A stretch of 64,000 nt of DNA from Pelagibacteraceae bacterium AG-426-M19. Lineage in GTDB: Bacteria > Pseudomonadota > Alphaproteobacteria > Pelagibacterales > Pelagibacteraceae. Position 1 is the stretch's first letter; each line of letters starts with the position of its first letter. Of this stretch, positions 1 to 64,000 are shown in pieces. The DNA is taken from contig QCNW01000002.1 in assembly GCA_003210025.1 (NCBI GenBank), positions 107,295 to 171,294 on the forward strand, given 5' to 3'. A model generated the notes under the pieces. The model saw only the letters and a list, made by a program, of their open reading frames with translations, did no database searches and had not been told where the DNA came from. Made by a program: the position numbers and the translations under genes.

Positions 1-303
1 TATTGGTCCCTCAACAGTATCACCGGTTCTTAATCCAAATCGCCTTATTTGATTTGGGCTTACATATATATCATCTGCTCCGGGTAAGTAATTAGATTCC
101 ATTGCTCTTAAAAAACCAAAACCATCTTGAAGTAATTGAAGAACACCACCTCCAGTAATTTCTTCTCCTTTTTCTGCAAGTTTTTTTAAAATAGCAAAGT
201 AGATCTCTTGTCTTCTGAGAGTGCTAGCATTTTCTATTCCTAAGTTCTCAGCTTCTTTGATTAACTGCTCTGAGCTTTTTTCTTTTAATTCTTGAATATT
301 CAT
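1..303 (-). CDS. rho: Transcription termination factor Rho, N-terminal part (runs off window)
   Basis: This is the first 101 codons of Rho, the hexameric RNA-dependent ATPase that ends transcription. It is not in the ORF track because it leaves the window at base 1. The translation starts [18 protein letters not shown] (the helical Rho_N domain) and continues with [11 protein letters not shown] and [20 protein letters not shown], which is the start of the cold-shock-like primary RNA-binding domain. The ATPase domain lies outside the window. The ATG is at 301-303, 58 bp downstream of hemJ on the same strand, so it may be read with the hem genes. I am confident of the identity. Confidence 0.95.
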
Positions 304-361
304 ATAGGGAGATTTTAGTTAGATCATCATAATATAGTTATGTGTTAAGAAAATTTCAACC

Positions 362-796
362 CTATAAAGGCTTGAAAACAACAACAAAAACTATCAAAAT
401 AAGTAATAATGTCGGTATTTCATTAATGAGTCTATAGAATTTGTGACTGTGTGCATTTTGATCTATTTTAAATTGTTTAAGAATTCTACCGAGATATAGA
501 TGATAAAGTGTTAATATAGTAACAAAAATTATTTTTAGTATCATCCAAGTTTGTCCTATTTGTTGAAATCCTATATTATGAATTAATATTACCCCAAAAA
601 TCCAAGACAAAATCATAGCTGGGGTCATAATGTAAAGAAATAATTTTCTTTCCATCGTCTTAAATATTTCTGAGGTTTTTTTTTCGGAACTGTTTTCAGC
701 ATGATAAACAAAGATTCTAGGTAAATATAGAAGTCCAGCCATCCAAGATATAACGGAAATTAAATGTAATGACTTAAACAATAGGTAAAAATTCAT
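362..796 (-). CDS. hemJ: HemJ-type protoporphyrinogen IX oxidase
   Basis: This 144-aa membrane protein has about four hydrophobic helices and fits the HemJ/UPF0093 family. That family oxidises protoporphyrinogen IX to protoporphyrin IX in bacteria lacking HemG or HemY. The N-terminus FKSLHLISVISWMAGLLYLP carries the family's His in helix 1, and the WxAGLxYLPR pattern is characteristic. It starts 2 bp after the hemH stop in the order hemE-hemH-hemJ. It therefore supplies the substrate step just before ferrochelatase, which supports the assignment. The length is normal for the family. Confidence 0.88.
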   Translation of the reverse strand: MNFYLLFKSLHLISVISWMAGLLYLPRIFVYHAENSSEKKTSEIFKTMERKLFLYIMTPAMILSWIFGVILIHNIGFQQIGQTWMILKIIFVTILTLYHLYLGRILKQFKIDQNAHSHKFYRLINEIPTLLLILIVFVVVFKPL

Positions 797-798
797 TA

Positions 799-1791
799 TT
801 ATATATTTTTTTCAATCAAATTTTTTAACAAAAGTATATGATCATCACTGTCATTCAGGCAAGGTACCATGTCAAAATTTTCTCCACCGGACTCCATAAA
901 GCTCTCTTTTCCTTGTATAAGTATTTCTTCTAATGTTTCTACACAATCAGAAGAAAAGCCAGGACATATAGCCAGGACATTTTTTTTTCCTTCTTTTGGG
1001 AGCTCTTCTAAAGTTTTGTCTGTATAAGGTTGTAACCATTTCTGTGGCCCAAATCTTGACTGAAATGTTGTTTTGATTTCAATTGAGTTTAACTTCTCTG
1101 TAATTAGCCTTGTCGTTTTATGACAATAACAATGGTATGGATCACCTTTATCAAAATATTTTTTCGGAATTCCATGATAAGAAGCTAATATTAAATCTGG
1201 TTTCCAATCAATCTCGCTGATTTTTTTATTTATAGATTTTACCAATGCCTCTATGTAAAGAGGATTGGATTCATAGTGCGGTATTATTTTTAAGGAAGGC
1301 TGCCATCTCATGTTCATGAGTGTTCTATAAACCTCATCGCAAACTGTTGCTGTGGTGGCCGCAGCATATTGAGGGTATAAAGGTAAGATTACTAAATTTT
1401 CACATCCTTCTGAATGTAGCTTTTTTATTTTACTTTTAATACTTGGATTTCCATATCTCATTGCAAAATCTATAATTAAATTTTCATTTTTAAGATAGTT
1501 AGAAGTCTTTTCCATTTGTTTTTTTGTATAATAAAGTAACGGAGACATATTTTTATCTTTCATCCAAATTTCTTTATATGCTTTAGCTGTTTTAGAGGGT
1601 CTAAACGTAAGAATAAAGAGATTAAGAATTATTTGCCAAATAATTGGGTTTAATTCGATTACTCTCCTGTCGGATAAAAATTCTTTTAAATATTTTCTTA
1701 TATCTAACCAACTGGTAGAATCGGGAGTTCCAAGGTTTATCAACAAAACTCCAGTTTTTCCAAATTTTATTGGTGGATGTTCTTGTTTCAT
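799..1791 (-). CDS. hemH: Ferrochelatase
   Basis: This 330-aa protein inserts Fe2+ into protoporphyrin IX to make protoheme. The N-terminal GVLLINLGTPDS and the SYHGIP segment near residue 206, with the catalytic His, are ferrochelatase signatures. The PLYPQYAAATTATV stretch near 140 is also typical. A Cys-rich DPYHCYCHKTTR segment follows the active-site His, and CPGFSSDCVETLEE lies near the C-terminus. Some alphaproteobacterial ferrochelatases carry an iron-sulfur cluster, but I cannot tell from sequence whether this one does. The start overlaps the hemE stop by 4 bp, indicating translational coupling. Confidence 0.96.
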   Translation of the reverse strand: MKQEHPPIKFGKTGVLLINLGTPDSTSWLDIRKYLKEFLSDRRVIELNPIIWQIILNLFILTFRPSKTAKAYKEIWMKDKNMSPLLYYTKKQMEKTSNYLKNENLIIDFAMRYGNPSIKSKIKKLHSEGCENLVILPLYPQYAAATTATVCDEVYRTLMNMRWQPSLKIIPHYESNPLYIEALVKSINKKISEIDWKPDLILASYHGIPKKYFDKGDPYHCYCHKTTRLITEKLNSIEIKTTFQSRFGPQKWLQPYTDKTLEELPKEGKKNVLAICPGFSSDCVETLEEILIQGKESFMESGGENFDMVPCLNDSDDHILLLKNLIEKNI

Positions 1792-2789
1792 TTATAATTT
1801 CTCACTGTTTCTACAAGTTCATACACCATCTCAACTTCGGTTTCAGGCAAGATGCCATGCCCTAAATTGAAAACATAAGGGTGATCTTTAAATATATTGA
1901 GATACCTCTTAATTTGTTTTCTTAAATTTTCTTTATCAGACAATAGGATCTTGGGATCCAAACCTCCCTGAACTGGCAAATCCAAAGACTTGATTAAATT
2001 TTCAGGATCTACGTTATAATCTATATTTATCATGCTTGGCTTAACAATTTTAGCGAATTTAATATAATCAGTGATTCCTCTAGGAAAGCATATAACAGGT
2101 ACACCTAAATTCTTTACATGGTTTACTAGGGATAAAGTTGGATTGTATAAAAATTTATCAAAGTCATTTTGTATTAGACCAGCCCAACTATCAAATATTT
2201 GAATTATTGTAGCGCCAGCATTTATTTGATTTTCAATATGAATCTTAATAAATTTATCCAACAAACCTAAAATTTCATTAATTATAACTTCGTCTTTAAA
2301 AAATTCTTGCGATAGTCCATTTTTAGGTGAAATTTTGTTAACCATATATACTAAAAGTGTCCATGGGGCCCCTACGAAACCAATTAAATCTTTGTTTTTA
2401 AGATCATTACTATTTTTAAGATTAGACAATAATTGATATACAGGAGATAATTTTTCTGTAAGATCTTTCTTACTTACACTTGCGAGCTTATTTAATTCAA
2501 GAGCTCCTAGACTTGGGCCAAAGTTTTTTTTAAACTCAACTGTTTGACCCATACCATGTGGTATCATTAGTATATCTGAGAATATTATTGCAGCATCAAA
2601 ACCAAATCTTTTTATTGGTTGTAATGTTATCTCTTCAGCTAAAATGTGATCCAAACATAACTTAATAAAGTCTGGGTTTGCTTTTCTAATTTTCTTAAAT
2701 TCTGGCAAATATCTACCAGCTTGCCTCATCAGCCATACTGGATTAATCTTAGTACTTTTGTTTATCAAACATTCTTTTATTGGTGTCAT
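1788..2789 (-). CDS. hemE: Uroporphyrinogen decarboxylase
   Basis: This 333-aa enzyme decarboxylates uroporphyrinogen III to coproporphyrinogen III. The N-terminal PVWLMRQAGRYLPEF is the first URO-D signature, and GFVGAPWTLLVYM and the C-terminal FNLGHGILPET are also diagnostic. The length is normal. It is the first gene of the leftward hemE-hemH-hemJ(-rho) run, and its start borders the 282-bp gap proposed here as the replication origin. In Caulobacter and Rickettsia hemE also lies next to the origin. Confidence 0.97.
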   Translation of the reverse strand: MTPIKECLINKSTKINPVWLMRQAGRYLPEFKKIRKANPDFIKLCLDHILAEEITLQPIKRFGFDAAIIFSDILMIPHGMGQTVEFKKNFGPSLGALELNKLASVSKKDLTEKLSPVYQLLSNLKNSNDLKNKDLIGFVGAPWTLLVYMVNKISPKNGLSQEFFKDEVIINEILGLLDKFIKIHIENQINAGATIIQIFDSWAGLIQNDFDKFLYNPTLSLVNHVKNLGVPVICFPRGITDYIKFAKIVKPSMINIDYNVDPENLIKSLDLPVQGGLDPKILLSDKENLRKQIKRYLNIFKDHPYVFNLGHGILPETEVEMVYELVETVRNYK

Positions 2790-2858
2790 TTATATTAAGA
2801 TAATTATATTTAGTATTTATTATTAGTATGTATTGTTGATAACGTAAATTACTCAATT

Positions 2859-2873
2859 TTAACATTTTATTAA
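2859..2873. promoter_or_regulatory. CtrA-site-like motif TTAA-N7-TTAA (site 1)
   Basis: The sequence TTAACATTTTATTAAC matches the full TTAAC-N6-TTAAC form of the alphaproteobacterial CtrA operator. CtrA blocks replication initiation at the Caulobacter origin. Because the region is so AT-rich, one match could occur by chance. The interest lies in having three in the same gap. Confidence 0.4.
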
Positions 2874-2957
2874 CTTTTTATACACTCAACTGCTCCAAAA
2901 ACCCTTTAAAAACTTGTTTATTTAATTATTTAACAAAATTCTAAAATTGTTAATAAA

Positions 2958-2966
2958 TTATTCACA
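2958..2966 (+). promoter_or_regulatory. DnaA box
   Basis: TTATTCACA is an exact match to the general DnaA box TTATNCACA. An inverted near-match, TGTTAATAA, lies just upstream at 2948-2956, giving a face-to-face pair. It is the only exact box I found in the gap. Confidence 0.5.
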
Positions 2967-2972
2967 TTAATT

Positions 2973-2987
2973 TTAAATGTTAGTTAA
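2973..2987. promoter_or_regulatory. CtrA-site-like motif TTAA-N7-TTAA (site 2)
   Basis: TTAAATGTTAGTTAA fits TTAA-N7-TTAA and lies 6 bp from the exact DnaA box. That closeness could let a repressor compete with DnaA, as at the Caulobacter origin. This is inference from spacing only. Confidence 0.35.
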
Positions 2988-3038
2988 ATGAGTAAAAAAA
3001 ATATTTCTTTTAGAATTTTACCAAATGAAACTTATTTC

Positions 3039-3053
3039 TTAAATTAAAATTAA
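3039..3053. promoter_or_regulatory. CtrA-site-like motif TTAA-N7-TTAA (site 3)
   Basis: TTAAATTAAAATTAAC fits TTAA-N7-TTAAC and lies about 20 bp before the ppsR start codon. It could also be a plain AT-rich promoter element, and it is the weakest of the three because the spacer is itself TTAA-like. Confidence 0.3.
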
Positions 3054-3071
3054 CTTATAAACAAATTATAC

Positions 3072-3893
3072 ATGAAAAATACATACCAAATATTCCTAAT
3101 CTCCGATTCAACCGGAGAAACTTTGGATAGAATTTTCATGGCTTTAAAAGCTCAATTTAACAACTTTACTTACGAGTTAAATCAATTTTCTTTTACGAGA
3201 ACAGAAACTCAGATATCAACCATACTCAAAAATGCAAAAAAACAAGATAGCCCTATCATATTATATACTGTTGTTAATAATAAACTTGCAAAATATTTAG
3301 CCCAAGAAGCAAATAAAATTAATATACCTTGTTTTGGTGTTCTGGGAGATCTAATTTTAAATTTCTCAAAAATTCTAAATCAAAAAGCAACTCATAAGCC
3401 TAGCGGACAACATGTTTTAGATGATGAATATTATAAAAGAATTGAAGCAATTCAATTTACAATGAACCATGATGATGGAAACCAAGCGGGGAATATCCTT
3501 GATTCAGATATTATATTAATTGGTGTTAGTAGAACTAGCAAAACACCAACCTCTATTTATTTGGCTAATAGGGGTTTAAAAACCGCTAACATACCATTAG
3601 TAAATGAAATGAAAATCCCGAAAGATGTAATTGAGTCCAAAAACCTATGTATAGTTGGGCTAGTAACAGAAGCTGAAAGATTATTTGATATTCGACGTAA
3701 CAGATTAAATTCGCTTAGAGAAAATGAAACATCTGAATACACAGACTTAGAAAAAATTAAAATTGAAGTTGAGAATTCAAAGAAAATTTTTAAAAAAAAT
3801 AAATGGCCTACAATAGATGTAACAAGAAAATCAGTTGAAGAGACCGCTGCTTCAATAATAAAAATATATGAAATAAAAAATAAAAATGGATAA
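3072..3893 (+). CDS. ppsR: Pyruvate,phosphate dikinase / PEP synthase regulatory protein (DUF299)
   Basis: This 273-aa protein belongs to the DUF299 family of bifunctional ADP-dependent kinase / Pi-dependent pyrophosphorylase enzymes. These switch PPDK or PEP synthase off and on by threonine phosphorylation. The N-terminal FLISDSTGETLD and the P-loop GVSRTSKTPTSIYLANRG near residues 152-168 are the family signatures. The length is normal. Which target enzyme it acts on cannot be read from this window. It is the first gene right of the candidate origin, as its homologue is in Caulobacter and Rickettsia, and it overlaps maf by 8 bp. Confidence 0.93.
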   Translation: MKNTYQIFLISDSTGETLDRIFMALKAQFNNFTYELNQFSFTRTETQISTILKNAKKQDSPIILYTVVNNKLAKYLAQEANKINIPCFGVLGDLILNFSKILNQKATHKPSGQHVLDDEYYKRIEAIQFTMNHDDGNQAGNILDSDIILIGVSRTSKTPTSIYLANRGLKTANIPLVNEMKIPKDVIESKNLCIVGLVTEAERLFDIRRNRLNSLRENETSEYTDLEKIKIEVENSKKIFKKNKWPTIDVTRKSVEETAASIIKIYEIKNKNG

Positions 3894-4470
3894 GTTAATT
3901 TTAGCTTCAAAAAGTAAGGTAAGGTATGAAATTCTTTTAAAATATAATATCAAATGTATAGTTGAACACTCAAATGTAGATGAAGAACCTGTAAAACAAA
4001 GTTTATTAAATGAAGGTGCAACTCCAGAAATTATTTCAAAAAATTTAGCTGAATTGAAAGCAAACAAAGTGAGTCAGAAACTGCACGATCAGTTAGTTTT
4101 AGGGGCTGACAGCGTTATAGACCTAAGTGGTGAATTAATTTCTAAACCAGAAAATAGAGAACAAGCATTTAATATTTTAAAAAAATTAAATGGAAAAATT
4201 CACCATTTAATAAGTTCTGTATGTATTTCAAAAAATGGATCTATGGTTTGGAATTATACAGATAAAGCAAATTTAACGATGAAAGAGTTTACTGATGGTG
4301 ATTTGAAAGAGTATTTAAACAAGATATCAGATGAAGATTTATACTCTTATAATGTCTATCAAATAGAAGGTGAAGGAAGAAATTTATTCTCTAAGATCGA
4401 TGGAGATCAAAATACTATTATGGGTCTTCCCATAGATAAAATTAAACAATATATTGAAGGTCTCCAGTGA
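3886..4470 (+). CDS. maf: Maf-family nucleoside triphosphate pyrophosphatase
   Basis: This 194-aa protein has the Maf/HAM1-like fold that hydrolyses non-canonical or excess nucleoside triphosphates to the monophosphates. LILASKSKVRYEIL at the N-terminus is the Maf SxSxxR signature, and VLGADSVIDLSGELISKP carries the conserved acidic residues. It overlaps ppsR by 8 bp and aroE by 4 bp, in the order ppsR-maf-aroE known from alphaproteobacterial origins. The exact nucleotide preference cannot be told from the sequence. Confidence 0.92.
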   Translation: MDKLILASKSKVRYEILLKYNIKCIVEHSNVDEEPVKQSLLNEGATPEIISKNLAELKANKVSQKLHDQLVLGADSVIDLSGELISKPENREQAFNILKKLNGKIHHLISSVCISKNGSMVWNYTDKANLTMKEFTDGDLKEYLNKISDEDLYSYNVYQIEGEGRNLFSKIDGDQNTIMGLPIDKIKQYIEGLQ

Positions 4471-5261
4471 AAAAATATTTAGTTGTTGGAAATCCTATTG
4501 AACATTCATTGTCACCAAAGCTCCAAAATTATTGGTTAAATTTTAATAATATTGAGGCAATCTATGGAAAATTGCAGGCATACGATGATGATTTAAAAGA
4601 ATTGTGTAGTAGTATTAGAAATGGTCAATTAAACGGTCTTAACATTACAGTTCCTTTTAAAAAAAAAATTATACCTCATTTAGATGTGTTAAGTGGCCAT
4701 GCTTTAAGAACTCAGTCTGTAAACACAGTTTGTTTGAATAATGGAAATGTTACTGGTTACAACACCGATATAGATGGATTTGAGCTTAGTCTCAAAAATC
4801 TAGACTACGACGTTAGTAATAAAAAAGTATTCATTTTGGGAGCAGGAGGAGTTGTGCCATCAATTATATATGCTCTAAAAAAGATGAATGCCCCACAGAT
4901 ATATTTAAGTAATAGAACTAAAGAGAAAGCAGTTATTTTAAAAAAGTTATTTGATGGGTTAGAAGTTATAGATTGGGGAATACTTCCTGACTTTGACATG
5001 ATTATTAATGCTACTAGTCTTGGATTAAAGAAAAATGATAAATTTGAAATTGATTTTTCGAAGGCTGGAAATAATAAACTATTTTTTGACGTAATTTATA
5101 ATCCATTTAACACAGAATTTTCTCAAGCCGGAAATAAACCAGGAAATATAATTGAGAATGGTCTAAATATGTTCTTATTTCAAGCACAAAAAGCATTTAG
5201 TATATGGCATGATATTGAACCAAAGATTGATCAAAAAGTAATAAAATTTTTAGAAAGTTAA
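4467..5261 (+). CDS. aroE: Shikimate dehydrogenase
   Basis: This 264-aa NADPH-dependent enzyme reduces 3-dehydroshikimate to shikimate in aromatic amino acid synthesis. The N-terminus has the substrate motif GNPIEHSLSPKLQN, then LNGLNITVPFKKK with the catalytic Lys. TGYNTDIDGF follows, then the dinucleotide-binding loop VFILGAGGVVPSI near residue 125. The C-terminal NGLNMFLFQAQKAF is typical. It overlaps maf by 4 bp and is followed 5 bp later by an SDR gene. Confidence 0.96.
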   Translation: MKKYLVVGNPIEHSLSPKLQNYWLNFNNIEAIYGKLQAYDDDLKELCSSIRNGQLNGLNITVPFKKKIIPHLDVLSGHALRTQSVNTVCLNNGNVTGYNTDIDGFELSLKNLDYDVSNKKVFILGAGGVVPSIIYALKKMNAPQIYLSNRTKEKAVILKKLFDGLEVIDWGILPDFDMIINATSLGLKKNDKFEIDFSKAGNNKLFFDVIYNPFNTEFSQAGNKPGNIIENGLNMFLFQAQKAFSIWHDIEPKIDQKVIKFLES

Positions 5262-5266
5262 GATTA

Positions 5267-6007
5267 ATGAGACTTAATAATAAAATTGCAATAATAACAG
5301 GCTCAGCTTCTGGTTTTGGTAAAGGTATAGCAAAAAAGTTTACTGAAGAAGGTGCTAATTTAATATTAGTAGACGTCAATTCAAAATTATTAAAGGAAGT
5401 TTCTAACAAATTATCCCAAGATTATTTTGTTGCCGATGTATCCAAAGCATCAAATTTTAATTCTCTACTAAAATATGCTTATAAAAAGCATAATTGTGTT
5501 GATATATTTGTAAATAATGCAGGCATAACACATAAACCGAAACCCATGGAAAATGTAACGGAAAAAGAATTTGATAAAGTATTTAATGTAAACGCAAAGT
5601 CAGTTTACTATTGCGGAAAATATTTTGTGCCTAAAATGAAAAAGATAAAAAGTGGAGTTATTTTAAATGTTGCATCAACCGCAGGATTATCTCCAAGACC
5701 TAAATTAAATTGGTATAATGCAAGTAAAGGCTGGATGATTACTGCAACAAAGGCTATGGCTGTAGAATTGGCACCTTTTAAAGTCAGAGTTAATGCTATA
5801 GCTCCAGTTGCTGGAAAAACACCTTTACTAAAATCATTTATGGGAGGTAACACACCAAAAAAAAAACAAGCTTTTTTATCTACAATCCCGATTGGTAGAT
5901 TTTCAACTCCTCAAGATATGGGTAATGCCGCATGTTTTTTGTGTTCTGATGAAGCAAGTATGATAACAGGAACAGTTTTGGAAGTTGATGGTGGGAGATG
6001 TATTTAA
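5267..6007 (+). CDS. Short-chain dehydrogenase/reductase (FabG-like)
   Basis: This 246-aa classical SDR has the cofactor motif TGSASGFGKGIA near residue 11, NNAG near 89, and the catalytic Ser (LNVASTAG). It also has YNASKGW, which supplies the Tyr-x-x-x-Lys pair, and ends in the usual VDGGRCI. The acidic VDV after strand 2 suggests NAD rather than NADP. The substrate is unknown. It sits between aroE and coaE, a position without an SDR in the Caulobacter cluster as I recall it, so it may be a SAR11-type insertion. It is probably cotranscribed with its neighbours. Confidence 0.88.
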   Translation: MRLNNKIAIITGSASGFGKGIAKKFTEEGANLILVDVNSKLLKEVSNKLSQDYFVADVSKASNFNSLLKYAYKKHNCVDIFVNNAGITHKPKPMENVTEKEFDKVFNVNAKSVYYCGKYFVPKMKKIKSGVILNVASTAGLSPRPKLNWYNASKGWMITATKAMAVELAPFKVRVNAIAPVAGKTPLLKSFMGGNTPKKKQAFLSTIPIGRFSTPQDMGNAACFLCSDEASMITGTVLEVDGGRCI

Positions 6008-6013
6008 TTTTAA

Positions 6014-6601
6014 ATGATTAGAGTTGGTGTTATTGGAGGAATTGGATCTGGTAAATCTTTTATATCTAAACTTTTTAAATCACCTGTTTTTAACGCAGAT
6101 GAGGAAGTAAAAATTTTATATAAAAATAATTTCGAATGTTACAAAAAATTAAGAAAAATACTTCCTAGATTTGTAAAATCTTTCCCGATATCAAAAAGTC
6201 AGTTAATAAAAGCCATTAATGAAGATAAAAAAAATTTGAAAAAAATATCTTCTGTAGTCCACCCATTAATTAGAAAGAAAATGAAATTATTTTTAAATAA
6301 AAATAAAAAAAGTAAAATTATAATTTTAGATATTCCCCTATTAATAGAAAATAAACTTTATAACAAAAAAGATATTTTGATATTTGTAAAATCTAATCAA
6401 AAAAAAGTAATTAATAGATTGAGAAAAAGAAAAAATTATAACAAAAAAATCCTTCTAAATTTAAGAAAAAACCAAGATAAGTTGTTAAAAAAAAGAAAAT
6501 TGGCAAATTATATTGTCGATAATAATTTTAGTCCAAATATAATGAGAAAAAAAATTAATTCTTTAAAAAATAAAATTTTAAATGAAAGAAATAGTACTTG
6601 A
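6014..6601 (+). CDS. coaE: Dephospho-CoA kinase
   Basis: This 195-aa kinase performs the last step of coenzyme A synthesis, phosphorylating the ribose 3'-OH of dephospho-CoA. The N-terminal GVIGGIGSGKSFIS is the P-loop, and ILDIPLLIENKL near residue 113 is the conserved acceptor-site region. The C-terminal half is extremely Lys-rich (runs such as KKRKL), reflecting A-rich codons rather than any visible extra domain. It overlaps dnaQ by 20 bp, and this coaE-dnaQ pairing is typical of alphaproteobacterial origins. Confidence 0.92.
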   Translation: MIRVGVIGGIGSGKSFISKLFKSPVFNADEEVKILYKNNFECYKKLRKILPRFVKSFPISKSQLIKAINEDKKNLKKISSVVHPLIRKKMKLFLNKNKKSKIIILDIPLLIENKLYNKKDILIFVKSNQKKVINRLRKRKNYNKKILLNLRKNQDKLLKKRKLANYIVDNNFSPNIMRKKINSLKNKILNERNST

Positions 6602-7247
6602 TACCGAAACCACAGGCCTCTCGGTAAAAGATGGACATAGAATAGTTGAAATTGGCTGTATAGAAATTGAAAACTTAATACCAACTAAAAAAATTTTTCA
6701 TTGTTATCTAAACCCTGAAAGAAAAGTTTCTGAGAGTGCACTAAAAGTTCATGGATATACAGACAAATTTTTAGCAGATAAAAAAAAGTTTATTGATGTA
6801 GCAGATGATTTTTTAAAATTTATAGAAGGAAAAAAAATAATAATTCATAATGCGGAATTTGATATAGGTCACCTTAATAATGAGCTGTCATTAATAAAGA
6901 AAGAAAAAATTTCAAAAGAAAACGTTATAGATACTCTTGAAATTGCTAGAAACAAATTTCCTGGATCTGGAATCAGTTTAGATGCATTATGTAAAAGATT
7001 TAGAATAGATAACTCTAGAAGAGAAAAACATACAGCTTTAATTGATTGTGAATTACTATCAAAAGTTTATGTTAATTTAATTGATCAAAAAGAGCCAATA
7101 TTCCAATTTCAAAAAGAAATAAAAAAAAGAAAACAAATCAATGAAGAAATATATTATTCAAAAAAAATTATAAAGCCATCAAAACAAGAATTAGATGATC
7201 ATAAAGAATTTATGAAAAGAGAATTGAAAAGAAATTTCTTTAATTAA
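6582..7247 (+). CDS. dnaQ: DNA polymerase III epsilon subunit (3'-5' proofreading exonuclease)
   Basis: This 221-aa DEDDh exonuclease proofreads for the replicative polymerase. Exo I is VLDTETTG (residues 5-12), Exo II is HNAEFDIGHLNNEL, and Exo III is KHTALIDCELLSKVYVNL with the catalytic His and Asp. The C-terminal tail is Lys-rich and shorter than in E. coli (about 240 aa). The chosen ATG lies inside the end of coaE, but the next residues already form Exo I, so a later start is impossible. It converges on secB, and the two stop ends overlap by 8 bp. Confidence 0.95.
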   Translation: MKEIVLDTETTGLSVKDGHRIVEIGCIEIENLIPTKKIFHCYLNPERKVSESALKVHGYTDKFLADKKKFIDVADDFLKFIEGKKIIIHNAEFDIGHLNNELSLIKKEKISKENVIDTLEIARNKFPGSGISLDALCKRFRIDNSRREKHTALIDCELLSKVYVNLIDQKEPIFQFQKEIKKRKQINEEIYYSKKIIKPSKQELDDHKEFMKRELKRNFFN

Positions 7248-7671
7248 GTTTTTGCTGGTAGAGTTTTTCAAAATCAATTTTTTTATCTAACTTCATATCT
7301 GGAAAACCAGCATCTTTAATCGATTTTAAAAAAATCTTTTCTAAATCTGGATAAATATCATTCTGTAAATCACAAAGTATAAGTTTTTCTAGTTGGTCTT
7401 TTTTCATTTCTTTATTTTTTAATTTAATTACTGTTGCATACGAAATTTCAAAATATGATTTTCTTTTGTTTTCACTTTTATCTCTGTAATTTAAATTTGT
7501 AATAACTTCGATAGTTTGATCTTTGATTGGATTTGTTGATATATTCAGACCAAGAGTATATTTTGTTATATTTTCTCTACTAAATAAAAATGTTTCAGCA
7601 TCAGGAATTTCAACTGAAAGATCTTTAATATAATTAAGTACTATTTCATAATTTTTTGTCATTATCTTCAC
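7240..7671 (-). CDS. secB: Protein-export chaperone SecB
   Basis: This 143-aa protein fits SecB, the tetrameric chaperone that keeps precursors unfolded and hands them to SecA. Recognisable stretches are KDLSVEIPDAETF at the N-terminus, LNISTNPI, FEISYATVIKL and LILCDLQNDIYPDLEKIFLKSIKDAGFPD, the last being the SecB C-terminal region. The ORF allows ATG starts at codon 1 or codon 4. Both overlap the fxsA end, and I cannot choose with certainty. The dnaQ-secB-fxsA neighbourhood is common in alphaproteobacteria. Confidence 0.88.
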   Translation of the reverse strand: MKIMTKNYEIVLNYIKDLSVEIPDAETFLFSRENITKYTLGLNISTNPIKDQTIEVITNLNYRDKSENKRKSYFEISYATVIKLKNKEMKKDQLEKLILCDLQNDIYPDLEKIFLKSIKDAGFPDMKLDKKIDFEKLYQQKLN

Positions 7672-8071
7672 TTATATCCTCATAATCACCTTCAATATAA
7701 TTATTCTTTTTTTTACTTTTATTAATATTTTTTTTTATAAATCTACCAAGTAATATCTTTCTGGTAAAAGGTATAACTAAAAGCAAACCCATTAAATCTG
7801 TGGCGAATCCAGGTAAAATCAAAAGAAACGCTGCAAATGCAAGAGTTGCTCCTGATATAATTTCATATACTGGAATCTCGTTTTTTACTAATTGTCCAAT
7901 TCCAGATTTTAAAGTATTAAAGCCTTCATATCTAGCGTAAGCAACACCAATCACTGCTGTCGTTAATATTAGTAAAACTGTATTAAATGCGCCTATTTGA
8001 GATCCAATTTTGATAAATAAATATATTTCTATAAGTGGAATCCCTATAATTAAAATTAATGCTGTGTTCAT
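7646..8071 (-). CDS. fxsA: FxsA-family membrane protein
   Basis: This 141-aa protein has the FxsA pattern. An N-terminal segment IIGIPLIEIYLFIKIGSQIG is followed by ARYEGFNTLKSGIGQL, then the hydrophobic FAAFLLILPGFATDLMGLLL, then a basic/acidic cytoplasmic tail. FxsA in E. coli relieves F-plasmid exclusion of phage T7, but its cellular role is unknown. Three to four membrane segments are visible. It is the first gene of a two-gene leftward unit with secB and is divergent from the Tim44-like gene. Confidence 0.86.
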   Translation of the reverse strand: MNTALILIIGIPLIEIYLFIKIGSQIGAFNTVLLILTTAVIGVAYARYEGFNTLKSGIGQLVKNEIPVYEIISGATLAFAAFLLILPGFATDLMGLLLVIPFTRKILLGRFIKKNINKSKKKNNYIEGDYEDISEDNDKKL

Positions 8072-8129
8072 TTGTCTATTATTTAATTAGCAGGTTGAAA
8101 TTTATCAACATAGTAAATATTATACCAAT

Positions 8130-8717
8130 ATGAGTTATAGCTTTGAATACATTGATATCATCCTTCTTGCAATGATTGCCGGTTTCATTTTTTTAAGATT
8201 ACGGGGAATTTTAGGTAAAAAAACTGGTTTTGAGGAAGATATTGAGTCAAGCTTTGCTCATGAAGCTCCTCCTCCAAAACCAAAAGTTGACTTGAATGCC
8301 AACACATTTGATGAAGATGCAAAAAAAGAATTTGTAAAAGGTGCAAAAATTGCATACGAGACGATCATTACAAATTTTGCAAAAGGAACATTAAAAGATA
8401 TAAAGTCTCTATTAGATAAAAGTGTTTATCAACAATTTGAAGATGCGATCAAAGATAGACAATCAAAAAATCATTCGTCTGAAACAACATTTATTGGGAT
8501 TAGTTCTGCAGAAGTAAAACAACACGAACAAAATAAGAATATGCTTGAAGTAACAGTTGAATTTGTAAGTGAGATCATTTCGTGTGTAAAAGACAAAGAT
8601 GATAAAGTAATATCAGGTGATCCAGAAAAAATAAAAAAAGTATTAGATACTTGGAAATTTTCAAAAGATAGTAGATCTGCAAATCCCAATTGGTTATTAA
8701 TTGATACTCAAGCTTGA
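8130..8717 (+). CDS. Tim44-like domain membrane-anchored protein (TimA type)
   Basis: This 195-aa protein has a single N-terminal membrane segment (IDIILLAMIAGFIFLRLRGI), a short Pro-rich linker (HEAPPPKPK), and a C-terminal Tim44/MRP-L45-like domain. The domain starts around FVKGAKIAYETIITNFAKGT and ends [21 protein letters not shown]. Bacterial homologues are alphaproteobacterial inner-membrane proteins related to the mitochondrial import motor subunit Tim44. Their role is poorly defined. It overlaps the Smr gene by 4 bp (TTGA). Confidence 0.85.
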   Translation: MSYSFEYIDIILLAMIAGFIFLRLRGILGKKTGFEEDIESSFAHEAPPPKPKVDLNANTFDEDAKKEFVKGAKIAYETIITNFAKGTLKDIKSLLDKSVYQQFEDAIKDRQSKNHSSETTFIGISSAEVKQHEQNKNMLEVTVEFVSEIISCVKDKDDKVISGDPEKIKKVLDTWKFSKDSRSANPNWLLIDTQA

Positions 8718-9127
8718 CAAATAAGCTATCAGATAAAGATAAAAAAGATTGGCAAAATTTTTTAGATAGTTCAGAAAAACTTCAGAATAAAGATGTGGAT
8801 CATGTAAATAATCAGATTATTTCTGAAAGGACAATCGATCTTCATGGATATACTTTGGAAGAAGCTAATAAAAAAATTTCAGAATTTATTGAGAATTGCT
8901 TCGCAAATAAAGTTAAAAAAATTAATGTGATTACTGGCAAAGGAATGAGATCTAAAAATTTAGATGATCCTTATCAATCTAAAAACCTAAGTATTTTAAA
9001 GCATTCAGTGCCAGAATATATTAAAAATAGTCCTGAATTAATGAGTAAAATTATCAATATTGATTTTGATTCAGTTAATAGTCCCTCGAAAGGGAATTTT
9101 GATATATTTTTGAAAACTATAAAATAA
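8714..9127 (+). CDS. Smr/MutS2-type endonuclease domain protein
   Basis: This 137-aa protein carries a stand-alone Smr domain. [19 protein letters not shown] gives the conserved LHG motif near residue 40, and [12 protein letters not shown] gives the TGxG motif. Smr domains are DNA or RNA nuclease domains, and the substrate of this one is unknown. It starts with TTG overlapping the previous stop, which suggests translational coupling to the Tim44-like gene. It converges on hslU with an 11-bp overlap. Confidence 0.85.
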
Positions 9128-10484
9128 ACTTTGAAAGGTCAGTATCTTTTACTAATTCACCAATATTATCTTTTATATATTTGCCATCGACAGTAATTTT
9201 TTCTCCAGCCTTATCTGTTGCTGTAAAACTAATTTCATCTAATACTCTCTCAATTATAGTATGCAATCTTCTTGCTCCAATATTCTCTACTGATGAATTC
9301 ACTTCACTTGCTATATGGGCAATAGTATTTATTCCATCTTCCGTAAATTCCAAATCTACGTTTTCAGTTTTTAAAAGTGCCTTGTACTGTTTAATTAAAC
9401 TATTATCAGGCTCTTTTAATATTCTGATAAAATCCTCACTATTTAATGCATCAAGCTCAACTCTTATAGGTAATCTTCCTTGTAATTCTGGCAAAAGATC
9501 AGATGGCTTTGCTAACTGAAAGGCACCTGAAGCAATAAATAAAATATGATCTGTTTTAACAGGTCCATATTTTGTACTAACAGTTGTGCCTTCTATCAAT
9601 GGCAATAAATCTCTTTGGACACCTTCTCTTGATACATCACCACCAACACGGTCTGTTCTTGCTGAAATTTTGTCAATTTCATCTAAGAAAACTATACCAT
9701 TATTTTCTGTTGAGTCCTTTGCAGATTTTATAATTTTATCTTGTTCAATTAGTTTGTCTGACTCTTCATTAATTAATATTTCGTGAGACTCTTTAACTGT
9801 CATTTTCTTTTTTTTTGGTTTTTGACCCATAGATTTTCCAAGCATGTCTGAAATATTAATCATTCCAACGTTTGCACCTGGCATTCCAGGTATTTCAAAT
9901 GATGGCATTTGATTAGATTCGCTAATGGCTATTTCAATTTCATTATCATCTAAATCTCCATCTCTTAGTCTTTTTCTAAAACTTTCTCTTGTTGCAACAC
10001 TTGCTTTATTTCCAACTAAAGCATCTAAAACTCTATCCTCTGCTAATTTTTGAGCTTGAGCGTGAACTTCTTTTCTTTTCTTCACTTTTTCCATTGCAAT
10101 TGCAATTTCTAAAAGATCCCTTACAATTTGTTCTACATCACGTCCCACATATCCTACTTCTGTAAATCTTGTTGCTTCAACTTTTACGAATGGTGCCTCT
10201 GCTAATTTTGAAAGTCTTCTCGAGATCTCGGTCTTACCAACACCAGTTGGCCCTATCATTAAGATATTTTTGGGAAGAACTTCGTCCTTCATATCATCCT
10301 CTAATGCTTGTCGTCTCCATCTATTTCTTAAAGCAATAGCAACAGCCCTTTTGGCTTTGTTTTGTCCAACAACAAATCTATCTAATTCTGATACAATTTC
10401 CCTAGGTGATAATGAATTTGTAATTGTTGTTTTTTCTTTTTCTACTTTTCCTTTAGGAAATGTTGTGACGTTTGAGTTTTCCAC
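9117..10484 (-). CDS. hslU: ATP-dependent protease ATPase subunit HslU
   Basis: This 455-aa AAA+ unfoldase feeds proteins into HslV. It has [25 protein letters not shown] at the N-terminus, Walker [19 protein letters not shown] near residue 73, the pore loop GYVGRDVEQ, and an I domain around residues 110-245. Walker B is [10 protein letters not shown] and sensor/arginine motifs lie near [11 protein letters not shown]. It ends in FIL, fitting the HslU C-terminal tail that docks into HslV. It shares a base with the hslV stop, so it is cotranscribed from the promoter in front of hslV. Confidence 0.97.
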
Positions 10485-10999
10485 TATATTTTCTCCATAC
10501 TCAAATTATCGTTAGTAAATACACATATATCAGAAGCAACTTTAATTGATTTTTTTGCAATTTCTTCTGCAGACATTTCTGTATCCATTAAAACTTTTGC
10601 TGCTGCTAAAGCATAATTTCCTCCAGAGCCGATTCCTATTACATCACCCTCAGGTTCAAGAACATCCCCAGTTCCTGAAATTATAAAACTTTTTTCTTTA
10701 TCACCTATAGCCATTAAAGCTTCTAATCTTCTTAAATATTTATCAGTACGCCAATCTTTTGCTAATTCTACAGCAGCTCTAGTTAGGTTTCCTGCATGCT
10801 TTTCAAGCTTTGACTCTAGTCTCTCAAACAAAGTAAGTGCGTCTGCAGTAGATCCTGCAAATCCTGCGATCACATTTCTTTTCTCAATTTTACGAACCTT
10901 GTTAGCAGTTTTCTTAATTACAGTATTACCCATACTAACTTGACCGTCACTGGCCACAACTACGTCATTATTTTTTCTTACAAGTACAATTGTTGTCAT
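10484..10999 (-). CDS. hslV: ATP-dependent protease proteolytic subunit HslV
   Basis: This 171-aa N-terminal-nucleophile protease is related to proteasome beta subunits. It starts MTTIV, so removal of Met exposes the catalytic Thr. That fixes the start codon. [55 protein letters not shown] and [14 protein letters not shown] are family signatures. With HslU it forms the two-tier HslUV (ClpQY) protease. Its ATG lies within a few bases of the predicted transcription start, so the mRNA may be leaderless. Confidence 0.97.
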
Positions 11000-11006
11000 G
11001 GACTAT

Positions 11007-11034
11007 AGATGGATATGAATTTCAATAGTTCAAG
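11007..11034 (-). promoter_or_regulatory. Heat-shock (RpoH/sigma-32-type) promoter for hslVU
   Basis: Reading leftward, the sequence is CTTGAA, 16 bp, CCATCT. This resembles the alphaproteobacterial sigma-32 promoter (CTTGAA -35, CCATNT-like -10). The predicted start falls about 7 bp on, at roughly base 11000, right at the hslV ATG. hslVU is a classical heat-shock operon, so the placement makes sense. No experimental support can be drawn from sequence alone. Confidence 0.55.
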
Positions 11035-11089
11035 CCCAGGTTTAGTATTATTGATATAATCAAAAATACCTATATACCTAATTTAAATT

Positions 11090-11680
11090 ATGAAAAGAAA
11101 AGCAAAAATAGCAAGAAAAACAAAAGAAACCAATATTAGTGTTGACCTTAATATTGATGGTAAAGGTAAGTACAAAGTTGACACAGGAATAGGTTTTCTA
11201 GATCACATGCTCGAGCAGTTATCTAAACACTCATCAATGGATTTAACTGTTAAAGCTAAAGGTGATACACACATTGATCTTCACCACACAACTGAAGACA
11301 CTGGAATTGCTATTGGAGAATGCTTAAAGAAAGCCTCAAAAAAATTTGTAGGTATTAAAAGATATGCTCATATCTTATTACCAATGGATGAAACATTAAC
11401 ACGAGTTGCAATAGACGTTTCGAACAGACCTTATTTGATCTGGAATGTGAAATTAAAAGTTGAAAAACTTGGAGAGATGGACACAGAATTATTTAAAGAA
11501 TGGTTCCAAGCATTCTCTCAAGCTGCAGGAATTACATTGCACGTTGAAAATATTTACGGTGATAATAGTCACCACATTATAGAGTCTTGTTATAAAGGAC
11601 TAGCCAGAACTTTAAGAGCTGCATTAGAATTGGATCCAAGAAACAAAAGTACAATTCCTTCGACAAAGGGCTCTTTATAA
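11090..11680 (+). CDS. hisB: Imidazoleglycerol-phosphate dehydratase
   Basis: This 196-aa monofunctional HisB dehydrates imidazole-glycerol phosphate to imidazole-acetol phosphate. The metal-binding motifs are clear: [29 protein letters not shown], and the C-terminal [17 protein letters not shown]. It lacks the N-terminal phosphatase domain of the enterobacterial fusion, so histidinol-phosphatase must be encoded elsewhere. It is the first gene of the his run hisB-hisH-unknown-hisA-hisF-hisE and is divergent from hslV across a 90-bp gap. Confidence 0.97.
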
Positions 11681-11685
11681 GATTA

Positions 11686-12312
11686 ATGGACGTCGCAATT
11701 GTTGACTATAAATCGGGTAATATTAGCTCTGTAATTAACTCCTTTAAGGAAGTTGCTAAAGATAAAGTTAATATCGAGGTAACCTCAGATTTAAATAAAA
11801 TTAAATCAAGCGACAAAGTAGTTTTACCAGGGCAGGGCTCCTTTAAGAGCTGTATAGATGGTTTAAATGGCATAAATGGTTTGATTGATACTTTAAGTGA
11901 ATTTGCATTAAATAATAAAAAACCACTTCTTGGTATTTGTGTAGGCCTTCAAATGTTTGCAGATGTTGGTTATGAAGAAGTTGAAACCAAAGGTTTAGGA
12001 TGGATTTCAGGCAAAGTTTCTAAAATTGATAATCAGGATGGAAAATATAAACTTCCTCATATTGGTTGGAACCAAATAAATATTGTTAAAGATAGTAAAA
12101 TTTTTAAAGGTATAGAAAATAACTCACATATGTATTTTGTTCACAGTTATGAATTTCTTCCAAATGATAAGTCTGTCACTGCTGCTACAACTGATTATGC
12201 ATCAAAAATAGTTTGTGCAGTGGAAAAAGAAAATATATTTGGAACGCAGTTTCATCCTGAAAAAAGTGATAAAACTGGTCTAAAAGTAATTGATAATTTT
12301 ATAAATTTATAA
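11686..12312 (+). CDS. hisH: Imidazole glycerol phosphate synthase, glutaminase subunit
   Basis: This 208-aa class I glutamine amidotransferase supplies ammonia to HisF. IVDYKSGNISSVINSF is the N-terminal signature. GICVGLQMFADVGYEE contains the nucleophilic Cys, and FGTQFHPEKSDKTG provides the His-Glu of the triad. The length is normal. It lies 5 bp after hisB and 4 bp before an unknown secreted-protein gene that separates it from hisA. Confidence 0.97.
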   Translation: MDVAIVDYKSGNISSVINSFKEVAKDKVNIEVTSDLNKIKSSDKVVLPGQGSFKSCIDGLNGINGLIDTLSEFALNNKKPLLGICVGLQMFADVGYEEVETKGLGWISGKVSKIDNQDGKYKLPHIGWNQINIVKDSKIFKGIENNSHMYFVHSYEFLPNDKSVTAATTDYASKIVCAVEKENIFGTQFHPEKSDKTGLKVIDNFINL

Positions 12313-12316
12313 AAAA

Positions 12317-13255
12317 ATGAAATTAATTAATTATATTATTTTTCTGACAATCCTAATCATTAGTAGTGCAAATTCTAAAAATATTAGTATTGAAGACATT
12401 AATTTTGAAGTTCCAAAAAGCCATATTTACATTGAGTATACGAATGATGAAGTTGAAGATTTTTTTCAGGAGTTTATGAATTCAGCAAATATCAAAATGT
12501 ATCTTATGGGACCCAAAAAATATGTTGATTTAGAAAGAGCCATTTTAAATGGTGAAGATGTTATGAATAATCAATATGCAAAGTCAATCATGAAAAAAAT
12601 GGAAAAAAAAAATTTTAAAGACGAGGTTCAAGCCTCTAAGTGGGTAATGTCGGAAGTAAAAAAAATAATGAAAAAAGAGAAAATTGATTTCATATCTTAT
12701 GTAATATTTTCAGACCAAAATTTAAAAAAAACTTTCTCAGACAATGATTTTTCAGGAATTATAGATGAATTAAATCAAATGAATTCTTCTGAATTGGCTG
12801 AACAAACAAAAGAGATTAGAAAAATGATTACAAGTTTATCCGGTAATAATAAAAGTATTCCAATTAATGACGATATGACAATAAATTTGTCAAAATTTAA
12901 AATATCGAAAAATAAAAATAATCAATTATATTTAAGATCTGCAGGTGATTTTATTTATATATTCGGTCCTATGAGATTAGATATAGATTTAAATCTTTTT
13001 TTAACTGAGCATAATGATAAGGCAATTATGTTGATTTCAGCATGTTATGTAAATTGCTCAAAATTTAATTCTAAATTTGATAAAATGAAAAAAAACTCTT
13101 TCAATAATATTAAAATCAATAAAGTAAAAATAAATAATAGTAATGATATAAATTCTAATATTGTTGAGCAGTTAGAGCAGTTAAATAGTTTATATAAATC
13201 AGGTGTCCTAACCAAAGAAGAATTTGAAAAAGCAAAGAAAAAAATCCTAAATTGA
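12317..13255 (+). CDS. Secreted protein of unknown function with C-terminal SHOCT-like motif, inside the his operon
   Basis: I do not recognise the 312-aa main body. The N-terminus has a signal-peptide-like hydrophobic stretch (LINYIIFLTILIISSANS) with a likely cleavage before Lys. The middle is charged, mixed alpha/beta and Lys-rich. The last 30 residues, EQLEQLNSLYKSGVLTKEEFEKAKKKILN, match the SHOCT short C-terminal domain, usually an oligomerisation module. It is tightly spaced between hisH (4 bp) and hisA (1 bp), so it is almost certainly cotranscribed. A role in histidine synthesis is not expected for an exported protein. Confidence 0.7.
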   Translation: MKLINYIIFLTILIISSANSKNISIEDINFEVPKSHIYIEYTNDEVEDFFQEFMNSANIKMYLMGPKKYVDLERAILNGEDVMNNQYAKSIMKKMEKKNFKDEVQASKWVMSEVKKIMKKEKIDFISYVIFSDQNLKKTFSDNDFSGIIDELNQMNSSELAEQTKEIRKMITSLSGNNKSIPINDDMTINLSKFKISKNKNNQLYLRSAGDFIYIFGPMRLDIDLNLFLTEHNDKAIMLISACYVNCSKFNSKFDKMKKNSFNNIKINKVKINNSNDINSNIVEQLEQLNSLYKSGVLTKEEFEKAKKKILN

Positions 13256-13256
13256 A

Positions 13257-13976
13257 ATGAAAATTTTTCCAGCAATAGACATTAAAGATAAAAAATGTGT
13301 TAGATTAATCAAAGGAGATTTTGAAAATAAAACTGAATATGAAATGTCTCCTGTAGAGCAAGCTGGAAAATATAAGCAAAATGGATTTAAAAATTTACAC
13401 ATTGTTGATCTGGACGGTGCATTAACCGGGGAGCCAATTAATATTGATATTATTCAAGATATTATTGGAAAATTCGACCTCAAAATAGAAATAGGAGGTG
13501 GAGTAAGAAATTTTGAAACTATTCAAAAATATATTGATACTGGTGTTGAAAAAGTAATTTTGGGAAGTGCTGCTATAAAAGATAGAAGATTTTTGGAAGA
13601 TGCTTGTAATAAATTTCAAAACCAAATTGCATTAGGTTTAGATGCAAAAGATGGACATCTTGCCATTTCAGGATGGACTGAAGAATCTGACAAACTAACA
13701 ACTGAATATTTAAAGAAGGTAAATGATTATGGAGTAAGCAGGATTATTTATACAGATATTAATAGAGATGGAACAAAGCAAAGTCCAAATTTTGAAGAAA
13801 CACAAAAAGTTGCGAATATTTCTAATTGTCCGGTTGTTATATCTGGTGGTGTTTCATCAATTAATGATGTTAAAAAAGCTAAAAATTTAAATAATATTGA
13901 AGGTGTAATTGTTGGAAAAGCTATATACGACGGAGACATAAAGTTAGATGAACTTGCAAAAGAAATAGATGCTTAA
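13257..13976 (+). CDS. hisA: ProFAR isomerase (HisA)
   Basis: This 239-aa (beta/alpha)8 barrel isomerises ProFAR to PRFAR in histidine synthesis. [20 protein letters not shown] at the N-terminus carries the catalytic Asp and phosphate-contacting residues. [12 protein letters not shown] and [19 protein letters not shown] are signatures, as is [17 protein letters not shown] with the second Asp. It overlaps hisF by 8 bp, which is common for this pair because both barrels arose from one ancestor. Confidence 0.97.
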
Positions 13977-14721
13977 AAATAGAATTATTCCTTGTTTAGA
14001 TGTTAAAAATGGTCGTGTTGTAAAAGGAATCAACTTCGTAGATCTAAAAGATGCAGGAGATCCTGTTGAACAAGCAAAAATTTATAGCGATGGTGGTGCA
14101 GATGAAATTTGCTTTTTAGATATCACTGCTTCAAATGAAAATAGAGATACTATTTATGAAGTTGTAGAGAAAACTTCTAAAAAATGTTTCGTACCATTAA
14201 CGGTAGGGGGTGGCGTTAGAAGTATTGATGATATTAATAAATTGCTTAATTGTGGGGCTGATAAAGTATCAATCAATACAGCAGCTGTTCAAAATTCAAA
14301 AGTAGTTGAGGATAGCTCTAGAAAATTTGGATCACAGTGCATTGTAGTTGCAATTGATGCAAAAAGAAAAGATGACGGATGGGAAATCTTCACTCACGGT
14401 GGAAGAAACTCAACTGGTATAAATGCGTTAGAATTTGCTTCTAAAATGGAAAAATGTGGGGCAGGAGAACTTCTTGTGACATCGATGGATAAAGATGGAA
14501 CTCAATCTGGATATGATATTGAATTGATGCAAAAGATATCTTCTACAGTCAATATTCCAGTTATTGCATCGGGCGGTGTTGGAACTCTAGATCACTTAGT
14601 AGATGGAATAAAATCAGGTGCTAGCGCTGTTTTAGCTGCATCTATATTCCATTATGGGACTTTTTCAGTAAATGAAGCTAAGCAATATTTGGCATCGAAA
14701 GATATACCTGTTAGGATTTAA
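13969..14721 (+). CDS. hisF: Imidazole glycerol phosphate synthase, cyclase subunit
   Basis: This 250-aa (beta/alpha)8 barrel works with HisH to convert PRFAR and ammonia to imidazole-glycerol phosphate and AICAR. The N-terminal [19 protein letters not shown] is diagnostic. [12 protein letters not shown] and [16 protein letters not shown] contain the phosphate-binding loop and the catalytic Asp. The AICAR it releases can be used by PurH, which is also encoded in this window. The length is normal. Confidence 0.98.
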
Positions 14722-14722
14722 T

Positions 14723-14995
14723 ATGTTAAAAACTTTAGAAGATCTTGTTACTCTTGCAAGAGAGCGAAAAAGTAACGTTGTTGAAGGCTCATACACGAAT
14801 AAGCTTTTAAAAGATAAATCTTTAGCAAAAGAAAAAGTTTTAGAGGAAATAAATGAACTAATAGAGGCAGTAGAGCAAGACTCAAATAAAATCCATGAAG
14901 CGGCGGATGTTTTATATCACTTAATAATGTATTTCGAAAAAAGTGGTATTAAAATTGAAGAAGTAATGGAAGAGCTAAATAGTCGGAAAAAATAA
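14723..14995 (+). CDS. hisE: Phosphoribosyl-ATP pyrophosphatase
   Basis: This 90-aa MazG-like all-alpha enzyme hydrolyses phosphoribosyl-ATP to phosphoribosyl-AMP. KVLEEINELIEAVEQDSN and HEAADVLYHLIMYF supply the two acidic metal-binding helices (ExxE and ExxD type). The ORF track opens further upstream at 14672, but those codons lie inside hisF. The ATG at 14723, one base after the hisF stop, gives a normal HisE N-terminus, so I moved the start. Confidence 0.93.
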   Translation: MLKTLEDLVTLARERKSNVVEGSYTNKLLKDKSLAKEKVLEEINELIEAVEQDSNKIHEAADVLYHLIMYFEKSGIKIEEVMEELNSRKK

Positions 14996-14997
14996 CT

Positions 14998-15141
14998 ATG
15001 ATGCAGAGCTATATAAATTGGGAAAAAAGACAAATTGAGTTTTGGAAGAAAAAACTTGGAGTTTCCGAACATGGACTTGCATGGATATCCTTTATTAAAG
15101 GAATTTTAATAGGATTACTAATTTATCATTTCTTTTTTTAA
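14998..15141 (+). CDS. Small 47-aa membrane protein downstream of hisE (not in ORF track)
   Basis: This short ORF starts 2 bp after the hisE stop (ATGATG, so codon 1 or 2). It has a polar, aromatic N-terminus beginning MMQSYINWEKRQIEFW, then a hydrophobic helix ISFIKGILIGLLIYHFFF that runs to the last residue. The tight spacing and the clean polar-then-membrane pattern argue for a real gene. It looks like a single-pass, N-in small membrane protein. I do not recognise a family and assign no function. Confidence 0.6.
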   Translation: MMQSYINWEKRQIEFWKKKLGVSEHGLAWISFIKGILIGLLIYHFFF

Positions 15142-15150
15142 TTAAATAAT

Positions 15151-15930
15151 ATGAGTTTATTAGACGTAAATTTTAAAAAGAAGCTGCTTATAGTTGTTCC
15201 CTACAGAAATAGAGATCAACAATTAAAAATTTTTCAATATCATACAAAAATATACTTTAATGAAGACAAATTAGATAAACATTTGAACGTAAAGTTATGC
15301 ATTTTAGAACAAGCAAACGATAAACCTTTTAATTATGGGCGTCTGTGCAATGCTGGTTTTTTAATTAATGAAGACTATTTAGATTATATTGTTATTAACA
15401 ATGTTGATTTTTTGCCAATGATTGCAGATTATTCATATTCAGATAGCCCAATGCTATTAATAAAACATGGTCATAACAATCTGCCAATGCGACCCTCATT
15501 AAATTCAAAATGGATAGTAAAAGGCTCTAAAAGAGAAAATTTCTTTGGTAATTCTGTTTTACTACCTAAACATATTTTTAAAAAAGTTAATGGTTATTCT
15601 AATTCATATTGGGGTTGGGGCTATGAGGATACAGATCTTAAAAAAAGAATAGATGTGAACAATATAGAAATAAAATACAGAGATGGATTTTTCAGTCCAT
15701 TGTTACATGATAATAATGGTTTCAAAATTACAGACAAAGACGAAGCTGTCCCTTCTGAATCAAGTATTAAAAACAAGAAACTGTATGATGAGAAATGGGC
15801 AAATAGTGAAAATTATATAGATGATGGAATTAATAATCTTAATTATGAAATTAAATCCAATGAAGAAATTTACAAGAATTTAAGAAATAATGCCGATTTT
15901 GAAATCCGGCATATCAAAGTTGATTTTTAA
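15151..15930 (+). CDS. Beta-1,4-galactosyltransferase-like glycosyltransferase (GT7 type)
   Basis: This 259-aa protein resembles the animal beta-1,4-galactosyltransferase family. IVVPYRNRDQQL sits at the N-terminus, NYGRLCNAGFLI follows, then NNVDFLPM in the place of the metal-binding DVDLxPM. Next come FFGNSVLLPKHIFKKVNGYSN and the hallmark YWGWGYEDTDLKKR. A late His (LLHDNNGF) could complete the metal site. No signal or membrane anchor is present, so it would act in the cytoplasm, probably on surface glycans. The acceptor is unknown. It converges with the TRAP operon, 2 bp apart. Confidence 0.75.
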   Translation: MSLLDVNFKKKLLIVVPYRNRDQQLKIFQYHTKIYFNEDKLDKHLNVKLCILEQANDKPFNYGRLCNAGFLINEDYLDYIVINNVDFLPMIADYSYSDSPMLLIKHGHNNLPMRPSLNSKWIVKGSKRENFFGNSVLLPKHIFKKVNGYSNSYWGWGYEDTDLKKRIDVNNIEIKYRDGFFSPLLHDNNGFKITDKDEAVPSESSIKNKKLYDEKWANSENYIDDGINNLNYEIKSNEEIYKNLRNNADFEIRHIKVDF

Positions 15931-15932
15931 AT

Positions 15933-17198
15933 TTATAATTTTCCAGGTAACCAGGTTGAAAATATTGGAAACAATATCATTAAAATTCCATATATAATTC
16001 CAACAATTGTAAATAATGGAACTTCTTTAAAAGCTTTGGCAGGGTTTTCTTTAATAACTCCTGCGGCCGTATAAATCCCAACGCATACGGGGGGTGTTAT
16101 CATTCCTATTCCAGCAAAAGCAACAAACACCACATAGAGATGAAGTAAACTTTGATTGAATGATAATGTGATTGCTGCAAAAATTGGAACCGTTAAATAA
16201 AATACAGGAACGATTTCTATAAACGTTCCAAGAATTAAACAAATTGCTCCAAGCATTATCCAAAATAGATTTACGCTCACACCTTTATCTGTGAAGAATG
16301 TTATAATTCTTTGTGGAGCTTGAGTGTAAGTTAAAACCACACTTAAGAATGTTGCAGTTGCTATAATTGCAAAAATTACAGCGGTTATGATTGCTGTTTC
16401 TCTTAAACAGTTCATCAAAGATGAAAATGTAAGTTCACGGTAAATTAAAAATCCTATAAGCACTGCATAAACACCCGCAACTGCCGCAGATTCCGATGGA
16501 GTTAGTATACCTGCATAAATTCCACCTAAAATTATAACTGGAGTTATCAATGCTGGTAATGCAGCTATGAAAGAACTTACTCTTTCCTTAAAAGATGCCT
16601 TCTCATCTGTTCTAATATGCCTGCATTTAAACAAAACTAGAAGGACCATCAAAATAAGGAGAACAAGACCAGGAATAACGCCTGCAGCAAAGGTTTTTGA
16701 TACAGGGACATTTGTTAGAGCACTAAATAATATTGCTGCATTGGATGGAGGTATCAATGCCTCTAATAGAGCCGCAGAGGCTGCTAGGACAACAACAAAT
16801 GGAGTTGGATAACCTTGTTCAATCATTTTTGGCATCATAATTGTTCCAACCGCAGTAATTGCAGCTAAGATTGAACCACAAAAGGCAGCAAAAAAACCCA
16901 TCGCAATAACCATTGCAACACCTAACCCACCTGGCCAATGTCCAACAAGTGTTGTTGTGAACTTAACTAATCTCGATGCGGCACCTCCTTTTAACATAGC
17001 CATTCCAGTAAATATAAATAACGGAACAGCGATCAGGACATGTTTAGTTAATGCACCAAATGAAACTTGGATAAGTACTGACCAAGGTAAATTTAATCCA
17101 GCAATTGCAGCTAATGAACTTCCTAAACCAAAAACTAAAAAAATTGGAACTGAGATTACTAATGTTATAAGAGAAATAATAAAAGCTAGTCCAAACAT
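15933..17198 (-). CDS. dctM: TRAP transporter large permease (DctM family)
   Basis: This 421-aa, about 12-helix protein is the ion-coupled transport subunit of a TRAP system. Family patterns include GLGSSLAAIAGLNLPW, PLFIFTGMAMLKGGAA, GFFAAFCGSILAAITAVGTIMMPKM, LIPPSNAAILFSALT and the late MITPPVCVGIYTAAGV. It starts directly after the dctQ stop, in the order dctP-dctQ-dctM. The ligand cannot be predicted from this subunit, but TRAP systems mostly import carboxylates. Confidence 0.94.
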   Translation of the reverse strand: MFGLAFIISLITLVISVPIFLVFGLGSSLAAIAGLNLPWSVLIQVSFGALTKHVLIAVPLFIFTGMAMLKGGAASRLVKFTTTLVGHWPGGLGVAMVIAMGFFAAFCGSILAAITAVGTIMMPKMIEQGYPTPFVVVLAASAALLEALIPPSNAAILFSALTNVPVSKTFAAGVIPGLVLLILMVLLVLFKCRHIRTDEKASFKERVSSFIAALPALITPVIILGGIYAGILTPSESAAVAGVYAVLIGFLIYRELTFSSLMNCLRETAIITAVIFAIIATATFLSVVLTYTQAPQRIITFFTDKGVSVNLFWIMLGAICLILGTFIEIVPVFYLTVPIFAAITLSFNQSLLHLYVVFVAFAGIGMITPPVCVGIYTAAGVIKENPAKAFKEVPLFTIVGIIYGILMILFPIFSTWLPGKL

Positions 17199-17693
17199 TT
17201 ATTCTTTCCCTAAAAGTTTTTTTAAATTATCTAAAATAAGTTCTAATGAGGTTAACGCTAAAATTAAAAAACCAACCGGAAATGCTAAAAACATCCACCA
17301 GATAGGAATATTAATTTCTAATTCCATCATTTGTCCCAAATTGTAATACATTGTAGTTGCATCAACTCCTGCTTTAAAGAAGACGCATGCAGAAATTAAA
17401 GCAATTAAATTTACTATTGTTCCAATAATATTTTTTGATTTTTCTGATAAATAGTGACTTAAAAAATCTACTTTAATGTGTTGTCCTTGTTTTAGTAAAG
17501 GACCAAGTAATGGGAAAACTAACCAACTCACCATTACAGGTGGTAATTCAATAAACCACGCAAATCCTGTACCTGTAAGAAATCTTGTTGTGGCGCTTAA
17601 AGCTAAAGCTGCCACCATTAAAAAGACGATGAACATTGCGAGCGAAATTGCAGCTTTTGCTAGCAAATTGTTAATAGCTCGCAATGCCCTCAT
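17199..17693 (-). CDS. dctQ: TRAP transporter small permease (DctQ family)
   Basis: This 164-aa protein with four hydrophobic helices is the small membrane subunit of the TRAP system. GFAWFIELPPVMVSWLVFPLLGPLLKQGQHIKVDFL is the typical DctQ middle region (aromatic-Glu-aromatic, then G..H..V). It lies between the binding protein and the large permease and abuts dctM. It stabilises the large subunit in known TRAP systems. Confidence 0.93.
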   Translation of the reverse strand: MRALRAINNLLAKAAISLAMFIVFLMVAALALSATTRFLTGTGFAWFIELPPVMVSWLVFPLLGPLLKQGQHIKVDFLSHYLSEKSKNIIGTIVNLIALISACVFFKAGVDATTMYYNLGQMMELEINIPIWWMFLAFPVGFLILALTSLELILDNLKKLLGKE

Positions 17694-17720
17694 AATCTTT
17701 TTAGAAAAAGTTAACTTCTT

Positions 17721-18737
17721 CTAATTGCTCTTAGCATATGCTTGTGCTGCCTCTAAGGCGTCAGCATCAATCATTTTAGCCATTGCTGGCATTACTTCAT
17801 CTTTCATAAGCTTATCAAACTTAGCTTTTTCAGCTCCTGAAAGTGTTGTCACAACTCCACCTCTTTCTTGGAATTTTTTAAGAGTACTTTCTCCAGTATC
17901 CATAATTAGGTCAGTTGATCGTTTTCCAACTTCTTTACCAACATCCATTATAATTTTTTGTAAGTCAGGAGATAGGCTATTAAACCAAGTTGAGTTTGCC
18001 ATGATATAAGCATCAGCATAATATTGATAAGGCTTTTGAGCATATTTTAAAAATTCCCACCAGCTATATGCCTCAATACTTCCTGGAGGACTATTGATTG
18101 TATCAATCATTCCAGTTTGTAAAGAAGTGTAAACTTCACCGGTAGGTAAAGACACTCTATTTGCTCCTAAAGCATCCCACATTGGCTCTTCACTTTTTAA
18201 AAGTCTTCTAGCTTTTAGACCTTTCATAGCATCAATACCTGTTAATTCTTTAGCACTTGAAAAAGTCATTACAGGTCCAACAGGGTTATACATTACTAAT
18301 GTTGAATTAGTTTTTTTTGTTAACTCACCCCAAATTTCTTTTCCTTTAGGTGAGTTTTGGAAAAATCCTCTTTGCTGTTCCCACGAATTAAATAATCCAG
18401 GAAATGAGGCAACATTGAAATTCTTATTGATTGGTGGAAAACTTACCACTCCAACAATTCCTCCAAGTTCAACTGCACCAGAAGTTACCGCTCCCATTAC
18501 TTCTCTAATTCCAAATAATTGTTTAGATGGATAAACTTCGATTTTTAATTTTCCTTTTGCTCTTTTATTTACTTCATCTGCAAATATTTGTGCATGTTTA
18601 GCACTATGATGTTTCGGACTCCAGTGAACAGATAATCGTCCAACTATCTCCGAAAAAGCAGCTGTTGAAGTAAGAACAAATGAAAAAATAAATGTTAAGC
18701 TAATAATAGCTTTATAAATTGATTTAAATTTATTCAT
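17721..18737 (-). CDS. dctP: TRAP transporter periplasmic substrate-binding protein (DctP family)
   Basis: This 338-aa exported protein starts with a signal peptide (IISLTFIFSFVLTSTAAFS). The mature part has the DctP features SPKHHSAKHAQIFADEVNKR, KLKIEVYPSKQLFG, the ligand-binding Arg region LKARRLLKSEEP, and GANRVSLPTGEVYTSLQTGMID. The Arg in this position binds the carboxylate of the ligand in known members. A strong ribosome site, GAGAGGAAAA, lies just before the ATG. It heads the dctPQM operon and is divergent from the first pilin gene across 90 bp. The ligand is unknown. Confidence 0.93.
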   Translation of the reverse strand: MNKFKSIYKAIISLTFIFSFVLTSTAAFSEIVGRLSVHWSPKHHSAKHAQIFADEVNKRAKGKLKIEVYPSKQLFGIREVMGAVTSGAVELGGIVGVVSFPPINKNFNVASFPGLFNSWEQQRGFFQNSPKGKEIWGELTKKTNSTLVMYNPVGPVMTFSSAKELTGIDAMKGLKARRLLKSEEPMWDALGANRVSLPTGEVYTSLQTGMIDTINSPPGSIEAYSWWEFLKYAQKPYQYYADAYIMANSTWFNSLSPDLQKIIMDVGKEVGKRSTDLIMDTGESTLKKFQERGGVVTTLSGAEKAKFDKLMKDEVMPAMAKMIDADALEAAQAYAKSN

Positions 18738-18827
18738 TTTTCCTCTCTTTTTTTAAAAGTTGATATTATTAGTTGCATACATTTTAACAATGCAAAAATT
18801 TAAAAAATTAACTAATATATTTTTATT

Positions 18828-19310
18828 ATGAACCAAAAAGGTTTTACACTTATTGAACTTTTAGTCGTTGTGGCCATCATTGGTATCTTGGCAGCAGTTG
18901 GTGTTGTTGCATACAGCGGATATACTTCTGGTGCAAAGAAATCTGCAGCCAAGTCTAATCATAACGCTATTGTTAAATATATTATGAGTGAATCAATGAA
19001 ATGTTCGTTGGGTGAAGCTAATGCAATGAGTGGTGAATTAGATTGTTCAAAACAAAGCCAAGCTGATTGGAAAGATGTTGTAGCAAAAGCAACAGAAAAG
19101 GCACTTGTTGATTTTAAAAATCCATACAATAGCTCAGAAAAAGCAGTAACTCATGGGGGAGGTGTTTCAAACGACACTGATGTTGGATTTAATAGAATGA
19201 GGTCACCTGGAACCACTATTAAAGTTATGACTTGTATCACAACTCCTTGTACAGGAACGATGTGTACCGTTCCAAATCATCTTTGTAGTAAAGATATAAC
19301 AATTAAATAA
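18828..19310 (+). CDS. Type IV pilin-like protein 1
   Basis: This 160-aa prepilin has the short leader MNQKG, the cleavage site G^F, Glu at +5, and the long hydrophobic helix FTLIELLVVVAIIGILAAVG. The globular part contains several Cys, with a Cys-rich end (TCITTPCTGTMC, then NHLC), so disulfides are likely. It is followed immediately by a second pilin gene sharing one base (TAATG). No prepilin peptidase or assembly ATPase is in the window. It could build a pilus or a DNA-uptake or secretion pseudopilus. Confidence 0.88.
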   Translation: MNQKGFTLIELLVVVAIIGILAAVGVVAYSGYTSGAKKSAAKSNHNAIVKYIMSESMKCSLGEANAMSGELDCSKQSQADWKDVVAKATEKALVDFKNPYNSSEKAVTHGGGVSNDTDVGFNRMRSPGTTIKVMTCITTPCTGTMCTVPNHLCSKDITIK

Positions 19311-19855
19311 TGAAACAAAAAGGTTTCACTTTAATTGAATTACTTGTTGTTGTAGCAATTATTGGTATTTTAGCTGCAGTAGGTGTTGTTGCGTACAGCG
19401 GTTATACTAAAGGCGCAAAGCAAAATGTATTAAAATCAAATTTTGCAAATATTGAAAAAAAAATCAAATTAGCAGCAACAGGTTGTTTTAGTGGAATTGA
19501 AATAAAATTTGGCCCATATCAAGATGGGAGATCACCAAATACTCATACATGCAATACTCCTGGCTTTTCTAGTAATATGTTAAACGCTGACTCAATTACA
19601 TATAAATTGTACTTAGAAAATTTTGGTATGAAAAACCCTATTAACAGCTCTAAACTTGGAATAAATTGGAGTAATGGAACTTGTCCACCTCAAAGTGTTG
19701 CTCAAGGTCAAATAGTTATGGGATATGCACACAAAAATAATACATGCGGAATGGCAGGTAATATGTCTTGCCTTAAAGTAAATTTAGGTGATATCGATGG
19801 AAATGGATCAGATGATTTTATATCTGAAGAAATTAATTTTTGCGATTTTAGATAA
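19310..19855 (+). CDS. Type IV pilin-like protein 2 (tandem paralogue)
   Basis: This 181-aa prepilin is nearly identical in protein sequence to its neighbour over the first 35 residues (leader, cleavage site and helix) but unrelated in the globular domain. Many synonymous differences in the shared part show an old duplication under selection. The C-terminal GDIDGNGSDDF looks like a Ca2+-binding loop (alternating Asp/Asn, then acidic), as seen in some minor pilins. At least six Cys are present. It is coupled to pilin 1 by a 1-bp overlap. Confidence 0.86.
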   Translation: MKQKGFTLIELLVVVAIIGILAAVGVVAYSGYTKGAKQNVLKSNFANIEKKIKLAATGCFSGIEIKFGPYQDGRSPNTHTCNTPGFSSNMLNADSITYKLYLENFGMKNPINSSKLGINWSNGTCPPQSVAQGQIVMGYAHKNNTCGMAGNMSCLKVNLGDIDGNGSDDFISEEINFCDFR

Positions 19856-19979
19856 ATAAAATACATAAATGATAATATATTATCCTAAATACTAAGTGGT
19901 AAAATTTTTTTTAAAACAAATGAGTAGGTTTTTATTGATACGTCAGCAAACTTTAAATAATAATTTAAATATTTAATAA

Positions 19980-20282
19980 ATGTTAAAGTTATCTCTAATT
20001 ATTGCTGCAATTATATTTAGCATACTTACTTGGGCTACTGCTAATGTATGCAGTTATAATTACGTGATCAAAAAAAAAAGTAATATAATTGAAGAATTGA
20101 GTAAAGAGATTGATATTTCATTGGGTAATACGAGAGTATATTATTTTAGAGAGTTAAATTGTAAAAAAGCTGATTTAAGTTTTGATATGATTAGAATGAT
20201 GGAAAATATAGAAGTAATATCTGTTATGTTTTATCAATACTTCACAACAGATATAACTGGAAAACCCTTGGGAGATAAATAA
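19980..20282 (+). CDS. Uncharacterised 100-aa protein with N-terminal membrane segment
   Basis: I do not recognise this protein. It begins with a hydrophobic stretch (LSLIIAAIIFSILTWATA) that could be a signal peptide or anchor. The following polar region has two Cys (NVCSYN and ELNCKK) that could pair outside the membrane. It lies 124 bp after the pilins and 6 bp before the HIT gene. It could be an accessory to the pilins or the first gene of the HIT-GNAT unit. The coding call rests on length, AT-rich but regular codons, and tight spacing. Confidence 0.6.
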   Translation: MLKLSLIIAAIIFSILTWATANVCSYNYVIKKKSNIIEELSKEIDISLGNTRVYYFRELNCKKADLSFDMIRMMENIEVISVMFYQYFTTDITGKPLGDK

Positions 20283-20288
20283 TAATCT

Positions 20289-20654
20289 ATGAAATATGAT
20301 GAGAATAATATATTTGCAAAAATCTTAAGAGGTGACATACCTTGTAATAAAATTTATGAGGATGATTTTGTGCTATCCTTTTATGACATCAATCCTCAAA
20401 AAAAAATTCATGCTCTAGTTATTCCAAAAGGAAAATATATTGACTTAGACGACTTCAGCACGAATGCATCTAATGAAGAAATAATTGGTTTAATGAAAGG
20501 TGTTACTATTGTTGCAAAAAAATTAGGTATATCCTCTATTGATGGCAAAGGTTATAGAGCTCTTGCTAATATAAGTGATTATGGTGGCCAAGAAGTACCA
20601 CATTTACATTTTCATTTATTTGGAGGAGAAAAAGTTGGAAAAATGGTTTCGTGA
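20289..20654 (+). CDS. HIT family (HinT-like) purine nucleoside phosphoramidase
   Basis: This 121-aa protein is a histidine-triad hydrolase of the HinT branch, which cleaves AMP-lysine or nucleoside phosphoramidates. IFAKILRGDIPCNKIYEDD is the typical N-terminus, IPKGKYIDLDDF is the middle signature, and PHLHFHLFGG is the His triad. The length is normal. It overlaps the GNAT gene by 4 bp (GTGA), so the two are coupled. Confidence 0.92.
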   Translation: MKYDENNIFAKILRGDIPCNKIYEDDFVLSFYDINPQKKIHALVIPKGKYIDLDDFSTNASNEEIIGLMKGVTIVAKKLGISSIDGKGYRALANISDYGGQEVPHLHFHLFGGEKVGKMVS

Positions 20655-21163
20655 TAACTAGAGTTGATAGAAAATATTTAGAGATAGACTCACCAGATAA
20701 AATTAATTTATCTGAAAAGCCTCAGAATTCATGCAAGATAGAAAAAAAAAATCCTCCAGATTTTCAAATCAATAAATTTTTTTATAAAAACATTGGTAAA
20801 AGTTATCGTTGGATCGATAGATTAGTTTGGAATGACAAAAAATGGATGGATTATACTAACAATTCAAATTTAGAGACTTACATACTTTCTGAAAATGAGG
20901 ATTTAATTGGTTTTTTTGAGCTTTTGTTTCATGCAGAGACAAAAAAATGTGAAGTGGCCTATTTTGGTATTCTAGACGAATTTATAGGTAAAAAATACGG
21001 TGGCTATCTTTTATCGGAGGCTTTGAAGTTAGGATTTAGAAAAAATACTAAGAAGGTTTGGTTACATACTTGTTCTTTAGATCACAAACATGCCTTAAAA
21101 AACTATCTAGGACGCGGGATGAAAATTTTCAAATCTGAAACAATTAATTTAGATATTAGTTAA
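20651..21163 (+). CDS. GNAT-family acetyltransferase
   Basis: This 170-aa protein looks like a GCN5-type N-acetyltransferase. The end of the acetyl-CoA-binding part is visible as YFGILDEFIGKKYGGYLLSEAL (the V/I-x-x-x-x-R/K-G-x-G/A-like loop), followed by VWLHTCSLDHKHALKNYLGRGM, the usual N-x-x-A..Y...GF pattern. The substrate is unknown. It starts with GTG overlapping the HIT stop and converges on lolA with a short overlap. Confidence 0.82.
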   Translation: MITRVDRKYLEIDSPDKINLSEKPQNSCKIEKKNPPDFQINKFFYKNIGKSYRWIDRLVWNDKKWMDYTNNSNLETYILSENEDLIGFFELLFHAETKKCEVAYFGILDEFIGKKYGGYLLSEALKLGFRKNTKKVWLHTCSLDHKHALKNYLGRGMKIFKSETINLDIS

Positions 21164-21710
21164 TATAATTTTGAACTCTAAATAATTTTTTATCAATCAT
21201 ATTATTTGTTTCTATATCGAGCAATTTCGTTTCAACTGTATTTAGGTAAATGTCAGTCGTTGTCCATCCTTTAATATCATAACTATCTTTATCAAAAAAA
21301 ATGTTTAATAAATTGTTATTATGTATGATTTCAAAAGAAAATGTTTCATCATTTTCTCGAATTATTTCTATATTATCTAACTTTTTAAGGAGAAATTTTT
21401 TATCTAGAATTAAATCAAGAGGAGTATCTTTAAGTTGGTACCTTAAATAATTTGTAATTTTTTTGCTATTAATTACAAGTGATTTTCCATTTGATACTAA
21501 AATTTTATTATAAATATCATCGTATTTACAAAAAATTTTTTTTGGGTATGAAATTATACATTCTCCTTGCTCGGTCTTTCTTCCAATTTTTTGTATGAAT
21601 TTAAAAGATATATTATCTGTTTCTTGTAATTTATTTTTTATTAATTGTTTTGGTGACGCAAAAATATTTAATGGATAAAAAAAAATTAAAATAAAAATTA
21701 TATATTTCAC
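21156..21710 (-). CDS. lolA: Outer-membrane lipoprotein carrier protein LolA-like
   Basis: This 184-aa periplasmic protein starts with a signal peptide (YIIFILIFFYPLNIFA^S). The mature N-terminus KQLIKNKLQETDNISFKFIQ matches LolA, as do the CIISYPKKIFCKY and LDLILDKKF regions. LolA ferries lipoproteins from LolCDE to the outer membrane. It starts on the last base of ftsK. The ftsK-lolA order is standard in alphaproteobacteria and supports the assignment, as sequence conservation is modest. Confidence 0.85.
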   Translation of the reverse strand: MKYIIFILIFFYPLNIFASPKQLIKNKLQETDNISFKFIQKIGRKTEQGECIISYPKKIFCKYDDIYNKILVSNGKSLVINSKKITNYLRYQLKDTPLDLILDKKFLLKKLDNIEIIRENDETFSFEIIHNNNLLNIFFDKDSYDIKGWTTTDIYLNTVETKLLDIETNNMIDKKLFRVQNYIN

Positions 21711-23788
21711 TATTTTAAAACTTCTCTTTTACCTACATGATTAGCTTTACTTACTTCACCATTTAATTCCATTTGATCAATGATCCTTGCAGCTCTATTA
21801 TATCCTATTTGTAGTTTTCTTTGCAAAAATGAGGTAGACGCTTTTCTTTCTGATTTAATTATTTCCAATGCTTCATTATACAATTCATCAGTATCAGAAT
21901 TATCTTTACTTTTTTCACCAATTTCTTTCTCGTCAGCAAAATTCAAAATTTCATCAACATAATCTGGTTCTGCCTGATTTCTCAAAAAGTTATTTACTTT
22001 ATCTATTTCAATTTCTGAAACGTAGGGGGCATGTATCCTTGTGATTCTGTTTGCAGAAGACATATATAACATGTCACCTTTCCCTAAAAGCTGCTCAGCA
22101 CCTTGCTCACCTAAAATTGTTCTACTATCAATTTTAGAGGTTACTTGGAATGAGATACGAGTAGGAAAATTAGCTTTTATTGTTCCAGTTATTACGTCTA
22201 CGCTCGGCCTCTGTGTAGCCATAATTATATGAATTCCGGCTGCTCTAGCCATTTGTGATAATTTTTGTATATAGTTTTCAATTTCTTTTCCAGCTACCAA
22301 CATGAGATCTGACATTTCATCAACTATTACAACAATATAAGGCATCTTAACTTTATGCTTCTCATTATATCCATCAATGTTCCTTACACCCACTTTTGTC
22401 ATTAACCTGTATCTACTTTCCATTTCTTTAACTACCCAACCCAAAACAGACGCTGCTTTTTTTGCTTCAGTAATAACAGGACATAATAAATGCGGTATCC
22501 CTTCATAGGTCGAAAGTTCAAGCATTTTTGGATCGATCAAAATAAATTTACAGACGTCTGGTGTATGTTTGTAAATGAGTGATAGTATAATTGTATTAAT
22601 ACATACTGATTTCCCTGAACCAGTAGTTCCTGCTATTAATAAATGAGGCATTGAACTTAAATCACTAGTAATTGGTTCTCCAGATATACTTTTACCAAGA
22701 GCAATAGGTAATTTAATTTCTCTTTTTTTAAAATTCTTGTCTGAAATTATTTCTCTTAAAAAAACATTTTCTCTGGATATCTTTGGTAGTTCAATACCAA
22801 CAGTATTACTCCCAGGTATTGTGGCTATTCTCGCAGACTCTGAACTTGTATTTCTAGCAATATCTTCTGCTAAATTTATTATTTTGGAAACTTTAACCCC
22901 AGCTGCAGGCTCGAATTCATTGAGAGAAACAACAGGTCCATGACTTATTTTTTTTATTTTTCCTTCGACACCAAAATCAAGAAGTATTTTTTCTAAACCT
23001 TCTGCATCTATTTTAAAATCATCTTTTTTATTAGAGTTTTTTTCTGGTTTTTTTAAAAAATCAATTAAAGGTAATTTAATTTTTACATCACTTAAAATTG
23101 ATTTGTTATTAGAAAACAAATCTTCTTGAACAGGAGGTTCCTTAGATCTTTCAATTATAGTATTTTCTTTAAAAGTATTTTCTTGAGAAATTAAATTGTC
23201 TTTTTTTGATGAAAATAGTTTTTTCATCATTGTGAAACAACTTAAAATATGGGAAATTTTGAAATTACTACTTAAAAGGAAAAATAATAGAATAATAAAT
23301 ATTAATAAATAATAACTTACTGTTTTGTTAATTTTCAAAAAGTCTATGAGTATAGTCTCAGACATTAATTCTCCAATAAAACCATTGTTACCATTTATTA
23401 TTAACCAATATGTTTCCTTATGGAAAATACCAAAGAAAAGTGATGCAGTAATAACGTAAAGAATAATGAAAAAAATATTTTCTATAATGACGATAAACTT
23501 TTTGTTAATCGTTATAGACAAACCTGTAAAAAGAAGAGAAAAAGGAATTAAAAGTGATATAATACCAATTGACTGAAAAAATATATCAGCAATAAAACTT
23601 CCTCTAAATCCAAGAAAATTTTTTATTTCCTGATTTTCTGGAAATATAAAATTCGGATCCTCTGGCGAATAGCTAATTAAAGATATAAAAAGTAATATCG
23701 AAACTACTACTAGGAAAATACCGAATAGTTCCGCCAATCTCTTTATGATAAAATCGCCTATTTTATTGATATAATTTTTAAATATCAT
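21710..23788 (-). CDS. ftsK: DNA translocase FtsK
   Basis: This 692-aa protein pumps chromosome ends across the septum. It has about four N-terminal membrane helices (residues 1-170), a short charged linker (about 180-250) and the RecA-like motor. The motor carries Walker A GTTGSGKSVCIN, Walker B IVVIVDEMSDLMLV and IIMATQRPSVDVITG. It ends in the winged-helix gamma domain FLQRKLQIGYNRAARIIDQME, which reads KOPS/FRS sites. The linker is much shorter than in E. coli (1329 aa), fitting a streamlined genome. It is transcribed with lolA. Confidence 0.97.
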   Translation of the reverse strand: MIFKNYINKIGDFIIKRLAELFGIFLVVVSILLFISLISYSPEDPNFIFPENQEIKNFLGFRGSFIADIFFQSIGIISLLIPFSLLFTGLSITINKKFIVIIENIFFIILYVITASLFFGIFHKETYWLIINGNNGFIGELMSETILIDFLKINKTVSYYLLIFIILLFFLLSSNFKISHILSCFTMMKKLFSSKKDNLISQENTFKENTIIERSKEPPVQEDLFSNNKSILSDVKIKLPLIDFLKKPEKNSNKKDDFKIDAEGLEKILLDFGVEGKIKKISHGPVVSLNEFEPAAGVKVSKIINLAEDIARNTSSESARIATIPGSNTVGIELPKISRENVFLREIISDKNFKKREIKLPIALGKSISGEPITSDLSSMPHLLIAGTTGSGKSVCINTIILSLIYKHTPDVCKFILIDPKMLELSTYEGIPHLLCPVITEAKKAASVLGWVVKEMESRYRLMTKVGVRNIDGYNEKHKVKMPYIVVIVDEMSDLMLVAGKEIENYIQKLSQMARAAGIHIIMATQRPSVDVITGTIKANFPTRISFQVTSKIDSRTILGEQGAEQLLGKGDMLYMSSANRITRIHAPYVSEIEIDKVNNFLRNQAEPDYVDEILNFADEKEIGEKSKDNSDTDELYNEALEIIKSERKASTSFLQRKLQIGYNRAARIIDQMELNGEVSKANHVGKREVLK

Positions 23789-23849
23789 GAATCAAAACTG
23801 CTTTTGTCACTTTGTATCATTTAATTTTTATTGTTAAAATTATTTTGTC

Positions 23850-24932
23850 ATGAAAATCTGTCTTATTGGCCAAAATTTAACAAATTTGATTCTTGCAAGC
23901 GTTTTTGAGCAAAAAAAACTCAATGTTGATATATATTTTAAAAAAAAAATTCGAAACATAAAATCTAATAGAACAATAGCTTTATCAAGTGAAAATTTTG
24001 AATATTTAAAAATCTTTACAAAATCGAGCATTGTACCTTGGAAAAGTAAAGAAATAAAAATTTTTACAGAAGGTTCGCAATCTAAAGAGATAATTAATTT
24101 TAATAAAAAAAATAAAGAGACTTTTAATTTAGTATCTTATTCTAAATTAAATGAAATTTTTTTTAAAAAAATAAAAAAATCAAAATTTATAAAATTATAT
24201 AATTCTGATACTCTTAGTTCGCTTATTCTAAATAAAATAAAAAAATATGATTTAGTTATTAATAGTGAAAACAAAAATTTTATATCAAACAAATTTTTTA
24301 CAAATAAAATAAAAAAAAACTACAGAAGTAGAGCATATACATTTCTAATTGGTCATCAACGTAAAGAAAATAACATTGCAATTCAAATTTTTACAAAATT
24401 TGGACCTCTAGCATTTCTACCATTATCTAATACCAAAACATCAATAGTTTTTTCATATAAGGGAGAGGAGATGGATGATAAAAAAATTATCGATATATTC
24501 AAAAAATATAATTCTTTTTATTCAATAACTAAGATCAGTAAAATAGAAAAATTTAGTCTGAGTTTTGAAATGCTTAGAAGTTATACTCATAATAATATCC
24601 TTGCATTTGGTGATTTAATACACCGTATACATCCACTTGCTGGACAAGGATTTAATATGACAATTAGAGATATTAAAATAATTTCAAGAATAGTTGATGA
24701 TAAAATATCATTAGGGCTTCCAATAGACATCTCTGTCGCAGTAGATTTCCAGAATTCTACAAAACATCTTAATTATCTCTATGGAAAAGCAATTGATGGA
24801 ATATATGAATTCTTTAGATTAGATAGCAACATTAACAATTCAATTTCAAAACCAGTTTTTAGTATTTTAAATAAAAATTCTATTTTTAAAAAGTATTCTA
24901 ATATTTTATCGGATAAAGGATTTAAATTATAA
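23850..24932 (+). CDS. UbiH/COQ6-family FAD-dependent hydroxylase (ubiquinone biosynthesis)
   Basis: This 360-aa flavoprotein resembles UbiH/UbiF/UbiL monooxygenases that hydroxylate the ubiquinone ring. The FAD-ribityl motif LAFGDLIHRIHPLAGQGFNMTIRDI, near residue 250, is unmistakable for this family. The N-terminal dinucleotide motif is degenerate, reading CLIGQNLTNLILA rather than GxGxxG. The protein is very Lys-rich. Which ring position it acts on cannot be said. It is divergent from ftsK (61-bp gap) and converges on the LonN-domain gene. Confidence 0.82.
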   Translation: MKICLIGQNLTNLILASVFEQKKLNVDIYFKKKIRNIKSNRTIALSSENFEYLKIFTKSSIVPWKSKEIKIFTEGSQSKEIINFNKKNKETFNLVSYSKLNEIFFKKIKKSKFIKLYNSDTLSSLILNKIKKYDLVINSENKNFISNKFFTNKIKKNYRSRAYTFLIGHQRKENNIAIQIFTKFGPLAFLPLSNTKTSIVFSYKGEEMDDKKIIDIFKKYNSFYSITKISKIEKFSLSFEMLRSYTHNNILAFGDLIHRIHPLAGQGFNMTIRDIKIISRIVDDKISLGLPIDISVAVDFQNSTKHLNYLYGKAIDGIYEFFRLDSNINNSISKPVFSILNKNSIFKKYSNILSDKGFKL

Positions 24933-24933
24933 A

Positions 24934-25575
24934 TTACTGAAGAGTAGTATTTTCGAATTCATCTTTAATATAATTATTTAGAATTTGTTCCATTTTTTCT
25001 TTTCTTACATTTATATCAAGACTTTCTAATAATATTTGTTTTTCTTCTAATGAAAAGGGTGAAGCCATTGATAGATCATTAAGAGTTTGGCTAAGATCCT
25101 TCTTCTCTAAATCTTTTAAGTTCACAATATACCCTTGTTTTTTGAAAAATGTTCTCATGTTCTTCATAATTAAGCTTAAGTCTGAAAAGTTAACTTCGTT
25201 ACTTTTTTGCATTATATCTTTTGAAAAATTATCATACTGAACACTGCACTCACGGTACATTTTGTCGGTATTTAACTCTGAGTTAATTTTGTATCTACAA
25301 ATACCGTTTAAAATAATAAGTATTCTACCATCCTCTGTTTCATTGAAACTTGTAATTTTTCCAATACATCCTATTTCGTACAAATCAGGTTTTTTCAAAG
25401 GCCCTGTTTTTTTTGGCTGTATCATTCCAATCATTCTATGCTTTTTCATACTATCATTTACCATTTGTAAATATCTAGGTTCAAAAATGTTCAGTGGAAC
25501 AGTTGTGCCGGGAAACATTATAAAATTTGATAGGGGAAAAATTGGTATAGTTTTTGGTAATTCCTCGAGTTTCAT
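24934..25575 (-). CDS. Lon N-terminal (LonN/PUA-like) domain protein
   Basis: This 213-aa protein consists of the Lon protease substrate-binding domain without an ATPase or protease part. TIPIFPLSNFIMFPGTTVPLNIFEPRYLQM is the LonN signature, and GCIGKITSFNETEDGRILIILNGICRY follows. A helical tail ends the protein. Stand-alone LonN proteins are common in alphaproteobacteria, often next to a thioredoxin gene, and have no proven role. It converges with the UbiH-like gene 1 bp away. Confidence 0.88.
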   Translation of the reverse strand: MKLEELPKTIPIFPLSNFIMFPGTTVPLNIFEPRYLQMVNDSMKKHRMIGMIQPKKTGPLKKPDLYEIGCIGKITSFNETEDGRILIILNGICRYKINSELNTDKMYRECSVQYDNFSKDIMQKSNEVNFSDLSLIMKNMRTFFKKQGYIVNLKDLEKKDLSQTLNDLSMASPFSLEEKQILLESLDINVRKEKMEQILNNYIKDEFENTTLQ

Positions 25576-25624
25576 ATTTTAATTATAGTCATTCATTCTT
25601 AAGATACAATTGGACAAAATTGGA

Positions 25625-26470
25625 TTAATATTTTTTTAAAATTTTTAGTTTTGCAATATCGTTTCTATATTTTTCAACAATTTTTAAATTCTCCCTTTTT
25701 TCAAGTAAACGTATTAAGAAATCGGCAAAATCATAAGAGTTGTAAGAGTAATGCATGATGTTGATTAATTTTTTAAGATCTTCACTATTTAATTCATTAA
25801 TAGTTTCATAACTTGGAACAAATACACAATCTAATTGTATTAAAGTATGTAAACCATTTAATGAACTTCCACCTAAAACTACAGGTTTAAATGTTTTTGT
25901 ATTTATCTTTTGGAACATATTTAAATTAAATTTTAAATCCTCCATTTGTTTACACACATAAGAAAACCTCTTTTCTTTTTTATAAAGTGGTATTGGAGAT
26001 AATTCTAATTCTACGACTAAACAATTTTTAATTGTATCTTTTGAACAATCTATAATCTCAGATTCTAAACCTTGCACATCGATCTTTAAAAAATCTACTT
26101 TACTTTCAAATTTAATTTCATCTAGTTTTTTTGTCTTTATTTTTATTTTATCTTTGATTACTGCATCCAACTCAAATCTATGAAAATTTTTTACGTAATC
26201 TATATCTGCTTCAAGAAAAGAACTCCAACCCGGATATTCACAAATATTGAAAATTTTCTCTTCACCATTACCAATTGCGTAATTAAAGAATTCTCTCTTT
26301 TTATCTTTATTTTCTGATATTAATTTTTCAAATTCAATTTTATTTGGCTCAAAACCATATAGTTTTGAGTCAGTATTTTTTAATAAATTATCAATATGTG
26401 GAGTAGGATCACAATTACTAGCACCTATATCGCATGCAATTATTTTTGAATTGTTACTTATGTAGTCCAT
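25625..26470 (-). CDS. FkbM-family SAM-dependent methyltransferase
   Basis: This 281-aa protein has FkbM methyltransferase features. IIACDIGASNCDPTPHIDNL is motif I (SAM binding), YGFEPNKIEFEKL is the acidic strand-2 region, and DFLKIDVQGLESEIID is the FkbM hallmark around strand 4. The C-terminal 100 residues are helical and not recognised. Such enzymes often O-methylate sugars of surface glycans, but the substrate here is unknown. It is a single-gene unit with its own 155-bp upstream gap that also precedes the tRNA. Confidence 0.82.
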   Translation of the reverse strand: MDYISNNSKIIACDIGASNCDPTPHIDNLLKNTDSKLYGFEPNKIEFEKLISENKDKKREFFNYAIGNGEEKIFNICEYPGWSSFLEADIDYVKNFHRFELDAVIKDKIKIKTKKLDEIKFESKVDFLKIDVQGLESEIIDCSKDTIKNCLVVELELSPIPLYKKEKRFSYVCKQMEDLKFNLNMFQKINTKTFKPVVLGGSSLNGLHTLIQLDCVFVPSYETINELNSEDLKKLINIMHYSYNSYDFADFLIRLLEKRENLKIVEKYRNDIAKLKILKKY

Positions 26471-26625
26471 AATATAATAAAATTTATTATTAATCTTTTG
26501 ATATACTTCATAATATCATCATTTGAGATTTCATCACAAGTCTAACTAAACCTATCAAAATAATAAATTATTTTGTCACTTGCTAATTTTTAAAAAAGCT
26601 ACTAATTTTAATACTAATAGAACAA

Positions 26626-26700
26626 GCGGGCATAGCTCAGTGGTAGAGCGTCTCGTTGCCAACGAGAAGGTCGTGGGTTCAAGTCCCATTGCCCGCTCCA
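26626..26700 (+). tRNA. tRNA-Gly (anticodon GCC)
   Basis: The 75-nt sequence folds as a cloverleaf. The acceptor stem is GCGGGCA/TGCCCGC, the D arm is GCTCAGTGGTAGAGC, the anticodon arm is TCTCG-TTGCCAA-CGAGA with anticodon GCC, and the T arm is GTGGG-TTCAAGT-CCCAT. The 3' CCA is encoded. Anticodon GCC reads GGC and GGT. It is isolated rather than in a tRNA cluster and is followed 16 bp later by the pterin dehydratase gene. Confidence 0.97.
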
Positions 26701-26716
26701 TTATAGGAATTGTATT

Positions 26717-27055
26717 ATGAGTGATCTAGCAAGTAAAAAATGTATCCCGTGTGAAGGTAACATCCCGCCATTTAACACAGAAGAAATTCATAAATATTTA
26801 AAACAAGTTGATGGATGGGAAGTTATAGAGGATAAAATCGATGGATTTCATTTAATAAAAAATTTTAAATTTGATGATTTTTTACAAAGTCAAGAATTTG
26901 TGAATAAAGTTGGAGAAATTGCTGAAACAGAGGGACATCACCCTGATCTGTGGTTTGGATGGGGCTATGCAAGAATTAAAATATTTACTCATGCAATTAA
27001 AGGTCTTGCTGAGAGTGATTTTATTTTAGCCGCTAAAATAGATAAGATAAATTGA
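26717..27055 (+). CDS. phhB: Pterin-4-alpha-carbinolamine dehydratase
   Basis: This 112-aa protein fits the PCD/DCoH family, which dehydrates 4a-hydroxy-tetrahydropterin. GWEVIEDKIDGFHLIKNFKFDDFLQSQEFV and AETEGHHPDLWFGWGYARIKIFTHAIKGL carry the conserved His-His-Pro and Trp residues. The N-terminal CIPCEG is typical. No aromatic amino acid hydroxylase is in the window, so it may act in another pterin or molybdopterin context. It abuts purH, convergently. Confidence 0.93.
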   Translation: MSDLASKKCIPCEGNIPPFNTEEIHKYLKQVDGWEVIEDKIDGFHLIKNFKFDDFLQSQEFVNKVGEIAETEGHHPDLWFGWGYARIKIFTHAIKGLAESDFILAAKIDKIN

Positions 27056-28615
27056 TTAGTGATTAAAGTGTCTTGTTTTGGAAAATACTAAAATAGTATT
27101 TGTTTGGTTAGCAAATTTAATAACTTCTTTATCATTTTTTGAACCCGACGGTTGTATGACCGCTGAAATTCCTGCTTGTACCAATTTTTCTATACCATCC
27201 ACAAACGGGAAAAACGCATCAGATGCTGCTAGGATTTCATCACTATCGCTTATTTTCTGAAACTTTTTCATTTTATCAATTGCTATATTGCAACTATCTA
27301 ACCTACTTGGTTGACCAGAACCTATGCCTATTGTCTTGTAATCTTTTGTAATGACTATCGCATTTGATTTTACACTTCTGCATATATTAAATGCAAAAAT
27401 GAGTTTGTTTAAAGTTTTATTAGTAGGTTTTAATTTTGATACAATTTTAAAATCTTTCTTGGAAAAATATTGAGTATCAGGATCTTGAACTAAAATAGAA
27501 TTAAATTTATTTATAAAATTAAATTTAAAATTTTTTTCTACTTTACTAGAATCAATTAGCCTTAGATTTTTTTTCTTTTTTAAAAGTTTGACTGATTTTT
27601 TATCAAATCCATTTGCAACTATTACCTCAAAAAATATTTTATTAATCTCTTTAGCTAAACTAATATTTAATTTAAAGTTACATGATACAATACCACCATA
27701 GGCACTAATTGGGTCACTTTCTAAAGCCTCTTTAAAAGATTTGATTTTGTTTGAATTAATGGAAACTCCACAAGGATTTGCATGCTTAATTATTGCTACA
27801 CCCTTATTTTTTGGTAAAGTCTCAGATATACTTAGGGCAGAATAAAGATCGTTATAGTTGTTATAACTGAGTTGTTTTCCACTGATTTGAATAATTTCCT
27901 GTTTATTATTTTGTGAATATATTGCTCCTTTTTGATGAGGGTTTTCTCCATATCTTGTCTTCTCAACTAATTTTCCAGAAAAAACATTCTTAATTGGGAA
28001 AAGGTTTTTAGATTTCTGATTGAAATAATTAAAAATTTTTGATTCATAGTATGCTGTTTCCATAAATGCTTCTTCCGCCAATTTTTCTCTAAATTTTAAA
28101 TTCGTTGAACCTTTATTTTTATTTAATTCAATAGTTAAATCTTCATACTGTTTTGCGTTACTTAGGATAGCTACATCATTATAATTTTTTGCAGCTGCTC
28201 TAACCATTGTTGGTCCTCCAATATCTATATTTTCAATTATATTTTTGTGGCCAGAATTACTTAATAAAACTTTTTCAAATGGATAAAAATTTATAATAAC
28301 TAGATCTATATTTTCATAATTGTTAATTTTCATTTCTTTTTGATGTTTTTTATTCTGCCTAACATTCAAAATCCCAGAATGAATTTTTGGATGCAATGTT
28401 TTTACTCTTCCATCTAGCAACTCTTTTGAATTTGTAAATTTAGATACTTCTAAGCATTTAAAACCCATACTCTTAATTTTTTTGTATGTGCCGCCTGAGC
28501 TTATTATTTTGATTTTATATTTTTTTAGTAAATTTAATAATGGCCTTAAATTGGATTTATCTGACAATGAAATTAAAGCAGTCTTAATTTTTATTGTATT
28601 TTTTCGAATGCCCAT
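27056..28615 (-). CDS. purH: Bifunctional AICAR transformylase / IMP cyclohydrolase
   Basis: This 519-aa enzyme performs the last two steps of IMP synthesis. The N-terminal cyclohydrolase domain has ALISLSDKSN, ISSGGTYKKIK and LLDGRVKTLHPKIHSGIL. The transformylase domain (from about 205) has RYGENPHQKGA, KHANPCGVS and SDPISAYGGI, and the C-terminus has ASDAFFPFVDGIEKL. It can use AICAR from HisF. The start overlaps the heparinase-like gene by 25 bp. The rpe-heparinase-purH order is common in alphaproteobacteria. Confidence 0.97.
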   Translation of the reverse strand: MGIRKNTIKIKTALISLSDKSNLRPLLNLLKKYKIKIISSGGTYKKIKSMGFKCLEVSKFTNSKELLDGRVKTLHPKIHSGILNVRQNKKHQKEMKINNYENIDLVIINFYPFEKVLLSNSGHKNIIENIDIGGPTMVRAAAKNYNDVAILSNAKQYEDLTIELNKNKGSTNLKFREKLAEEAFMETAYYESKIFNYFNQKSKNLFPIKNVFSGKLVEKTRYGENPHQKGAIYSQNNKQEIIQISGKQLSYNNYNDLYSALSISETLPKNKGVAIIKHANPCGVSINSNKIKSFKEALESDPISAYGGIVSCNFKLNISLAKEINKIFFEVIVANGFDKKSVKLLKKKKNLRLIDSSKVEKNFKFNFINKFNSILVQDPDTQYFSKKDFKIVSKLKPTNKTLNKLIFAFNICRSVKSNAIVITKDYKTIGIGSGQPSRLDSCNIAIDKMKKFQKISDSDEILAASDAFFPFVDGIEKLVQAGISAVIQPSGSKNDKEVIKFANQTNTILVFSKTRHFNH

Positions 28616-30216
28616 TTAATTTCCTGAGTTATATCTTTTATTTTGCCTGATAAACATATATTTTGGTTTTCAATAGTTACATTTTTATTACCGAAATATA
28701 TACCTGATTCAATATTTATAATCTCGCAATTAGTTGAAAATTTCCATCCAGAATTTTCAATTTCAATTAGTATAGTTTTGTTATCTAGAGTTTTTGTTAA
28801 TTTAACACCTGGTTCCATATGAAATCTGATATCATATTTTTTTGTTTCTAACTTGTTTTTTGAAATTATTTTATCAGTTCCTATTAATTTATTTTTTTCA
28901 ACAAAATATTCTAAAGATCTTTCATATAAAATTCCAAATTTTTTTAAAAAGCCATTATGAGATGCTTTGATTAACCAATAGTTTTTTTCTTTAACAATAT
29001 TTTTATCACTAATTTTCAAACCGTTTTCTAATGTTTTATAGTTTGTATTGTTTCTAAATGAACAACTTGAATGATTATCAATTATAAGTGCAGAATGAGC
29101 GGCAGTAGATTTTGAAATTAGATTTAATTTGTTTTTATAATCCTGAAAGTAACCAGAATTTGAAATTAGTTTTTTATCTTTGTAGAAGAATTCAAATGAA
29201 AGAGCTCCACTTTGATAGTTATGTGAAAAAGTTTTTTGGGGTGAATTTCCAACATCCATTGCAAGAATACAATTTTTGTTTTTTAAAATAGCATATCCTC
29301 CTACTTCATTATTTGAATTTTCAAACTTATATTTATAAAGTGAAAGATATTTATTAAATTCCTTTAAATCATTTTGATGATTCCCATTGAATAGTAAACT
29401 TTGTTCGATTTTAGAAAAAATAGAATAAGATTTTCCTAGATAGAAAATTATTTCATCAAGGTACTCAGGTATATCATTTAAAGATTCCTTTAATAATTCT
29501 CTAACAAGAACAAAATATTTTAAATAAAAATTTAATTGCCTGATACTTCTCGTTTTTGGAAAATACTCATCGTCAAAAGAATTAATAATAATTTTTCTCA
29601 GTAATTCTAATCCATAATTTAAAAATTTTTCATTTGTGTATGATAATCCTGTAATTATTATTGCTATACAGCCTAATAATTTATCATTAACAGATCGAGA
29701 TTTGCTTATTTCATTTATTAAATGATTAATCTGTTTATTTACAGAAAAATTAAATTTATTTTTATATTTAGTATCACTTTCATCATAAGATAATTTAGAG
29801 TTTGCAATCCAAGATATTAGTCTTTTTGATAAAATATCTGTTTGCCATGTTAATGGATTATAACTTTGATTTTTTTCAATCCATTTGATAATTATTGATT
29901 GTGTAATACTTGGGGAAGATTTTAAATCAATACTAAATAACCAATAAAAATTATTTAGTTTGTTGAGGTTATTACTAGTTAATAATTCACTTTCCCAAAT
30001 ATTATCTTTATCTAATTCTTCAATTTTAATTTTTTTTTTATCATATTTAACTAAACAGCTTAAAATATTTAGACTTGGTCTATAAGAAATGTTGCTTATC
30101 TCAATTTTTGAAATTTTATTATTATAAAACCCTGATTTTAAGTATAAATTTCTTATTTGATTTTTAGTGTAGTAAAAAAATTCATTTATTAAAATTAAAG
30201 AATTTTTTAAATACAT
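28591..30216 (-). CDS. Heparinase II/III-like protein
   Basis: This 541-aa protein fits the alphaproteobacterial heparinase II/III-like family found next to purH. The first half is alpha-helical, with WQTDILSKRLISWI (toroid domain). The second half is beta-rich and carries the family region GNHQNDLKEFNKYL, then MDVGNSPQKTFSHNYQSGALSFEF and STAAHSALIIDNHSS. No signal peptide is clear. The true substrate is unproven, and a cell-wall or glycan lyase role is only suggested by the fold. Confidence 0.85.
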   Translation of the reverse strand: MYLKNSLILINEFFYYTKNQIRNLYLKSGFYNNKISKIEISNISYRPSLNILSCLVKYDKKKIKIEELDKDNIWESELLTSNNLNKLNNFYWLFSIDLKSSPSITQSIIIKWIEKNQSYNPLTWQTDILSKRLISWIANSKLSYDESDTKYKNKFNFSVNKQINHLINEISKSRSVNDKLLGCIAIIITGLSYTNEKFLNYGLELLRKIIINSFDDEYFPKTRSIRQLNFYLKYFVLVRELLKESLNDIPEYLDEIIFYLGKSYSIFSKIEQSLLFNGNHQNDLKEFNKYLSLYKYKFENSNNEVGGYAILKNKNCILAMDVGNSPQKTFSHNYQSGALSFEFFYKDKKLISNSGYFQDYKNKLNLISKSTAAHSALIIDNHSSCSFRNNTNYKTLENGLKISDKNIVKEKNYWLIKASHNGFLKKFGILYERSLEYFVEKNKLIGTDKIISKNKLETKKYDIRFHMEPGVKLTKTLDNKTILIEIENSGWKFSTNCEIINIESGIYFGNKNVTIENQNICLSGKIKDITQEIKWAFEKIQ

Positions 30217-30217
30217 C

Positions 30218-30877
30218 TTACATTGATTTTAGAGTTTCTATATTTCTTTTAATATCACCATTGTTTTCTTTGAATATTGTTGTTCCAGAAACTAATATAT
30301 TCGCTCCCGCTGATATAACCTCTTTTGAATTAGAGAAATTTATTCCACCATCAACTTCAATATCAAATTTTAAGTTATTATCTTTTTTTATTTGATATAG
30401 TTTTTTAATTTTTTCAATGACTTCTGGTATAAATTTTTGACCACCAAAACCGGGATATACACTCATAATTAAAACTAAATCTATTTCTTTTAATAATTTT
30501 TCAATGACATTTACTTCCGTATTTGGATTTAAAGAAATGCCTACTTTTTTCTTTAATTGTTTTATAAGTTTAATCGACTCAATCAAATTGTCGGTTGCTT
30601 CAGGGTGAATTGTTATTATATCAGATCCTGCTTCAGCAAAATTTTTTATATATTTATGAACTGGTGAGATCATTAAATGTACATCAAAAGGTAATTTTGT
30701 ATAATTTCTAAGTGATTTTATCACTGGGGGACCAATTGTAATATTGGGAACAAAATGCCCATCCATTACATCGACATGAATTAAGTCAGCGCCACCATCT
30801 TCTAATTTTTTAATTTCCTCACCTAATTGGCTAAAATCTGCAGAAAGTATTGAAGGCGAAATTTGTATATTTTTCAT
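30218..30877 (-). CDS. rpe: Ribulose-phosphate 3-epimerase
   Basis: This 219-aa TIM barrel interconverts ribulose-5-phosphate and xylulose-5-phosphate in the pentose phosphate pathway. ISPSILSADFSQLGEEIKKLE, DLIHVDVMDGHFVPNITIGPP, PFDVHLMI, MSVYPGFGGQKFIPEV and EVDGGIN supply the metal-binding His/Asp residues and the phosphate loop. The length is normal. It is the first gene of the rpe-heparinase-purH run. Confidence 0.98.
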   Translation of the reverse strand: MKNIQISPSILSADFSQLGEEIKKLEDGGADLIHVDVMDGHFVPNITIGPPVIKSLRNYTKLPFDVHLMISPVHKYIKNFAEAGSDIITIHPEATDNLIESIKLIKQLKKKVGISLNPNTEVNVIEKLLKEIDLVLIMSVYPGFGGQKFIPEVIEKIKKLYQIKKDNNLKFDIEVDGGINFSNSKEVISAGANILVSGTTIFKENNGDIKRNIETLKSM

Positions 30878-30924
30878 TAATAAATAAAAACTAGTACTAT
30901 CAATTTTTGAATATATTTGAATTA

Positions 30925-31260
30925 TTATTTACCAAATATTTTATAAATTTCCGCAGCTATTTCACTTTCTAATGGAAACGATAACATCCCCATAACAGAA
31001 TAACCCATCAAATATGGCATTAAATAAAATCTAAACATATAAAAAAACCACGCTACATAAAGTGGAACTAATGGTCCTATAATGAAACTAGGAGTTATGA
31101 ATTTAAAAATTTTAATAATTGGGTTTGTGTATTTTACAAATACTTTCATAAAAAAGAATTCAGAATCTTCTTTTTGAAAAATATTCATTGCAGATCTTCC
31201 AATTAAAGTCCACATAATGATACCTAAAATGTAGTCTATTACTAAAATATATAAAGGCAT
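30925..31260 (-). CDS. Uncharacterised integral membrane protein (111 aa)
   Basis: This small protein has about three hydrophobic helices (LYILVIDYILGIIMWTLIG, FIIGPLVPLYVAWFFYMFRFYLMPYLMGY, and a shorter C-terminal one). The layout and the IGRSAMNIF and FR..L.PY elements are vaguely YggT-like, but I would not name it YggT. A real YggT gene is at 42375. It lies 47 bp downstream of the strong actP terminator, so it probably has its own promoter or depends on readthrough. Confidence 0.6.
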   Translation of the reverse strand: MPLYILVIDYILGIIMWTLIGRSAMNIFQKEDSEFFFMKVFVKYTNPIIKIFKFITPSFIIGPLVPLYVAWFFYMFRFYLMPYLMGYSVMGMLSFPLESEIAAEIYKIFGK

Positions 31261-31267
31261 TTATCTG

Positions 31268-31294
31268 AAAAAAAAGGGGGCGGATACCGCCCCC
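31268..31294 (-). terminator. Rho-independent terminator of the DUF4212-symporter operon
   Basis: Reading leftward after the symporter stop, a perfect 8-bp GC stem (GGGGGCGG, three-base loop, CCGCCCCC) is followed at once by eight T residues. It is the only textbook intrinsic terminator I found in the window and one of its most GC-rich stretches. It insulates the symporter from the small membrane-protein gene downstream. Confidence 0.93.
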
Positions 31295-31306
31295 AAAAAG
31301 TTTAAT

Positions 31307-33145
31307 TTAGTGTTGCTTACCAAGTATTGTTTTACCTGATGGAACACGAACTTCGTCTACCATTTGCTGTGTAGCTTTATCTGGTTCTTCAGTCATTAAA
31401 CTTACTACAACCATTACAACTAAACAGACCGACGCTCCGATTATACCGAAACGTAAATGGTCAATACCTAACCAAGGCGCATTACCCATAAACTTAGGAT
31501 AAACATAAATTAGATAAGCTGTTCCTGATGCAAGACCTGCTATCATACCTGCGATTGCTCCTTGTCGTGTTGCTCTCTTCCACCATACACCAAGTATTAA
31601 TGGGAAGAACAAACCTGACATTGCAAAGTCAAATGCCCAAGCAACTGCACCAAGGATACTAGTGATCCTCATCGATGCAATATATGCTCCAGCGGCACCA
31701 ATAACTATTAAAAGTGCTCTAGCAACTAACAATCTTTTTCTTACATCCGCTTTTGGATCAATGATTTTGTAATAGATATCATGTGATAAAGCGTTTGCGA
31801 TAGCAAGAATTAGACCATCAGCAGTTGACATCGCAGCAGCCATTCCTCCTGCAGCAACTAGTCCAGAGATTACGTATGGTAATCCTGCAACTTCAGGAGT
31901 TGCTAGTACAACTACGTCACCCCTCATAAACCATTCATTTAACTGAAGAATACCATCTCCGTTAAAGTCTGCTATGAAGGCTTGTTTTACATTAATCCAA
32001 GCATTTACCCACTCAATTTGCATAATTTCAGCAATTGGTTTTCCAATAATACCTGTTGGTAAGTTTGGATCTATCAGTGAGATTTTGGATAATGTTGCAA
32101 GCATTGGCGCTGAAGTATAAAGCAATGCAATAAAGAATAGTGACCATGCCACTGATTTTCTCGCAGCTTTAACACTTGGAGTAGTGAAGTATCTCATTAA
32201 AATGTGTGGTAAAGAAGCTGTTCCTACCATCATACATAGTGCTAATGAAATAAACTTCCATGCAGCCATTCCACCTTCTGGCACACCTGCGTGTGATACA
32301 GCGATAGATTTTAGACCACCTGGTACACCTGCAGCTTTTATATCTGCAGCAGCATTTTTAACTAATCCAAATTGCGATTCAAGTGCACCTAATCTAGCCA
32401 CTTCCTCACCTAACATAAAGTGTGGAAAGAAACCAAATCCAGATTTGTTACTAATCCAGAATACTGGAATTAGATAAGCAATAATCAATACTATGTATTG
32501 TGCAACCTGTGTCCAAGTTACCGCTCTCATTCCGCCTAGCATTGAACAAAGTAAAATACTTACTAGTCCAACCCAAACTCCTAATTCAAATGGAATACTT
32601 AGTGCTCTAGATGCAATTGTTCCTGTTGCGTTAATTTGAGCTGTTACATATGTGAAAGATGCCAACGTTAAAACAACTACAGCACAGAACCTTGCAAAGT
32701 TTCCGCCGTATCTTGTTCCAATGAAATCTGGCACAGTATAACATCCAAATTTTCTTAAGTATGGTGCTAAAAGTGATGATACTAAAACGTATCCCCCAGT
32801 CCATCCGACTAAGAAAGCCATATAAGTATAACCACCAAAGTAAATACCACCAGCCATTGCAACGAATGATGCACCTGACATCCAGTCAGCTGCAGTTGCC
32901 ATTCCGTTAAAGACTGTTGGCACCTGTCTTCCAGCAACATAATAAGCGTCGACTTGTACAGTTCTAGATAGATATCCAATTATGGCATATATACAGACTG
33001 TAAAGGCGACAAACAAAATACCAATTGTTTTAGCGGTCATACCTGCTTGCTCTGCTATTGCCATCAAAATGATGAATATGAAGAAGCCCCCAGTATATGT
33101 CCCGTAAATTTTTGGTAGGTTGTCAATAAAATTGCCTTTAAACAT
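31307..33145 (-). CDS. Sodium:solute symporter large subunit (SSS family, acetate permease type)
   Basis: This 612-aa, about 13-helix protein belongs to the sodium:solute symporter family near ActP and the DUF4212-partnered subfamily. DAYYVAGRQVPTVFNGMATAADWMSGASFV and FAMSGLFFPLILGVWWKRATRQGA are characteristic, as is AAAMSTADGLILAIANALSHD. An insert between helices (TGIIGKPIAEIM to GLPYVISG) includes a DFNGDGILQLNEW segment that reads like an EF-hand loop. It starts on the last base of the DUF4212 gene. Acetate or a related short acid is the likely substrate, given acetyl-CoA synthetase nearby. Confidence 0.9.
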   Translation of the reverse strand: MFKGNFIDNLPKIYGTYTGGFFIFIILMAIAEQAGMTAKTIGILFVAFTVCIYAIIGYLSRTVQVDAYYVAGRQVPTVFNGMATAADWMSGASFVAMAGGIYFGGYTYMAFLVGWTGGYVLVSSLLAPYLRKFGCYTVPDFIGTRYGGNFARFCAVVVLTLASFTYVTAQINATGTIASRALSIPFELGVWVGLVSILLCSMLGGMRAVTWTQVAQYIVLIIAYLIPVFWISNKSGFGFFPHFMLGEEVARLGALESQFGLVKNAAADIKAAGVPGGLKSIAVSHAGVPEGGMAAWKFISLALCMMVGTASLPHILMRYFTTPSVKAARKSVAWSLFFIALLYTSAPMLATLSKISLIDPNLPTGIIGKPIAEIMQIEWVNAWINVKQAFIADFNGDGILQLNEWFMRGDVVVLATPEVAGLPYVISGLVAAGGMAAAMSTADGLILAIANALSHDIYYKIIDPKADVRKRLLVARALLIVIGAAGAYIASMRITSILGAVAWAFDFAMSGLFFPLILGVWWKRATRQGAIAGMIAGLASGTAYLIYVYPKFMGNAPWLGIDHLRFGIIGASVCLVVMVVVSLMTEEPDKATQQMVDEVRVPSGKTILGKQH

Positions 33146-33402
33146 TAATCATCCTCCTTTTCGGTAAAACCAAACTCTTCATCAATTTTTTCCTGTCTAT
33201 TTGCAAACCAAAAAATTAGGACCACAAATGCAATGATGGAACCCTGCGCACACATGTAATACGCTAATGGATATCCCATAAAACTTGAAGTGTTTAGGTC
33301 AGAACCAAACATGAAGATCAGATAACCGAAAACAAACCAAATAATTAATGTAATTATCATTAATCCTTTGGTTTTTTCCCAGTGCTTTTCTTTGTTTGAC
33401 AT
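33145..33402 (-). CDS. DUF4212 small subunit of sodium/solute symporter
   Basis: This 85-aa protein has two membrane helices and the DUF4212 pattern KHWEKTKGLMIITLIIWFVFG and MGYPLAYYMCAQGSIIAFVVLIFWFANRQEKIDEEFG. These proteins are always paired with an SSS permease. The ribosome site AGGGAGGA before its ATG is unusually strong for this genome, and a second one (GGAGGATGA) in its tail drives the permease. High expression is therefore likely. Confidence 0.92.
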   Translation of the reverse strand: MSNKEKHWEKTKGLMIITLIIWFVFGYLIFMFGSDLNTSSFMGYPLAYYMCAQGSIIAFVVLIFWFANRQEKIDEEFGFTEKEDD

Positions 33403-33513
33403 TATTTTAATCCTCCCTATAGGTTAAAGTTATAATTCATACTCATTTAAAGTGATATTTAAAGGGTAAAAAATGGCATATATTTATAGTAAAAGTTGTA
33501 ATATCGGTTCTAA

Positions 33514-34143
33514 ATGGGCATCAAATACAAATTAAAGCTTAAAGATTTGAAATTTGAGTATTTAAAAGAATATTTCGTTCCATTTTTAAAATATTTTAAA
33601 AAAACAAAAAAAATTGAAAACTATTCTGACTTAAAAGAATTTATCCAAAAAAAATCTGCGTGGGTAAGTCAAGTAACTCTTTATGGATATCTGAAAACTA
33701 GAATGGGGGCAAAATATGTATTGATGTTTGAAGATGAAATATTTTTAGGATCGATTAACAAAGCTAAATGGAATATTTACTCAACTGCATTACAGGATTT
33801 AACTTTTTATACTATCTCTTTTTTAAAAAATATCAGAAATCAACATGATACTGAGAAAGCAAATGAAATTTATTTTGAAATTTTAGATAATGAACTTCAG
33901 AAAAATGAAATGCCACAGGAAATATATGAAAATGCAAAAAAAAATTTTCTTGAAAGATATGAAAAGATTAATTGGAATGAATATCACGAATCCTTGCCAT
34001 TTAACACTAGTGCTTTATCTTTATACGAATGGTCACCAATAGCTGAAGAGTTAAAATCATTAGATAAAAAAATAGTTTTAAATTCGATGATTTTAAAATG
34101 GGATAATGTTAAAAAAGAATTTATTGAATTAATAAATTTTTAA
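33514..34143 (+). CDS. Conserved protein of unknown function (209 aa)
   Basis: I recall proteins of this type in other alphaproteobacteria but know no function. It is soluble and mostly helical, with a recognisable [28 protein letters not shown] block near residues 50-75 and a C-terminal [30 protein letters not shown] block. There is no signal peptide and no nucleotide-binding motif. It sits alone on the + strand between the symporter and acetyl-CoA synthetase genes and converges on the latter with a 4-bp overlap. Confidence 0.7.
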
Positions 34144-36161
34144 GTATTTTTTCTATTTTCAACTAAACTTTTTACTACACTTGGATCTGCCAAGGTAGTT
34201 GTATCACCTAATTGATCATGTTCATTTGCAGCAATTTTTCTAAGTATTCTTCTCATAATCTTACCTGATCTAGTTTTTGGAAGTCCAGGAGAAAATTGAA
34301 TTAGATCAGGAGTAGCTATTGGACCAATTTGTTTTCTAACCCAAAGCTTTAAATCTCTCTCTAAATCTAAAGTCGATTTTTCTCCCACATTTAAAGTTAC
34401 ATAACAATACAAGCCATTACCTTTAATATCATGTGGATATCCAACAACAGCAGCCTCAGCAACTTTTGGATGAGCAACGAAAGCACTTTCTATCTCTGCA
34501 GTTCCAAGATTATGTCCTGATACTATTATCACATCATCTACTCTTCCTGTTATCCAATAGTATCCATCTTTATCTCTTCTACATCCATCTCCTGTAAAAT
34601 ATTTTCCATCAAATTGAGAAAAATAAGTATCAATAAATCTTTGATGATCACCGTAAACCGTCCTCATCTGGCCAGGCCAAGATTGTGCTATACATAAACG
34701 ACCCTCCGCCTCACCTTTTAAAACTTTTCCATCTTTGTTAACTATTACTGGTTTAATTCCATAAAATGGTTTTGTTGCTGAACCTGGTTTTAGATTTATA
34801 GCGCCTGTTTGTGGACTAATTAATATTCCACCCGTTTCAGTTTGCCACCAAGTATCAACAATCGGACAATTTGAATCTCCTACAGTTTTATAATACCACT
34901 CCCATGCTTCAGGGTTGATTGGTTCACCTACTGTTCCTAGTAATTTCAGTGATTTTCTTGATGTTTTTTTAACAGGCTTATCACCCTCCCTCATTAAAGC
35001 TCTAATTGCTGTCGGAGCAGTATAAAAAATATTTACTTTATATTTATCAACTATTTGCCACCATCTTGAACTGTCAGGATATGTTGGAATTCCTTCAAAC
35101 ATAATAGTTGTTGCTCCATTTGATAATGGTCCATAAATAATATAACTATGACCAGTTACCCATCCAATGTCAGCCGTACACCAATAAATATCTTTAGGTT
35201 TATAATTAAATATATATTGATGCGTCATCGATGCGTAAACCATATACCCACCAGTTGTATGCATCACCCCTTTTGGTTTACCTGTTGATCCTGAGGTATA
35301 TAAAATAAATAATGGATCTTCCGCATTCATTTCCTCGGGTTCACATTTATTAGAAACTTTTTTTGTTAACTCGTGGTACCAAACATCTCTTCGTTCATCC
35401 CAATTAATTCTATTACCTGTTCTTTTGACAACTACACATTTTTTTACATTTGGGCAATTTACTAAAGCTTCGTCAGCGATTGATTTTAAAGGAATAATTT
35501 TTCCTCCTCGAATTCCTTCATCTGCAGTAATAAGGTAATCAGACTCACAGTCATTTATTCTTCCTGAGATACTATCAGGGGAAAATCCTCCAAAAATAAT
35601 TGAATGAATAGCACCTATTCTTGCACAAGCTAACATAGTGTATGCTAACTCTGGGATCATTGTTAAATATATTGTAACTCGATCACCTTTTTTAACACCT
35701 AACTCTTTAAGACCATTTGCTGCTTTTGAAACTTCTTTATGCAACTCTTTATATGATATTTTTTTTTGAACTTTAGGATCATCACCGACCCAAATTATAG
35801 CAGTTTTATCTTTATTTTTTTTTAGGTGTCTATCTATACAATTTACAGATGCGTTTAAAGTTCCGTCATAGAACCATTTTATTTTTACTTCTTCCTTACT
35901 GTATTTAACGTCTTTAATTTTTGTGTAAGGTTTAATCCAATTTATTCTTTTTCCTTCTTTTTTCCAAAATCCATCATTATCTTTTATTGAAGCCTTATAT
36001 TTTTTTTCGTACTGAGATTTATTTACAAGAGCTTTGCTAATCCAATCTTTCTTTGTTTTATATATAAGTTCCTTGTCTTGTTTTAACAATTTAGTTTTAG
36101 CCTTAGATTTTTTTTTAGAGATGATTTTTTTCTTTTTCTTTTTTACTTTTTTTTTTGGCAT
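34140..36161 (-). CDS. acs: Acetyl-CoA synthetase with poly-lysine N-terminal extension
   Basis: This 673-aa AMP-forming ligase makes acetyl-CoA from acetate, ATP and CoA. The core shows [20 protein letters not shown] (P-loop), [45 protein letters not shown], and [13 protein letters not shown], whose Lys is the regulatory acetylation site in relatives. The first 30 residues are about half lysine ([19 protein letters not shown]) and have no counterpart in ordinary Acs (about 650 aa). It is downstream of the EVE gene (14 bp) and near a likely acetate symporter. Confidence 0.96.
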
Positions 36162-36175
36162 GGATTATAAATTTC

Positions 36176-36589
36176 TTAGATACTACTCATCTTCAAAATA
36201 ATTTTCCAGCATTTAGTGTCGATTGGCATTACAGACAGTCTGCTTTGTTTTATTAGTGCAATGTCTTTTAAATCTTTATTTTTTTTAATATTTTCAAGAG
36301 AAACTGCCGTTTTTAGTTTACTTTTGTACTTAACTTTAACTGCTACAAATCGTTTTTGCTTGTCCGTAGGATCTATAAATGCAGTTTTAATAACCTCAAC
36401 AATTCCGACAATTTCTTTTCCTATATTTGAATGATAAAAAAAACAAAGATCACCCTTTTTCATCTTTTTAAGATTATTTGCTGCTTGATAATTTCTTACA
36501 CCATCCCAATCAGCTCCCTTTATCCCAGCTTTAAGTTGCTGATCAATTGACCAAACATTTGGCTCTGATTTTAATAACCAATATTGCAT
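36176..36589 (-). CDS. EVE-domain protein
   Basis: This 137-aa protein is a stand-alone EVE domain, a PUA-like fold that binds modified bases in DNA or RNA. YWLLKSEPNVWSIDQQ and WDGVRNYQAANNLKKMKKGDLCFFYHSN are the family signatures, followed by GIVEVIKTAFIDPTD. It is close to human THYN1 and its bacterial homologues. Its modified-base ligand is unknown. It lies 14 bp upstream of acs on the same strand, so they probably share an mRNA. Confidence 0.9.
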   Translation of the reverse strand: MQYWLLKSEPNVWSIDQQLKAGIKGADWDGVRNYQAANNLKKMKKGDLCFFYHSNIGKEIVGIVEVIKTAFIDPTDKQKRFVAVKVKYKSKLKTAVSLENIKKNKDLKDIALIKQSRLSVMPIDTKCWKIILKMSSI

Positions 36590-36675
36590 AATTCACTTTA
36601 TTATAAGTATATCCTGTAATTAAATTAATATTTAGAATAATTTGTTAGGATTATTTATATAGAATTTATTAATAA

Positions 36676-38538
36676 ATGAATAATTTATTTAAAAACGCTA
36701 TTAATTTTTACGAAAATAAAGAATACGATAAAGCAAAAAAAGTCTGTGAAGACATTTTGGATATTCAGCCAGATGATTTGAATGCATCAAATCTTTTGGC
36801 CATTTTAAATTTTCATAATAAAGATTTTGTTCAATCTATAAAATTTTTTGAAAAAGCGATTAAAATTAATCCTAATATATCTGAAACATATAATAATTTA
36901 GGAAATGTTTATTATGAATTAAAACAGTTTAATATAGCAATTGAGAATTATAATAAAGCGCTAAAAATAAAACCAAACTTTGCGTTATCTTATTACAACA
37001 GAGCAAAGGCTTTACAAGAAATTAATCAAAAACAAGAAGCGATATCTGACTATGATAAAGCAATTAGTATAAATAATAATTTTTCTGCAGCCTATAAAAA
37101 TTTAGGAAATTTATATATGGAACTAAAAATTCTTGATAAATCGATTTATAACCATGTGCAAGCTTTAAAGATTAATCCAAATATGAGTTATCTAAACGGA
37201 ACTATAATTCAATCAAAATGTGGATTATCTGAGTGGGCAAATTTTAAAGAAGATAAATTATTTTTAAAGAATAATATTTTAAGTGGGAAAAAAACTACCA
37301 GTCCTTTTCCAACAATACTGATTTATGATTCACCATCATTACAAAAAAAAGCTATAGAAATTTTCGTAAAAAATGAATTTGAAAAACCAAAAAAAATTAA
37401 ATTAGAAAAAATTAAAAACAAAAAAATTAAAATTGGATATTATTCATCAGACTTTCATAATCATGCAACCATGTATTTAATGGCCAATCTTTTTGAACTC
37501 CATGATAAAAACAAATTTGAGACATACGCCTATTCTTTTGGGCCAGATGATGGCTCGAAGATTAGAAAAAGAGTTATGAAAACTTTTGACAAATTTTTTG
37601 ATGTAAAATCAAAAACCACCAAGGAAATTGTTCATCACTCAAGAGAGCTGAATTTAGATATAGCAGTAGATTTAAAAGGTTTTACAAATAACAATAGATT
37701 TGATTTATTCATTGAGAGATGTGCACCAATACAAATAAGTTACTTAGGTTTTCCAGGCACAACCAGTTCGAATTGTATAGATTACTTAATTGCTGATAAA
37801 ATTGTAATTCCTGAAGAAAATAAAAAATATTACTCTGAAAATATTATTTATCTTCCTAACTCCTACCAAGTTAATGATAGCGACCCTGATTTATCTAAAA
37901 AAATTTTTAGTAAAAAAGATTTTAATTTGCCTGAAAATAAATTTATTTTTTGCTGCTTTAATCATAATTTTAAAATTTTACCCGATATGTTTGAGATATG
38001 GATGAAGATTTTAAAAAAAGTAAAAAATAGTGTTATTTGGCTACTTATTGATAACAAAACAGCACAAAATAATTTGAAAAAAATTTTAGTTTCTAATGAT
38101 ATTGACTCAAACCGTATGATATTTGCAGGAAGATTACCACATTCAGAGCACATAATAAGACTTGGTTTGGCAGACTTATTTCTTGATACTTTTCCTTGTA
38201 ATGCTCACACAACAGCAAGTGATGCTCTTAGATCCTCTTTACCAATAATTACAATTAAAGGTGACTCATTTGCGAGTCGTGTTGCATCAAGTTTATTGTC
38301 ATCAGTGGGGTTAGAGGAACTTATAACAAATAGTGGTAAAGAATATGAAGAACTAGCAGTTAAAATTGCTGAAAATAAAAATTTTTACAAAGAGATTAAG
38401 GATAAATTAAAAAAGAATATTATAGATATGCCCTTGTTTAATTCAAAACTTTTCACAAAAAAATTAGAGACAGCCTACAGTGAAGTATACAAAAATTATA
38501 ATGAAAATATAAAACCTGAAACTATACAAATAAATTAA
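36676..38538 (+). CDS. TPR protein with O-GlcNAc-transferase-like domain (GT41)
   Basis: This 620-aa protein has about five tetratricopeptide repeats (residues 1-180, for example ISETYNNLGNVYYELKQFNIAIENYNKAL). A GT41 catalytic domain of the SPINDLY/OGT type runs from about residue 250. It has KIKIGYYSSDFHNHATMYL, LDIAVDLKGFTNNNRFDLF, PIQISYLGFPGTTSSNCIDY and DLFLDTFPCNAHTTASDALRS, the last being the sugar-nucleotide site. Bacterial members can glycosylate proteins or act on surface structures. The acceptor here is unknown. It is a single-gene unit facing tsaD. Confidence 0.9.
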   Translation: MNNLFKNAINFYENKEYDKAKKVCEDILDIQPDDLNASNLLAILNFHNKDFVQSIKFFEKAIKINPNISETYNNLGNVYYELKQFNIAIENYNKALKIKPNFALSYYNRAKALQEINQKQEAISDYDKAISINNNFSAAYKNLGNLYMELKILDKSIYNHVQALKINPNMSYLNGTIIQSKCGLSEWANFKEDKLFLKNNILSGKKTTSPFPTILIYDSPSLQKKAIEIFVKNEFEKPKKIKLEKIKNKKIKIGYYSSDFHNHATMYLMANLFELHDKNKFETYAYSFGPDDGSKIRKRVMKTFDKFFDVKSKTTKEIVHHSRELNLDIAVDLKGFTNNNRFDLFIERCAPIQISYLGFPGTTSSNCIDYLIADKIVIPEENKKYYSENIIYLPNSYQVNDSDPDLSKKIFSKKDFNLPENKFIFCCFNHNFKILPDMFEIWMKILKKVKNSVIWLLIDNKTAQNNLKKILVSNDIDSNRMIFAGRLPHSEHIIRLGLADLFLDTFPCNAHTTASDALRSSLPIITIKGDSFASRVASSLLSSVGLEELITNSGKEYEELAVKIAENKNFYKEIKDKLKKNIIDMPLFNSKLFTKKLETAYSEVYKNYNENIKPETIQIN

Positions 38539-38546
38539 TTCTTATT

Positions 38547-39620
38547 TTATAATTTTACTCCAGCACCTTTCAAAAACTTTGCATTTAAATCAAGAGGCAG
38601 CCTAGGGCTTGCCTGTACATCTAACTTATCAAATTGATTAATTTTAAATTTTTCTAATCCAACCATTGCTATCATTGCAGCATTATCTCCACAAAGCTCA
38701 ACATCAGGATAGATTACTTCAAAATTATTTTCTCTACTTACTTCGCTTAATTTATCTCTTATCCCTTTATTTGCCGCAACTCCACCAGCTACAACAAATT
38801 TTTTTCTTATTTCTCCAGAAACTTTTTCAAATTCATAAAAAGCTATTTTTGTTTTTAAATACAATATTTCTTCTATGGTTTTTTGAAATGATGCAGCTAA
38901 ATCATATCTGTCTTGATCAGTCTTAATCTCATTTGTAATTTTTAAAATAGCAGTCTTCAGTCCAGCAAATGATAAATTGCAACCTCCTTTATTAATAATT
39001 GGTTTCGGTAGCTTAAACCTTTTTGGATCACCTTTTTTAGCAAAAATTTCTATTTTGGGACCACCAGGAAATTCTATTCCTAAAAGCTTAGCAGTTTTAT
39101 CAAATGCTTCACCTAGGGCATCATCAATTGTTGTTCCTATTCTGTTATAATTACCCAGTCCATTAACAATCAAATATTGACTGTGTCCACCAGAAATTAA
39201 AAGAAGTAAATAAGGATAGTCTATATGCTTTTGAAGTTTTGGACTTAATGCATGACCTTCCAAATGATTTATTCCTATAAAAGGAATTTTTAAAGATGAT
39301 GACAAAGCTTTAGCAAAATTTAACCCAACACTTAAACAGATTATAAGTCCAGGCCCAACGGTTGCAGCAACCGCAGAGATTTTGTCTAAACTAACTCCAC
39401 TTTCCTTAATTGCTTTGTTTGCAATTAAATTAATTTTTTCTACGTGAGATCTCGCAGCAAGCTCTGGTACAACGCCTCCAAATTCTTTATGAACATCAAA
39501 TTGACTAGAAACAACATTTGATAAAATCTTTGGCACATCATATTCAGCATCCTGGATCAATGAAACCGCAGTTTCATCACAACTTGTCTCAATACCTAAT
39601 ATTATTGGTTTTTCAGTCAT
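38547..39620 (-). CDS. tsaD: tRNA N6-adenosine threonylcarbamoyltransferase
   Basis: This 357-aa ASKHA-fold protein transfers the threonylcarbamoyl group to A37 of ANN-decoding tRNAs. ILGIETSCDETAVSL is the N-terminal phosphate loop, INHLEGHALSP carries the metal-binding His pair, and LLISGGHSQYLI, FPGGPKIE and AGGVAANKGIR are further signatures. It is divergent from hemC, an arrangement seen in many alphaproteobacteria. Confidence 0.97.
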   Translation of the reverse strand: MTEKPIILGIETSCDETAVSLIQDAEYDVPKILSNVVSSQFDVHKEFGGVVPELAARSHVEKINLIANKAIKESGVSLDKISAVAATVGPGLIICLSVGLNFAKALSSSLKIPFIGINHLEGHALSPKLQKHIDYPYLLLLISGGHSQYLIVNGLGNYNRIGTTIDDALGEAFDKTAKLLGIEFPGGPKIEIFAKKGDPKRFKLPKPIINKGGCNLSFAGLKTAILKITNEIKTDQDRYDLAASFQKTIEEILYLKTKIAFYEFEKVSGEIRKKFVVAGGVAANKGIRDKLSEVSRENNFEVIYPDVELCGDNAAMIAMVGLEKFKINQFDKLDVQASPRLPLDLNAKFLKGAGVKL

Positions 39621-39678
39621 AAATTATTTTTTATAATTAATACAATTAATCTATAAGAATGTAATAAAAATAACTTTT

Positions 39679-40590
39679 ATGAAAAGAGCTAATCTTATAA
39701 TTGGGACACGTGGAAGTAAGTTAGCAATGATTTATGCTGAAAATGTGAAAAAAGAACTAAAAAAATATTTTTCTAAAGAGATTGAATTAAAAAAAATAGT
39801 AACAACAGGAGATCAAAAGCAAGAAGAGAGATTATCTGAAATAGGAGGCAAAGGATTATTTTCAAAACAAATTGAAAAAGATTTATTAAATAAAAATATA
39901 GATATTGCAGTACATGCCTTCAAAGATATGCCTACTGAAGAAACTGAAAATCTTTTAACTAATAATTTTTTAAAAAGAAATTCTCCTAATGAAATTTTAA
40001 TAAGTAAAAATAATATAAAATTTGAAGATTTAGAGCCAAACTCAATTATTGGTACATCATCATATAGACGAGAATATCAACTTAAGAAAAAAAGACCCAA
40101 CTTAAAATATAAACTTATCAGAGGAAATGTTGATACTAGAGTTCAAAAGTTAGAAAAAGGAGAATATGATGCAATAATTCTCTCAAAAGCAGGAGTAGAT
40201 GCTTTAAATTTACAACATAAAATTTCACAAGAATTCAGTGTTGATGAACTTATACCTTGTGCAGGCCAAGGAATTATCGCAATTCAATGCAGAGAAGATG
40301 ATAATGAAATTAAAAAATTACTTGAAAACATTAACGATCAAGAAACAAGAACTGTCGCAAAAGCAGAAAGAGAGGTCTTAAAAGTTCTTGAAGGAGATTG
40401 TGACACTGCAGTCGGTGTATTTGCAAAATCAAATGGTAAAAAAGTAGACCTATTGACCGAATTGTTTTCTGTTGATGGAAAAAATAGATATTTCGTAAAA
40501 AAAAGTCTTCAAAAAGATAATATTGAGTCTACTAGTAGAATGGTGGGAGAGGAGCTTAAATTAAAATCAAAAGGTTCTTATAAAAATTAA
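39679..40590 (+). CDS. hemC: Hydroxymethylbilane synthase (porphobilinogen deaminase)
   Basis: This 303-aa enzyme polymerises four porphobilinogens into hydroxymethylbilane. IIGTRGSKLAMIYAENV, GGKGLFSKQIEKDLLNKNIDIAVHAFKDMPTE (active-site Asp), GTSSYRREYQL and LEGDCDTAVGVFA (the Cys that carries the dipyrromethane cofactor) are all present. It feeds HemD (next gene) and then HemE at the other end of the window. Confidence 0.97.
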   Translation: MKRANLIIGTRGSKLAMIYAENVKKELKKYFSKEIELKKIVTTGDQKQEERLSEIGGKGLFSKQIEKDLLNKNIDIAVHAFKDMPTEETENLLTNNFLKRNSPNEILISKNNIKFEDLEPNSIIGTSSYRREYQLKKKRPNLKYKLIRGNVDTRVQKLEKGEYDAIILSKAGVDALNLQHKISQEFSVDELIPCAGQGIIAIQCREDDNEIKKLLENINDQETRTVAKAEREVLKVLEGDCDTAVGVFAKSNGKKVDLLTELFSVDGKNRYFVKKSLQKDNIESTSRMVGEELKLKSKGSYKN

Positions 40591-40591
40591 A

Positions 40592-41290
40592 ATGCATATT
40601 TTATTAACCAGACCATTAGATGATAGCAAAGAATTAATTTTAAAATTTACTTCTATGAAACATAAAGTTTCTCATTTACCTTTATTACAAATAAAAAAAA
40701 TAGAAACTCAAGAAATAGATTTTAGACAATTCAAAGGCGTCATTTTCACGAGCGCTAATTCTTTAAAAAATCTAAATATTTCAAAAATAGATAAAAAAAT
40801 AATTTGTTTTTGTGTTGGCCTTGCAACAGAAAGAAAGGCAAAAGAATTAGGCCTTCAAAATATTTTCTGCGCCGAAGGCAACGTAAATAATCTTAAAGAA
40901 TTAATTTTACAAAATTTTGACCCAAAGATTGGACCAATGGCCTATATTAGTGGAGAAATTGTTTCTTATAATCTTGATCAAGACTTAATTTCAGAAAACT
41001 ATGTTATCAAGAGAATTATAAATTATACTGCAATACCCAATGAAAATTTAAGTGACGATTTTTTAATAGATATTAAATCTTCTGTGCCAGAAATTGTTTA
41101 CATATATTCTGAAAATAGTGCGAAGGCATTTTTTAAGTTAATAAAAAAATATAATTTAGATAATATTTGGATGGAAACTAACCTAATGTGTATGGGCGAA
41201 AAAGCTTCATCAGTATTGAATGACATAAAATGGAAAAAAATTTTTCTTTTTAACCCTGGTGAAGAGGAGTTTTTGCTATATAAAATTTAA
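40592..41290 (+). CDS. hemD: Uroporphyrinogen-III synthase
   Basis: This 232-aa protein fits HemD, a weakly conserved two-domain enzyme that cyclises hydroxymethylbilane to uroporphyrinogen III. The N-terminal ILLTRPLDDSKELI, GVIFTSANSLKNL, CFCVGLATERKAKELG and VYIYSENSAKAFFKLI stretches match the family's pattern. Its place 1 bp after hemC is strong support. It is followed 2 bp later by an mscS gene, so transcription may continue. Confidence 0.88.
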   Translation: MHILLTRPLDDSKELILKFTSMKHKVSHLPLLQIKKIETQEIDFRQFKGVIFTSANSLKNLNISKIDKKIICFCVGLATERKAKELGLQNIFCAEGNVNNLKELILQNFDPKIGPMAYISGEIVSYNLDQDLISENYVIKRIINYTAIPNENLSDDFLIDIKSSVPEIVYIYSENSAKAFFKLIKKYNLDNIWMETNLMCMGEKASSVLNDIKWKKIFLFNPGEEEFLLYKI

Positions 41291-41292
41291 AA

Positions 41293-42378
41293 ATGGACGT
41301 TTTAAATAAACTAAATGAGCTATTTTTATCTGTTTGGAAGCAGGGAATTCTAGGGGTAGATTTCTTTCAGATAATAGTAGGTCTTGGAATATTTGTATTA
41401 TTTTTAATATTTAGAGGTCTAATCAGCAAACTTGTAATAAAAAAATTGGAATTAATTTCAAAAAGAACAACCAATAAATTAGATGATACTTTTGTAAAAT
41501 CTATGGAAGGTCCTGCAAGATTTCTTCCAATTGTTCTTGGTGTCTTTTTTGCTAGTTACTATATGTCATTTGATAATGAGACTAGGGGTTTCATAGATAA
41601 CATTAACAGAACTCTAATAACAATTTTAATATTTTGGATAATACATCAGATAATTGAGCCTATATCATATATTTTAAGTGGATTAGATAAAGTCCTGACA
41701 AAAGAATTAATAGGCTGGATTATAAAGTCTCTTAAAATTTTAATTTTTATTTTAGGCGCAGCTGCTGTTCTTGAGTTATGGGGAATTAAAATTGGACCAA
41801 TAATTGCAGGGTTAGGTTTATTTGGAGTAGCAGTAGCATTAGGCGCTCAGGATTTATTTAAAAATTTAATCTCCGGAATTTTAGTTTTAGTTGAAAAAAG
41901 ATTTAGAATTGGTGATTGGATTAAAGTTGAGGGAGTTATCGAAGGGGTTGTTGAAAACATTGGATTCAGATCAACTGTTATAAGAAAATTTGATAAATCA
42001 CTGGCAATTATTCCTAATTTTCAATTTGCAGAAAATGCAGTGATTAATAATACAAGAAAGACTAACTGGGCTATTAGTTGGATAATAACTCTTCAATATG
42101 ACACTACAATTGATCAATTGAAAACAATAAGAGACGAAATTGAAGATCACATAAATAAAGGTGATGATTATGACCAATCTGTAGGAGTCGCTGTAAGAAT
42201 TGATAAGTTTTCAGATAGCTCGATTGATATGTATGTTAGATGTTTTACAAAAACAAATAGTTGGACTAATTATTTACAAGTAAAAGAAAATTTGGCACTT
42301 GAAATAAAAAAAATTGTTGAAGGCAAGGGAGCTGCTTTTGCATTTCCAAGTCAGTCCATCTATGTTGAAAAAAAATGA
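41293..42378 (+). CDS. MscS-family mechanosensitive channel
   Basis: This 361-aa protein has four to five membrane helices and then the MscS core. The pore helix GPIIAGLGLFGVAVALGAQDLFKNLISGI is followed by the beta domain VEKRFRIGDWIKVEGVIEGVVENIGFRSTVIRKFD and a mixed C-terminal domain. It would release solutes on osmotic downshock. It overlaps yggT by 4 bp in a run hemC-hemD-mscS-yggT-folD. Confidence 0.92.
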   Translation: MDVLNKLNELFLSVWKQGILGVDFFQIIVGLGIFVLFLIFRGLISKLVIKKLELISKRTTNKLDDTFVKSMEGPARFLPIVLGVFFASYYMSFDNETRGFIDNINRTLITILIFWIIHQIIEPISYILSGLDKVLTKELIGWIIKSLKILIFILGAAAVLELWGIKIGPIIAGLGLFGVAVALGAQDLFKNLISGILVLVEKRFRIGDWIKVEGVIEGVVENIGFRSTVIRKFDKSLAIIPNFQFAENAVINNTRKTNWAISWIITLQYDTTIDQLKTIRDEIEDHINKGDDYDQSVGVAVRIDKFSDSSIDMYVRCFTKTNSWTNYLQVKENLALEIKKIVEGKGAAFAFPSQSIYVEKK

Positions 42379-42665
42379 TCGCTATATTTTATTTAGCTCT
42401 TCAAATTTTAAAACTCTATTCATATGTTGTAATTGCCAATGTCGTTATAAGTTGGTTGGTCGCTTTTAATGTACTAAATACAAGCAATCGGTTTGTATAT
42501 TTAATATTAGATTTCACTTACAAAATGACAGAACCGATTTTAATGAGAATTAGAAGATTTTTACCTAACCTTGGTGCTTTTGATATTTCTCCTATCGTAC
42601 TTCTTTTGTTGATATGGTTCATAGAAATGTGTATGAAACTCTACATTGCACCACTAATATTTTAA
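42375..42665 (+). CDS. yggT: YggT-family membrane protein
   Basis: This 96-aa protein has two YGGT membrane segments. YVVIANVVISWLVAFNVLN and YKMTEPILMRIRRFLPNLGAFDISPIVLLLLIWFI are the conserved regions. Homologues are linked to osmotic tolerance or cell-division placement, without a proven mechanism. It overlaps mscS by 4 bp and lies 3 bp before folD. Confidence 0.92.
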   Translation: MIAIFYLALQILKLYSYVVIANVVISWLVAFNVLNTSNRFVYLILDFTYKMTEPILMRIRRFLPNLGAFDISPIVLLLLIWFIEMCMKLYIAPLIF

Positions 42666-42668
42666 TAA

Positions 42669-43514
42669 ATGATTTTAATTGATGGAAAAAAAGCTGCTGC
42701 TGATTTAAGAGAAGAGCTCAAGAAAGAAGTCCTATCCTTAAAAGATAAGCATAATAAAGTACCAGGTTTAACAGTCATATTGATTGGTGATTTAGCACCT
42801 AGTCAAATTTATGTTAGAAATAAAGAGAAATCTGCCAATGAAGTAGGCCTTAAATCAGAGGTGGTTAGATACCCTGACAGTGTTGAAGAAAGTGAAGTTT
42901 TAAAAAAAATCGATGAACTTAATAATGACGATTCCGTTTCAGGAATTTTAGTTCAGCTCCCACTTCCAAAACATATTGATAAACAAAAAGTTATAGAGTC
43001 AATTATGCCAGAGAAAGATGTAGATGGATTTCATCCCATGAATGTTGGTAATCTGTCGTCAGGTTATGAAAGTTCTATTCCATGCACCCCTTTAGGTTGT
43101 TATTTATTAATAAAAAAAATTGAACCAAACCTTAATGGAAAAAAGGCTGTAATTGTTGGAAGATCAAATTTAAATGGCAAGCCAATGACACAGTTGTTGT
43201 TGAAAGAAAATTGCACAGTTACAATTACTCATTCAAAAACTAATGATCTTAAAGGTGAATGTTTAAAAGGAGACATTATAGTTGCTGCTGTTGGGATCCC
43301 TGAGCTTGTAAAAGGTGATTGGGTTAAAAAAGATGCAATTGTGATTGACGTTGGTATTAATAAAACTGAAAACGGCCTAGTTGGTGATGTTGCATTTGAT
43401 GAAGTATCAAAAGTTGCAAAAGCTTTAACTCCAGTTCCAGGTGGAGTCGGACCTATGACTATTGCATGTTTACTTAAAAATACAATCGAATGTTTTAAAA
43501 GAGCGAATAAATAA
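42669..43514 (+). CDS. folD: Bifunctional methylene-THF dehydrogenase / methenyl-THF cyclohydrolase
   Basis: This 281-aa enzyme interconverts C1 groups on tetrahydrofolate. YVRNKEKSANEVG carries the catalytic Lys region, GILVQLPLPKHIDKQKVIESIMPEKDVDGFHP is the folate site, VIVGRSNLNGKPMTQLLL is the NADP-binding loop, and TPVPGGVGPMTIACLL is the C-terminal signature. In SAR11-type cells it would serve C1 oxidation as well as purine synthesis. It ends the + strand run and faces the ABC permease. Confidence 0.98.
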   Translation: MILIDGKKAAADLREELKKEVLSLKDKHNKVPGLTVILIGDLAPSQIYVRNKEKSANEVGLKSEVVRYPDSVEESEVLKKIDELNNDDSVSGILVQLPLPKHIDKQKVIESIMPEKDVDGFHPMNVGNLSSGYESSIPCTPLGCYLLIKKIEPNLNGKKAVIVGRSNLNGKPMTQLLLKENCTVTITHSKTNDLKGECLKGDIIVAAVGIPELVKGDWVKKDAIVIDVGINKTENGLVGDVAFDEVSKVAKALTPVPGGVGPMTIACLLKNTIECFKRANK

Positions 43515-43520
43515 AATTTA

Positions 43521-46058
43521 CTATTGATTTCTTATTAATGGATAAACTTTAGGACTTAAGTATTTAAGATTAGTTAGCATAATTAAAATCAAGGTCACAA
43601 TTCCTATAGAGGCACCAAGGTAAATTAAAACTTTAAAATCAAATTGCCAAACTAATTCAAAAATATTCTCCATAATAAATTTTGATCCAATTACTGCAAA
43701 AAAAATTGCAATTAATATTACCGACATAAAAATTATTATAAATTCTATCAAAGACGAAAATATAATTTCTTTTTTTGAAAAACCTAAAATTTTAAATACA
43801 AGATTTTGGTACTCTTTTACTTTTCCTTGGACCATTATAGCACTTGAGATAACAATCAATCCAATGACAATTGTTACACCAGAAATTAGGGTTACAGCTA
43901 TGAAGACTTTATTTAAAACCGATGTTACTTTGTTTAAGTAATCAGCAATTTTTATCATAGATAAACTTGGTAATACTTCTAACATTTTGGTTTCATCAAA
44001 ATTATCTGGATTTTTAAATTTAGCTGTTGCTAAATATTCATGAGGAATTTTTTTTGCAAATTGTGGATTAAATAACATGGCAAAATTAATACTTAGATCA
44101 CGATAATCAACTTCTCTAAAATTAACTATTTCTCCGTCAATTTCTCGACCATAAATAGTTAAAGTAAAAATATCTCCCAACTCAATATTAAAATCTTTAG
44201 CCACTTTTGCATCAAGCGATATCTGAAGTTGGTTAGGTTTAGATAAATCCCACCACTCTCCTTTTAAAATCGGGTTATCTTTAGGTATATTTTCAACCCA
44301 AGAAGATCTTCTTTCACTTCCAATTACCCAATAACTATCATTATCTGGTTTAATATAGCTATTTGGATTCACACCATTAATTTTTACTATTCCGGAAGAA
44401 ACCATAGGTACTATTTCAATGTCCGCATCAGGGTCCATTTTGTAAACACCTTGTTCAAATTTTTTCTTTTCACCCTTTTGAATTCCAACAAAAAAATAAT
44501 CAGGTGCAATATCTGGAATAGATCTTGCAATTTCTCTCTTAAAATTTGTTCCAACCAAAGCTAAAGTTAATAATAAAGTTACACCTAAGCCTAAAGACAT
44601 GATTGTGATAGGAGTGATACTTTTTGTTTGAGTGATATTTTTAATCGATACTTTTAAAGAGATATTTGAAATAAAATTAAACTTTTTTAGTAAATAAATT
44701 ATAATTTTCGAAAGTAAAAAAAATACAATTAGACATACAAAAAAAGCCAGAAAATAACCCAAGCTATAAGAAGGTCTTTCAGATCCCATTGTAAACAATA
44801 AAACTAAAAATGATAATAAGATAAAACTTAAAATAACTGACTTTTTTGAGTAATAAAATTGTAGGTTTTGGAATACATTTCTAAATAGGTTTGATGCTTT
44901 AACTTGATCAATTGAACTTATTGTTGGTATTGAAAAAATTATAAGAACTAACAAACCTACAATAAATATTTTTATAAAATTAATTAAAGAGAATTTTGGA
45001 TAAACATTTAATCCCAACCCATCAGATAAATATTTGTCTGCAATTGGTACAATTAAAAAACTTGAGCCATAAGAAATTACAGTAATAATAAATAATAATA
45101 TAAATAATTGAAGATAATAAAGTGTTTTTATATTCCCTGAATAAAATCCTACAGCTTTTCTTACAGCTATAGACATATTGTTCTGGTTTATAAAAGACAA
45201 CAATGTATTAGCGATACCTATTCCAGCAATTAACATTGCACTAATTGAAACTAAAGAGAGAAATTGGGAAAAATTATTAATTATCCTTTTTAAGCCACTT
45301 GCTGAATTTTCTGGAAATCTAAGTTTTACTTTTTGGTCATCTTTAAAAATATCTTTGATCTTACTTTCTATTTTTTCTGGATCATCACTTGGATTAAATT
45401 TTACTTTATATTCATAATTTAAAAAACTACCTATTCCATTTAGTTTTAGTATCTGCAAAGTTTGTTTTCCTGCTAATGCCCAATCTCCAAAAGCTACAAA
45501 CCCACTGACATCAGGTACAGATTTTATAATTCCAACAACTATGAAACTTTGATCTTGTACCTTAACTTTGTCATTTATTTTTATCTTTAAAGTTTTTGAT
45601 AAACTTTCATTAATCAAAATCGTCTTTGGTTCCTTTTGCATTCTTTCATAAGCATCTTCTGGCTCATAAACAACTTCACCGTAAAGTGGATATTTTTCAT
45701 CAACTGTTTTAATCCTTGTAAATAATGATTTATTTTTTTCTCTGCCTGTCGTAGAAAGCATTGTACTGAACTCTATCATTTGCGAGACAGTTGAAAATTC
45801 CTTTACTTTATTGACCAAATTAAGATCCCCCTGATTACGGTTATAATCGATTTCGAGATCTCCACCCAAAAGAACTTTTGCATTATCATTAAGCTCTTTT
45901 TTTAAACTATCTTCGATTGTAAAGATGGCACTTAAAATAAAAAGACTGATAAACAGCGTTACAATAATGCTTGAAATTTTTTTATAATTTCTGCTTAAAT
46001 CCTTTAAAGCATACTTGAATATTAAACTTAACTCCGAAGAATTATTTAATTTTTCCAT
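43521..46058 (-). CDS. ABC transporter permease (FtsX/MacB type, YbbP-like)
   Basis: This 845-aa membrane protein has the FtsX-like permease architecture twice. There is a first helix near residue 35, a large periplasmic loop, a three-helix block near 270-380, and a linking helix pair near 410-460. A second core begins near 480, with a last three-helix block near 715-840 (IMVQGKVKEYQNLVFKILGFSKKEIIF is the conserved part). The layout matches E. coli YbbP, the partner of YbbA next to tesA. The substrate is unknown, but lipoprotein or lysophospholipid handling is plausible. Confidence 0.88.
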   Translation of the reverse strand: MEKLNNSSELSLIFKYALKDLSRNYKKISSIIVTLFISLFILSAIFTIEDSLKKELNDNAKVLLGGDLEIDYNRNQGDLNLVNKVKEFSTVSQMIEFSTMLSTTGREKNKSLFTRIKTVDEKYPLYGEVVYEPEDAYERMQKEPKTILINESLSKTLKIKINDKVKVQDQSFIVVGIIKSVPDVSGFVAFGDWALAGKQTLQILKLNGIGSFLNYEYKVKFNPSDDPEKIESKIKDIFKDDQKVKLRFPENSASGLKRIINNFSQFLSLVSISAMLIAGIGIANTLLSFINQNNMSIAVRKAVGFYSGNIKTLYYLQLFILLFIITVISYGSSFLIVPIADKYLSDGLGLNVYPKFSLINFIKIFIVGLLVLIIFSIPTISSIDQVKASNLFRNVFQNLQFYYSKKSVILSFILLSFLVLLFTMGSERPSYSLGYFLAFFVCLIVFFLLSKIIIYLLKKFNFISNISLKVSIKNITQTKSITPITIMSLGLGVTLLLTLALVGTNFKREIARSIPDIAPDYFFVGIQKGEKKKFEQGVYKMDPDADIEIVPMVSSGIVKINGVNPNSYIKPDNDSYWVIGSERRSSWVENIPKDNPILKGEWWDLSKPNQLQISLDAKVAKDFNIELGDIFTLTIYGREIDGEIVNFREVDYRDLSINFAMLFNPQFAKKIPHEYLATAKFKNPDNFDETKMLEVLPSLSMIKIADYLNKVTSVLNKVFIAVTLISGVTIVIGLIVISSAIMVQGKVKEYQNLVFKILGFSKKEIIFSSLIEFIIIFMSVILIAIFFAVIGSKFIMENIFELVWQFDFKVLIYLGASIGIVTLILIMLTNLKYLSPKVYPLIRNQ

Positions 46059-46707
46059 CTTTGATTTTAATTTTTCGTTTTGCTTTGTCTGCTAATTTTG
46101 GATCATGTGTGACCATTATTAAAGAAGACCCTTCTTCTTTGACGTATTTAAATAAAATTTCAGAGATCATTATTGAGTTTTCGGTATCTAGATTACCAGT
46201 TGGTTCATCAGCTAAAATCAAATCTGGTTTCATTGCAATAGCTCTTGCAATCGCCACACGTTGTTGCTCTCCGCCAGATAATTGACTTGGAAGATTATTG
46301 AATCTATGTTTTAGACCAAATCGATCTAATAAACTTTTTGCTTCTTTCTCTGGATTTTTAAATTCATTAAGTTCAAGTGATAAAGCTACATTTTCAACAG
46401 CTGTATAATTTGGAATTAAATAGAAAGATTGAAATATAATTCCTATATTTTGCTTTCTAATTTCAGATACTTCGTCTTCATTAAGATTTGTTATTTCCCT
46501 GTCTTGAAATATAATTTTCCCTGAGGTTGGACGTTCTAGTCCACCAATAAGCATAATCAAGCTTGTTTTTCCTGACCCACTTTCTCCAACCACAGATACA
46601 GTTTCTTTTTTTTTTATAGTTAAATCAATATTTTTTAAAACATTGATATTGTCCTTCCCAGTTTGGTATTTGAGATTTATTTTTTTTAATTTAAGAAGTG
46701 TGTTCAT
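46042..46707 (-). CDS. ABC transporter ATP-binding protein (YbbA/LolD-like)
   Basis: This 221-aa ATPase powers the YbbP-like permease, with which it overlaps by 17 bp. Walker A VVGESGSGKTSLIML, Q-loop IFQSFYLIP, signature LSGGEQQRVAIARAIAM, Walker B LILADEPTGNLD and the switch His VTHDP are all intact. The ORF track begins 16 codons earlier, but the ATG at 46705-46707 gives the usual N-terminus NTLLKLKKINLKYQ. That ATG overlaps the start of the divergent esterase gene inside a CATG. Confidence 0.93.
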   Translation of the reverse strand: MNTLLKLKKINLKYQTGKDNINVLKNIDLTIKKKETVSVVGESGSGKTSLIMLIGGLERPTSGKIIFQDREITNLNEDEVSEIRKQNIGIIFQSFYLIPNYTAVENVALSLELNEFKNPEKEAKSLLDRFGLKHRFNNLPSQLSGGEQQRVAIARAIAMKPDLILADEPTGNLDTENSIMISEILFKYVKEEGSSLIMVTHDPKLADKAKRKIKIKDGKIK

Positions 46708-47314
46708 GAATAAAAGTTTATTTATAAAAATATTGTTATTCTTTCTAGTGCACATAAATGCAAGTGCAATAGAAAAGGTTATATTATTCGGCGATAGTTT
46801 AATGGCGGGTTATGGTCTACCTAAAGAGCAACACTTATCTTTGGTTTTAGAAAGTAATCTCGTTAGGAGTGGTTTAAATATTAAGGTAATAAATGGAAGT
46901 GTGTCAGGTAGTACTTCTTCTGGTGGATTGAATAGAGCAGAATGGAGTTTATCAGAACCCGGTATTGATCTAATCATCCTTGGTCTTGGGGCAAATGATA
47001 TGCTTAGAGGAATTCAACCAGATGAAACCGAGAGAAATTTAGAAGAAATAATTAAAATCGCTAACAGTAAAAAAATAAAAATTATAATAGCTGGGATGGT
47101 TGCGCCAACAACTCATGGAACTAAGTATAAAAAAAATTTTGATGCTATTTATCCTAAATTGTCAAAAAAATATAATTTACCCTTAATTCCATTTTTGCTA
47201 GAGGGTGTTGCTCTTGATCCAAATCTAAATCAACAGGATGGCATACATCCTAACAAAGCTGGAACAATAGTTATAAGTAATACAATTCAAGATATTATTT
47301 CAAAAAATTATTAA
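46706..47314 (+). CDS. tesA: TesA-like periplasmic GDSL esterase / lysophospholipase
   Basis: This 202-aa SGNH hydrolase begins with a signal peptide (LFIKILLFFLVHINASA). It then shows VILFGDSLMAGYG (catalytic Ser block I), GSVSGSTSSGGLNR (block II Gly), LGLGANDMLRG (block III Asn) and DGIHPNKAG (Asp-His). It matches E. coli TesA, which is also divergent from ybbA-ybbP. The ORF track starts 21 codons upstream, but those codons would precede the signal peptide and lie inside the ABC gene, so I use the ATG at 46706. Confidence 0.92.
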   Translation: MNKSLFIKILLFFLVHINASAIEKVILFGDSLMAGYGLPKEQHLSLVLESNLVRSGLNIKVINGSVSGSTSSGGLNRAEWSLSEPGIDLIILGLGANDMLRGIQPDETERNLEEIIKIANSKKIKIIIAGMVAPTTHGTKYKKNFDAIYPKLSKKYNLPLIPFLLEGVALDPNLNQQDGIHPNKAGTIVISNTIQDIISKNY

Positions 47315-47320
47315 TCGGAT

Positions 47321-48322
47321 ATGAAAAAAAAATATCATCATTTAGCAAATGGCACATTTCGTAATCCTGAAGGATCAGAGGTGATTGATATGAATTTCAA
47401 TTGGTCGTTTAAGGTCTTTAACCAAGAAAAAAAAAAATTAGATATGACTTTTCCTGAAAGTAATATCATTAAAAAAGAAAAAGTTTTATTGGATTTAAAT
47501 AATTTCCAAAAAGAAGATTATGTAGCGTGGATAGGTCATGCAACATTTTTATTAAAATTAGGGGGAATAACAATAATAACAGATCCAGTTTTTTCAAAAA
47601 ATGCAGGACCTTTATTTTTTGGGCCAAAGAGATTTACCGAACCAGCATTAAAACTTAATGAGATACCAAGAACAGATATTTTTCTACTAACTCACAATCA
47701 CTACGATCATCAAGATATGAAAACAATAATGAGATTTCCTTATAAAGAATCTAAAGTCCTGTTACCTTTAGGACTAAAAAAATATTTTAAAATTAATAGA
47801 TTTAAAGATGTAAATGAAATGGATTGGTATGATCAAATAAGAATAAATCAGAATTTAAATATTACTTTTTTGCCATCAGTCCACTGGTCAAAAAGGAGTT
47901 TAACGGATACTAACAAAACTTTATGGGGCAGCTATTTGATTGAATACAAAGGAAAAAAAATATTATTTTCATGTGATACTGGTGTTGGAAAAATATATAA
48001 AGAATTGGGAGATAAGTATGGTCCAATTGATTTAACATTTATTAACATTGGCGCATATAATTTTTATCCTATGGCTTCAATTAAAGATTCTTCTGCTTAC
48101 CACACTAACCCTGAAGAAGCCCTTGGACTTGCTAAAGATTTAAAAAGTAAAAAAGTAATTGGAATGCATTGGGGAACTTTTGTCTTATCACTTGAACCAA
48201 TATTAGAGCCCCCTTTAAGGTTTAAGCAAAATGCAGAAAAATTTGGATTTAAAAAAGATGATGCAATTATTTTTAAAATTGGTGAATTTAAATTATTTAA
48301 AGAGCTTTTTGATACTAACTAG
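47321..48322 (+). CDS. Metallo-beta-lactamase-fold hydrolase (NAPE-PLD / UlaG-like)
   Basis: This 333-aa protein has the NAPE-PLD-type signature. YVAWIGHATFLLKLGGITIITDPVFS is followed by the metal motif LTHNHYDHQDM (HxHxDH), then LPSVHWSKRSLTD, then ILFSCDTGVGK and VIGMHWGTF. Animal NAPE-PLD and bacterial relatives hydrolyse N-acyl phosphatidylethanolamine, but many members have other phosphodiester substrates. No signal peptide is seen. It follows the tesA-like lysophospholipase by 6 bp, which hints at a shared lipid-handling role. Confidence 0.85.
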   Translation: MKKKYHHLANGTFRNPEGSEVIDMNFNWSFKVFNQEKKKLDMTFPESNIIKKEKVLLDLNNFQKEDYVAWIGHATFLLKLGGITIITDPVFSKNAGPLFFGPKRFTEPALKLNEIPRTDIFLLTHNHYDHQDMKTIMRFPYKESKVLLPLGLKKYFKINRFKDVNEMDWYDQIRINQNLNITFLPSVHWSKRSLTDTNKTLWGSYLIEYKGKKILFSCDTGVGKIYKELGDKYGPIDLTFINIGAYNFYPMASIKDSSAYHTNPEEALGLAKDLKSKKVIGMHWGTFVLSLEPILEPPLRFKQNAEKFGFKKDDAIIFKIGEFKLFKELFDTN

Positions 48323-49379
48323 AATTTTCCATCAACCACAATCCATCTTGATTTAAAAAATATAGTTTACCATTTATAGGATGAATTTGTATGTCTCTGA
48401 TTCTTCCAATTTTATCTTTAAATATTATTTCCTCTTTTACGTTTGATAAATCATTAAACTCTAATTTTCTTAAAGACTTATCTTTAAGAGAAGTAATTAA
48501 TGCATGACCATTCCAATCTTTAAATTCATTACCTTTATAAATTGTGATTGCACTTGTGGCTATTGATGGAACCCAATATTGAATGGCTTTTGTAAAGCCA
48601 GGTTTCCATTTTGGCCCTATTGGTATACCTGAATAATTTGTGCCACCCCATCCAAGAATTTTCCAACCATAATTTTCACCTTTCTTTGCTTCACCAAACC
48701 AATCGCCTCCTTTTGCACCATGATTACTCATATAAATTTTTCCATCAAAAGGTGATAAAGCTAAACCTTGAGGATTTCTTACACCAATTTGATATATTTC
48801 AGGTAGCCAATCTGATTTCCCCTCAAAACGAGGATTGTCTTTTGGAATGCCACCATCTAGATAAATTCTAATTATACTTCCTGGATGTTTATTTCCATCT
48901 TGAGCAATCATTCCCCCGCCTCTTTCACCTGCAGAAGCAAATAAATAGTTGTCTTTAATTGCAAGTCTTGAACCAAAATGATAAGGCGAGTCAATTGGTG
49001 GATTGGCTTGAAAAATATTTTTAAAATTTAATTTGTTTTTATTAAATTTTGCACGTGCAATTGAGGTACTAGTCTTCCAATTATTTCTATTTTCTGTGTA
49101 TGAGATGTAAATGTAATCTTCATGATACAGAATATCCAATAGTCCTCCCTGTCCATATTCTACAAAATTTAAGTTATGATCAATTTCATTTATCTCTCTT
49201 GTAGAAATGTTTACAAATTTAATTTTTCCACCTTTCTCGGTAACAATTATTTCATTATCATTAACGAACGACGAACCCCAGGGTGCTTCTAATCCAATAA
49301 TTTTACTAAAGTTAAAATTTTTACTAAATGAATTAGTTGAAAATAATATTAAGGATAAAAGAAATAATAATTTCTTCAC
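48315..49379 (-). CDS. PQQ-dependent sugar (glucose/sorbosone-type) dehydrogenase, periplasmic
   Basis: This 354-aa exported protein fits the soluble aldose sugar dehydrogenase / GSDH beta-propeller family. It has a signal peptide (KKLLFLLSLILFSTNSFS), GLEAPWGSSFVNDNEIIVTEKGG, GQGGLLDILYHEDY, IYQIGVRNPQGLALSPFDGKIYMSNHGAKGGD and GENYGWKILGWG. Relatives use PQQ and Ca2+. I set the start at GTG 49379, one base after the SDR stop. The ATG used in the track (49415) lies inside the SDR and would put 12 odd residues before the signal peptide. Confidence 0.87.
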   Translation of the reverse strand: MKKLLFLLSLILFSTNSFSKNFNFSKIIGLEAPWGSSFVNDNEIIVTEKGGKIKFVNISTREINEIDHNLNFVEYGQGGLLDILYHEDYIYISYTENRNNWKTSTSIARAKFNKNKLNFKNIFQANPPIDSPYHFGSRLAIKDNYLFASAGERGGGMIAQDGNKHPGSIIRIYLDGGIPKDNPRFEGKSDWLPEIYQIGVRNPQGLALSPFDGKIYMSNHGAKGGDWFGEAKKGENYGWKILGWGGTNYSGIPIGPKWKPGFTKAIQYWVPSIATSAITIYKGNEFKDWNGHALITSLKDKSLRKLEFNDLSNVKEEIIFKDKIGRIRDIQIHPINGKLYFLNQDGLWLMENSS

Positions 49380-49380
49380 T

Positions 49381-50091
49381 CTATGAAAGTTTTGATCTAC
49401 CACCATCGACAGCAATAATTTGTCCTGTAACCCAAGAACTGTCTTCAGTTATTAGAAATTTTGCAAGCGAAGCTGAGTCTTTACCTTCTCCAAGTCTTTT
49501 TAATGGATGGGCTTTTGCTATACCGTCAGCTAATACTTTATTTTTAAGCATTGGTTCTGCAATTTTTGAATTAGTTAAACTTGGAGCAATGCAATTTACT
49601 CTTATATTAGGAGCAAATTCTGCTGCTAAAGAAACAGTTAATCCTTCAACAGCTGCTTTAGTTGAAGCTATAATTGCATGATTTGTAAAACCCCTTTGAG
49701 CAGCAACAGTTGAAAACAAAACAATCGATCCTTTATTTTTTTTTAAACTTTCTTGATAACCTTTAATTAAATCTACTGCGGAATATAAATTTAATTTCAT
49801 ACATTTTGTAAAATCTTGTTCTGATACCATTCTCAAAGGTTTTAAATCAATTGAACCAACACAATAAGCTATACCTTTGATATCATCTACTTCGGACTTA
49901 ATCTTTTCAACAAAACCATTTTCTAAAACGTCAGAGACTGTATATTTACAATTTAGTTTTTCAGACAAAGATTTTGTCCTTTCTTCATCCCTACCAATTA
50001 AATGTACTTCTTTGCCGGCTGCATATAACTGTTCGGCTAAATTAGATCCGATAGATCCTGTCGCACCTACTACTAGATATTTTTCTGACAT
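49381..50091 (-). CDS. SDR-fold oxidoreductase lacking the catalytic tyrosine
   Basis: This 236-aa protein has an SDR Rossmann start (LVVGATGSIGSNLAEQL), HLIGRDEER (favouring NADP), YCVGS in place of NNAG, a Ser in LFSTVAAQRG, and a C-terminal VTGQIIAVDGGRSKLS. The segment NHAIIASTKAAVEGL has the Lys but Ile where classical SDRs have the catalytic Tyr. I believe a subgroup of SDRs shares this change. It may use another residue or be a binding or structural protein. It is coupled to the PQQ dehydrogenase (1-bp gap). Confidence 0.8.
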   Translation of the reverse strand: MSEKYLVVGATGSIGSNLAEQLYAAGKEVHLIGRDEERTKSLSEKLNCKYTVSDVLENGFVEKIKSEVDDIKGIAYCVGSIDLKPLRMVSEQDFTKCMKLNLYSAVDLIKGYQESLKKNKGSIVLFSTVAAQRGFTNHAIIASTKAAVEGLTVSLAAEFAPNIRVNCIAPSLTNSKIAEPMLKNKVLADGIAKAHPLKRLGEGKDSASLAKFLITEDSSWVTGQIIAVDGGRSKLS

Positions 50092-50118
50092 AAATTTTTA
50101 AAGAGTTATATATAGTTA

Positions 50119-51609
50119 ATGAAATTATTTTTTCTACTTGGAAATCAGCTTTTCTCAGAGAAATATCTAGAAAAGTACAGAAAAGACCACTTTTTCTTTA
50201 TGGCTGAAGATTATCAGCTTTGTACGTACGAAAAGCATCATAAACAAAAGATATTATTGTTCTTATCTTGCATGCGATCTCACGCAGATAGACTAAAAAA
50301 AAATAAATTTAAATTAGAATATTCTTCGATTGAGGATAAATCTTTCAAGCTTGATTATACAGAAAAATTAAAAAAAATAATTAAAGCAAAAAAAATTAAA
50401 GAAATTTCAAGTTTCGAAATTGAGGATAAATTTTTTGAAAATAAAATTACTAATTTCCTAAAAAAAGAAAAAATTAAATGGAATATTATTCAAACACCAA
50501 TGTTTTTAAATTCTAGAGAAAAATTTAAAAACTATTTATCGAAATCAAAAAAACCTTTTATGGCAGTCTTTTACAAAGAGACTAGAAGAGACTTGAATAT
50601 ACTCATGAAAAAAGATGGTAATCCAGAAGGAGGCAAATGGAGTTTTGACGAAGAAAATCGAAATAAACTTCCAAAAAATATATCTATACCCAAATTTCCT
50701 AAAATTACTGAGACTGTTCATACGAAAAAACTAAAAATTTTAATTGATAAAAATTTTAAAAGTCACCCAGGTAATACGAAAGACTTTTGGTTTGCTACGG
50801 AATATGATGATGTAATTAAATTATTAAATTTTTTTATTAAAGAGAAATCAAATTTATTTGGGGATTATGAAGATGCAGTTGATCAGAAAGACAATATATT
50901 ATTTCATAGTGCTTTAAGTCCTTACATCAATTTAGGTCTTATCACTCCAGAATTTATAATTAAAAAAGTTTTAGATTTTCACAACAAAAATAAAATAAGA
51001 TTAAATTCCTTAGAGGGTTATATTCGTCAAGTAATCGGGTGGAGAGAATTTATGAGGGGAATATATCAAAGCTATTCAAAAGAAATGGAAACTAGAAATT
51101 TTTTTAAACAAAATAGAAAAATGAAAAACTCATGGTACGAAGGAACAACAGGATTACCACCTCTAGATTATGCTATTAAAAATGCAGTGAATTATGGTTG
51201 GTCACATCATATTGAAAGATTAATGATTTTATCAAACATAATGAATTTATGTGAAGTTAATCCAACGTATGTTTACAAATGGTTTATGGAAATGTTTGTA
51301 GACTCCTCTGACTGGGTAATGGTCCCTAATGTTTATGGAATGGGGCTTTTCAGTGATGGAGGAATATTTGCAACAAAACCATATATTTGTGGCTCTGCTT
51401 ATTTCATGAAAATGATGGATTTTAAAAAAGGAGAATGGTGCAATATCATGGATGGCCTTTACTGGAGATTCATAAATAGAAATAGAGCCTTCTTCTTAAA
51501 AAATCCTAGACTATCTATGATGGTTAGAATTTTCGATAAAATGAAACCTGATAGAAAAAAATTAATTTTAGCTGAGGCAGAAAAATTTATTAAACAAAAT
51601 ACTGCATAG
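50119..51609 (+). CDS. Cryptochrome/photolyase-family protein (DPRP / FeS-BCP type)
   Basis: This 496-aa flavoprotein belongs to the deoxyribodipyrimidine photolyase-related group, whose characterised members are (6-4) photolyases. The N-terminal antenna-like domain begins KLFFLLGNQLFSEKYL. The FAD-binding half has GYIRQVIGWREFMRGIY, YGWSHHIERLMILSNIMNLC, FVDSSDWVMVPNVYGMG and KPYICGSAYFMKMM. Only three Cys occur in the region where FeS-BCP members have four, and the CxxC pair is absent. It shares one base with the DUF2256 gene that follows. Confidence 0.86.
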   Translation: MKLFFLLGNQLFSEKYLEKYRKDHFFFMAEDYQLCTYEKHHKQKILLFLSCMRSHADRLKKNKFKLEYSSIEDKSFKLDYTEKLKKIIKAKKIKEISSFEIEDKFFENKITNFLKKEKIKWNIIQTPMFLNSREKFKNYLSKSKKPFMAVFYKETRRDLNILMKKDGNPEGGKWSFDEENRNKLPKNISIPKFPKITETVHTKKLKILIDKNFKSHPGNTKDFWFATEYDDVIKLLNFFIKEKSNLFGDYEDAVDQKDNILFHSALSPYINLGLITPEFIIKKVLDFHNKNKIRLNSLEGYIRQVIGWREFMRGIYQSYSKEMETRNFFKQNRKMKNSWYEGTTGLPPLDYAIKNAVNYGWSHHIERLMILSNIMNLCEVNPTYVYKWFMEMFVDSSDWVMVPNVYGMGLFSDGGIFATKPYICGSAYFMKMMDFKKGEWCNIMDGLYWRFINRNRAFFLKNPRLSMMVRIFDKMKPDRKKLILAEAEKFIKQNTA

Positions 51610-51737
51610 TGAGAAAAGAAAATTTACCCACAAAAATTTGCCCTGTATGTAAGAGACCTTTTACTTGGAGAAAAAAATGGAAATTAAACTGGGATAAAGT
51701 GAAATATTGTTCTAAGAAATGTTCAAAAAATAACTAA
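51609..51737 (+). CDS. DUF2256 zinc-ribbon-like mini-protein (not in ORF track)
   Basis: This 42-aa protein starts with GTG on the last base of the photolyase stop (TAGTG). It reads KICPVCKRPFTWRKKWKLNW and then KYCSKKCSKNN. Two CxxC/CxxxC-like pairs probably hold a zinc ion. This matches the DUF2256 family, which is frequently encoded next to, or fused to, photolyase/cryptochrome genes. A helper role for the photolyase is inferred from that association. It ends one base before the convergent neighbour. Confidence 0.85.
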   Translation: MRKENLPTKICPVCKRPFTWRKKWKLNWDKVKYCSKKCSKNN

Positions 51738-51968
51738 TTAGCAACAAGAGCAGCTTTTCTTTTTCTCTGGTTTTTTTGCTTCAATCACTTCTTCTTTAGG
51801 GGCTGATTGTTCAAGAATTTTTGCTGCTTCAGCTTCTTTCTCTTTTAATATTTTATTTTCAATGTACGCGTAAAGAGAGTTGAAGCCCAATTTTGAAGCT
51901 TTCTTTTCTTCGTAATTCCTTCTGCCTTTAAGATTTTCAATAATTTCAAGAACTTGCGGATTGTTCAT
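51738..51968 (-). CDS. Small protein with C-terminal CSCC motif, unknown function
   Basis: This 76-aa protein has an N-terminal helical part (QVLEIIENLKGRRNYEEKKASKLGFNSLYAYIENKI), a Glu/Ala/Lys-rich helix and a very short tail KKKSCSCC at the C-terminus. The tail could bind metal or be modified. I do not recognise the family. It is 41 bp downstream of the short photolyase gene on the same strand, so it may belong to the light-repair group. Confidence 0.65.
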   Translation of the reverse strand: MNNPQVLEIIENLKGRRNYEEKKASKLGFNSLYAYIENKILKEKEAEAAKILEQSAPKEEVIEAKKPEKKKSCSCC

Positions 51969-52009
51969 ATCATGTTTATCTCACAATTTTGATAATTTAC
52001 AATAGTTCT

Positions 52010-53152
52010 TTAAAAAAATTCTTTAATTATAGTTGGTATGTACTTTTTGAAATTAAAAAAACCTTTATTGCAATATTTCCAAGAACCTCGGTCTAAATTA
52101 CGATAAAGAAATTTTATATTATTAATTCCTTGAGAAGTTAAAAAATCTAAGTTTTCTCCAACACAAGGATATAAAAAATAACTATTCTCAATTGTTTTAA
52201 GATTAATAATATCAATAATTTCACAATCCAAAGATTTTTCATCCAACCTTCTTTTTTGATCCTGAATTAAATTAGTCTTAAATTTCAATGTTTTTTCACT
52301 AAGTTTAATATTTCTACTGTCGTTATTATTATTAACTAAATAAATCTTTTTAAATTTATTGTCTTTGAAATCAGTCAACTCAAAAGAAAGATTATTATCA
52401 AAAATAATTAAATTTTGCTCATCCAAACTTACTGGATTACTAAAATCTTTTAAGACAGCCTTGTATATTTTCTCGCTAACTTTAGGTGGTGCATTTTCAT
52501 TTAAATTAATGTTATTAAATCTGTTATTAGTAAATTTTTTTATATTCCATTCAGTTGCCAAATAATGCTTACCTTGTGTTTGTATCCCAGCAACCCATCT
52601 CCATCCCAATGTATTAGATGCTGCATCTCCATCATAGAGATGCTTCATAAAAAATTCAGCTCCTAATTGCCAAGGTAAATTTAAAGTAAAAATCCAGATA
52701 CTGGCAAACCACATTCTTGTATGATTATGAAGGTAATTAAATTCTTTTAATTCTTTAACCCATTCATTAAAACATTCTATATTTGTATTCCCATCAATAG
52801 CATTTAAATAATCTTTATTATCTTCGTATTTTTCTCTTATAATTTTTAGTTCTATTAGGTAATCTGTCCATACATTAGGTCTTAATTCTAACCATCCTTT
52901 CCAATAAGTACGCCACAAAACCTCCTGAATAAATTTTTCATTTTTAGAAAATGAAAATTTCTTTAAGGCTTTATCTATAACTTCTAACTCATTTAATATT
53001 CCATGAGATATATATGGAGAAATACAAGATATATTTGATCTTTTATCTGGACCAAAATCAAAATTTCTCAATCTTGAATATTCAGAAAGATTATTTTCAA
53101 CAAAATTATCTAGTTTATTAATGGCTTGCGCCCGACTTGGTTCAAAATTCAT
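52010..53152 (-). CDS. Photolyase-like FAD-binding protein without N-terminal antenna domain
   Basis: This 380-aa protein starts directly in the photolyase FAD-binding region. SNISCISPYISHGIL is followed by FIQEVLWRTYWKGWLELRPN, YLHNHTRMWFASIWIFTLNLPWQLGAEFF, and GDAASNTLGWRWVAGIQTQGKHYLA. Ordinary photolyases place a 130-residue Rossmann domain before this. Here about 140 residues follow it, with alternating beta/alpha elements (NLIIFDNN, KKIYLVNNN, CEIIDII, NIKFLYRN), so a circularly permuted antenna domain is possible. DNA repair activity is unproven. It lies 6 bp after argG. Confidence 0.78.
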   Translation of the reverse strand: MNFEPSRAQAINKLDNFVENNLSEYSRLRNFDFGPDKRSNISCISPYISHGILNELEVIDKALKKFSFSKNEKFIQEVLWRTYWKGWLELRPNVWTDYLIELKIIREKYEDNKDYLNAIDGNTNIECFNEWVKELKEFNYLHNHTRMWFASIWIFTLNLPWQLGAEFFMKHLYDGDAASNTLGWRWVAGIQTQGKHYLATEWNIKKFTNNRFNNINLNENAPPKVSEKIYKAVLKDFSNPVSLDEQNLIIFDNNLSFELTDFKDNKFKKIYLVNNNNDSRNIKLSEKTLKFKTNLIQDQKRRLDEKSLDCEIIDIINLKTIENSYFLYPCVGENLDFLTSQGINNIKFLYRNLDRGSWKYCNKGFFNFKKYIPTIIKEFF

Positions 53153-53158
53153 GTTATT

Positions 53159-54343
53159 TTATTTTAATTTTTTCTTGTGAAAATTAATAAATCTTTCAAC
53201 ATTTGATTTATTAAAAGTTTTATTTTCCTCAAATGAAACTTTTTTCATAGAATAAGCTGAACTTTTAGTTATTCTTGAATGAATAATAACATTCCCTTTA
53301 TATAACCTCAATTCAACTGATCCATTAACTTTACTTCTCTTAAGATCTACAATTCTTTGTAATTTAAATCTCTCTTTAGAAAACCAATATCCATTGTAAA
53401 TTAGTTCCGCATATCTAGGCATAATTTTTTCTTTTTTATGCATTGTATCTTTATCAAGTGTAACAGACTCTATAGCCCTATGAGCGTGCATTAATAAAGT
53501 TCCGCCTGGTGTTTCATATACACCTCTTGATTTTATACCGATAAATCTATTTTCTACTAGATCAACTCTTCCAACAGCATTTTTTCCAGCAATGTCGTTT
53601 AATTTTCCAAGCAATTTAGACGGAGATAATTTTTTCCCATTCACTGCAATTGGATCTCCACTTTTAAAGTCTATTTTTACAATTGAAGATTTATTAGGTG
53701 CTTTTTCTGGAGATAACGTTCTTTGAAAGATAAAGTCAGGTGCAGAGTTTTTTGGATTTTCTAACACCTTTCCTTCTGTTGATGTATGAAAAATATTATC
53801 GTCTACCGAAAAAGGTGGCGCTCCTTTCTTGTCTTTAGGTATTTCAATTTTATTTTTTTTTGCATAATTAATTAGATCTGATCTAGATTTCAGTTTCCAA
53901 ATTCTCCAAGGCGCAATAACTTTTATTTTAGGACCAAAATAATGATAACCTAACTCAAATCTTACTTGATCATTTCCTTTTCCTGTTGATCCATGAGACA
54001 CAGCATAGGCATTAAATTTTTTAGCAATTCTAATTTGATCTTTGGCTATTAAAGGTCTGGCAATTGAGGTTCCAAGCAAATAAACACCTTCATATATTGC
54101 ATGGCCCCTAATCATTGGATAAACATAATCTTTTACAAAAATATCTTTTAGATCTTGAATAATAATATTTTTTACGCCAAGTTTTTTTGCGTTTCTGAAA
54201 ATTTTATTTCTATCTATTTCTTGACCAATGTCTGCAGTATAACAAATTACTTCTGCATCATAATTTTCCTGTAACCATTTTAATATGATTGATGTGTCCA
54301 AACCTCCAGAATAGGCAAGAACTATCTTTTTCTTTGATTTCAT
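53159..54343 (-). CDS. argG: Argininosuccinate synthase
   Basis: This 394-aa enzyme joins citrulline and aspartate in arginine synthesis. KKIVLAYSGGLDTSIILKWLQ is the N-terminal PP-loop, SHGSTGKGNDQVRFELG is the second signature, and VGRVDLVENRFIGIKSRGVYETPGGT is typical of the C-terminal domain. The length is normal. It follows the IalB-like pseudogene by 3 bp, so it may be read from the aldo/keto reductase promoter. Confidence 0.98.
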   Translation of the reverse strand: MKSKKKIVLAYSGGLDTSIILKWLQENYDAEVICYTADIGQEIDRNKIFRNAKKLGVKNIIIQDLKDIFVKDYVYPMIRGHAIYEGVYLLGTSIARPLIAKDQIRIAKKFNAYAVSHGSTGKGNDQVRFELGYHYFGPKIKVIAPWRIWKLKSRSDLINYAKKNKIEIPKDKKGAPPFSVDDNIFHTSTEGKVLENPKNSAPDFIFQRTLSPEKAPNKSSIVKIDFKSGDPIAVNGKKLSPSKLLGKLNDIAGKNAVGRVDLVENRFIGIKSRGVYETPGGTLLMHAHRAIESVTLDKDTMHKKEKIMPRYAELIYNGYWFSKERFKLQRIVDLKRSKVNGSVELRLYKGNVIIHSRITKSSAYSMKKVSFEENKTFNKSNVERFINFHKKKLK

Positions 54344-54346
54344 TAT

Positions 54347-54848
54347 TTAACTGCAGCTTTTTTTAGCCGCGTTATATGCTTTAGTGAAGCCCATCAAAGA
54401 ATAATGATCAATTGTTTGAGATCCAGATTTATTATATCCAGTAACCATTAATCTTGAGGCCTTTTTCATTCTGCTAACAACTTTTTTTTCAATTTTATTA
54501 CTTGAAATCCATGCAAAATTATCTTGAGCTATATCAAATTTATATTTTGATTTACCAGAGCTAGCTGTAATTGAATTTTGGCTGTTGTATTCATAGCCTG
54601 AGGTTGTGCTTACTTCGTCTTTAATTTTTTCAGATGGTCTAAAAGTTACAAATAATCTTGCATCTCTATCATTTTTTTTTAGGAGATTGAAGAACAGGTT
54701 TAGATTGAGCAAAACATACTTTACTATCCCCATTAGTAACAACAATTGCATCCCAGTCTTTAAATGTTCCTATTTTATTTAATTCTTCTGAATAAGAATT
54801 TGATCCAAATAAGAGAATAAAAAAAATTATTTTAAAAATTATGGACAT
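54347..54848 (-). pseudogene. IalB-like secreted protein, frameshifted at an A9 tract
   Basis: The ORF track shows only the second half (54347-54751). The true start is the ATG at 54848, overlapping the aldo/keto reductase stop by 10 bp. It encodes a signal peptide (IIFKIIFFILLFGSNSYS) followed by GTFKDWDAIVVTNGDSKVCF. At a run of nine A (54672-54680, T on the + strand) the frame hits TGA. With eight A the protein continues in register as DRDARLFVTFRPSEKI to a C-terminal Cys, giving about 166 aa. The pattern fits the invasion-associated locus B family. It could be a sequencing error, decay, or slippage-corrected expression. Confidence 0.75.
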
Positions 54849-55873
54849 GGATTTGGATATTTTTTTTGAATTTCATTAATTTCATTAATTATTTCTTTAT
54901 CAAGATTCACTTTTACACTTTCTATATTTGTTTTCAACTGCTCCATTGTTGTTGCACCAATAATAACGCTAGACATAAAATCCTGTATCTCACAAAATTT
55001 TATACACATTTGACTCATATCAATGTTGTATTTTTCACTAATATTAAAATACTCATCAACAGCTTCGTTAGTATTTGGTTTTCGATATCTTGTCCAAAAA
55101 TCCCAATCTCTTTCCATCCGAGATCCTTTTGGAAATTGCTTATTTCTATATTTACCACTTAAAAAACCACTGGCTAAAGGAGAATAAGATAAACAGCCAA
55201 TATTTTCTCTTATAGATACCTCAGCTAATCCAACTTCATATGACCTATTTAATAAACTATAGGGATTTTGTATGGACATCATTCTTGGCAAACCCTTTTC
55301 CTTTGAGAGTTTAAGATAATTCATAACACCCCAAGGAGTTTCATTAGATAAACCTACATGTCTAATTTTACCTTGCTCAATATACTTTTGTAATTCAACC
55401 AACACGTCTTCGAATTTATTCCATTCATTTTCTTTATGCACATATCCAAGTCTTCCAAAATTGTTTACATTTCTTTCTGGCCAATGAAGCTGATATAAAT
55501 CTATATAATCTGTTTTAAGTCTTTTAAGACTGTTATGAAGTGCATTTTCGAGATTCTTCCCTACAAAACTATTTTCACCATTTCTAATATAATCTCTAGC
55601 AGGACCACAAACTTTAGTTGCAAGTATCACATCTTTTCTTTTTTTTGTTTTTTCAAACCAATTTCCAATGATCGTCTCTGTATGACCAAAAGTTTCAGCT
55701 TTAGGGGGTACCGCATAAAGTTCTGCTGTATCCCAAAAATTAACCCCATTTTCTAGTGAGAAATCCATTTGTTCGAAGGCCTCTTCTTGGCTATTTTGTT
55801 CACCCCAAGTCATGGTGCCGAGGCAAATTGTGCTAATATCTATATCTGTTGTTCCTAATTTTTTATAATTCAT
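54839..55873 (-). CDS. Aldo/keto reductase (Tas-like)
   Basis: This 344-aa TIM-barrel NADPH oxidoreductase resembles E. coli Tas. GTTDIDISTICLGTMTWGEQ is the N-terminus, NFWDTAELYAVPP carries the Asp-Tyr pair, ILATKVCG the Lys, and IDLYQLHWPER the catalytic-site His. IGCLSYSPLASGFLSGKY and SSVIIGATTMEQL form the cofactor site. The substrate is unknown. It heads the run to the IalB-like gene and argG and is divergent from the Bax-inhibitor gene. Confidence 0.93.
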   Translation of the reverse strand: MNYKKLGTTDIDISTICLGTMTWGEQNSQEEAFEQMDFSLENGVNFWDTAELYAVPPKAETFGHTETIIGNWFEKTKKRKDVILATKVCGPARDYIRNGENSFVGKNLENALHNSLKRLKTDYIDLYQLHWPERNVNNFGRLGYVHKENEWNKFEDVLVELQKYIEQGKIRHVGLSNETPWGVMNYLKLSKEKGLPRMMSIQNPYSLLNRSYEVGLAEVSIRENIGCLSYSPLASGFLSGKYRNKQFPKGSRMERDWDFWTRYRKPNTNEAVDEYFNISEKYNIDMSQMCIKFCEIQDFMSSVIIGATTMEQLKTNIESVKVNLDKEIINEINEIQKKYPNPCP

Positions 55874-55945
55874 TAAATATTAAGTATTTGTTACCTATAT
55901 TTTGACTGCTTGAAAAATTTAAAATTTATTACTATATATTTAATT

Positions 55946-56704
55946 ATGGAATTCAATAGAGACAATATTTTAAATAGATCAACGACAGCAAAAAAAGCTG
56001 TTGTGATGGATGAAGGCCTTAGAGCCTACATGCTTAAAGTTTACAACTACATGGCAACTGGAGTTTTGTTAACGGGAATCATTGCATTGCTATCTTTTAA
56101 AATGTCAGTAGTTACAGATGCAAGCGGATCAATAGTTGCTTTAACTGAGTTCGGAAATGCAATTTATCTATCAGGATTGAAATGGGTGGTTATGTTAGCT
56201 CCTCTCGGAATTGTTTTTTATATGAGTTTTGGGATAAATAAAATGAGTTCTTCAAAAGCTCAAACTACTTTTTGGATTTTTGCAGCCTTGATGGGTTTGT
56301 CACTATCATCAATTTTATTAGTTTACACAGGTCTTAGTGTGACGAGAGTATTTTTCATATCTTCAGCAACATTTGGAGCTATGAGTATATATGGTTACAC
56401 AACTAAAAGAGACCTCACAAAATTTGGATCATTCTTAATGATGGGTTTGATCGGTATTATAATTGCATCTTTAGTAAATATTTTCTTAAAATCTTCAATG
56501 ATGTACTTTGCTATTTCAATCATTGGAGTTCTTATATTTGTTGGATTAACTGCATACGACACACAAAAAATTAAGAATATGTACGCAGCATCAGATTCAG
56601 GTGAAGTAATTGGCAAGAAAGCTGTTATGGGAGCTTTAACATTATACTTAGATTTTATAAATTTATTTATAATGCTTTTAAGATTGTTCGGTCAAAGAAG
56701 ATAA
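55946..56704 (+). CDS. Bax inhibitor-1 / YccA family membrane protein
   Basis: This 252-aa protein has seven hydrophobic helices and fits the BI-1 (UPF0005, YbhL/YccA) family. RAYMLKVYNYMATGVLLTGIIALLS, SSSKAQTTFWIFAALMGLSLSSILLVY, and the C-terminal YDTQKIKNMY and GALTLYLDFINLFIMLLRL with the conserved acidic residues are diagnostic. Relatives are ion channels or modulators of membrane proteases. I start at ATG 55946 (MEFNRDNIL), as the 12 extra residues in the track (MKNLKFITIYLI) look like non-coding leader. Confidence 0.92.
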   Translation: MEFNRDNILNRSTTAKKAVVMDEGLRAYMLKVYNYMATGVLLTGIIALLSFKMSVVTDASGSIVALTEFGNAIYLSGLKWVVMLAPLGIVFYMSFGINKMSSSKAQTTFWIFAALMGLSLSSILLVYTGLSVTRVFFISSATFGAMSIYGYTTKRDLTKFGSFLMMGLIGIIIASLVNIFLKSSMMYFAISIIGVLIFVGLTAYDTQKIKNMYAASDSGEVIGKKAVMGALTLYLDFINLFIMLLRLFGQRR

Positions 56705-56711
56705 TCAAAAA

Positions 56712-57047
56712 CTATAGTTTTTTCCAATTTGTTTTTTTTAGAAGTATTTCTAAATCATAAGCATTATTTAAAATTTTACCATTTCTATCAGTTATTAAAT
56801 ATTTCAAATTCTTATTAGAAGGTTTAAAATTTTTACAAATGTTGTAGATAGCTTTTTCTGCTGCATTTTTAAAAATACTAAAACTTACTCTTTTACTTGA
56901 TATTGAGAGGCCATAGTCTTTCCAAGATCCTTCAGATACCATTTTAGCATATAGGTCTAATATAATTTTTAGTTCTTTTTTTTCAAAAAAATACCTTTGG
57001 TTTTGTTCTTTGTTTGAATTATTTATTACTAATTTTAAATTACTCAT
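56712..57047 (-). CDS. DUF2794 family protein
   Basis: This 111-aa soluble protein fits DUF2794, an alphaproteobacterial family of unknown role. FFEKKELKIILDLYAKMVSEGSWKDYGLSI, FSIFKNAAEKAIYNICK and YLITDRNGKILNNAYDLEILL are the recognisable blocks. It overlaps yciB by 8 bp on the same strand. Confidence 0.85.
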   Translation of the reverse strand: MSNLKLVINNSNKEQNQRYFFEKKELKIILDLYAKMVSEGSWKDYGLSISSKRVSFSIFKNAAEKAIYNICKNFKPSNKNLKYLITDRNGKILNNAYDLEILLKKTNWKKL

Positions 57048-57591
57048 TTAATTTGTGTTTATTAATCAACCCAACTTGTGATGCTGTAAAGATGAATGTA
57101 ATTGGTAGCATTCCCCAAACTTTAAAGTTAACCCAAAATTCCTCTGTTTGAGTTCTCCAAACAATTTCATTTAATATAGCTAAAAAAATAAAAAAATAAG
57201 TCCATCTGTTATTCAAAATTTTCCAACCTTCATCAGACATTGGCAGTGTTTTTCCAAGTATTAATTTTAAAACTGGTTCATTGGTGAAGTATTTTCCAAA
57301 GAATAAAGCTAAGGCAAATAAAATATTTATAATAGTGGGTTTCATATAAATAAAAATTGGATTATCAAAATAAATTGTTAAACCTCCAAATAGAGTAATT
57401 AAAATTCCTCCTAACAAAGGAACCATCGGAACTTTTTTTTCCAGTATCCAAACCAATAGAACAGAAATTATTGTTGCGACAATTAGAGGTGGTATTGCAA
57501 CTTTTAAATTTTTATCACTGTTATAATAAAAGAAGAAAAAAATAGCTAAAGGCCCAACGTCTGTAATGAATTTTAGAAGTGATTTATTCAC
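57040..57591 (-). CDS. yciB: Inner membrane septation protein YciB/IspA family
   Basis: This 183-aa protein has about five helices. The family N-terminus is KSLLKFITDVGPLAIFFFFYY, followed by KPTIINILFALALFFGKYFT, LPMSDEGWKILNNRWTYFFIFLAILNEIVWR and FWVNFKVWGMLPITFIFTASQVGLI. The family affects septation and envelope integrity. The start is GTG, which places MNKSLLKF at the N-terminus. It is coupled to DUF2794. Confidence 0.92.
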   Translation of the reverse strand: MNKSLLKFITDVGPLAIFFFFYYNSDKNLKVAIPPLIVATIISVLLVWILEKKVPMVPLLGGILITLFGGLTIYFDNPIFIYMKPTIINILFALALFFGKYFTNEPVLKLILGKTLPMSDEGWKILNNRWTYFFIFLAILNEIVWRTQTEEFWVNFKVWGMLPITFIFTASQVGLINKHKLNE

Positions 57592-57669
57592 TGCTACATA
57601 TTAACAGATTAATAAAACATTTATATTTTTTTTATTGATTTTTTTCATCAAATATCCATATTTAATATT

Positions 57670-57990
57670 GTGAGTACTCAAAAAGCTAAATTTTCAATTG
57701 GAGACGTTGTAAAACATAGACACTTCGATTTTAGAGGTGTGATTTACGATGTTGACTTTGAATTTAATAACTCAGAGGAGTGGTATCAATCGATTCCAAA
57801 AAACGTGAGACCTAGAAAGGATCAGCCATTTTATCATTTACTAGCAGAGAATGACGAAATTACTTACGAGGCTTATGTGTCTGAGCAAAATCTATTATTT
57901 GATGACTCTGAAGAGCCTATAAAACACCCTCTAATTAACGAAATTTTTTCAGGTAAGCGTGGATCAAGCTACTTCAAGCCTTCAAATTAA
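57670..57990 (+). CDS. hspQ: Heat shock protein HspQ
   Basis: This 106-aa protein fits HspQ (YccV-like hemimethylated-DNA-binding domain). KFSIGDVVKHRHFDFRGVIYDVDFEF, RPRKDQPFYHLLAEN and YEAYVSEQNLLFDDSEEPIKHP are diagnostic. In enterobacteria HspQ enhances Lon and affects DnaA stability. The start is GTG. A CCATAT element about 16 bp upstream of the start, with a TTGAT-like -35, could be a weak heat-shock promoter, but the match is poor. Confidence 0.93.
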   Translation: MSTQKAKFSIGDVVKHRHFDFRGVIYDVDFEFNNSEEWYQSIPKNVRPRKDQPFYHLLAENDEITYEAYVSEQNLLFDDSEEPIKHPLINEIFSGKRGSSYFKPSN

Positions 57991-58060
57991 CTAATAGCCA
58001 ATATTTAAACACAATTGTCCCAAATCTCTGTCATATCTGTTTGTTATAAAATATTTAATT

Positions 58061-58110
58061 CTGATCAAGAGTACTGTTTTTCCTCTATCTCCCTCTGTAT
58101 TCTTGGTCAG
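58061..58110 (+). ncRNA. Long hairpin with pyrimidine-rich loop upstream of ccmC (leader element or small RNA)
   Basis: A 14-bp stem (CTGATCAAGAGTAC pairing with GTATTCTTGGTCAG, all 14 positions paired with two G-U) encloses a 22-nt loop of almost only C and U (TTTTTCCTCTATCTCCCTCT). A TATAAA -10-like box at 58045 would start transcription at about the base of the stem. No T-run follows, so it is not an intrinsic terminator. It lies 47 bp before the ccmC ATG. It could be a 5' leader or a small RNA whose loop mimics an anti-Shine-Dalgarno sequence. Confidence 0.5.
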
Positions 58111-58157
58111 AAAATTTTGAACAATTTTAATCTAAAATTTATGTGTTATAAAAAATT

Positions 58158-58865
58158 ATGATTAATTATTTCAATCCGAATAATACTTTAAAGATAATTA
58201 ATAGAATACAAAAGTTTGTATTTGCTCTATTTATAATTGTATTGTTACTTGGATTAGTTGAAGCTTTAGTTCTTTCTCCTGAGGATTATAAGCAGAGTGA
58301 CTCAGTTAGGATTATGTATGTCCATGTTCCATCAGCTTGGATATCACTCGGAATATTTTCATTTATTTCCATTCTTTCTTTTGGAGTTTTTGTTTTTAAA
58401 AATAAAAATTTCTCTTTAATAACAAAAAGTTTAGCACCTTCTGGTTTTGTTTTTAGCATAATAGCTTTAGTTACAGGATCAATTTGGGGAAAACCAACCT
58501 GGGGAACTTGGTGGGCTTGGGATGCAAGAATAACTTCAATGCTTTTACTTTCAATTTTTTATTTATTGTTCATTACTTCTTGGAAGATTACGACAGACAC
58601 TGGTAAAGCAGAAAAAATTAGCTCAATAATAGCAATTATTGGTCTTATAAATATTCCAGTTATAAAATTTTCAGTAGAATGGTGGAATACTTTACACCAA
58701 CCTGCGTCAGTAAAAATTTTGGAAGAAACAACAATTCATTCTTCAATGTTGACACCATTAGCTATAATGACTGCGGCATTTGCTCTATTTTCACTTTTGA
58801 TATTTTTAATGAAATATAATACAGAACTGTTAAAGATTAAAAATAAAGGCCTTAATAGATTATGA
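58158..58865 (+). CDS. ccmC: Cytochrome c maturation heme-handling protein CcmC
   Basis: This 235-aa, six-helix inner-membrane protein loads heme onto CcmE. The tryptophan-rich WWD motif WGKPTWGTWWAWDARITSML is intact, and VHVPSAWISLGIFSF and WWNTLHQPASV carry the two conserved His ligands. It opens the System I operon ccmC-ccmD-ccmE-ccmF and overlaps ccmD by 4 bp. No ccmA or ccmB is in the window. Confidence 0.97.
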   Translation: MINYFNPNNTLKIINRIQKFVFALFIIVLLLGLVEALVLSPEDYKQSDSVRIMYVHVPSAWISLGIFSFISILSFGVFVFKNKNFSLITKSLAPSGFVFSIIALVTGSIWGKPTWGTWWAWDARITSMLLLSIFYLLFITSWKITTDTGKAEKISSIIAIIGLINIPVIKFSVEWWNTLHQPASVKILEETTIHSSMLTPLAIMTAAFALFSLLIFLMKYNTELLKIKNKGLNRL

Positions 58866-59089
58866 TTAGTGAACTACTAAATATGAATGGATACGGTGTA
58901 TACGTTTGGTCATCATTTATATTTACTCTATTTTCTTTTAGCTTCTTGTACGCGGTAGTAAAATTAAACTTAATTAAAGAGAAAAAGAAATTTGAGGAAA
59001 ATTATAAATCACTAGATGAAAAGAAACTTGCATCAGTAGCTAAGCAAAAAAACGTACAGAGAGATATTAGCAAACACTTCCACATCTAA
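58862..59089 (+). CDS. ccmD: Heme exporter protein CcmD
   Basis: This 75-aa single-pass membrane protein fits CcmD, the small subunit that releases holo-CcmE from the CcmABCD complex. NGYGVYVWSSFIFTLFSFSFLYAVVKLN shows the conserved Gly-x-Y-x-x-Y-V-W start and the helix, followed by a charged cytoplasmic tail. The tail is somewhat longer than usual. It lies between ccmC (4-bp overlap) and ccmE (18 bp). Confidence 0.9.
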   Translation: MISELLNMNGYGVYVWSSFIFTLFSFSFLYAVVKLNLIKEKKKFEENYKSLDEKKLASVAKQKNVQRDISKHFHI

Positions 59090-59107
59090 AGTTTAACTAA
59101 AATTCAC

Positions 59108-59530
59108 ATGTACGGAAAAAAAGTTAAATTTAGAGCCCTTTTTATTTTTTTAATTTTAATTTCATTAGTTCTTACAATTTTTTTGGTGGTTAAATCTCTT
59201 GAGGAAAACGTAGTATATTTTAAGTCTCCAACAGACATTAAAAACCTTAATGAAATCAAAAATGCTCAAAAAATTAGAGTTGGTGGAATGGTGAAAAAAA
59301 ATTCTATTAAAATAAACGATAAAGAAATTTTTTTCGTAATTACAGATTTCAAAAATGAATTATTAGTCAACTTTAAAGGATCTGTACCTAATCTGTTTGA
59401 AGAGGGTAAGGGTGTAGTTGCTGAAGGTTTATTAAAGGATAAAAGTTTTCTAAATGCTGACAAGATTTTAGCAAAACATGATGAAAATTATATGCCTCCT
59501 GAAGTCAGCGAAGCTATGAAAAACAATTAA
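59108..59530 (+). CDS. ccmE: Heme chaperone CcmE
   Basis: This 140-aa membrane-anchored beta-barrel protein carries heme to CcmF/CcmH. It has an N-terminal anchor ([19 protein letters not shown]), then [33 protein letters not shown], and the heme-binding [13 protein letters not shown] with the covalent His (HxxxY form). It is normal in length and followed 5 bp later by the broken ccmF. Confidence 0.96.
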
Positions 59531-59535
59531 TTTGT

Positions 59536-59832
59536 ATGTCTAATTATTTTGGAAATTATTCTTTATATATTGCTTTAATAGCATCTGTTTATTTAATTTT
59601 TAAGTCATACTTGGATGCAAATTCAGAAAATAAATATTTAGATAAAAACTTTATTTTAATTACTTCAATACAAACTATAATGATTACGGTAAGTTTTTTT
59701 AGTCTAGTTGCAGCTTTTGTAATTTCAGATTTTAGTAATGAAACTGTTTTCAACAATTCTCATACTTTAAAACCTTTATTTTATAAAGTATCAGGCACAT
59801 GGGGAAATCACGAGGGAAGTTTATTATTGTGG
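59536..59832 (+). pseudogene. ccmF: CcmF, N-terminal fragment (first 99 residues) cut at a rearrangement junction
   Basis: This is the true start of CcmF, the heme lyase subunit. LIASVYLIFKSYL, HTLKPLFYKVSGTWGNHEG and SLLLW match the family up to residue 99. After TGG at 59830-59832 the reading frame continues for about 20 junk residues to a stop at 59892. The rest of ccmF is on the opposite strand at 62464-64000. By comparison with E. coli CcmF, only roughly 15 residues are missing between the two pieces inside this window. Confidence 0.88.
59828..59832. other. Rearrangement junction (inversion or chimera breakpoint) between ccmF and lldD2
   Basis: Homology to CcmF on the + strand ends at 59832 and homology to the second lactate-dehydrogenase-like protein on the - strand begins at 59828. 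The five bases TGTGG can belong to both, a microhomology junction. Everything to the right is in inverted order relative to a normal ccm operon. Confidence 0.85.
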
Positions 59833-59938
59833 TTTCGTCATCCGCACCACCATCAATGTAATGAAAAATCGGAGCTGGTAATCTTTTTTTAGCTAACTTT
59901 CTAAAATCCTCAAAATTGTAACAATTCTTCAAACTCAT
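59828..59938 (-). pseudogene. Second FMN-dependent alpha-hydroxy-acid dehydrogenase (lldD2), N-terminal 37 residues only
   Basis: The protein begins SLKNCYNFEDFRKLAKKRL and continues to IDGGADDETT, about 75% identical to the start of the complete neighbour lldD1. It then runs into reversed ccmF sequence. Its ATG overlaps the lldD1 stop (ATGA), as in an operon lldD1-lldD2. The 62-aa ORF in the track is therefore a fusion of a gene start with antisense ccmF, not a real small gene. Confidence 0.85.
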
Positions 59939-61089
59939 GCATTTCGGAATCTTAAATTATTTCGATTAAGATCACTAATCTTTGTGCAGCCCATTAATTT
60001 CATGTCTCTTACTAATTCAGTTTTATATAAGTTAAGTGCTCTCTCAACGCCTTCTTGACCTGCTGCAGCTAAAGCATAAAGATATAATCTTCCACCAGCA
60101 CATGCTTTTGCACCCATAGATAAAGCTTTTAACATGTGAGTACCTCTTTGAAATCCACCTTCACAAATAACATCTAACTTATCACCAACTGCATCAACAA
60201 TTTCAGCTAATTGATCGAATGGTGATCTAGATCCATCAAGTTGTCTTCCTCCATGATTTGATACCATTATACCAGTGCATCCGATATCAACTGCCCTTTT
60301 AGCATCTTCAACACTCATAACTCCCTTAAGCGCAAAATGGCCACCCCACTGAGAGCACAATTTTTCAGCGTCGTCCCAGTTCATAGATTGATCCAACATA
60401 GTAGAAAAATAATTACCAATTGAAGTATTTGTGTCAGTTCCTTCTTTAACGAAATCTTGAAGATGTGGTAGTTCAAATTTTCCTTTGGTTAAATAATTTA
60501 TTCCCCACATTGGTTTTGTGGCAAAACTAAACAAACTCGAAAGTGTTAATTTTGGAGGTGATGTAAATCCAGTTCTTAAATCTCTTTCACGATTTCCTCC
60601 TGTTATCGTATCAACAGTTAAAGCCATCACATCAAATTTTGCTGCTTTTGCTCGTTCTAAACAAGAGTCATTTAATCCTCTGTCTTTATGGAAATAAAAT
60701 TGAAACATTTTTGGTGTGTCTATTAAAGATGAAATTTCCTCAACACTAACCGTAGCCAATGCCGAAACACCAAACATCGTATTAAACTTCTTTGCAGCTT
60801 TTCCAACCGCTCTTTCTCCTTCGTAGTGGAATAGCCTTTGCAGAGCTGTTGGAGAACAATAAAAAGGTAAGTCTAATTTTTTTCCAAAAATAGTTGTCGA
60901 CAAATCCACATTTTCAACACCTCTTAAGACATTTGGAACTAAGTCAACGTCATTAAATGCACTACTATTTCTTGCATAAGTTATTTCATCATCTGCAGCC
61001 CCATCAATATAATGAAATATTGGTGACGGAAGCTTTTGTTTTGCCAATTTTCTAAAGTCATAAAAGTTATGACAATCTTTTAATCTCAT
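59935..61089 (-). CDS. lldD: FMN-dependent alpha-hydroxy-acid (L-lactate-type) dehydrogenase, lldD1
   Basis: This 384-aa TIM-barrel flavoenzyme oxidises an L-2-hydroxy acid, most likely L-lactate, to the keto acid. FRKLAKQKLPSPIFHYIDGAADDEITYARN is the N-terminal signature, DLPFYCSPTALQRLFHYEGERAV the FMN site, and VSNHGGRQLDGSRSPFDQL carries the catalytic His and substrate Arg. VICEGGFQRGTHMLKALSMGAKACAGGRLYLYALA binds the FMN phosphate. It is downstream of pagL (8 bp) and was followed by a paralogue, lldD2, of which only the start remains here. Confidence 0.93.
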   Translation of the reverse strand: MRLKDCHNFYDFRKLAKQKLPSPIFHYIDGAADDEITYARNSSAFNDVDLVPNVLRGVENVDLSTTIFGKKLDLPFYCSPTALQRLFHYEGERAVGKAAKKFNTMFGVSALATVSVEEISSLIDTPKMFQFYFHKDRGLNDSCLERAKAAKFDVMALTVDTITGGNRERDLRTGFTSPPKLTLSSLFSFATKPMWGINYLTKGKFELPHLQDFVKEGTDTNTSIGNYFSTMLDQSMNWDDAEKLCSQWGGHFALKGVMSVEDAKRAVDIGCTGIMVSNHGGRQLDGSRSPFDQLAEIVDAVGDKLDVICEGGFQRGTHMLKALSMGAKACAGGRLYLYALAAAGQEGVERALNLYKTELVRDMKLMGCTKISDLNRNNLRFRNA

Positions 61090-61097
61090 ATCTTATG

Positions 61098-61583
61098 TTA
61101 AAATTTTTTTGTAAAATTAAACATATAACTATTTGCCCCAGGATTTTTATCTCCAAGACTCGCATTAGAAATATGATTATAAGAAATACCTAATTCAGAA
61201 TTAGATGAAATGTGAAATAATATCTGTATTTGTGTCTTAAATTCAATTTCGTGACCTAAATCTTTGCCATCTCCTTCGTCGTAATATCCAATTGCAAAAC
61301 TAGGAGAGAAAGTAGTTGAATTAGATTTTTGATTTAATTGATAACCTGTATAAATATATAATGCATCATCAGCCGTTATCATTGCACCTGTCACAGGCTG
61401 AACATTTCCTAAGAAAATATCTTTGCTAGCATTAAAATTTATATATTCGGCACCAAATAGATTTGCTCTCTTACCATCATCGCTGAAATCGAACATGCCA
61501 GTGTAAAAACTCCATTTATTTTCTGCATTAGAAAATGAGACAGTAAGAAATGAGATTATCAAAGTTTTAATTAAAATCTTCAT
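61098..61583 (-). CDS. PagL-like outer-membrane lipid A 3-O-deacylase (acyloxyacyl hydrolase)
   Basis: This 161-aa exported protein has a signal peptide (ILIKTLIISFLTVSFSNA) and alternating beta strands ending in Phe, as in an eight-strand outer-membrane barrel. ELGISYNHISNASLGDKNPGANSYMFNFTKKF matches the PagL active-site region with the His-x-Ser pair. The downstream Glu of Pseudomonas PagL is not obvious here (Asn occupies my best alignment). It would trim lipid A acyl chains. It lies between ccmH and lldD1 and is oddly part of the ccm transcription unit. Confidence 0.82.
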   Translation of the reverse strand: MKILIKTLIISFLTVSFSNAENKWSFYTGMFDFSDDGKRANLFGAEYINFNASKDIFLGNVQPVTGAMITADDALYIYTGYQLNQKSNSTTFSPSFAIGYYDEGDGKDLGHEIEFKTQIQILFHISSNSELGISYNHISNASLGDKNPGANSYMFNFTKKF

Positions 61584-61597
61584 ATTAAAAATCCTGG

Positions 61598-61957
61598 TTA
61601 CTTTATAGATACTTTTCTAATAATTAAAAGGCCGCCAAAAGCGAACAAAATCAAAGGTATTGACCAGAGTAAAAATGTATTTCGGTTTAATTCTGGTTCA
61701 TAGACAATCCATTCTCCGTATTTATTTTTTAAATAATCATATATTTCTTCATCTTCTTTACCTTCATCAATCTTATTTTTTACAACAAGCTTCATACTAA
61801 TGGCAAAATCGGACTGAGAATCGTAAACAGATTGACCTTGGCATATCAAACACCTTAAGTTTTTTGTAATTTGATCTACTTTAGTATTTATTTCATTAGC
61901 ATAGGAAAAATTAAAACTAAAATATAGCAGCAATATTAATTTTAAAATTTTAAGCAT
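61598..61957 (-). CDS. ccmH: Cytochrome c-type biogenesis protein CcmH (CycL)
   Basis: This 119-aa protein has a signal peptide (ILKLILLLYFSFNFSYA), the thiol motif LRCLICQGQSVYDSQSD (CxxC near residues 36-39), the helix KNKYGEWIVYEPEL, and a C-terminal membrane anchor. It reduces and holds apocytochrome c for heme attachment by CcmF. It is the short form without a TPR (CcmI) part. It overlaps ccmG by 8 bp. Confidence 0.95.
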   Translation of the reverse strand: MLKILKLILLLYFSFNFSYANEINTKVDQITKNLRCLICQGQSVYDSQSDFAISMKLVVKNKIDEGKEDEEIYDYLKNKYGEWIVYEPELNRNTFLLWSIPLILFAFGGLLIIRKVSIK

Positions 61958-62480
61958 TTTTTTTTAATAAATTTTTTATTTCTATTAAATTTTCGCTCGT
62001 TAATGGACCAATATACTTTTTTATTATCTCATTTGTTTTACCACTTATAATAAAAGTTTCAGGAACACCAATAGCTCCAAATTCTATTGATTTTGTTCCA
62101 TCATTATCGGTAATAACTTCTGAATAAGGATTTCCAAGTGAGCTTAAAAAATTTTTTGCATTTTTTGGACTGTCTTTATAATTAATTCCAATTATATTTA
62201 TGTTCATATCTTTTAATTTCATTAAAAACTGATGCTCTTCTCTACATGGTGCACACCAAGATGCCCAAATATTTACTACAGAAGGACTATTTTTATCAAA
62301 TAAGTCTGAAATATTAATTATTTCATCAGAAAATAGTTTTTTTGCATTAAGTGAAAAATCTATTTTACTTTTTAATTTCTCGTTAGAGTAATCTTTCGAT
62401 ACGTTCAATCCCTTGAGCAAGATTATAAAAATTATTATTAATGTTAGTAGTAATCCTAAAAATTTAATATTTTTGCTCAT
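61950..62480 (-). CDS. ccmG: Thiol:disulfide interchange protein CcmG/DsbE
   Basis: This 176-aa membrane-anchored thioredoxin-fold protein keeps apocytochrome cysteines reduced. It has a helix (FLGLLLTLIIIFIILL), the active site VVNIWASWCAPCREEHQF, and GINYKDSPKNAKNFL and GVPETFIISG (cis-Pro). The track starts five codons earlier with a GTG. I prefer the ATG at 62480, which overlaps the ccmF stop by 17 bp. Confidence 0.94.
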   Translation of the reverse strand: MSKNIKFLGLLLTLIIIFIILLKGLNVSKDYSNEKLKSKIDFSLNAKKLFSDEIINISDLFDKNSPSVVNIWASWCAPCREEHQFLMKLKDMNINIIGINYKDSPKNAKNFLSSLGNPYSEVITDNDGTKSIEFGAIGVPETFIISGKTNEIIKKYIGPLTSENLIEIKNLLKKNA

Positions 62481-64000
62481 TTTTTCTAATAACACTTAAT
62501 AAACCACCAAAACCAATAAATATAGTTGAGATCCATATCCAAATCATTAAGGGTTTATATTGATATCTTACGTTATAATAGCCATCGTCTTTTAAAATAT
62601 TAAATACTAAAAAATTATCTGAAAATAATGTTGTCTTAATATCTGCTTCACTCGTAATAGTTAAAGGCTGCTGGTAAATCCTAACTTCTGGGTATAAAGC
62701 AAAAGAGGAATTTTTATTCGTAACTTCAAAACTAGCTTTAAGAGATTTATAATTGTCTACATCTTTAACATTAACTTCTTTTAATTTTACAACTTTGTTA
62801 TTGAATATTCTTTCATCTCCTACTTTCATATTTGAATTGAATTCATTAGAAAAAAGTCCATTCAATAAGATACTTGTAATTAATAAGCTAAAACCAAAAT
62901 GTGAAATTTTTTGGCTAATCGAGGATTTGCTAACAAAAAAATCTTTAATTGTTACTAATAAAAGATAGATGCTCAAAACTATCAGAGGAATAGACAACAG
63001 AAATGAATTTTCGGTTTTTGTTAAAATGACATATGAAATAAGTAGTGAAACTAAAAAAATAATTAAAATATTATAGTTAAACTTTTTTAATTTATCTTTA
63101 ATCCATTTCAAACTTGGGCCAAAGCTCATGAATATTAAAAAAGGAATTAAGAAGGGTATTAAAAGATTATGATAAAAAGGCGGACCAACAGAAATTTTTG
63201 AACCATTTAAAACTTCAAGAAAAATTGGATAAATTGTACCAACAAGAACAACAGATAAAAAAAACATCATAAACCAGTTATTCACTAATATTGCAGTCTC
63301 TTTACTTAAAATAAAATTCTCTTTGGCTGTGTTTGATATTTTATTCTGATTAAAAAAGAAAATTAATATAGACATCAAAATTAGGATAAAGAGAAAACTT
63401 AATATATATAGCCCTCTTGATGGATCGTTTGCAAAAGTGTGAATTGAATTTAAAATTCCAGACCTAACAAGAAAAGTGCCACTCATACTCAGTGAGAAAG
63501 TTGTAATTGACAAAATAATAGTCCACTCTTTAAACGAATTTCTTTTCTGTAATACAATTACAGTATGCAGTAGCGCTGTTAAGCAAAACCATGGCATTAA
63601 TGAAACATTTTCTACAGGATCCCAAAACCAAAAACCTCCCCAGCCCAGCTCATAATATGCCCATATAGATCCAAGCAAAATACCAATTGTTAAAAATACC
63701 CAAGATACCAAAACCCATTTTTTAATGTGCCTTGCCCACTTATCTCCAATATTTCCGCTAATCATTGAGGCAAGTGAAGCTGAAAAGATAATAGATGTTC
63801 CAACATAACCTAAATATAAAATTGGAGGATGAATAGCTAAAGCAGGGTCTTGTAAAATAGGGTTCAAACCTAATCCCTCCCTAGGAATTGGATATAGCAT
63901 TTTGAATGGGTTGGAAGTTAATAAAATAAAAACTAGAAAACCTGAAATAATAATTTGTTGAAATAGTATCGTTAAAAGTTTGTATTTAGTATCTTGTGAT
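62464..64000 (-). CDS. ccmF: CcmF heme lyase, remainder of the protein (runs off window)
   Basis: The reading frame is open to the right edge of the window. It begins there with SQDTKYKLLTILFQQIII and continues TSNPFKMLYPIPREGLGLNPILQDPALAIHPP, then the WWD motif YYELGWGGFWFWDPVENVS and GTFLVRSGILNSIHTFA. The track's start at 63900 is an internal Met. It covers about 512 residues, corresponding to E. coli CcmF from about residue 115 to the end. With the + strand fragment at 59536 this makes almost one complete CcmF, so the two are pieces of one gene separated by an inversion or chimera. Confidence 0.93.
   Translation of the reverse strand, partial: SQDTKYKLLTILFQQIIISGFLVFILLTSNPFKMLYPIPREGLGLNPILQDPALAIHPPILYLGYVGTSIIFSASLASMISGNIGDKWARHIKKWVLVSWVFLTIGILLGSIWAYYELGWGGFWFWDPVENVSLMPWFCLTALLHTVIVLQKRNSFKEWTIILSITTFSLSMSGTFLVRSGILNSIHTFANDPSRGLYILSFLFILILMSILIFFFNQNKISNTAKENFILSKETAILVNNWFMMFFLSVVLVGTIYPIFLEVLNGSKISVGPPFYHNLLIPFLIPFLIFMSFGPSLKWIKDKLKKFNYNILIIFLVSLLISYVILTKTENSFLLSIPLIVLSIYLLLVTIKDFFVSKSSISQKISHFGFSLLITSILLNGLFSNEFNSNMKVGDERIFNNKVVKLKEVNVKDVDNYKSLKASFEVTNKNSSFALYPEVRIYQQPLTITSEADIKTTLFSDNFLVFNILKDDGYYNVRYQYKPLMIWIWISTIFIGFGGLLSVIRKNEQKY

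Follow-up and report, generated by a model that had tools for sequence, protein, structure and literature searches.

The hemE-ppsR intergenic gap as the probable chromosomal origin of SAR11 bacteria, with a DnaA box cluster and a putative DnaA-trio array

The hemE-ppsR gap and its neighbours

The DNA analysed here, referred to below as the window, is a stretch of 64 kb (G000:C2:107295-171294) from a Pelagibacteraceae genome (G000) of 1.256 Mb in 25 contigs with a completeness of about 91%. The start codons of the divergent genes hemE and ppsR bound exactly positions 2790-3071, an intergenic gap of 282 bp with a GC content of 16%, and profile matches place rho, hemJ, hemH and hemE on one side of it and ppsR, maf, aroE, coaE and dnaQ on the other. 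Both the AT-rich gap and the genes that flank it had been named in an earlier sequence-only reading of this DNA and were recovered here, the gap with the same coordinates.

1..303, minus strand: rho, truncated at the window edge to its first 101 codons (TIGR00767)
362..796, minus strand: hemJ, protoporphyrinogen oxidase (TIGR00701)
799..1791, minus strand: hemH, ferrochelatase (TIGR00109)
1788..2789, minus strand: hemE, uroporphyrinogen decarboxylase, left flank (TIGR01464, 305.6 bits, cut-off 302.95)
2790..3071, no strand: proposed oriC, the hemE-ppsR intergenic gap (282 bp, 16% GC, low stability, counterpart gaps in relatives)
3072..3893, plus strand: ppsR (DUF299/COG1806, RP001-type), right flank (NF003742, 314.9 bits, cut-off 225)
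3886..4470, plus strand: maf (TIGR00172, 120.5 bits, cut-off 117.15)
4467..5261, plus strand: aroE (TIGR00507, 206.5 bits, cut-off 200.2)
6014..6601, plus strand: coaE (TIGR00152)
6582..7247, plus strand: dnaQ (TIGR01406)

The interval between aroE and coaE holds a frame that, judged by eye, is short-chain dehydrogenase-like, and an Rfam search of the hemE-ppsR gap returned no match. GC content is 29% in the complete relative G043 and 22-38% along the window, so that the gap is richer in AT than the genome average, and in duplex stability the 282-bp window that starts at 2790 is the 43rd lowest of 63718 windows. The 12 least stable 60-bp windows of the 64 kb include none from the gap, and low stability was therefore dropped as a pointer to a single unwinding site.

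For the comparison with relatives, PpsR homologues were gathered from 147 genomes of the family plus the genome collection, with some loci coming from the same genome, and dereplication left 84 distinct gaps that were used for shuffles and per-column counts. Gap lengths were taken at every locus where both genes were readable, two loci being cut off before hemE. About 107 other Pelagibacteraceae records carry the two genes divergently on either side of a gap of 254-291 bp. Length varies just as little in two neighbouring divergent gaps (58 and 90 bp), whose sequences are more similar, and constancy of length was accordingly set aside as evidence for an origin. Outside the family, 27 of the 29 loci examined from other alphaproteobacterial families have hemE facing ppsR; these 29 are best-scoring loci and not a random draw. 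The arrangement matches the placement of the origin between hemE and the DUF299/RP001 gene in Caulobacter and Rickettsia (PMC1914354), to which the sequence-only reading had appealed. In one genome the hemE frame (G040:C1:358209-359176) is split by two in-frame TAA codons, reflecting either real decay or sequencing error.

DnaA boxes and a putative DnaA-trio array

Sites that match TTATNCACA with at most one mismatch lie in the gap at 2834(-), 2878(+), 2948(-), 2958(+, exact) and 3055(+), and our recount thus arrived at the same one exact and four one-mismatch boxes as had been reported before. Together with a weaker box and the elements next to box 1, the gap contains the following features.

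2818..2829, plus strand: putative DnaA-trio array TAT-TAT-TAG-TAT (5'-3'), followed by the conserved G2830 (alignment of 84 gaps)
2830..2833, plus strand: spacer GTAT, 4 bp, from the trios to box 1 (G2830 in 76/84)
2834..2842, minus strand: predicted DnaA box 1, TTATCAACA, which is TTATTAACA or TTATTCACA in relatives; the box nearest hemE
2843..2851, plus strand: conserved CGTAAATTA abutting box 1 (66-83/84 per column)
2867..2875, plus strand: weak predicted DnaA box 2a, TTATTAACT, two mismatches; box 2b lies 11 bp downstream
2878..2886, plus strand: predicted DnaA box 2b, TTATACACT, one mismatch (match and alignment)
2948..2956, minus strand: predicted DnaA box 3, TTATTAACA, one mismatch (match and alignment)
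2958..2966, plus strand: predicted DnaA box 4, TTATTCACA, exact (match and alignment)
3055..3063, plus strand: predicted DnaA box 5, TTATAAACA, one mismatch, 8 bp before the ppsR start; the most conserved box (0.893)

Taken singly, exact TTATNCACA boxes are at chance level (4 in 64 kb, 4.0 expected). As a cluster, the five boxes of the gap compare with a mean of 0.65 in dinucleotide shuffles of the gap, and 0 of 1000 shuffles reach five. By both measures, the hemE-ppsR gap is the densest box cluster of the 171-kb contig C2: exact TTATNMACA occurs four times in the gap and at most once in every other 290-bp window of the contig, and the other C2 intergenic regions of at least 150 bp hold no more than three boxes each. 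Across the 84 distinct gaps we counted 347 boxes with at most one mismatch, against 63.7±6.4 in shuffles, and 218 exact TTATNMACA sites, against 13.6±3.4. Boxes of the same orientation are spaced by 11 bp 39 times (1.8 in shuffles) and by 10 bp 24 times (2.1 in shuffles), that is, by one helical turn, and boxes 2a and 2b of the window are an example of this preferred tandem spacing.

The box columns are also the best-conserved part of the gap, with a mean consensus of 0.832 vs 0.706 elsewhere and 0 of 281 rotations as high, and conservation of the boxes among SAR11 relatives, proposed earlier as a check on the origin, was thus confirmed. Box sequences drift between relatives although their positions are kept. 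Two observations count against reading the gap as oriC: the exactness of its single exact box is not kept across relatives, and the G043 gap has just three boxes with at most one mismatch, a number that two other intergenic regions of that genome equal. The CGTAAATTA element at 2843-2851 shows the same degree of conservation as the boxes and corresponds to none of the motifs tried. On the protein side, the RDHTTV stretch of DnaA domain IV is kept in SAR11, and we take these residues to have the role that they have in E. coli.

The most conserved 40 bp of the gap begin at 2818 and comprise four triplets, the GTAT spacer and box 1 on the opposite strand. This array, which the sequence-only reading had missed, is by its sequence a DnaA-trio strand-opening motif. 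Read 3'-5' it is G-TAT-GAT-TAT-TAT, and its general form is 5'-TAT TAK TAK TAT-G-3', in which the T and A of the triplets are kept in 74-84 of the 84 gaps and the third base, mostly T or G, differs among genomes. DnaA-trios belong to an origin unwinding system (BUS) that was described in B. subtilis and that is predicted for 85% of the bacterial origins examined (PMC8287927). The BUS criterion, a DnaA box no more than 16 bp from at least three NAN trios, has its counterpart here in four trios, a 4-bp spacer and box 1.

The combined trio and box pattern is found in 64 of the 84 distinct gaps vs 0.1 of 84 shuffled gaps. In its fixed form it has one match in contig C2 and one in the whole 1.379-Mb G043 genome, both at the gap. 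Since the pattern was derived from the same alignment, these counts are not an independent test. When 12 genomes were scanned with a near version, the only hits were at the gap of G000 and that of G043, apart from one stray site in G063, and the fixed pattern is too strict to serve as a general origin finder beyond close relatives. In genera that are sparsely represented in the alignment or missing from it, box 1 has related trios next to it (TATTAGTAGTAT in G005, TATTAGTATTATTAG-GCA in G021 and G007, TATTAGTATTGGTAG in G012). We also considered a motif of trios plus GTG..CGGGGAT as common to other alphaproteobacteria and rejected it, the GTG..CGGGGAT part occurring in 5 of 27 gaps, which is suggestive only.

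Divergent genes need promoters within the gap between them, other divergent gaps nearby are conserved too, and promoters of other bacteria contain DnaA boxes (PMC4468827), all of which would suit a gap that is merely a two-way hemE/ppsR promoter region with DnaA as a transcription regulator. Against this, the gap measures 282 bp, compared with the 58 and 90 bp of the two other divergent gaps, and the trio array, the tandem boxes one turn apart and the presence of at least five boxes are features of origins. One SAR11 genus (G009) bears on the same question, with hemE at 718 kb and ppsR at 141 kb, about 577 kb apart. There, rho faces ppsR over a 353-bp AT-rich gap (L263:1329-1681) that retains TTATTAG-GTCA-TGTTTATAA, a trio-like element, and the persistence of this element with ppsR when hemE is gone argues against a plain hemE promoter. 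One gap may serve as promoter and origin at once. We regard promoter function on its own as a very improbable account of the gap.

GC skew and the position of the origin

The cumulative GC skew of G043 is V-shaped, with a minimum at about 637 kb and a maximum at about 1337 kb. The gap lies at 604.7 kb and dnaA at 667 kb, and the minimum thus falls 32 kb from the gap, between hemE and dnaA. The region of G043 around this global minimum, 548-704 kb, is almost colinear with contig C2. We fitted a two-arm skew model to complete G043 and, for G003, G005 and G009, to 20 sampled stretches per genome, using 10-kb bins that are not independent. In all four, the gap is 0-1.7 log-likelihood units from the best origin; it is the exact best fit in G005, and in G003 the best-fit origin is 133 kb away from it. 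With dnaA as the origin, the fit is worse by 4.0 (G005) and 5.3 (G009) log-likelihood units. Over the 60 kb around the gap the skew is flat and bumpy, and C2 has no clear turn at the gap. SAR11 skew mostly follows gene orientation, and the orientation-corrected, noncoding and third-position skews of G043 have weak, scattered extrema. The skew is compatible with the gap and somewhat against dnaA, and it does not place the origin better than to about 50-100 kb.

A skew minimum elsewhere had been put forward earlier as evidence that would speak against the gap, and no minimum clearly elsewhere emerged: the gap is within the supported range of four relatives and dnaA is disfavoured in two, but the skew is too noisy to pin the gap itself. 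The window had also been described as covering the start of the right replichore, which follows from the origin position, but the 60 kb of the window to the right of the gap do not show the rise in GC skew that a leading arm should have. Because skew in SAR11 mostly tracks gene orientation, this designation depends on where the origin lies and not on local skew.

Throughout the genus, dnaA is about 63 kb and parB about 10 kb from the gap, and this proximity, with the G043 skew minimum between hemE and dnaA, would accommodate an origin elsewhere in the same 60-kb neighbourhood, beside dnaA or parAB as in many other bacteria. However, a 244-bp gap near dnaA in C2 has a single box, the other C2 intergenic regions of at least 150 bp stay at or below the three boxes given above, and the fits in G005 and G009 disfavour dnaA; we therefore hold such a location to be the least probable of the explanations considered, slightly behind promoter function alone.

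Position matters in practice, as SAR11 is among the most abundant bacterial groups of the ocean and a pinned origin would allow its growth in seawater to be estimated by peak-to-trough read-depth methods. The one paper that we found to use a SAR11 origin took its position from GC skew (PMC9516812), which is noisy at this locus.

A proposed SAR11 origin and its likeness to known origins

The case for oriC from this analysis consists of gene context, the box cluster, conservation, the trio array, the single occurrence of the trio-box pattern in each of the two sequences searched with it and agreement of the skew. On this evidence the hemE-ppsR gap is very probably the chromosomal oriC, an origin of the same hemE-oriC-ppsR type as those of Caulobacter and Rickettsia, and the central proposal of the sequence-only reading is upheld. 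By analogy with the B. subtilis-type unwinding system (PMC8287927) and the Caulobacter origin, we infer that DnaA binds, unwinds and initiates at the gap. In the proposed sequence of events, DnaA would occupy box 1 together with the other boxes, and a DnaA filament would grow leftwards from box 1 along the single strand that carries the four TAK triplets, opening the hemE side, where the DNA is very rich in AT. Helicase loading would come next, and two forks would depart in opposite directions. The tandem boxes 2a and 2b, one helical turn apart, may together with boxes 3, 4 and 5 assemble and time the DnaA complex. Our literature search found no paper on the SAR11 origin sequence, and a database prediction (such as in DoriC) may well exist. 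The SAR11 origin is ordinary in type and useful in practice, its 282 bp offering a defined target for the study of replication control in a streamlined cell.

Compared with BUS (DnaA-box, spacer and DnaA-trios, known from B. subtilis and others; PMC8287927), the gap likewise has a box, a short spacer and at least three NAN trios on one strand, 3'-GAT-5' included. It differs in that the putative SAR11 trios are mostly 3'-TAT/GAT-5' and in that the 4-bp spacer of the window is low in GC. With the Rickettsia origin (hemE-RP001) the gap shares its flanking genes and a small AT-rich genome (PMC1914354), whereas the SAR11 gap is short and of near constant length. The likeness to Cori of Caulobacter crescentus (hemE-oriC-COG1806) extends to the flanking genes (PMC1914354), an AT-rich part and several weak, rather than strong, DnaA boxes (PMC4468827). 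Unlike Cori, for which five CtrA sites and a single IHF site are reported (PMC1914354), the gap of the window is without an exact IHF site, no CtrA was recognised in the genome, and the boxes are of the TTATNMACA form instead of Caulobacter G-boxes.

The exact IHF site WATCAANNNNTTR, a Cori feature that serves as a search criterion but is not required of every origin, occurs 0 times in the window gap and 7 times in the 84 gaps, against 7.3 in shuffles, which is chance level. CtrA-type TTAA-N7-TTAA sites number 3 in the window gap and 51 in the 84 gaps (22.8±5.2 in shuffles), an excess that the tandem boxes explain at least in part. No OmpR-type regulator reaches the CtrA model cut-off in G000, which has PhoB and two others, or in G043, which has an additional OmpR-like protein; the origins of E. 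ruminantium are without CtrA sites (PMC1914354). A degenerate OmpR-type regulator at about 92 kb of G000:C2 (L297:1492-2070) matches over the DNA-binding half only, and the complete relatives have similar matches no more than about 10 kb from parB. GANTC (CcrM) sites are nearly excluded, with 3 in the 84 gaps vs 17.3±4.2 in shuffles and none in the window gap, compared with 1.1-1.3 per kb in C2 and G043; a CcrM homolog is present in SAR11 (PMC3973325). We tentatively suggest, with somewhat less than even confidence, that the SAR11 origin is a pared-down form of the alphaproteobacterial one: a trio and DnaA-box core of near constant length, with IHF sites at chance level, no CtrA recognised and GANTC nearly excluded despite CcrM, at which DnaA alone might set initiation.
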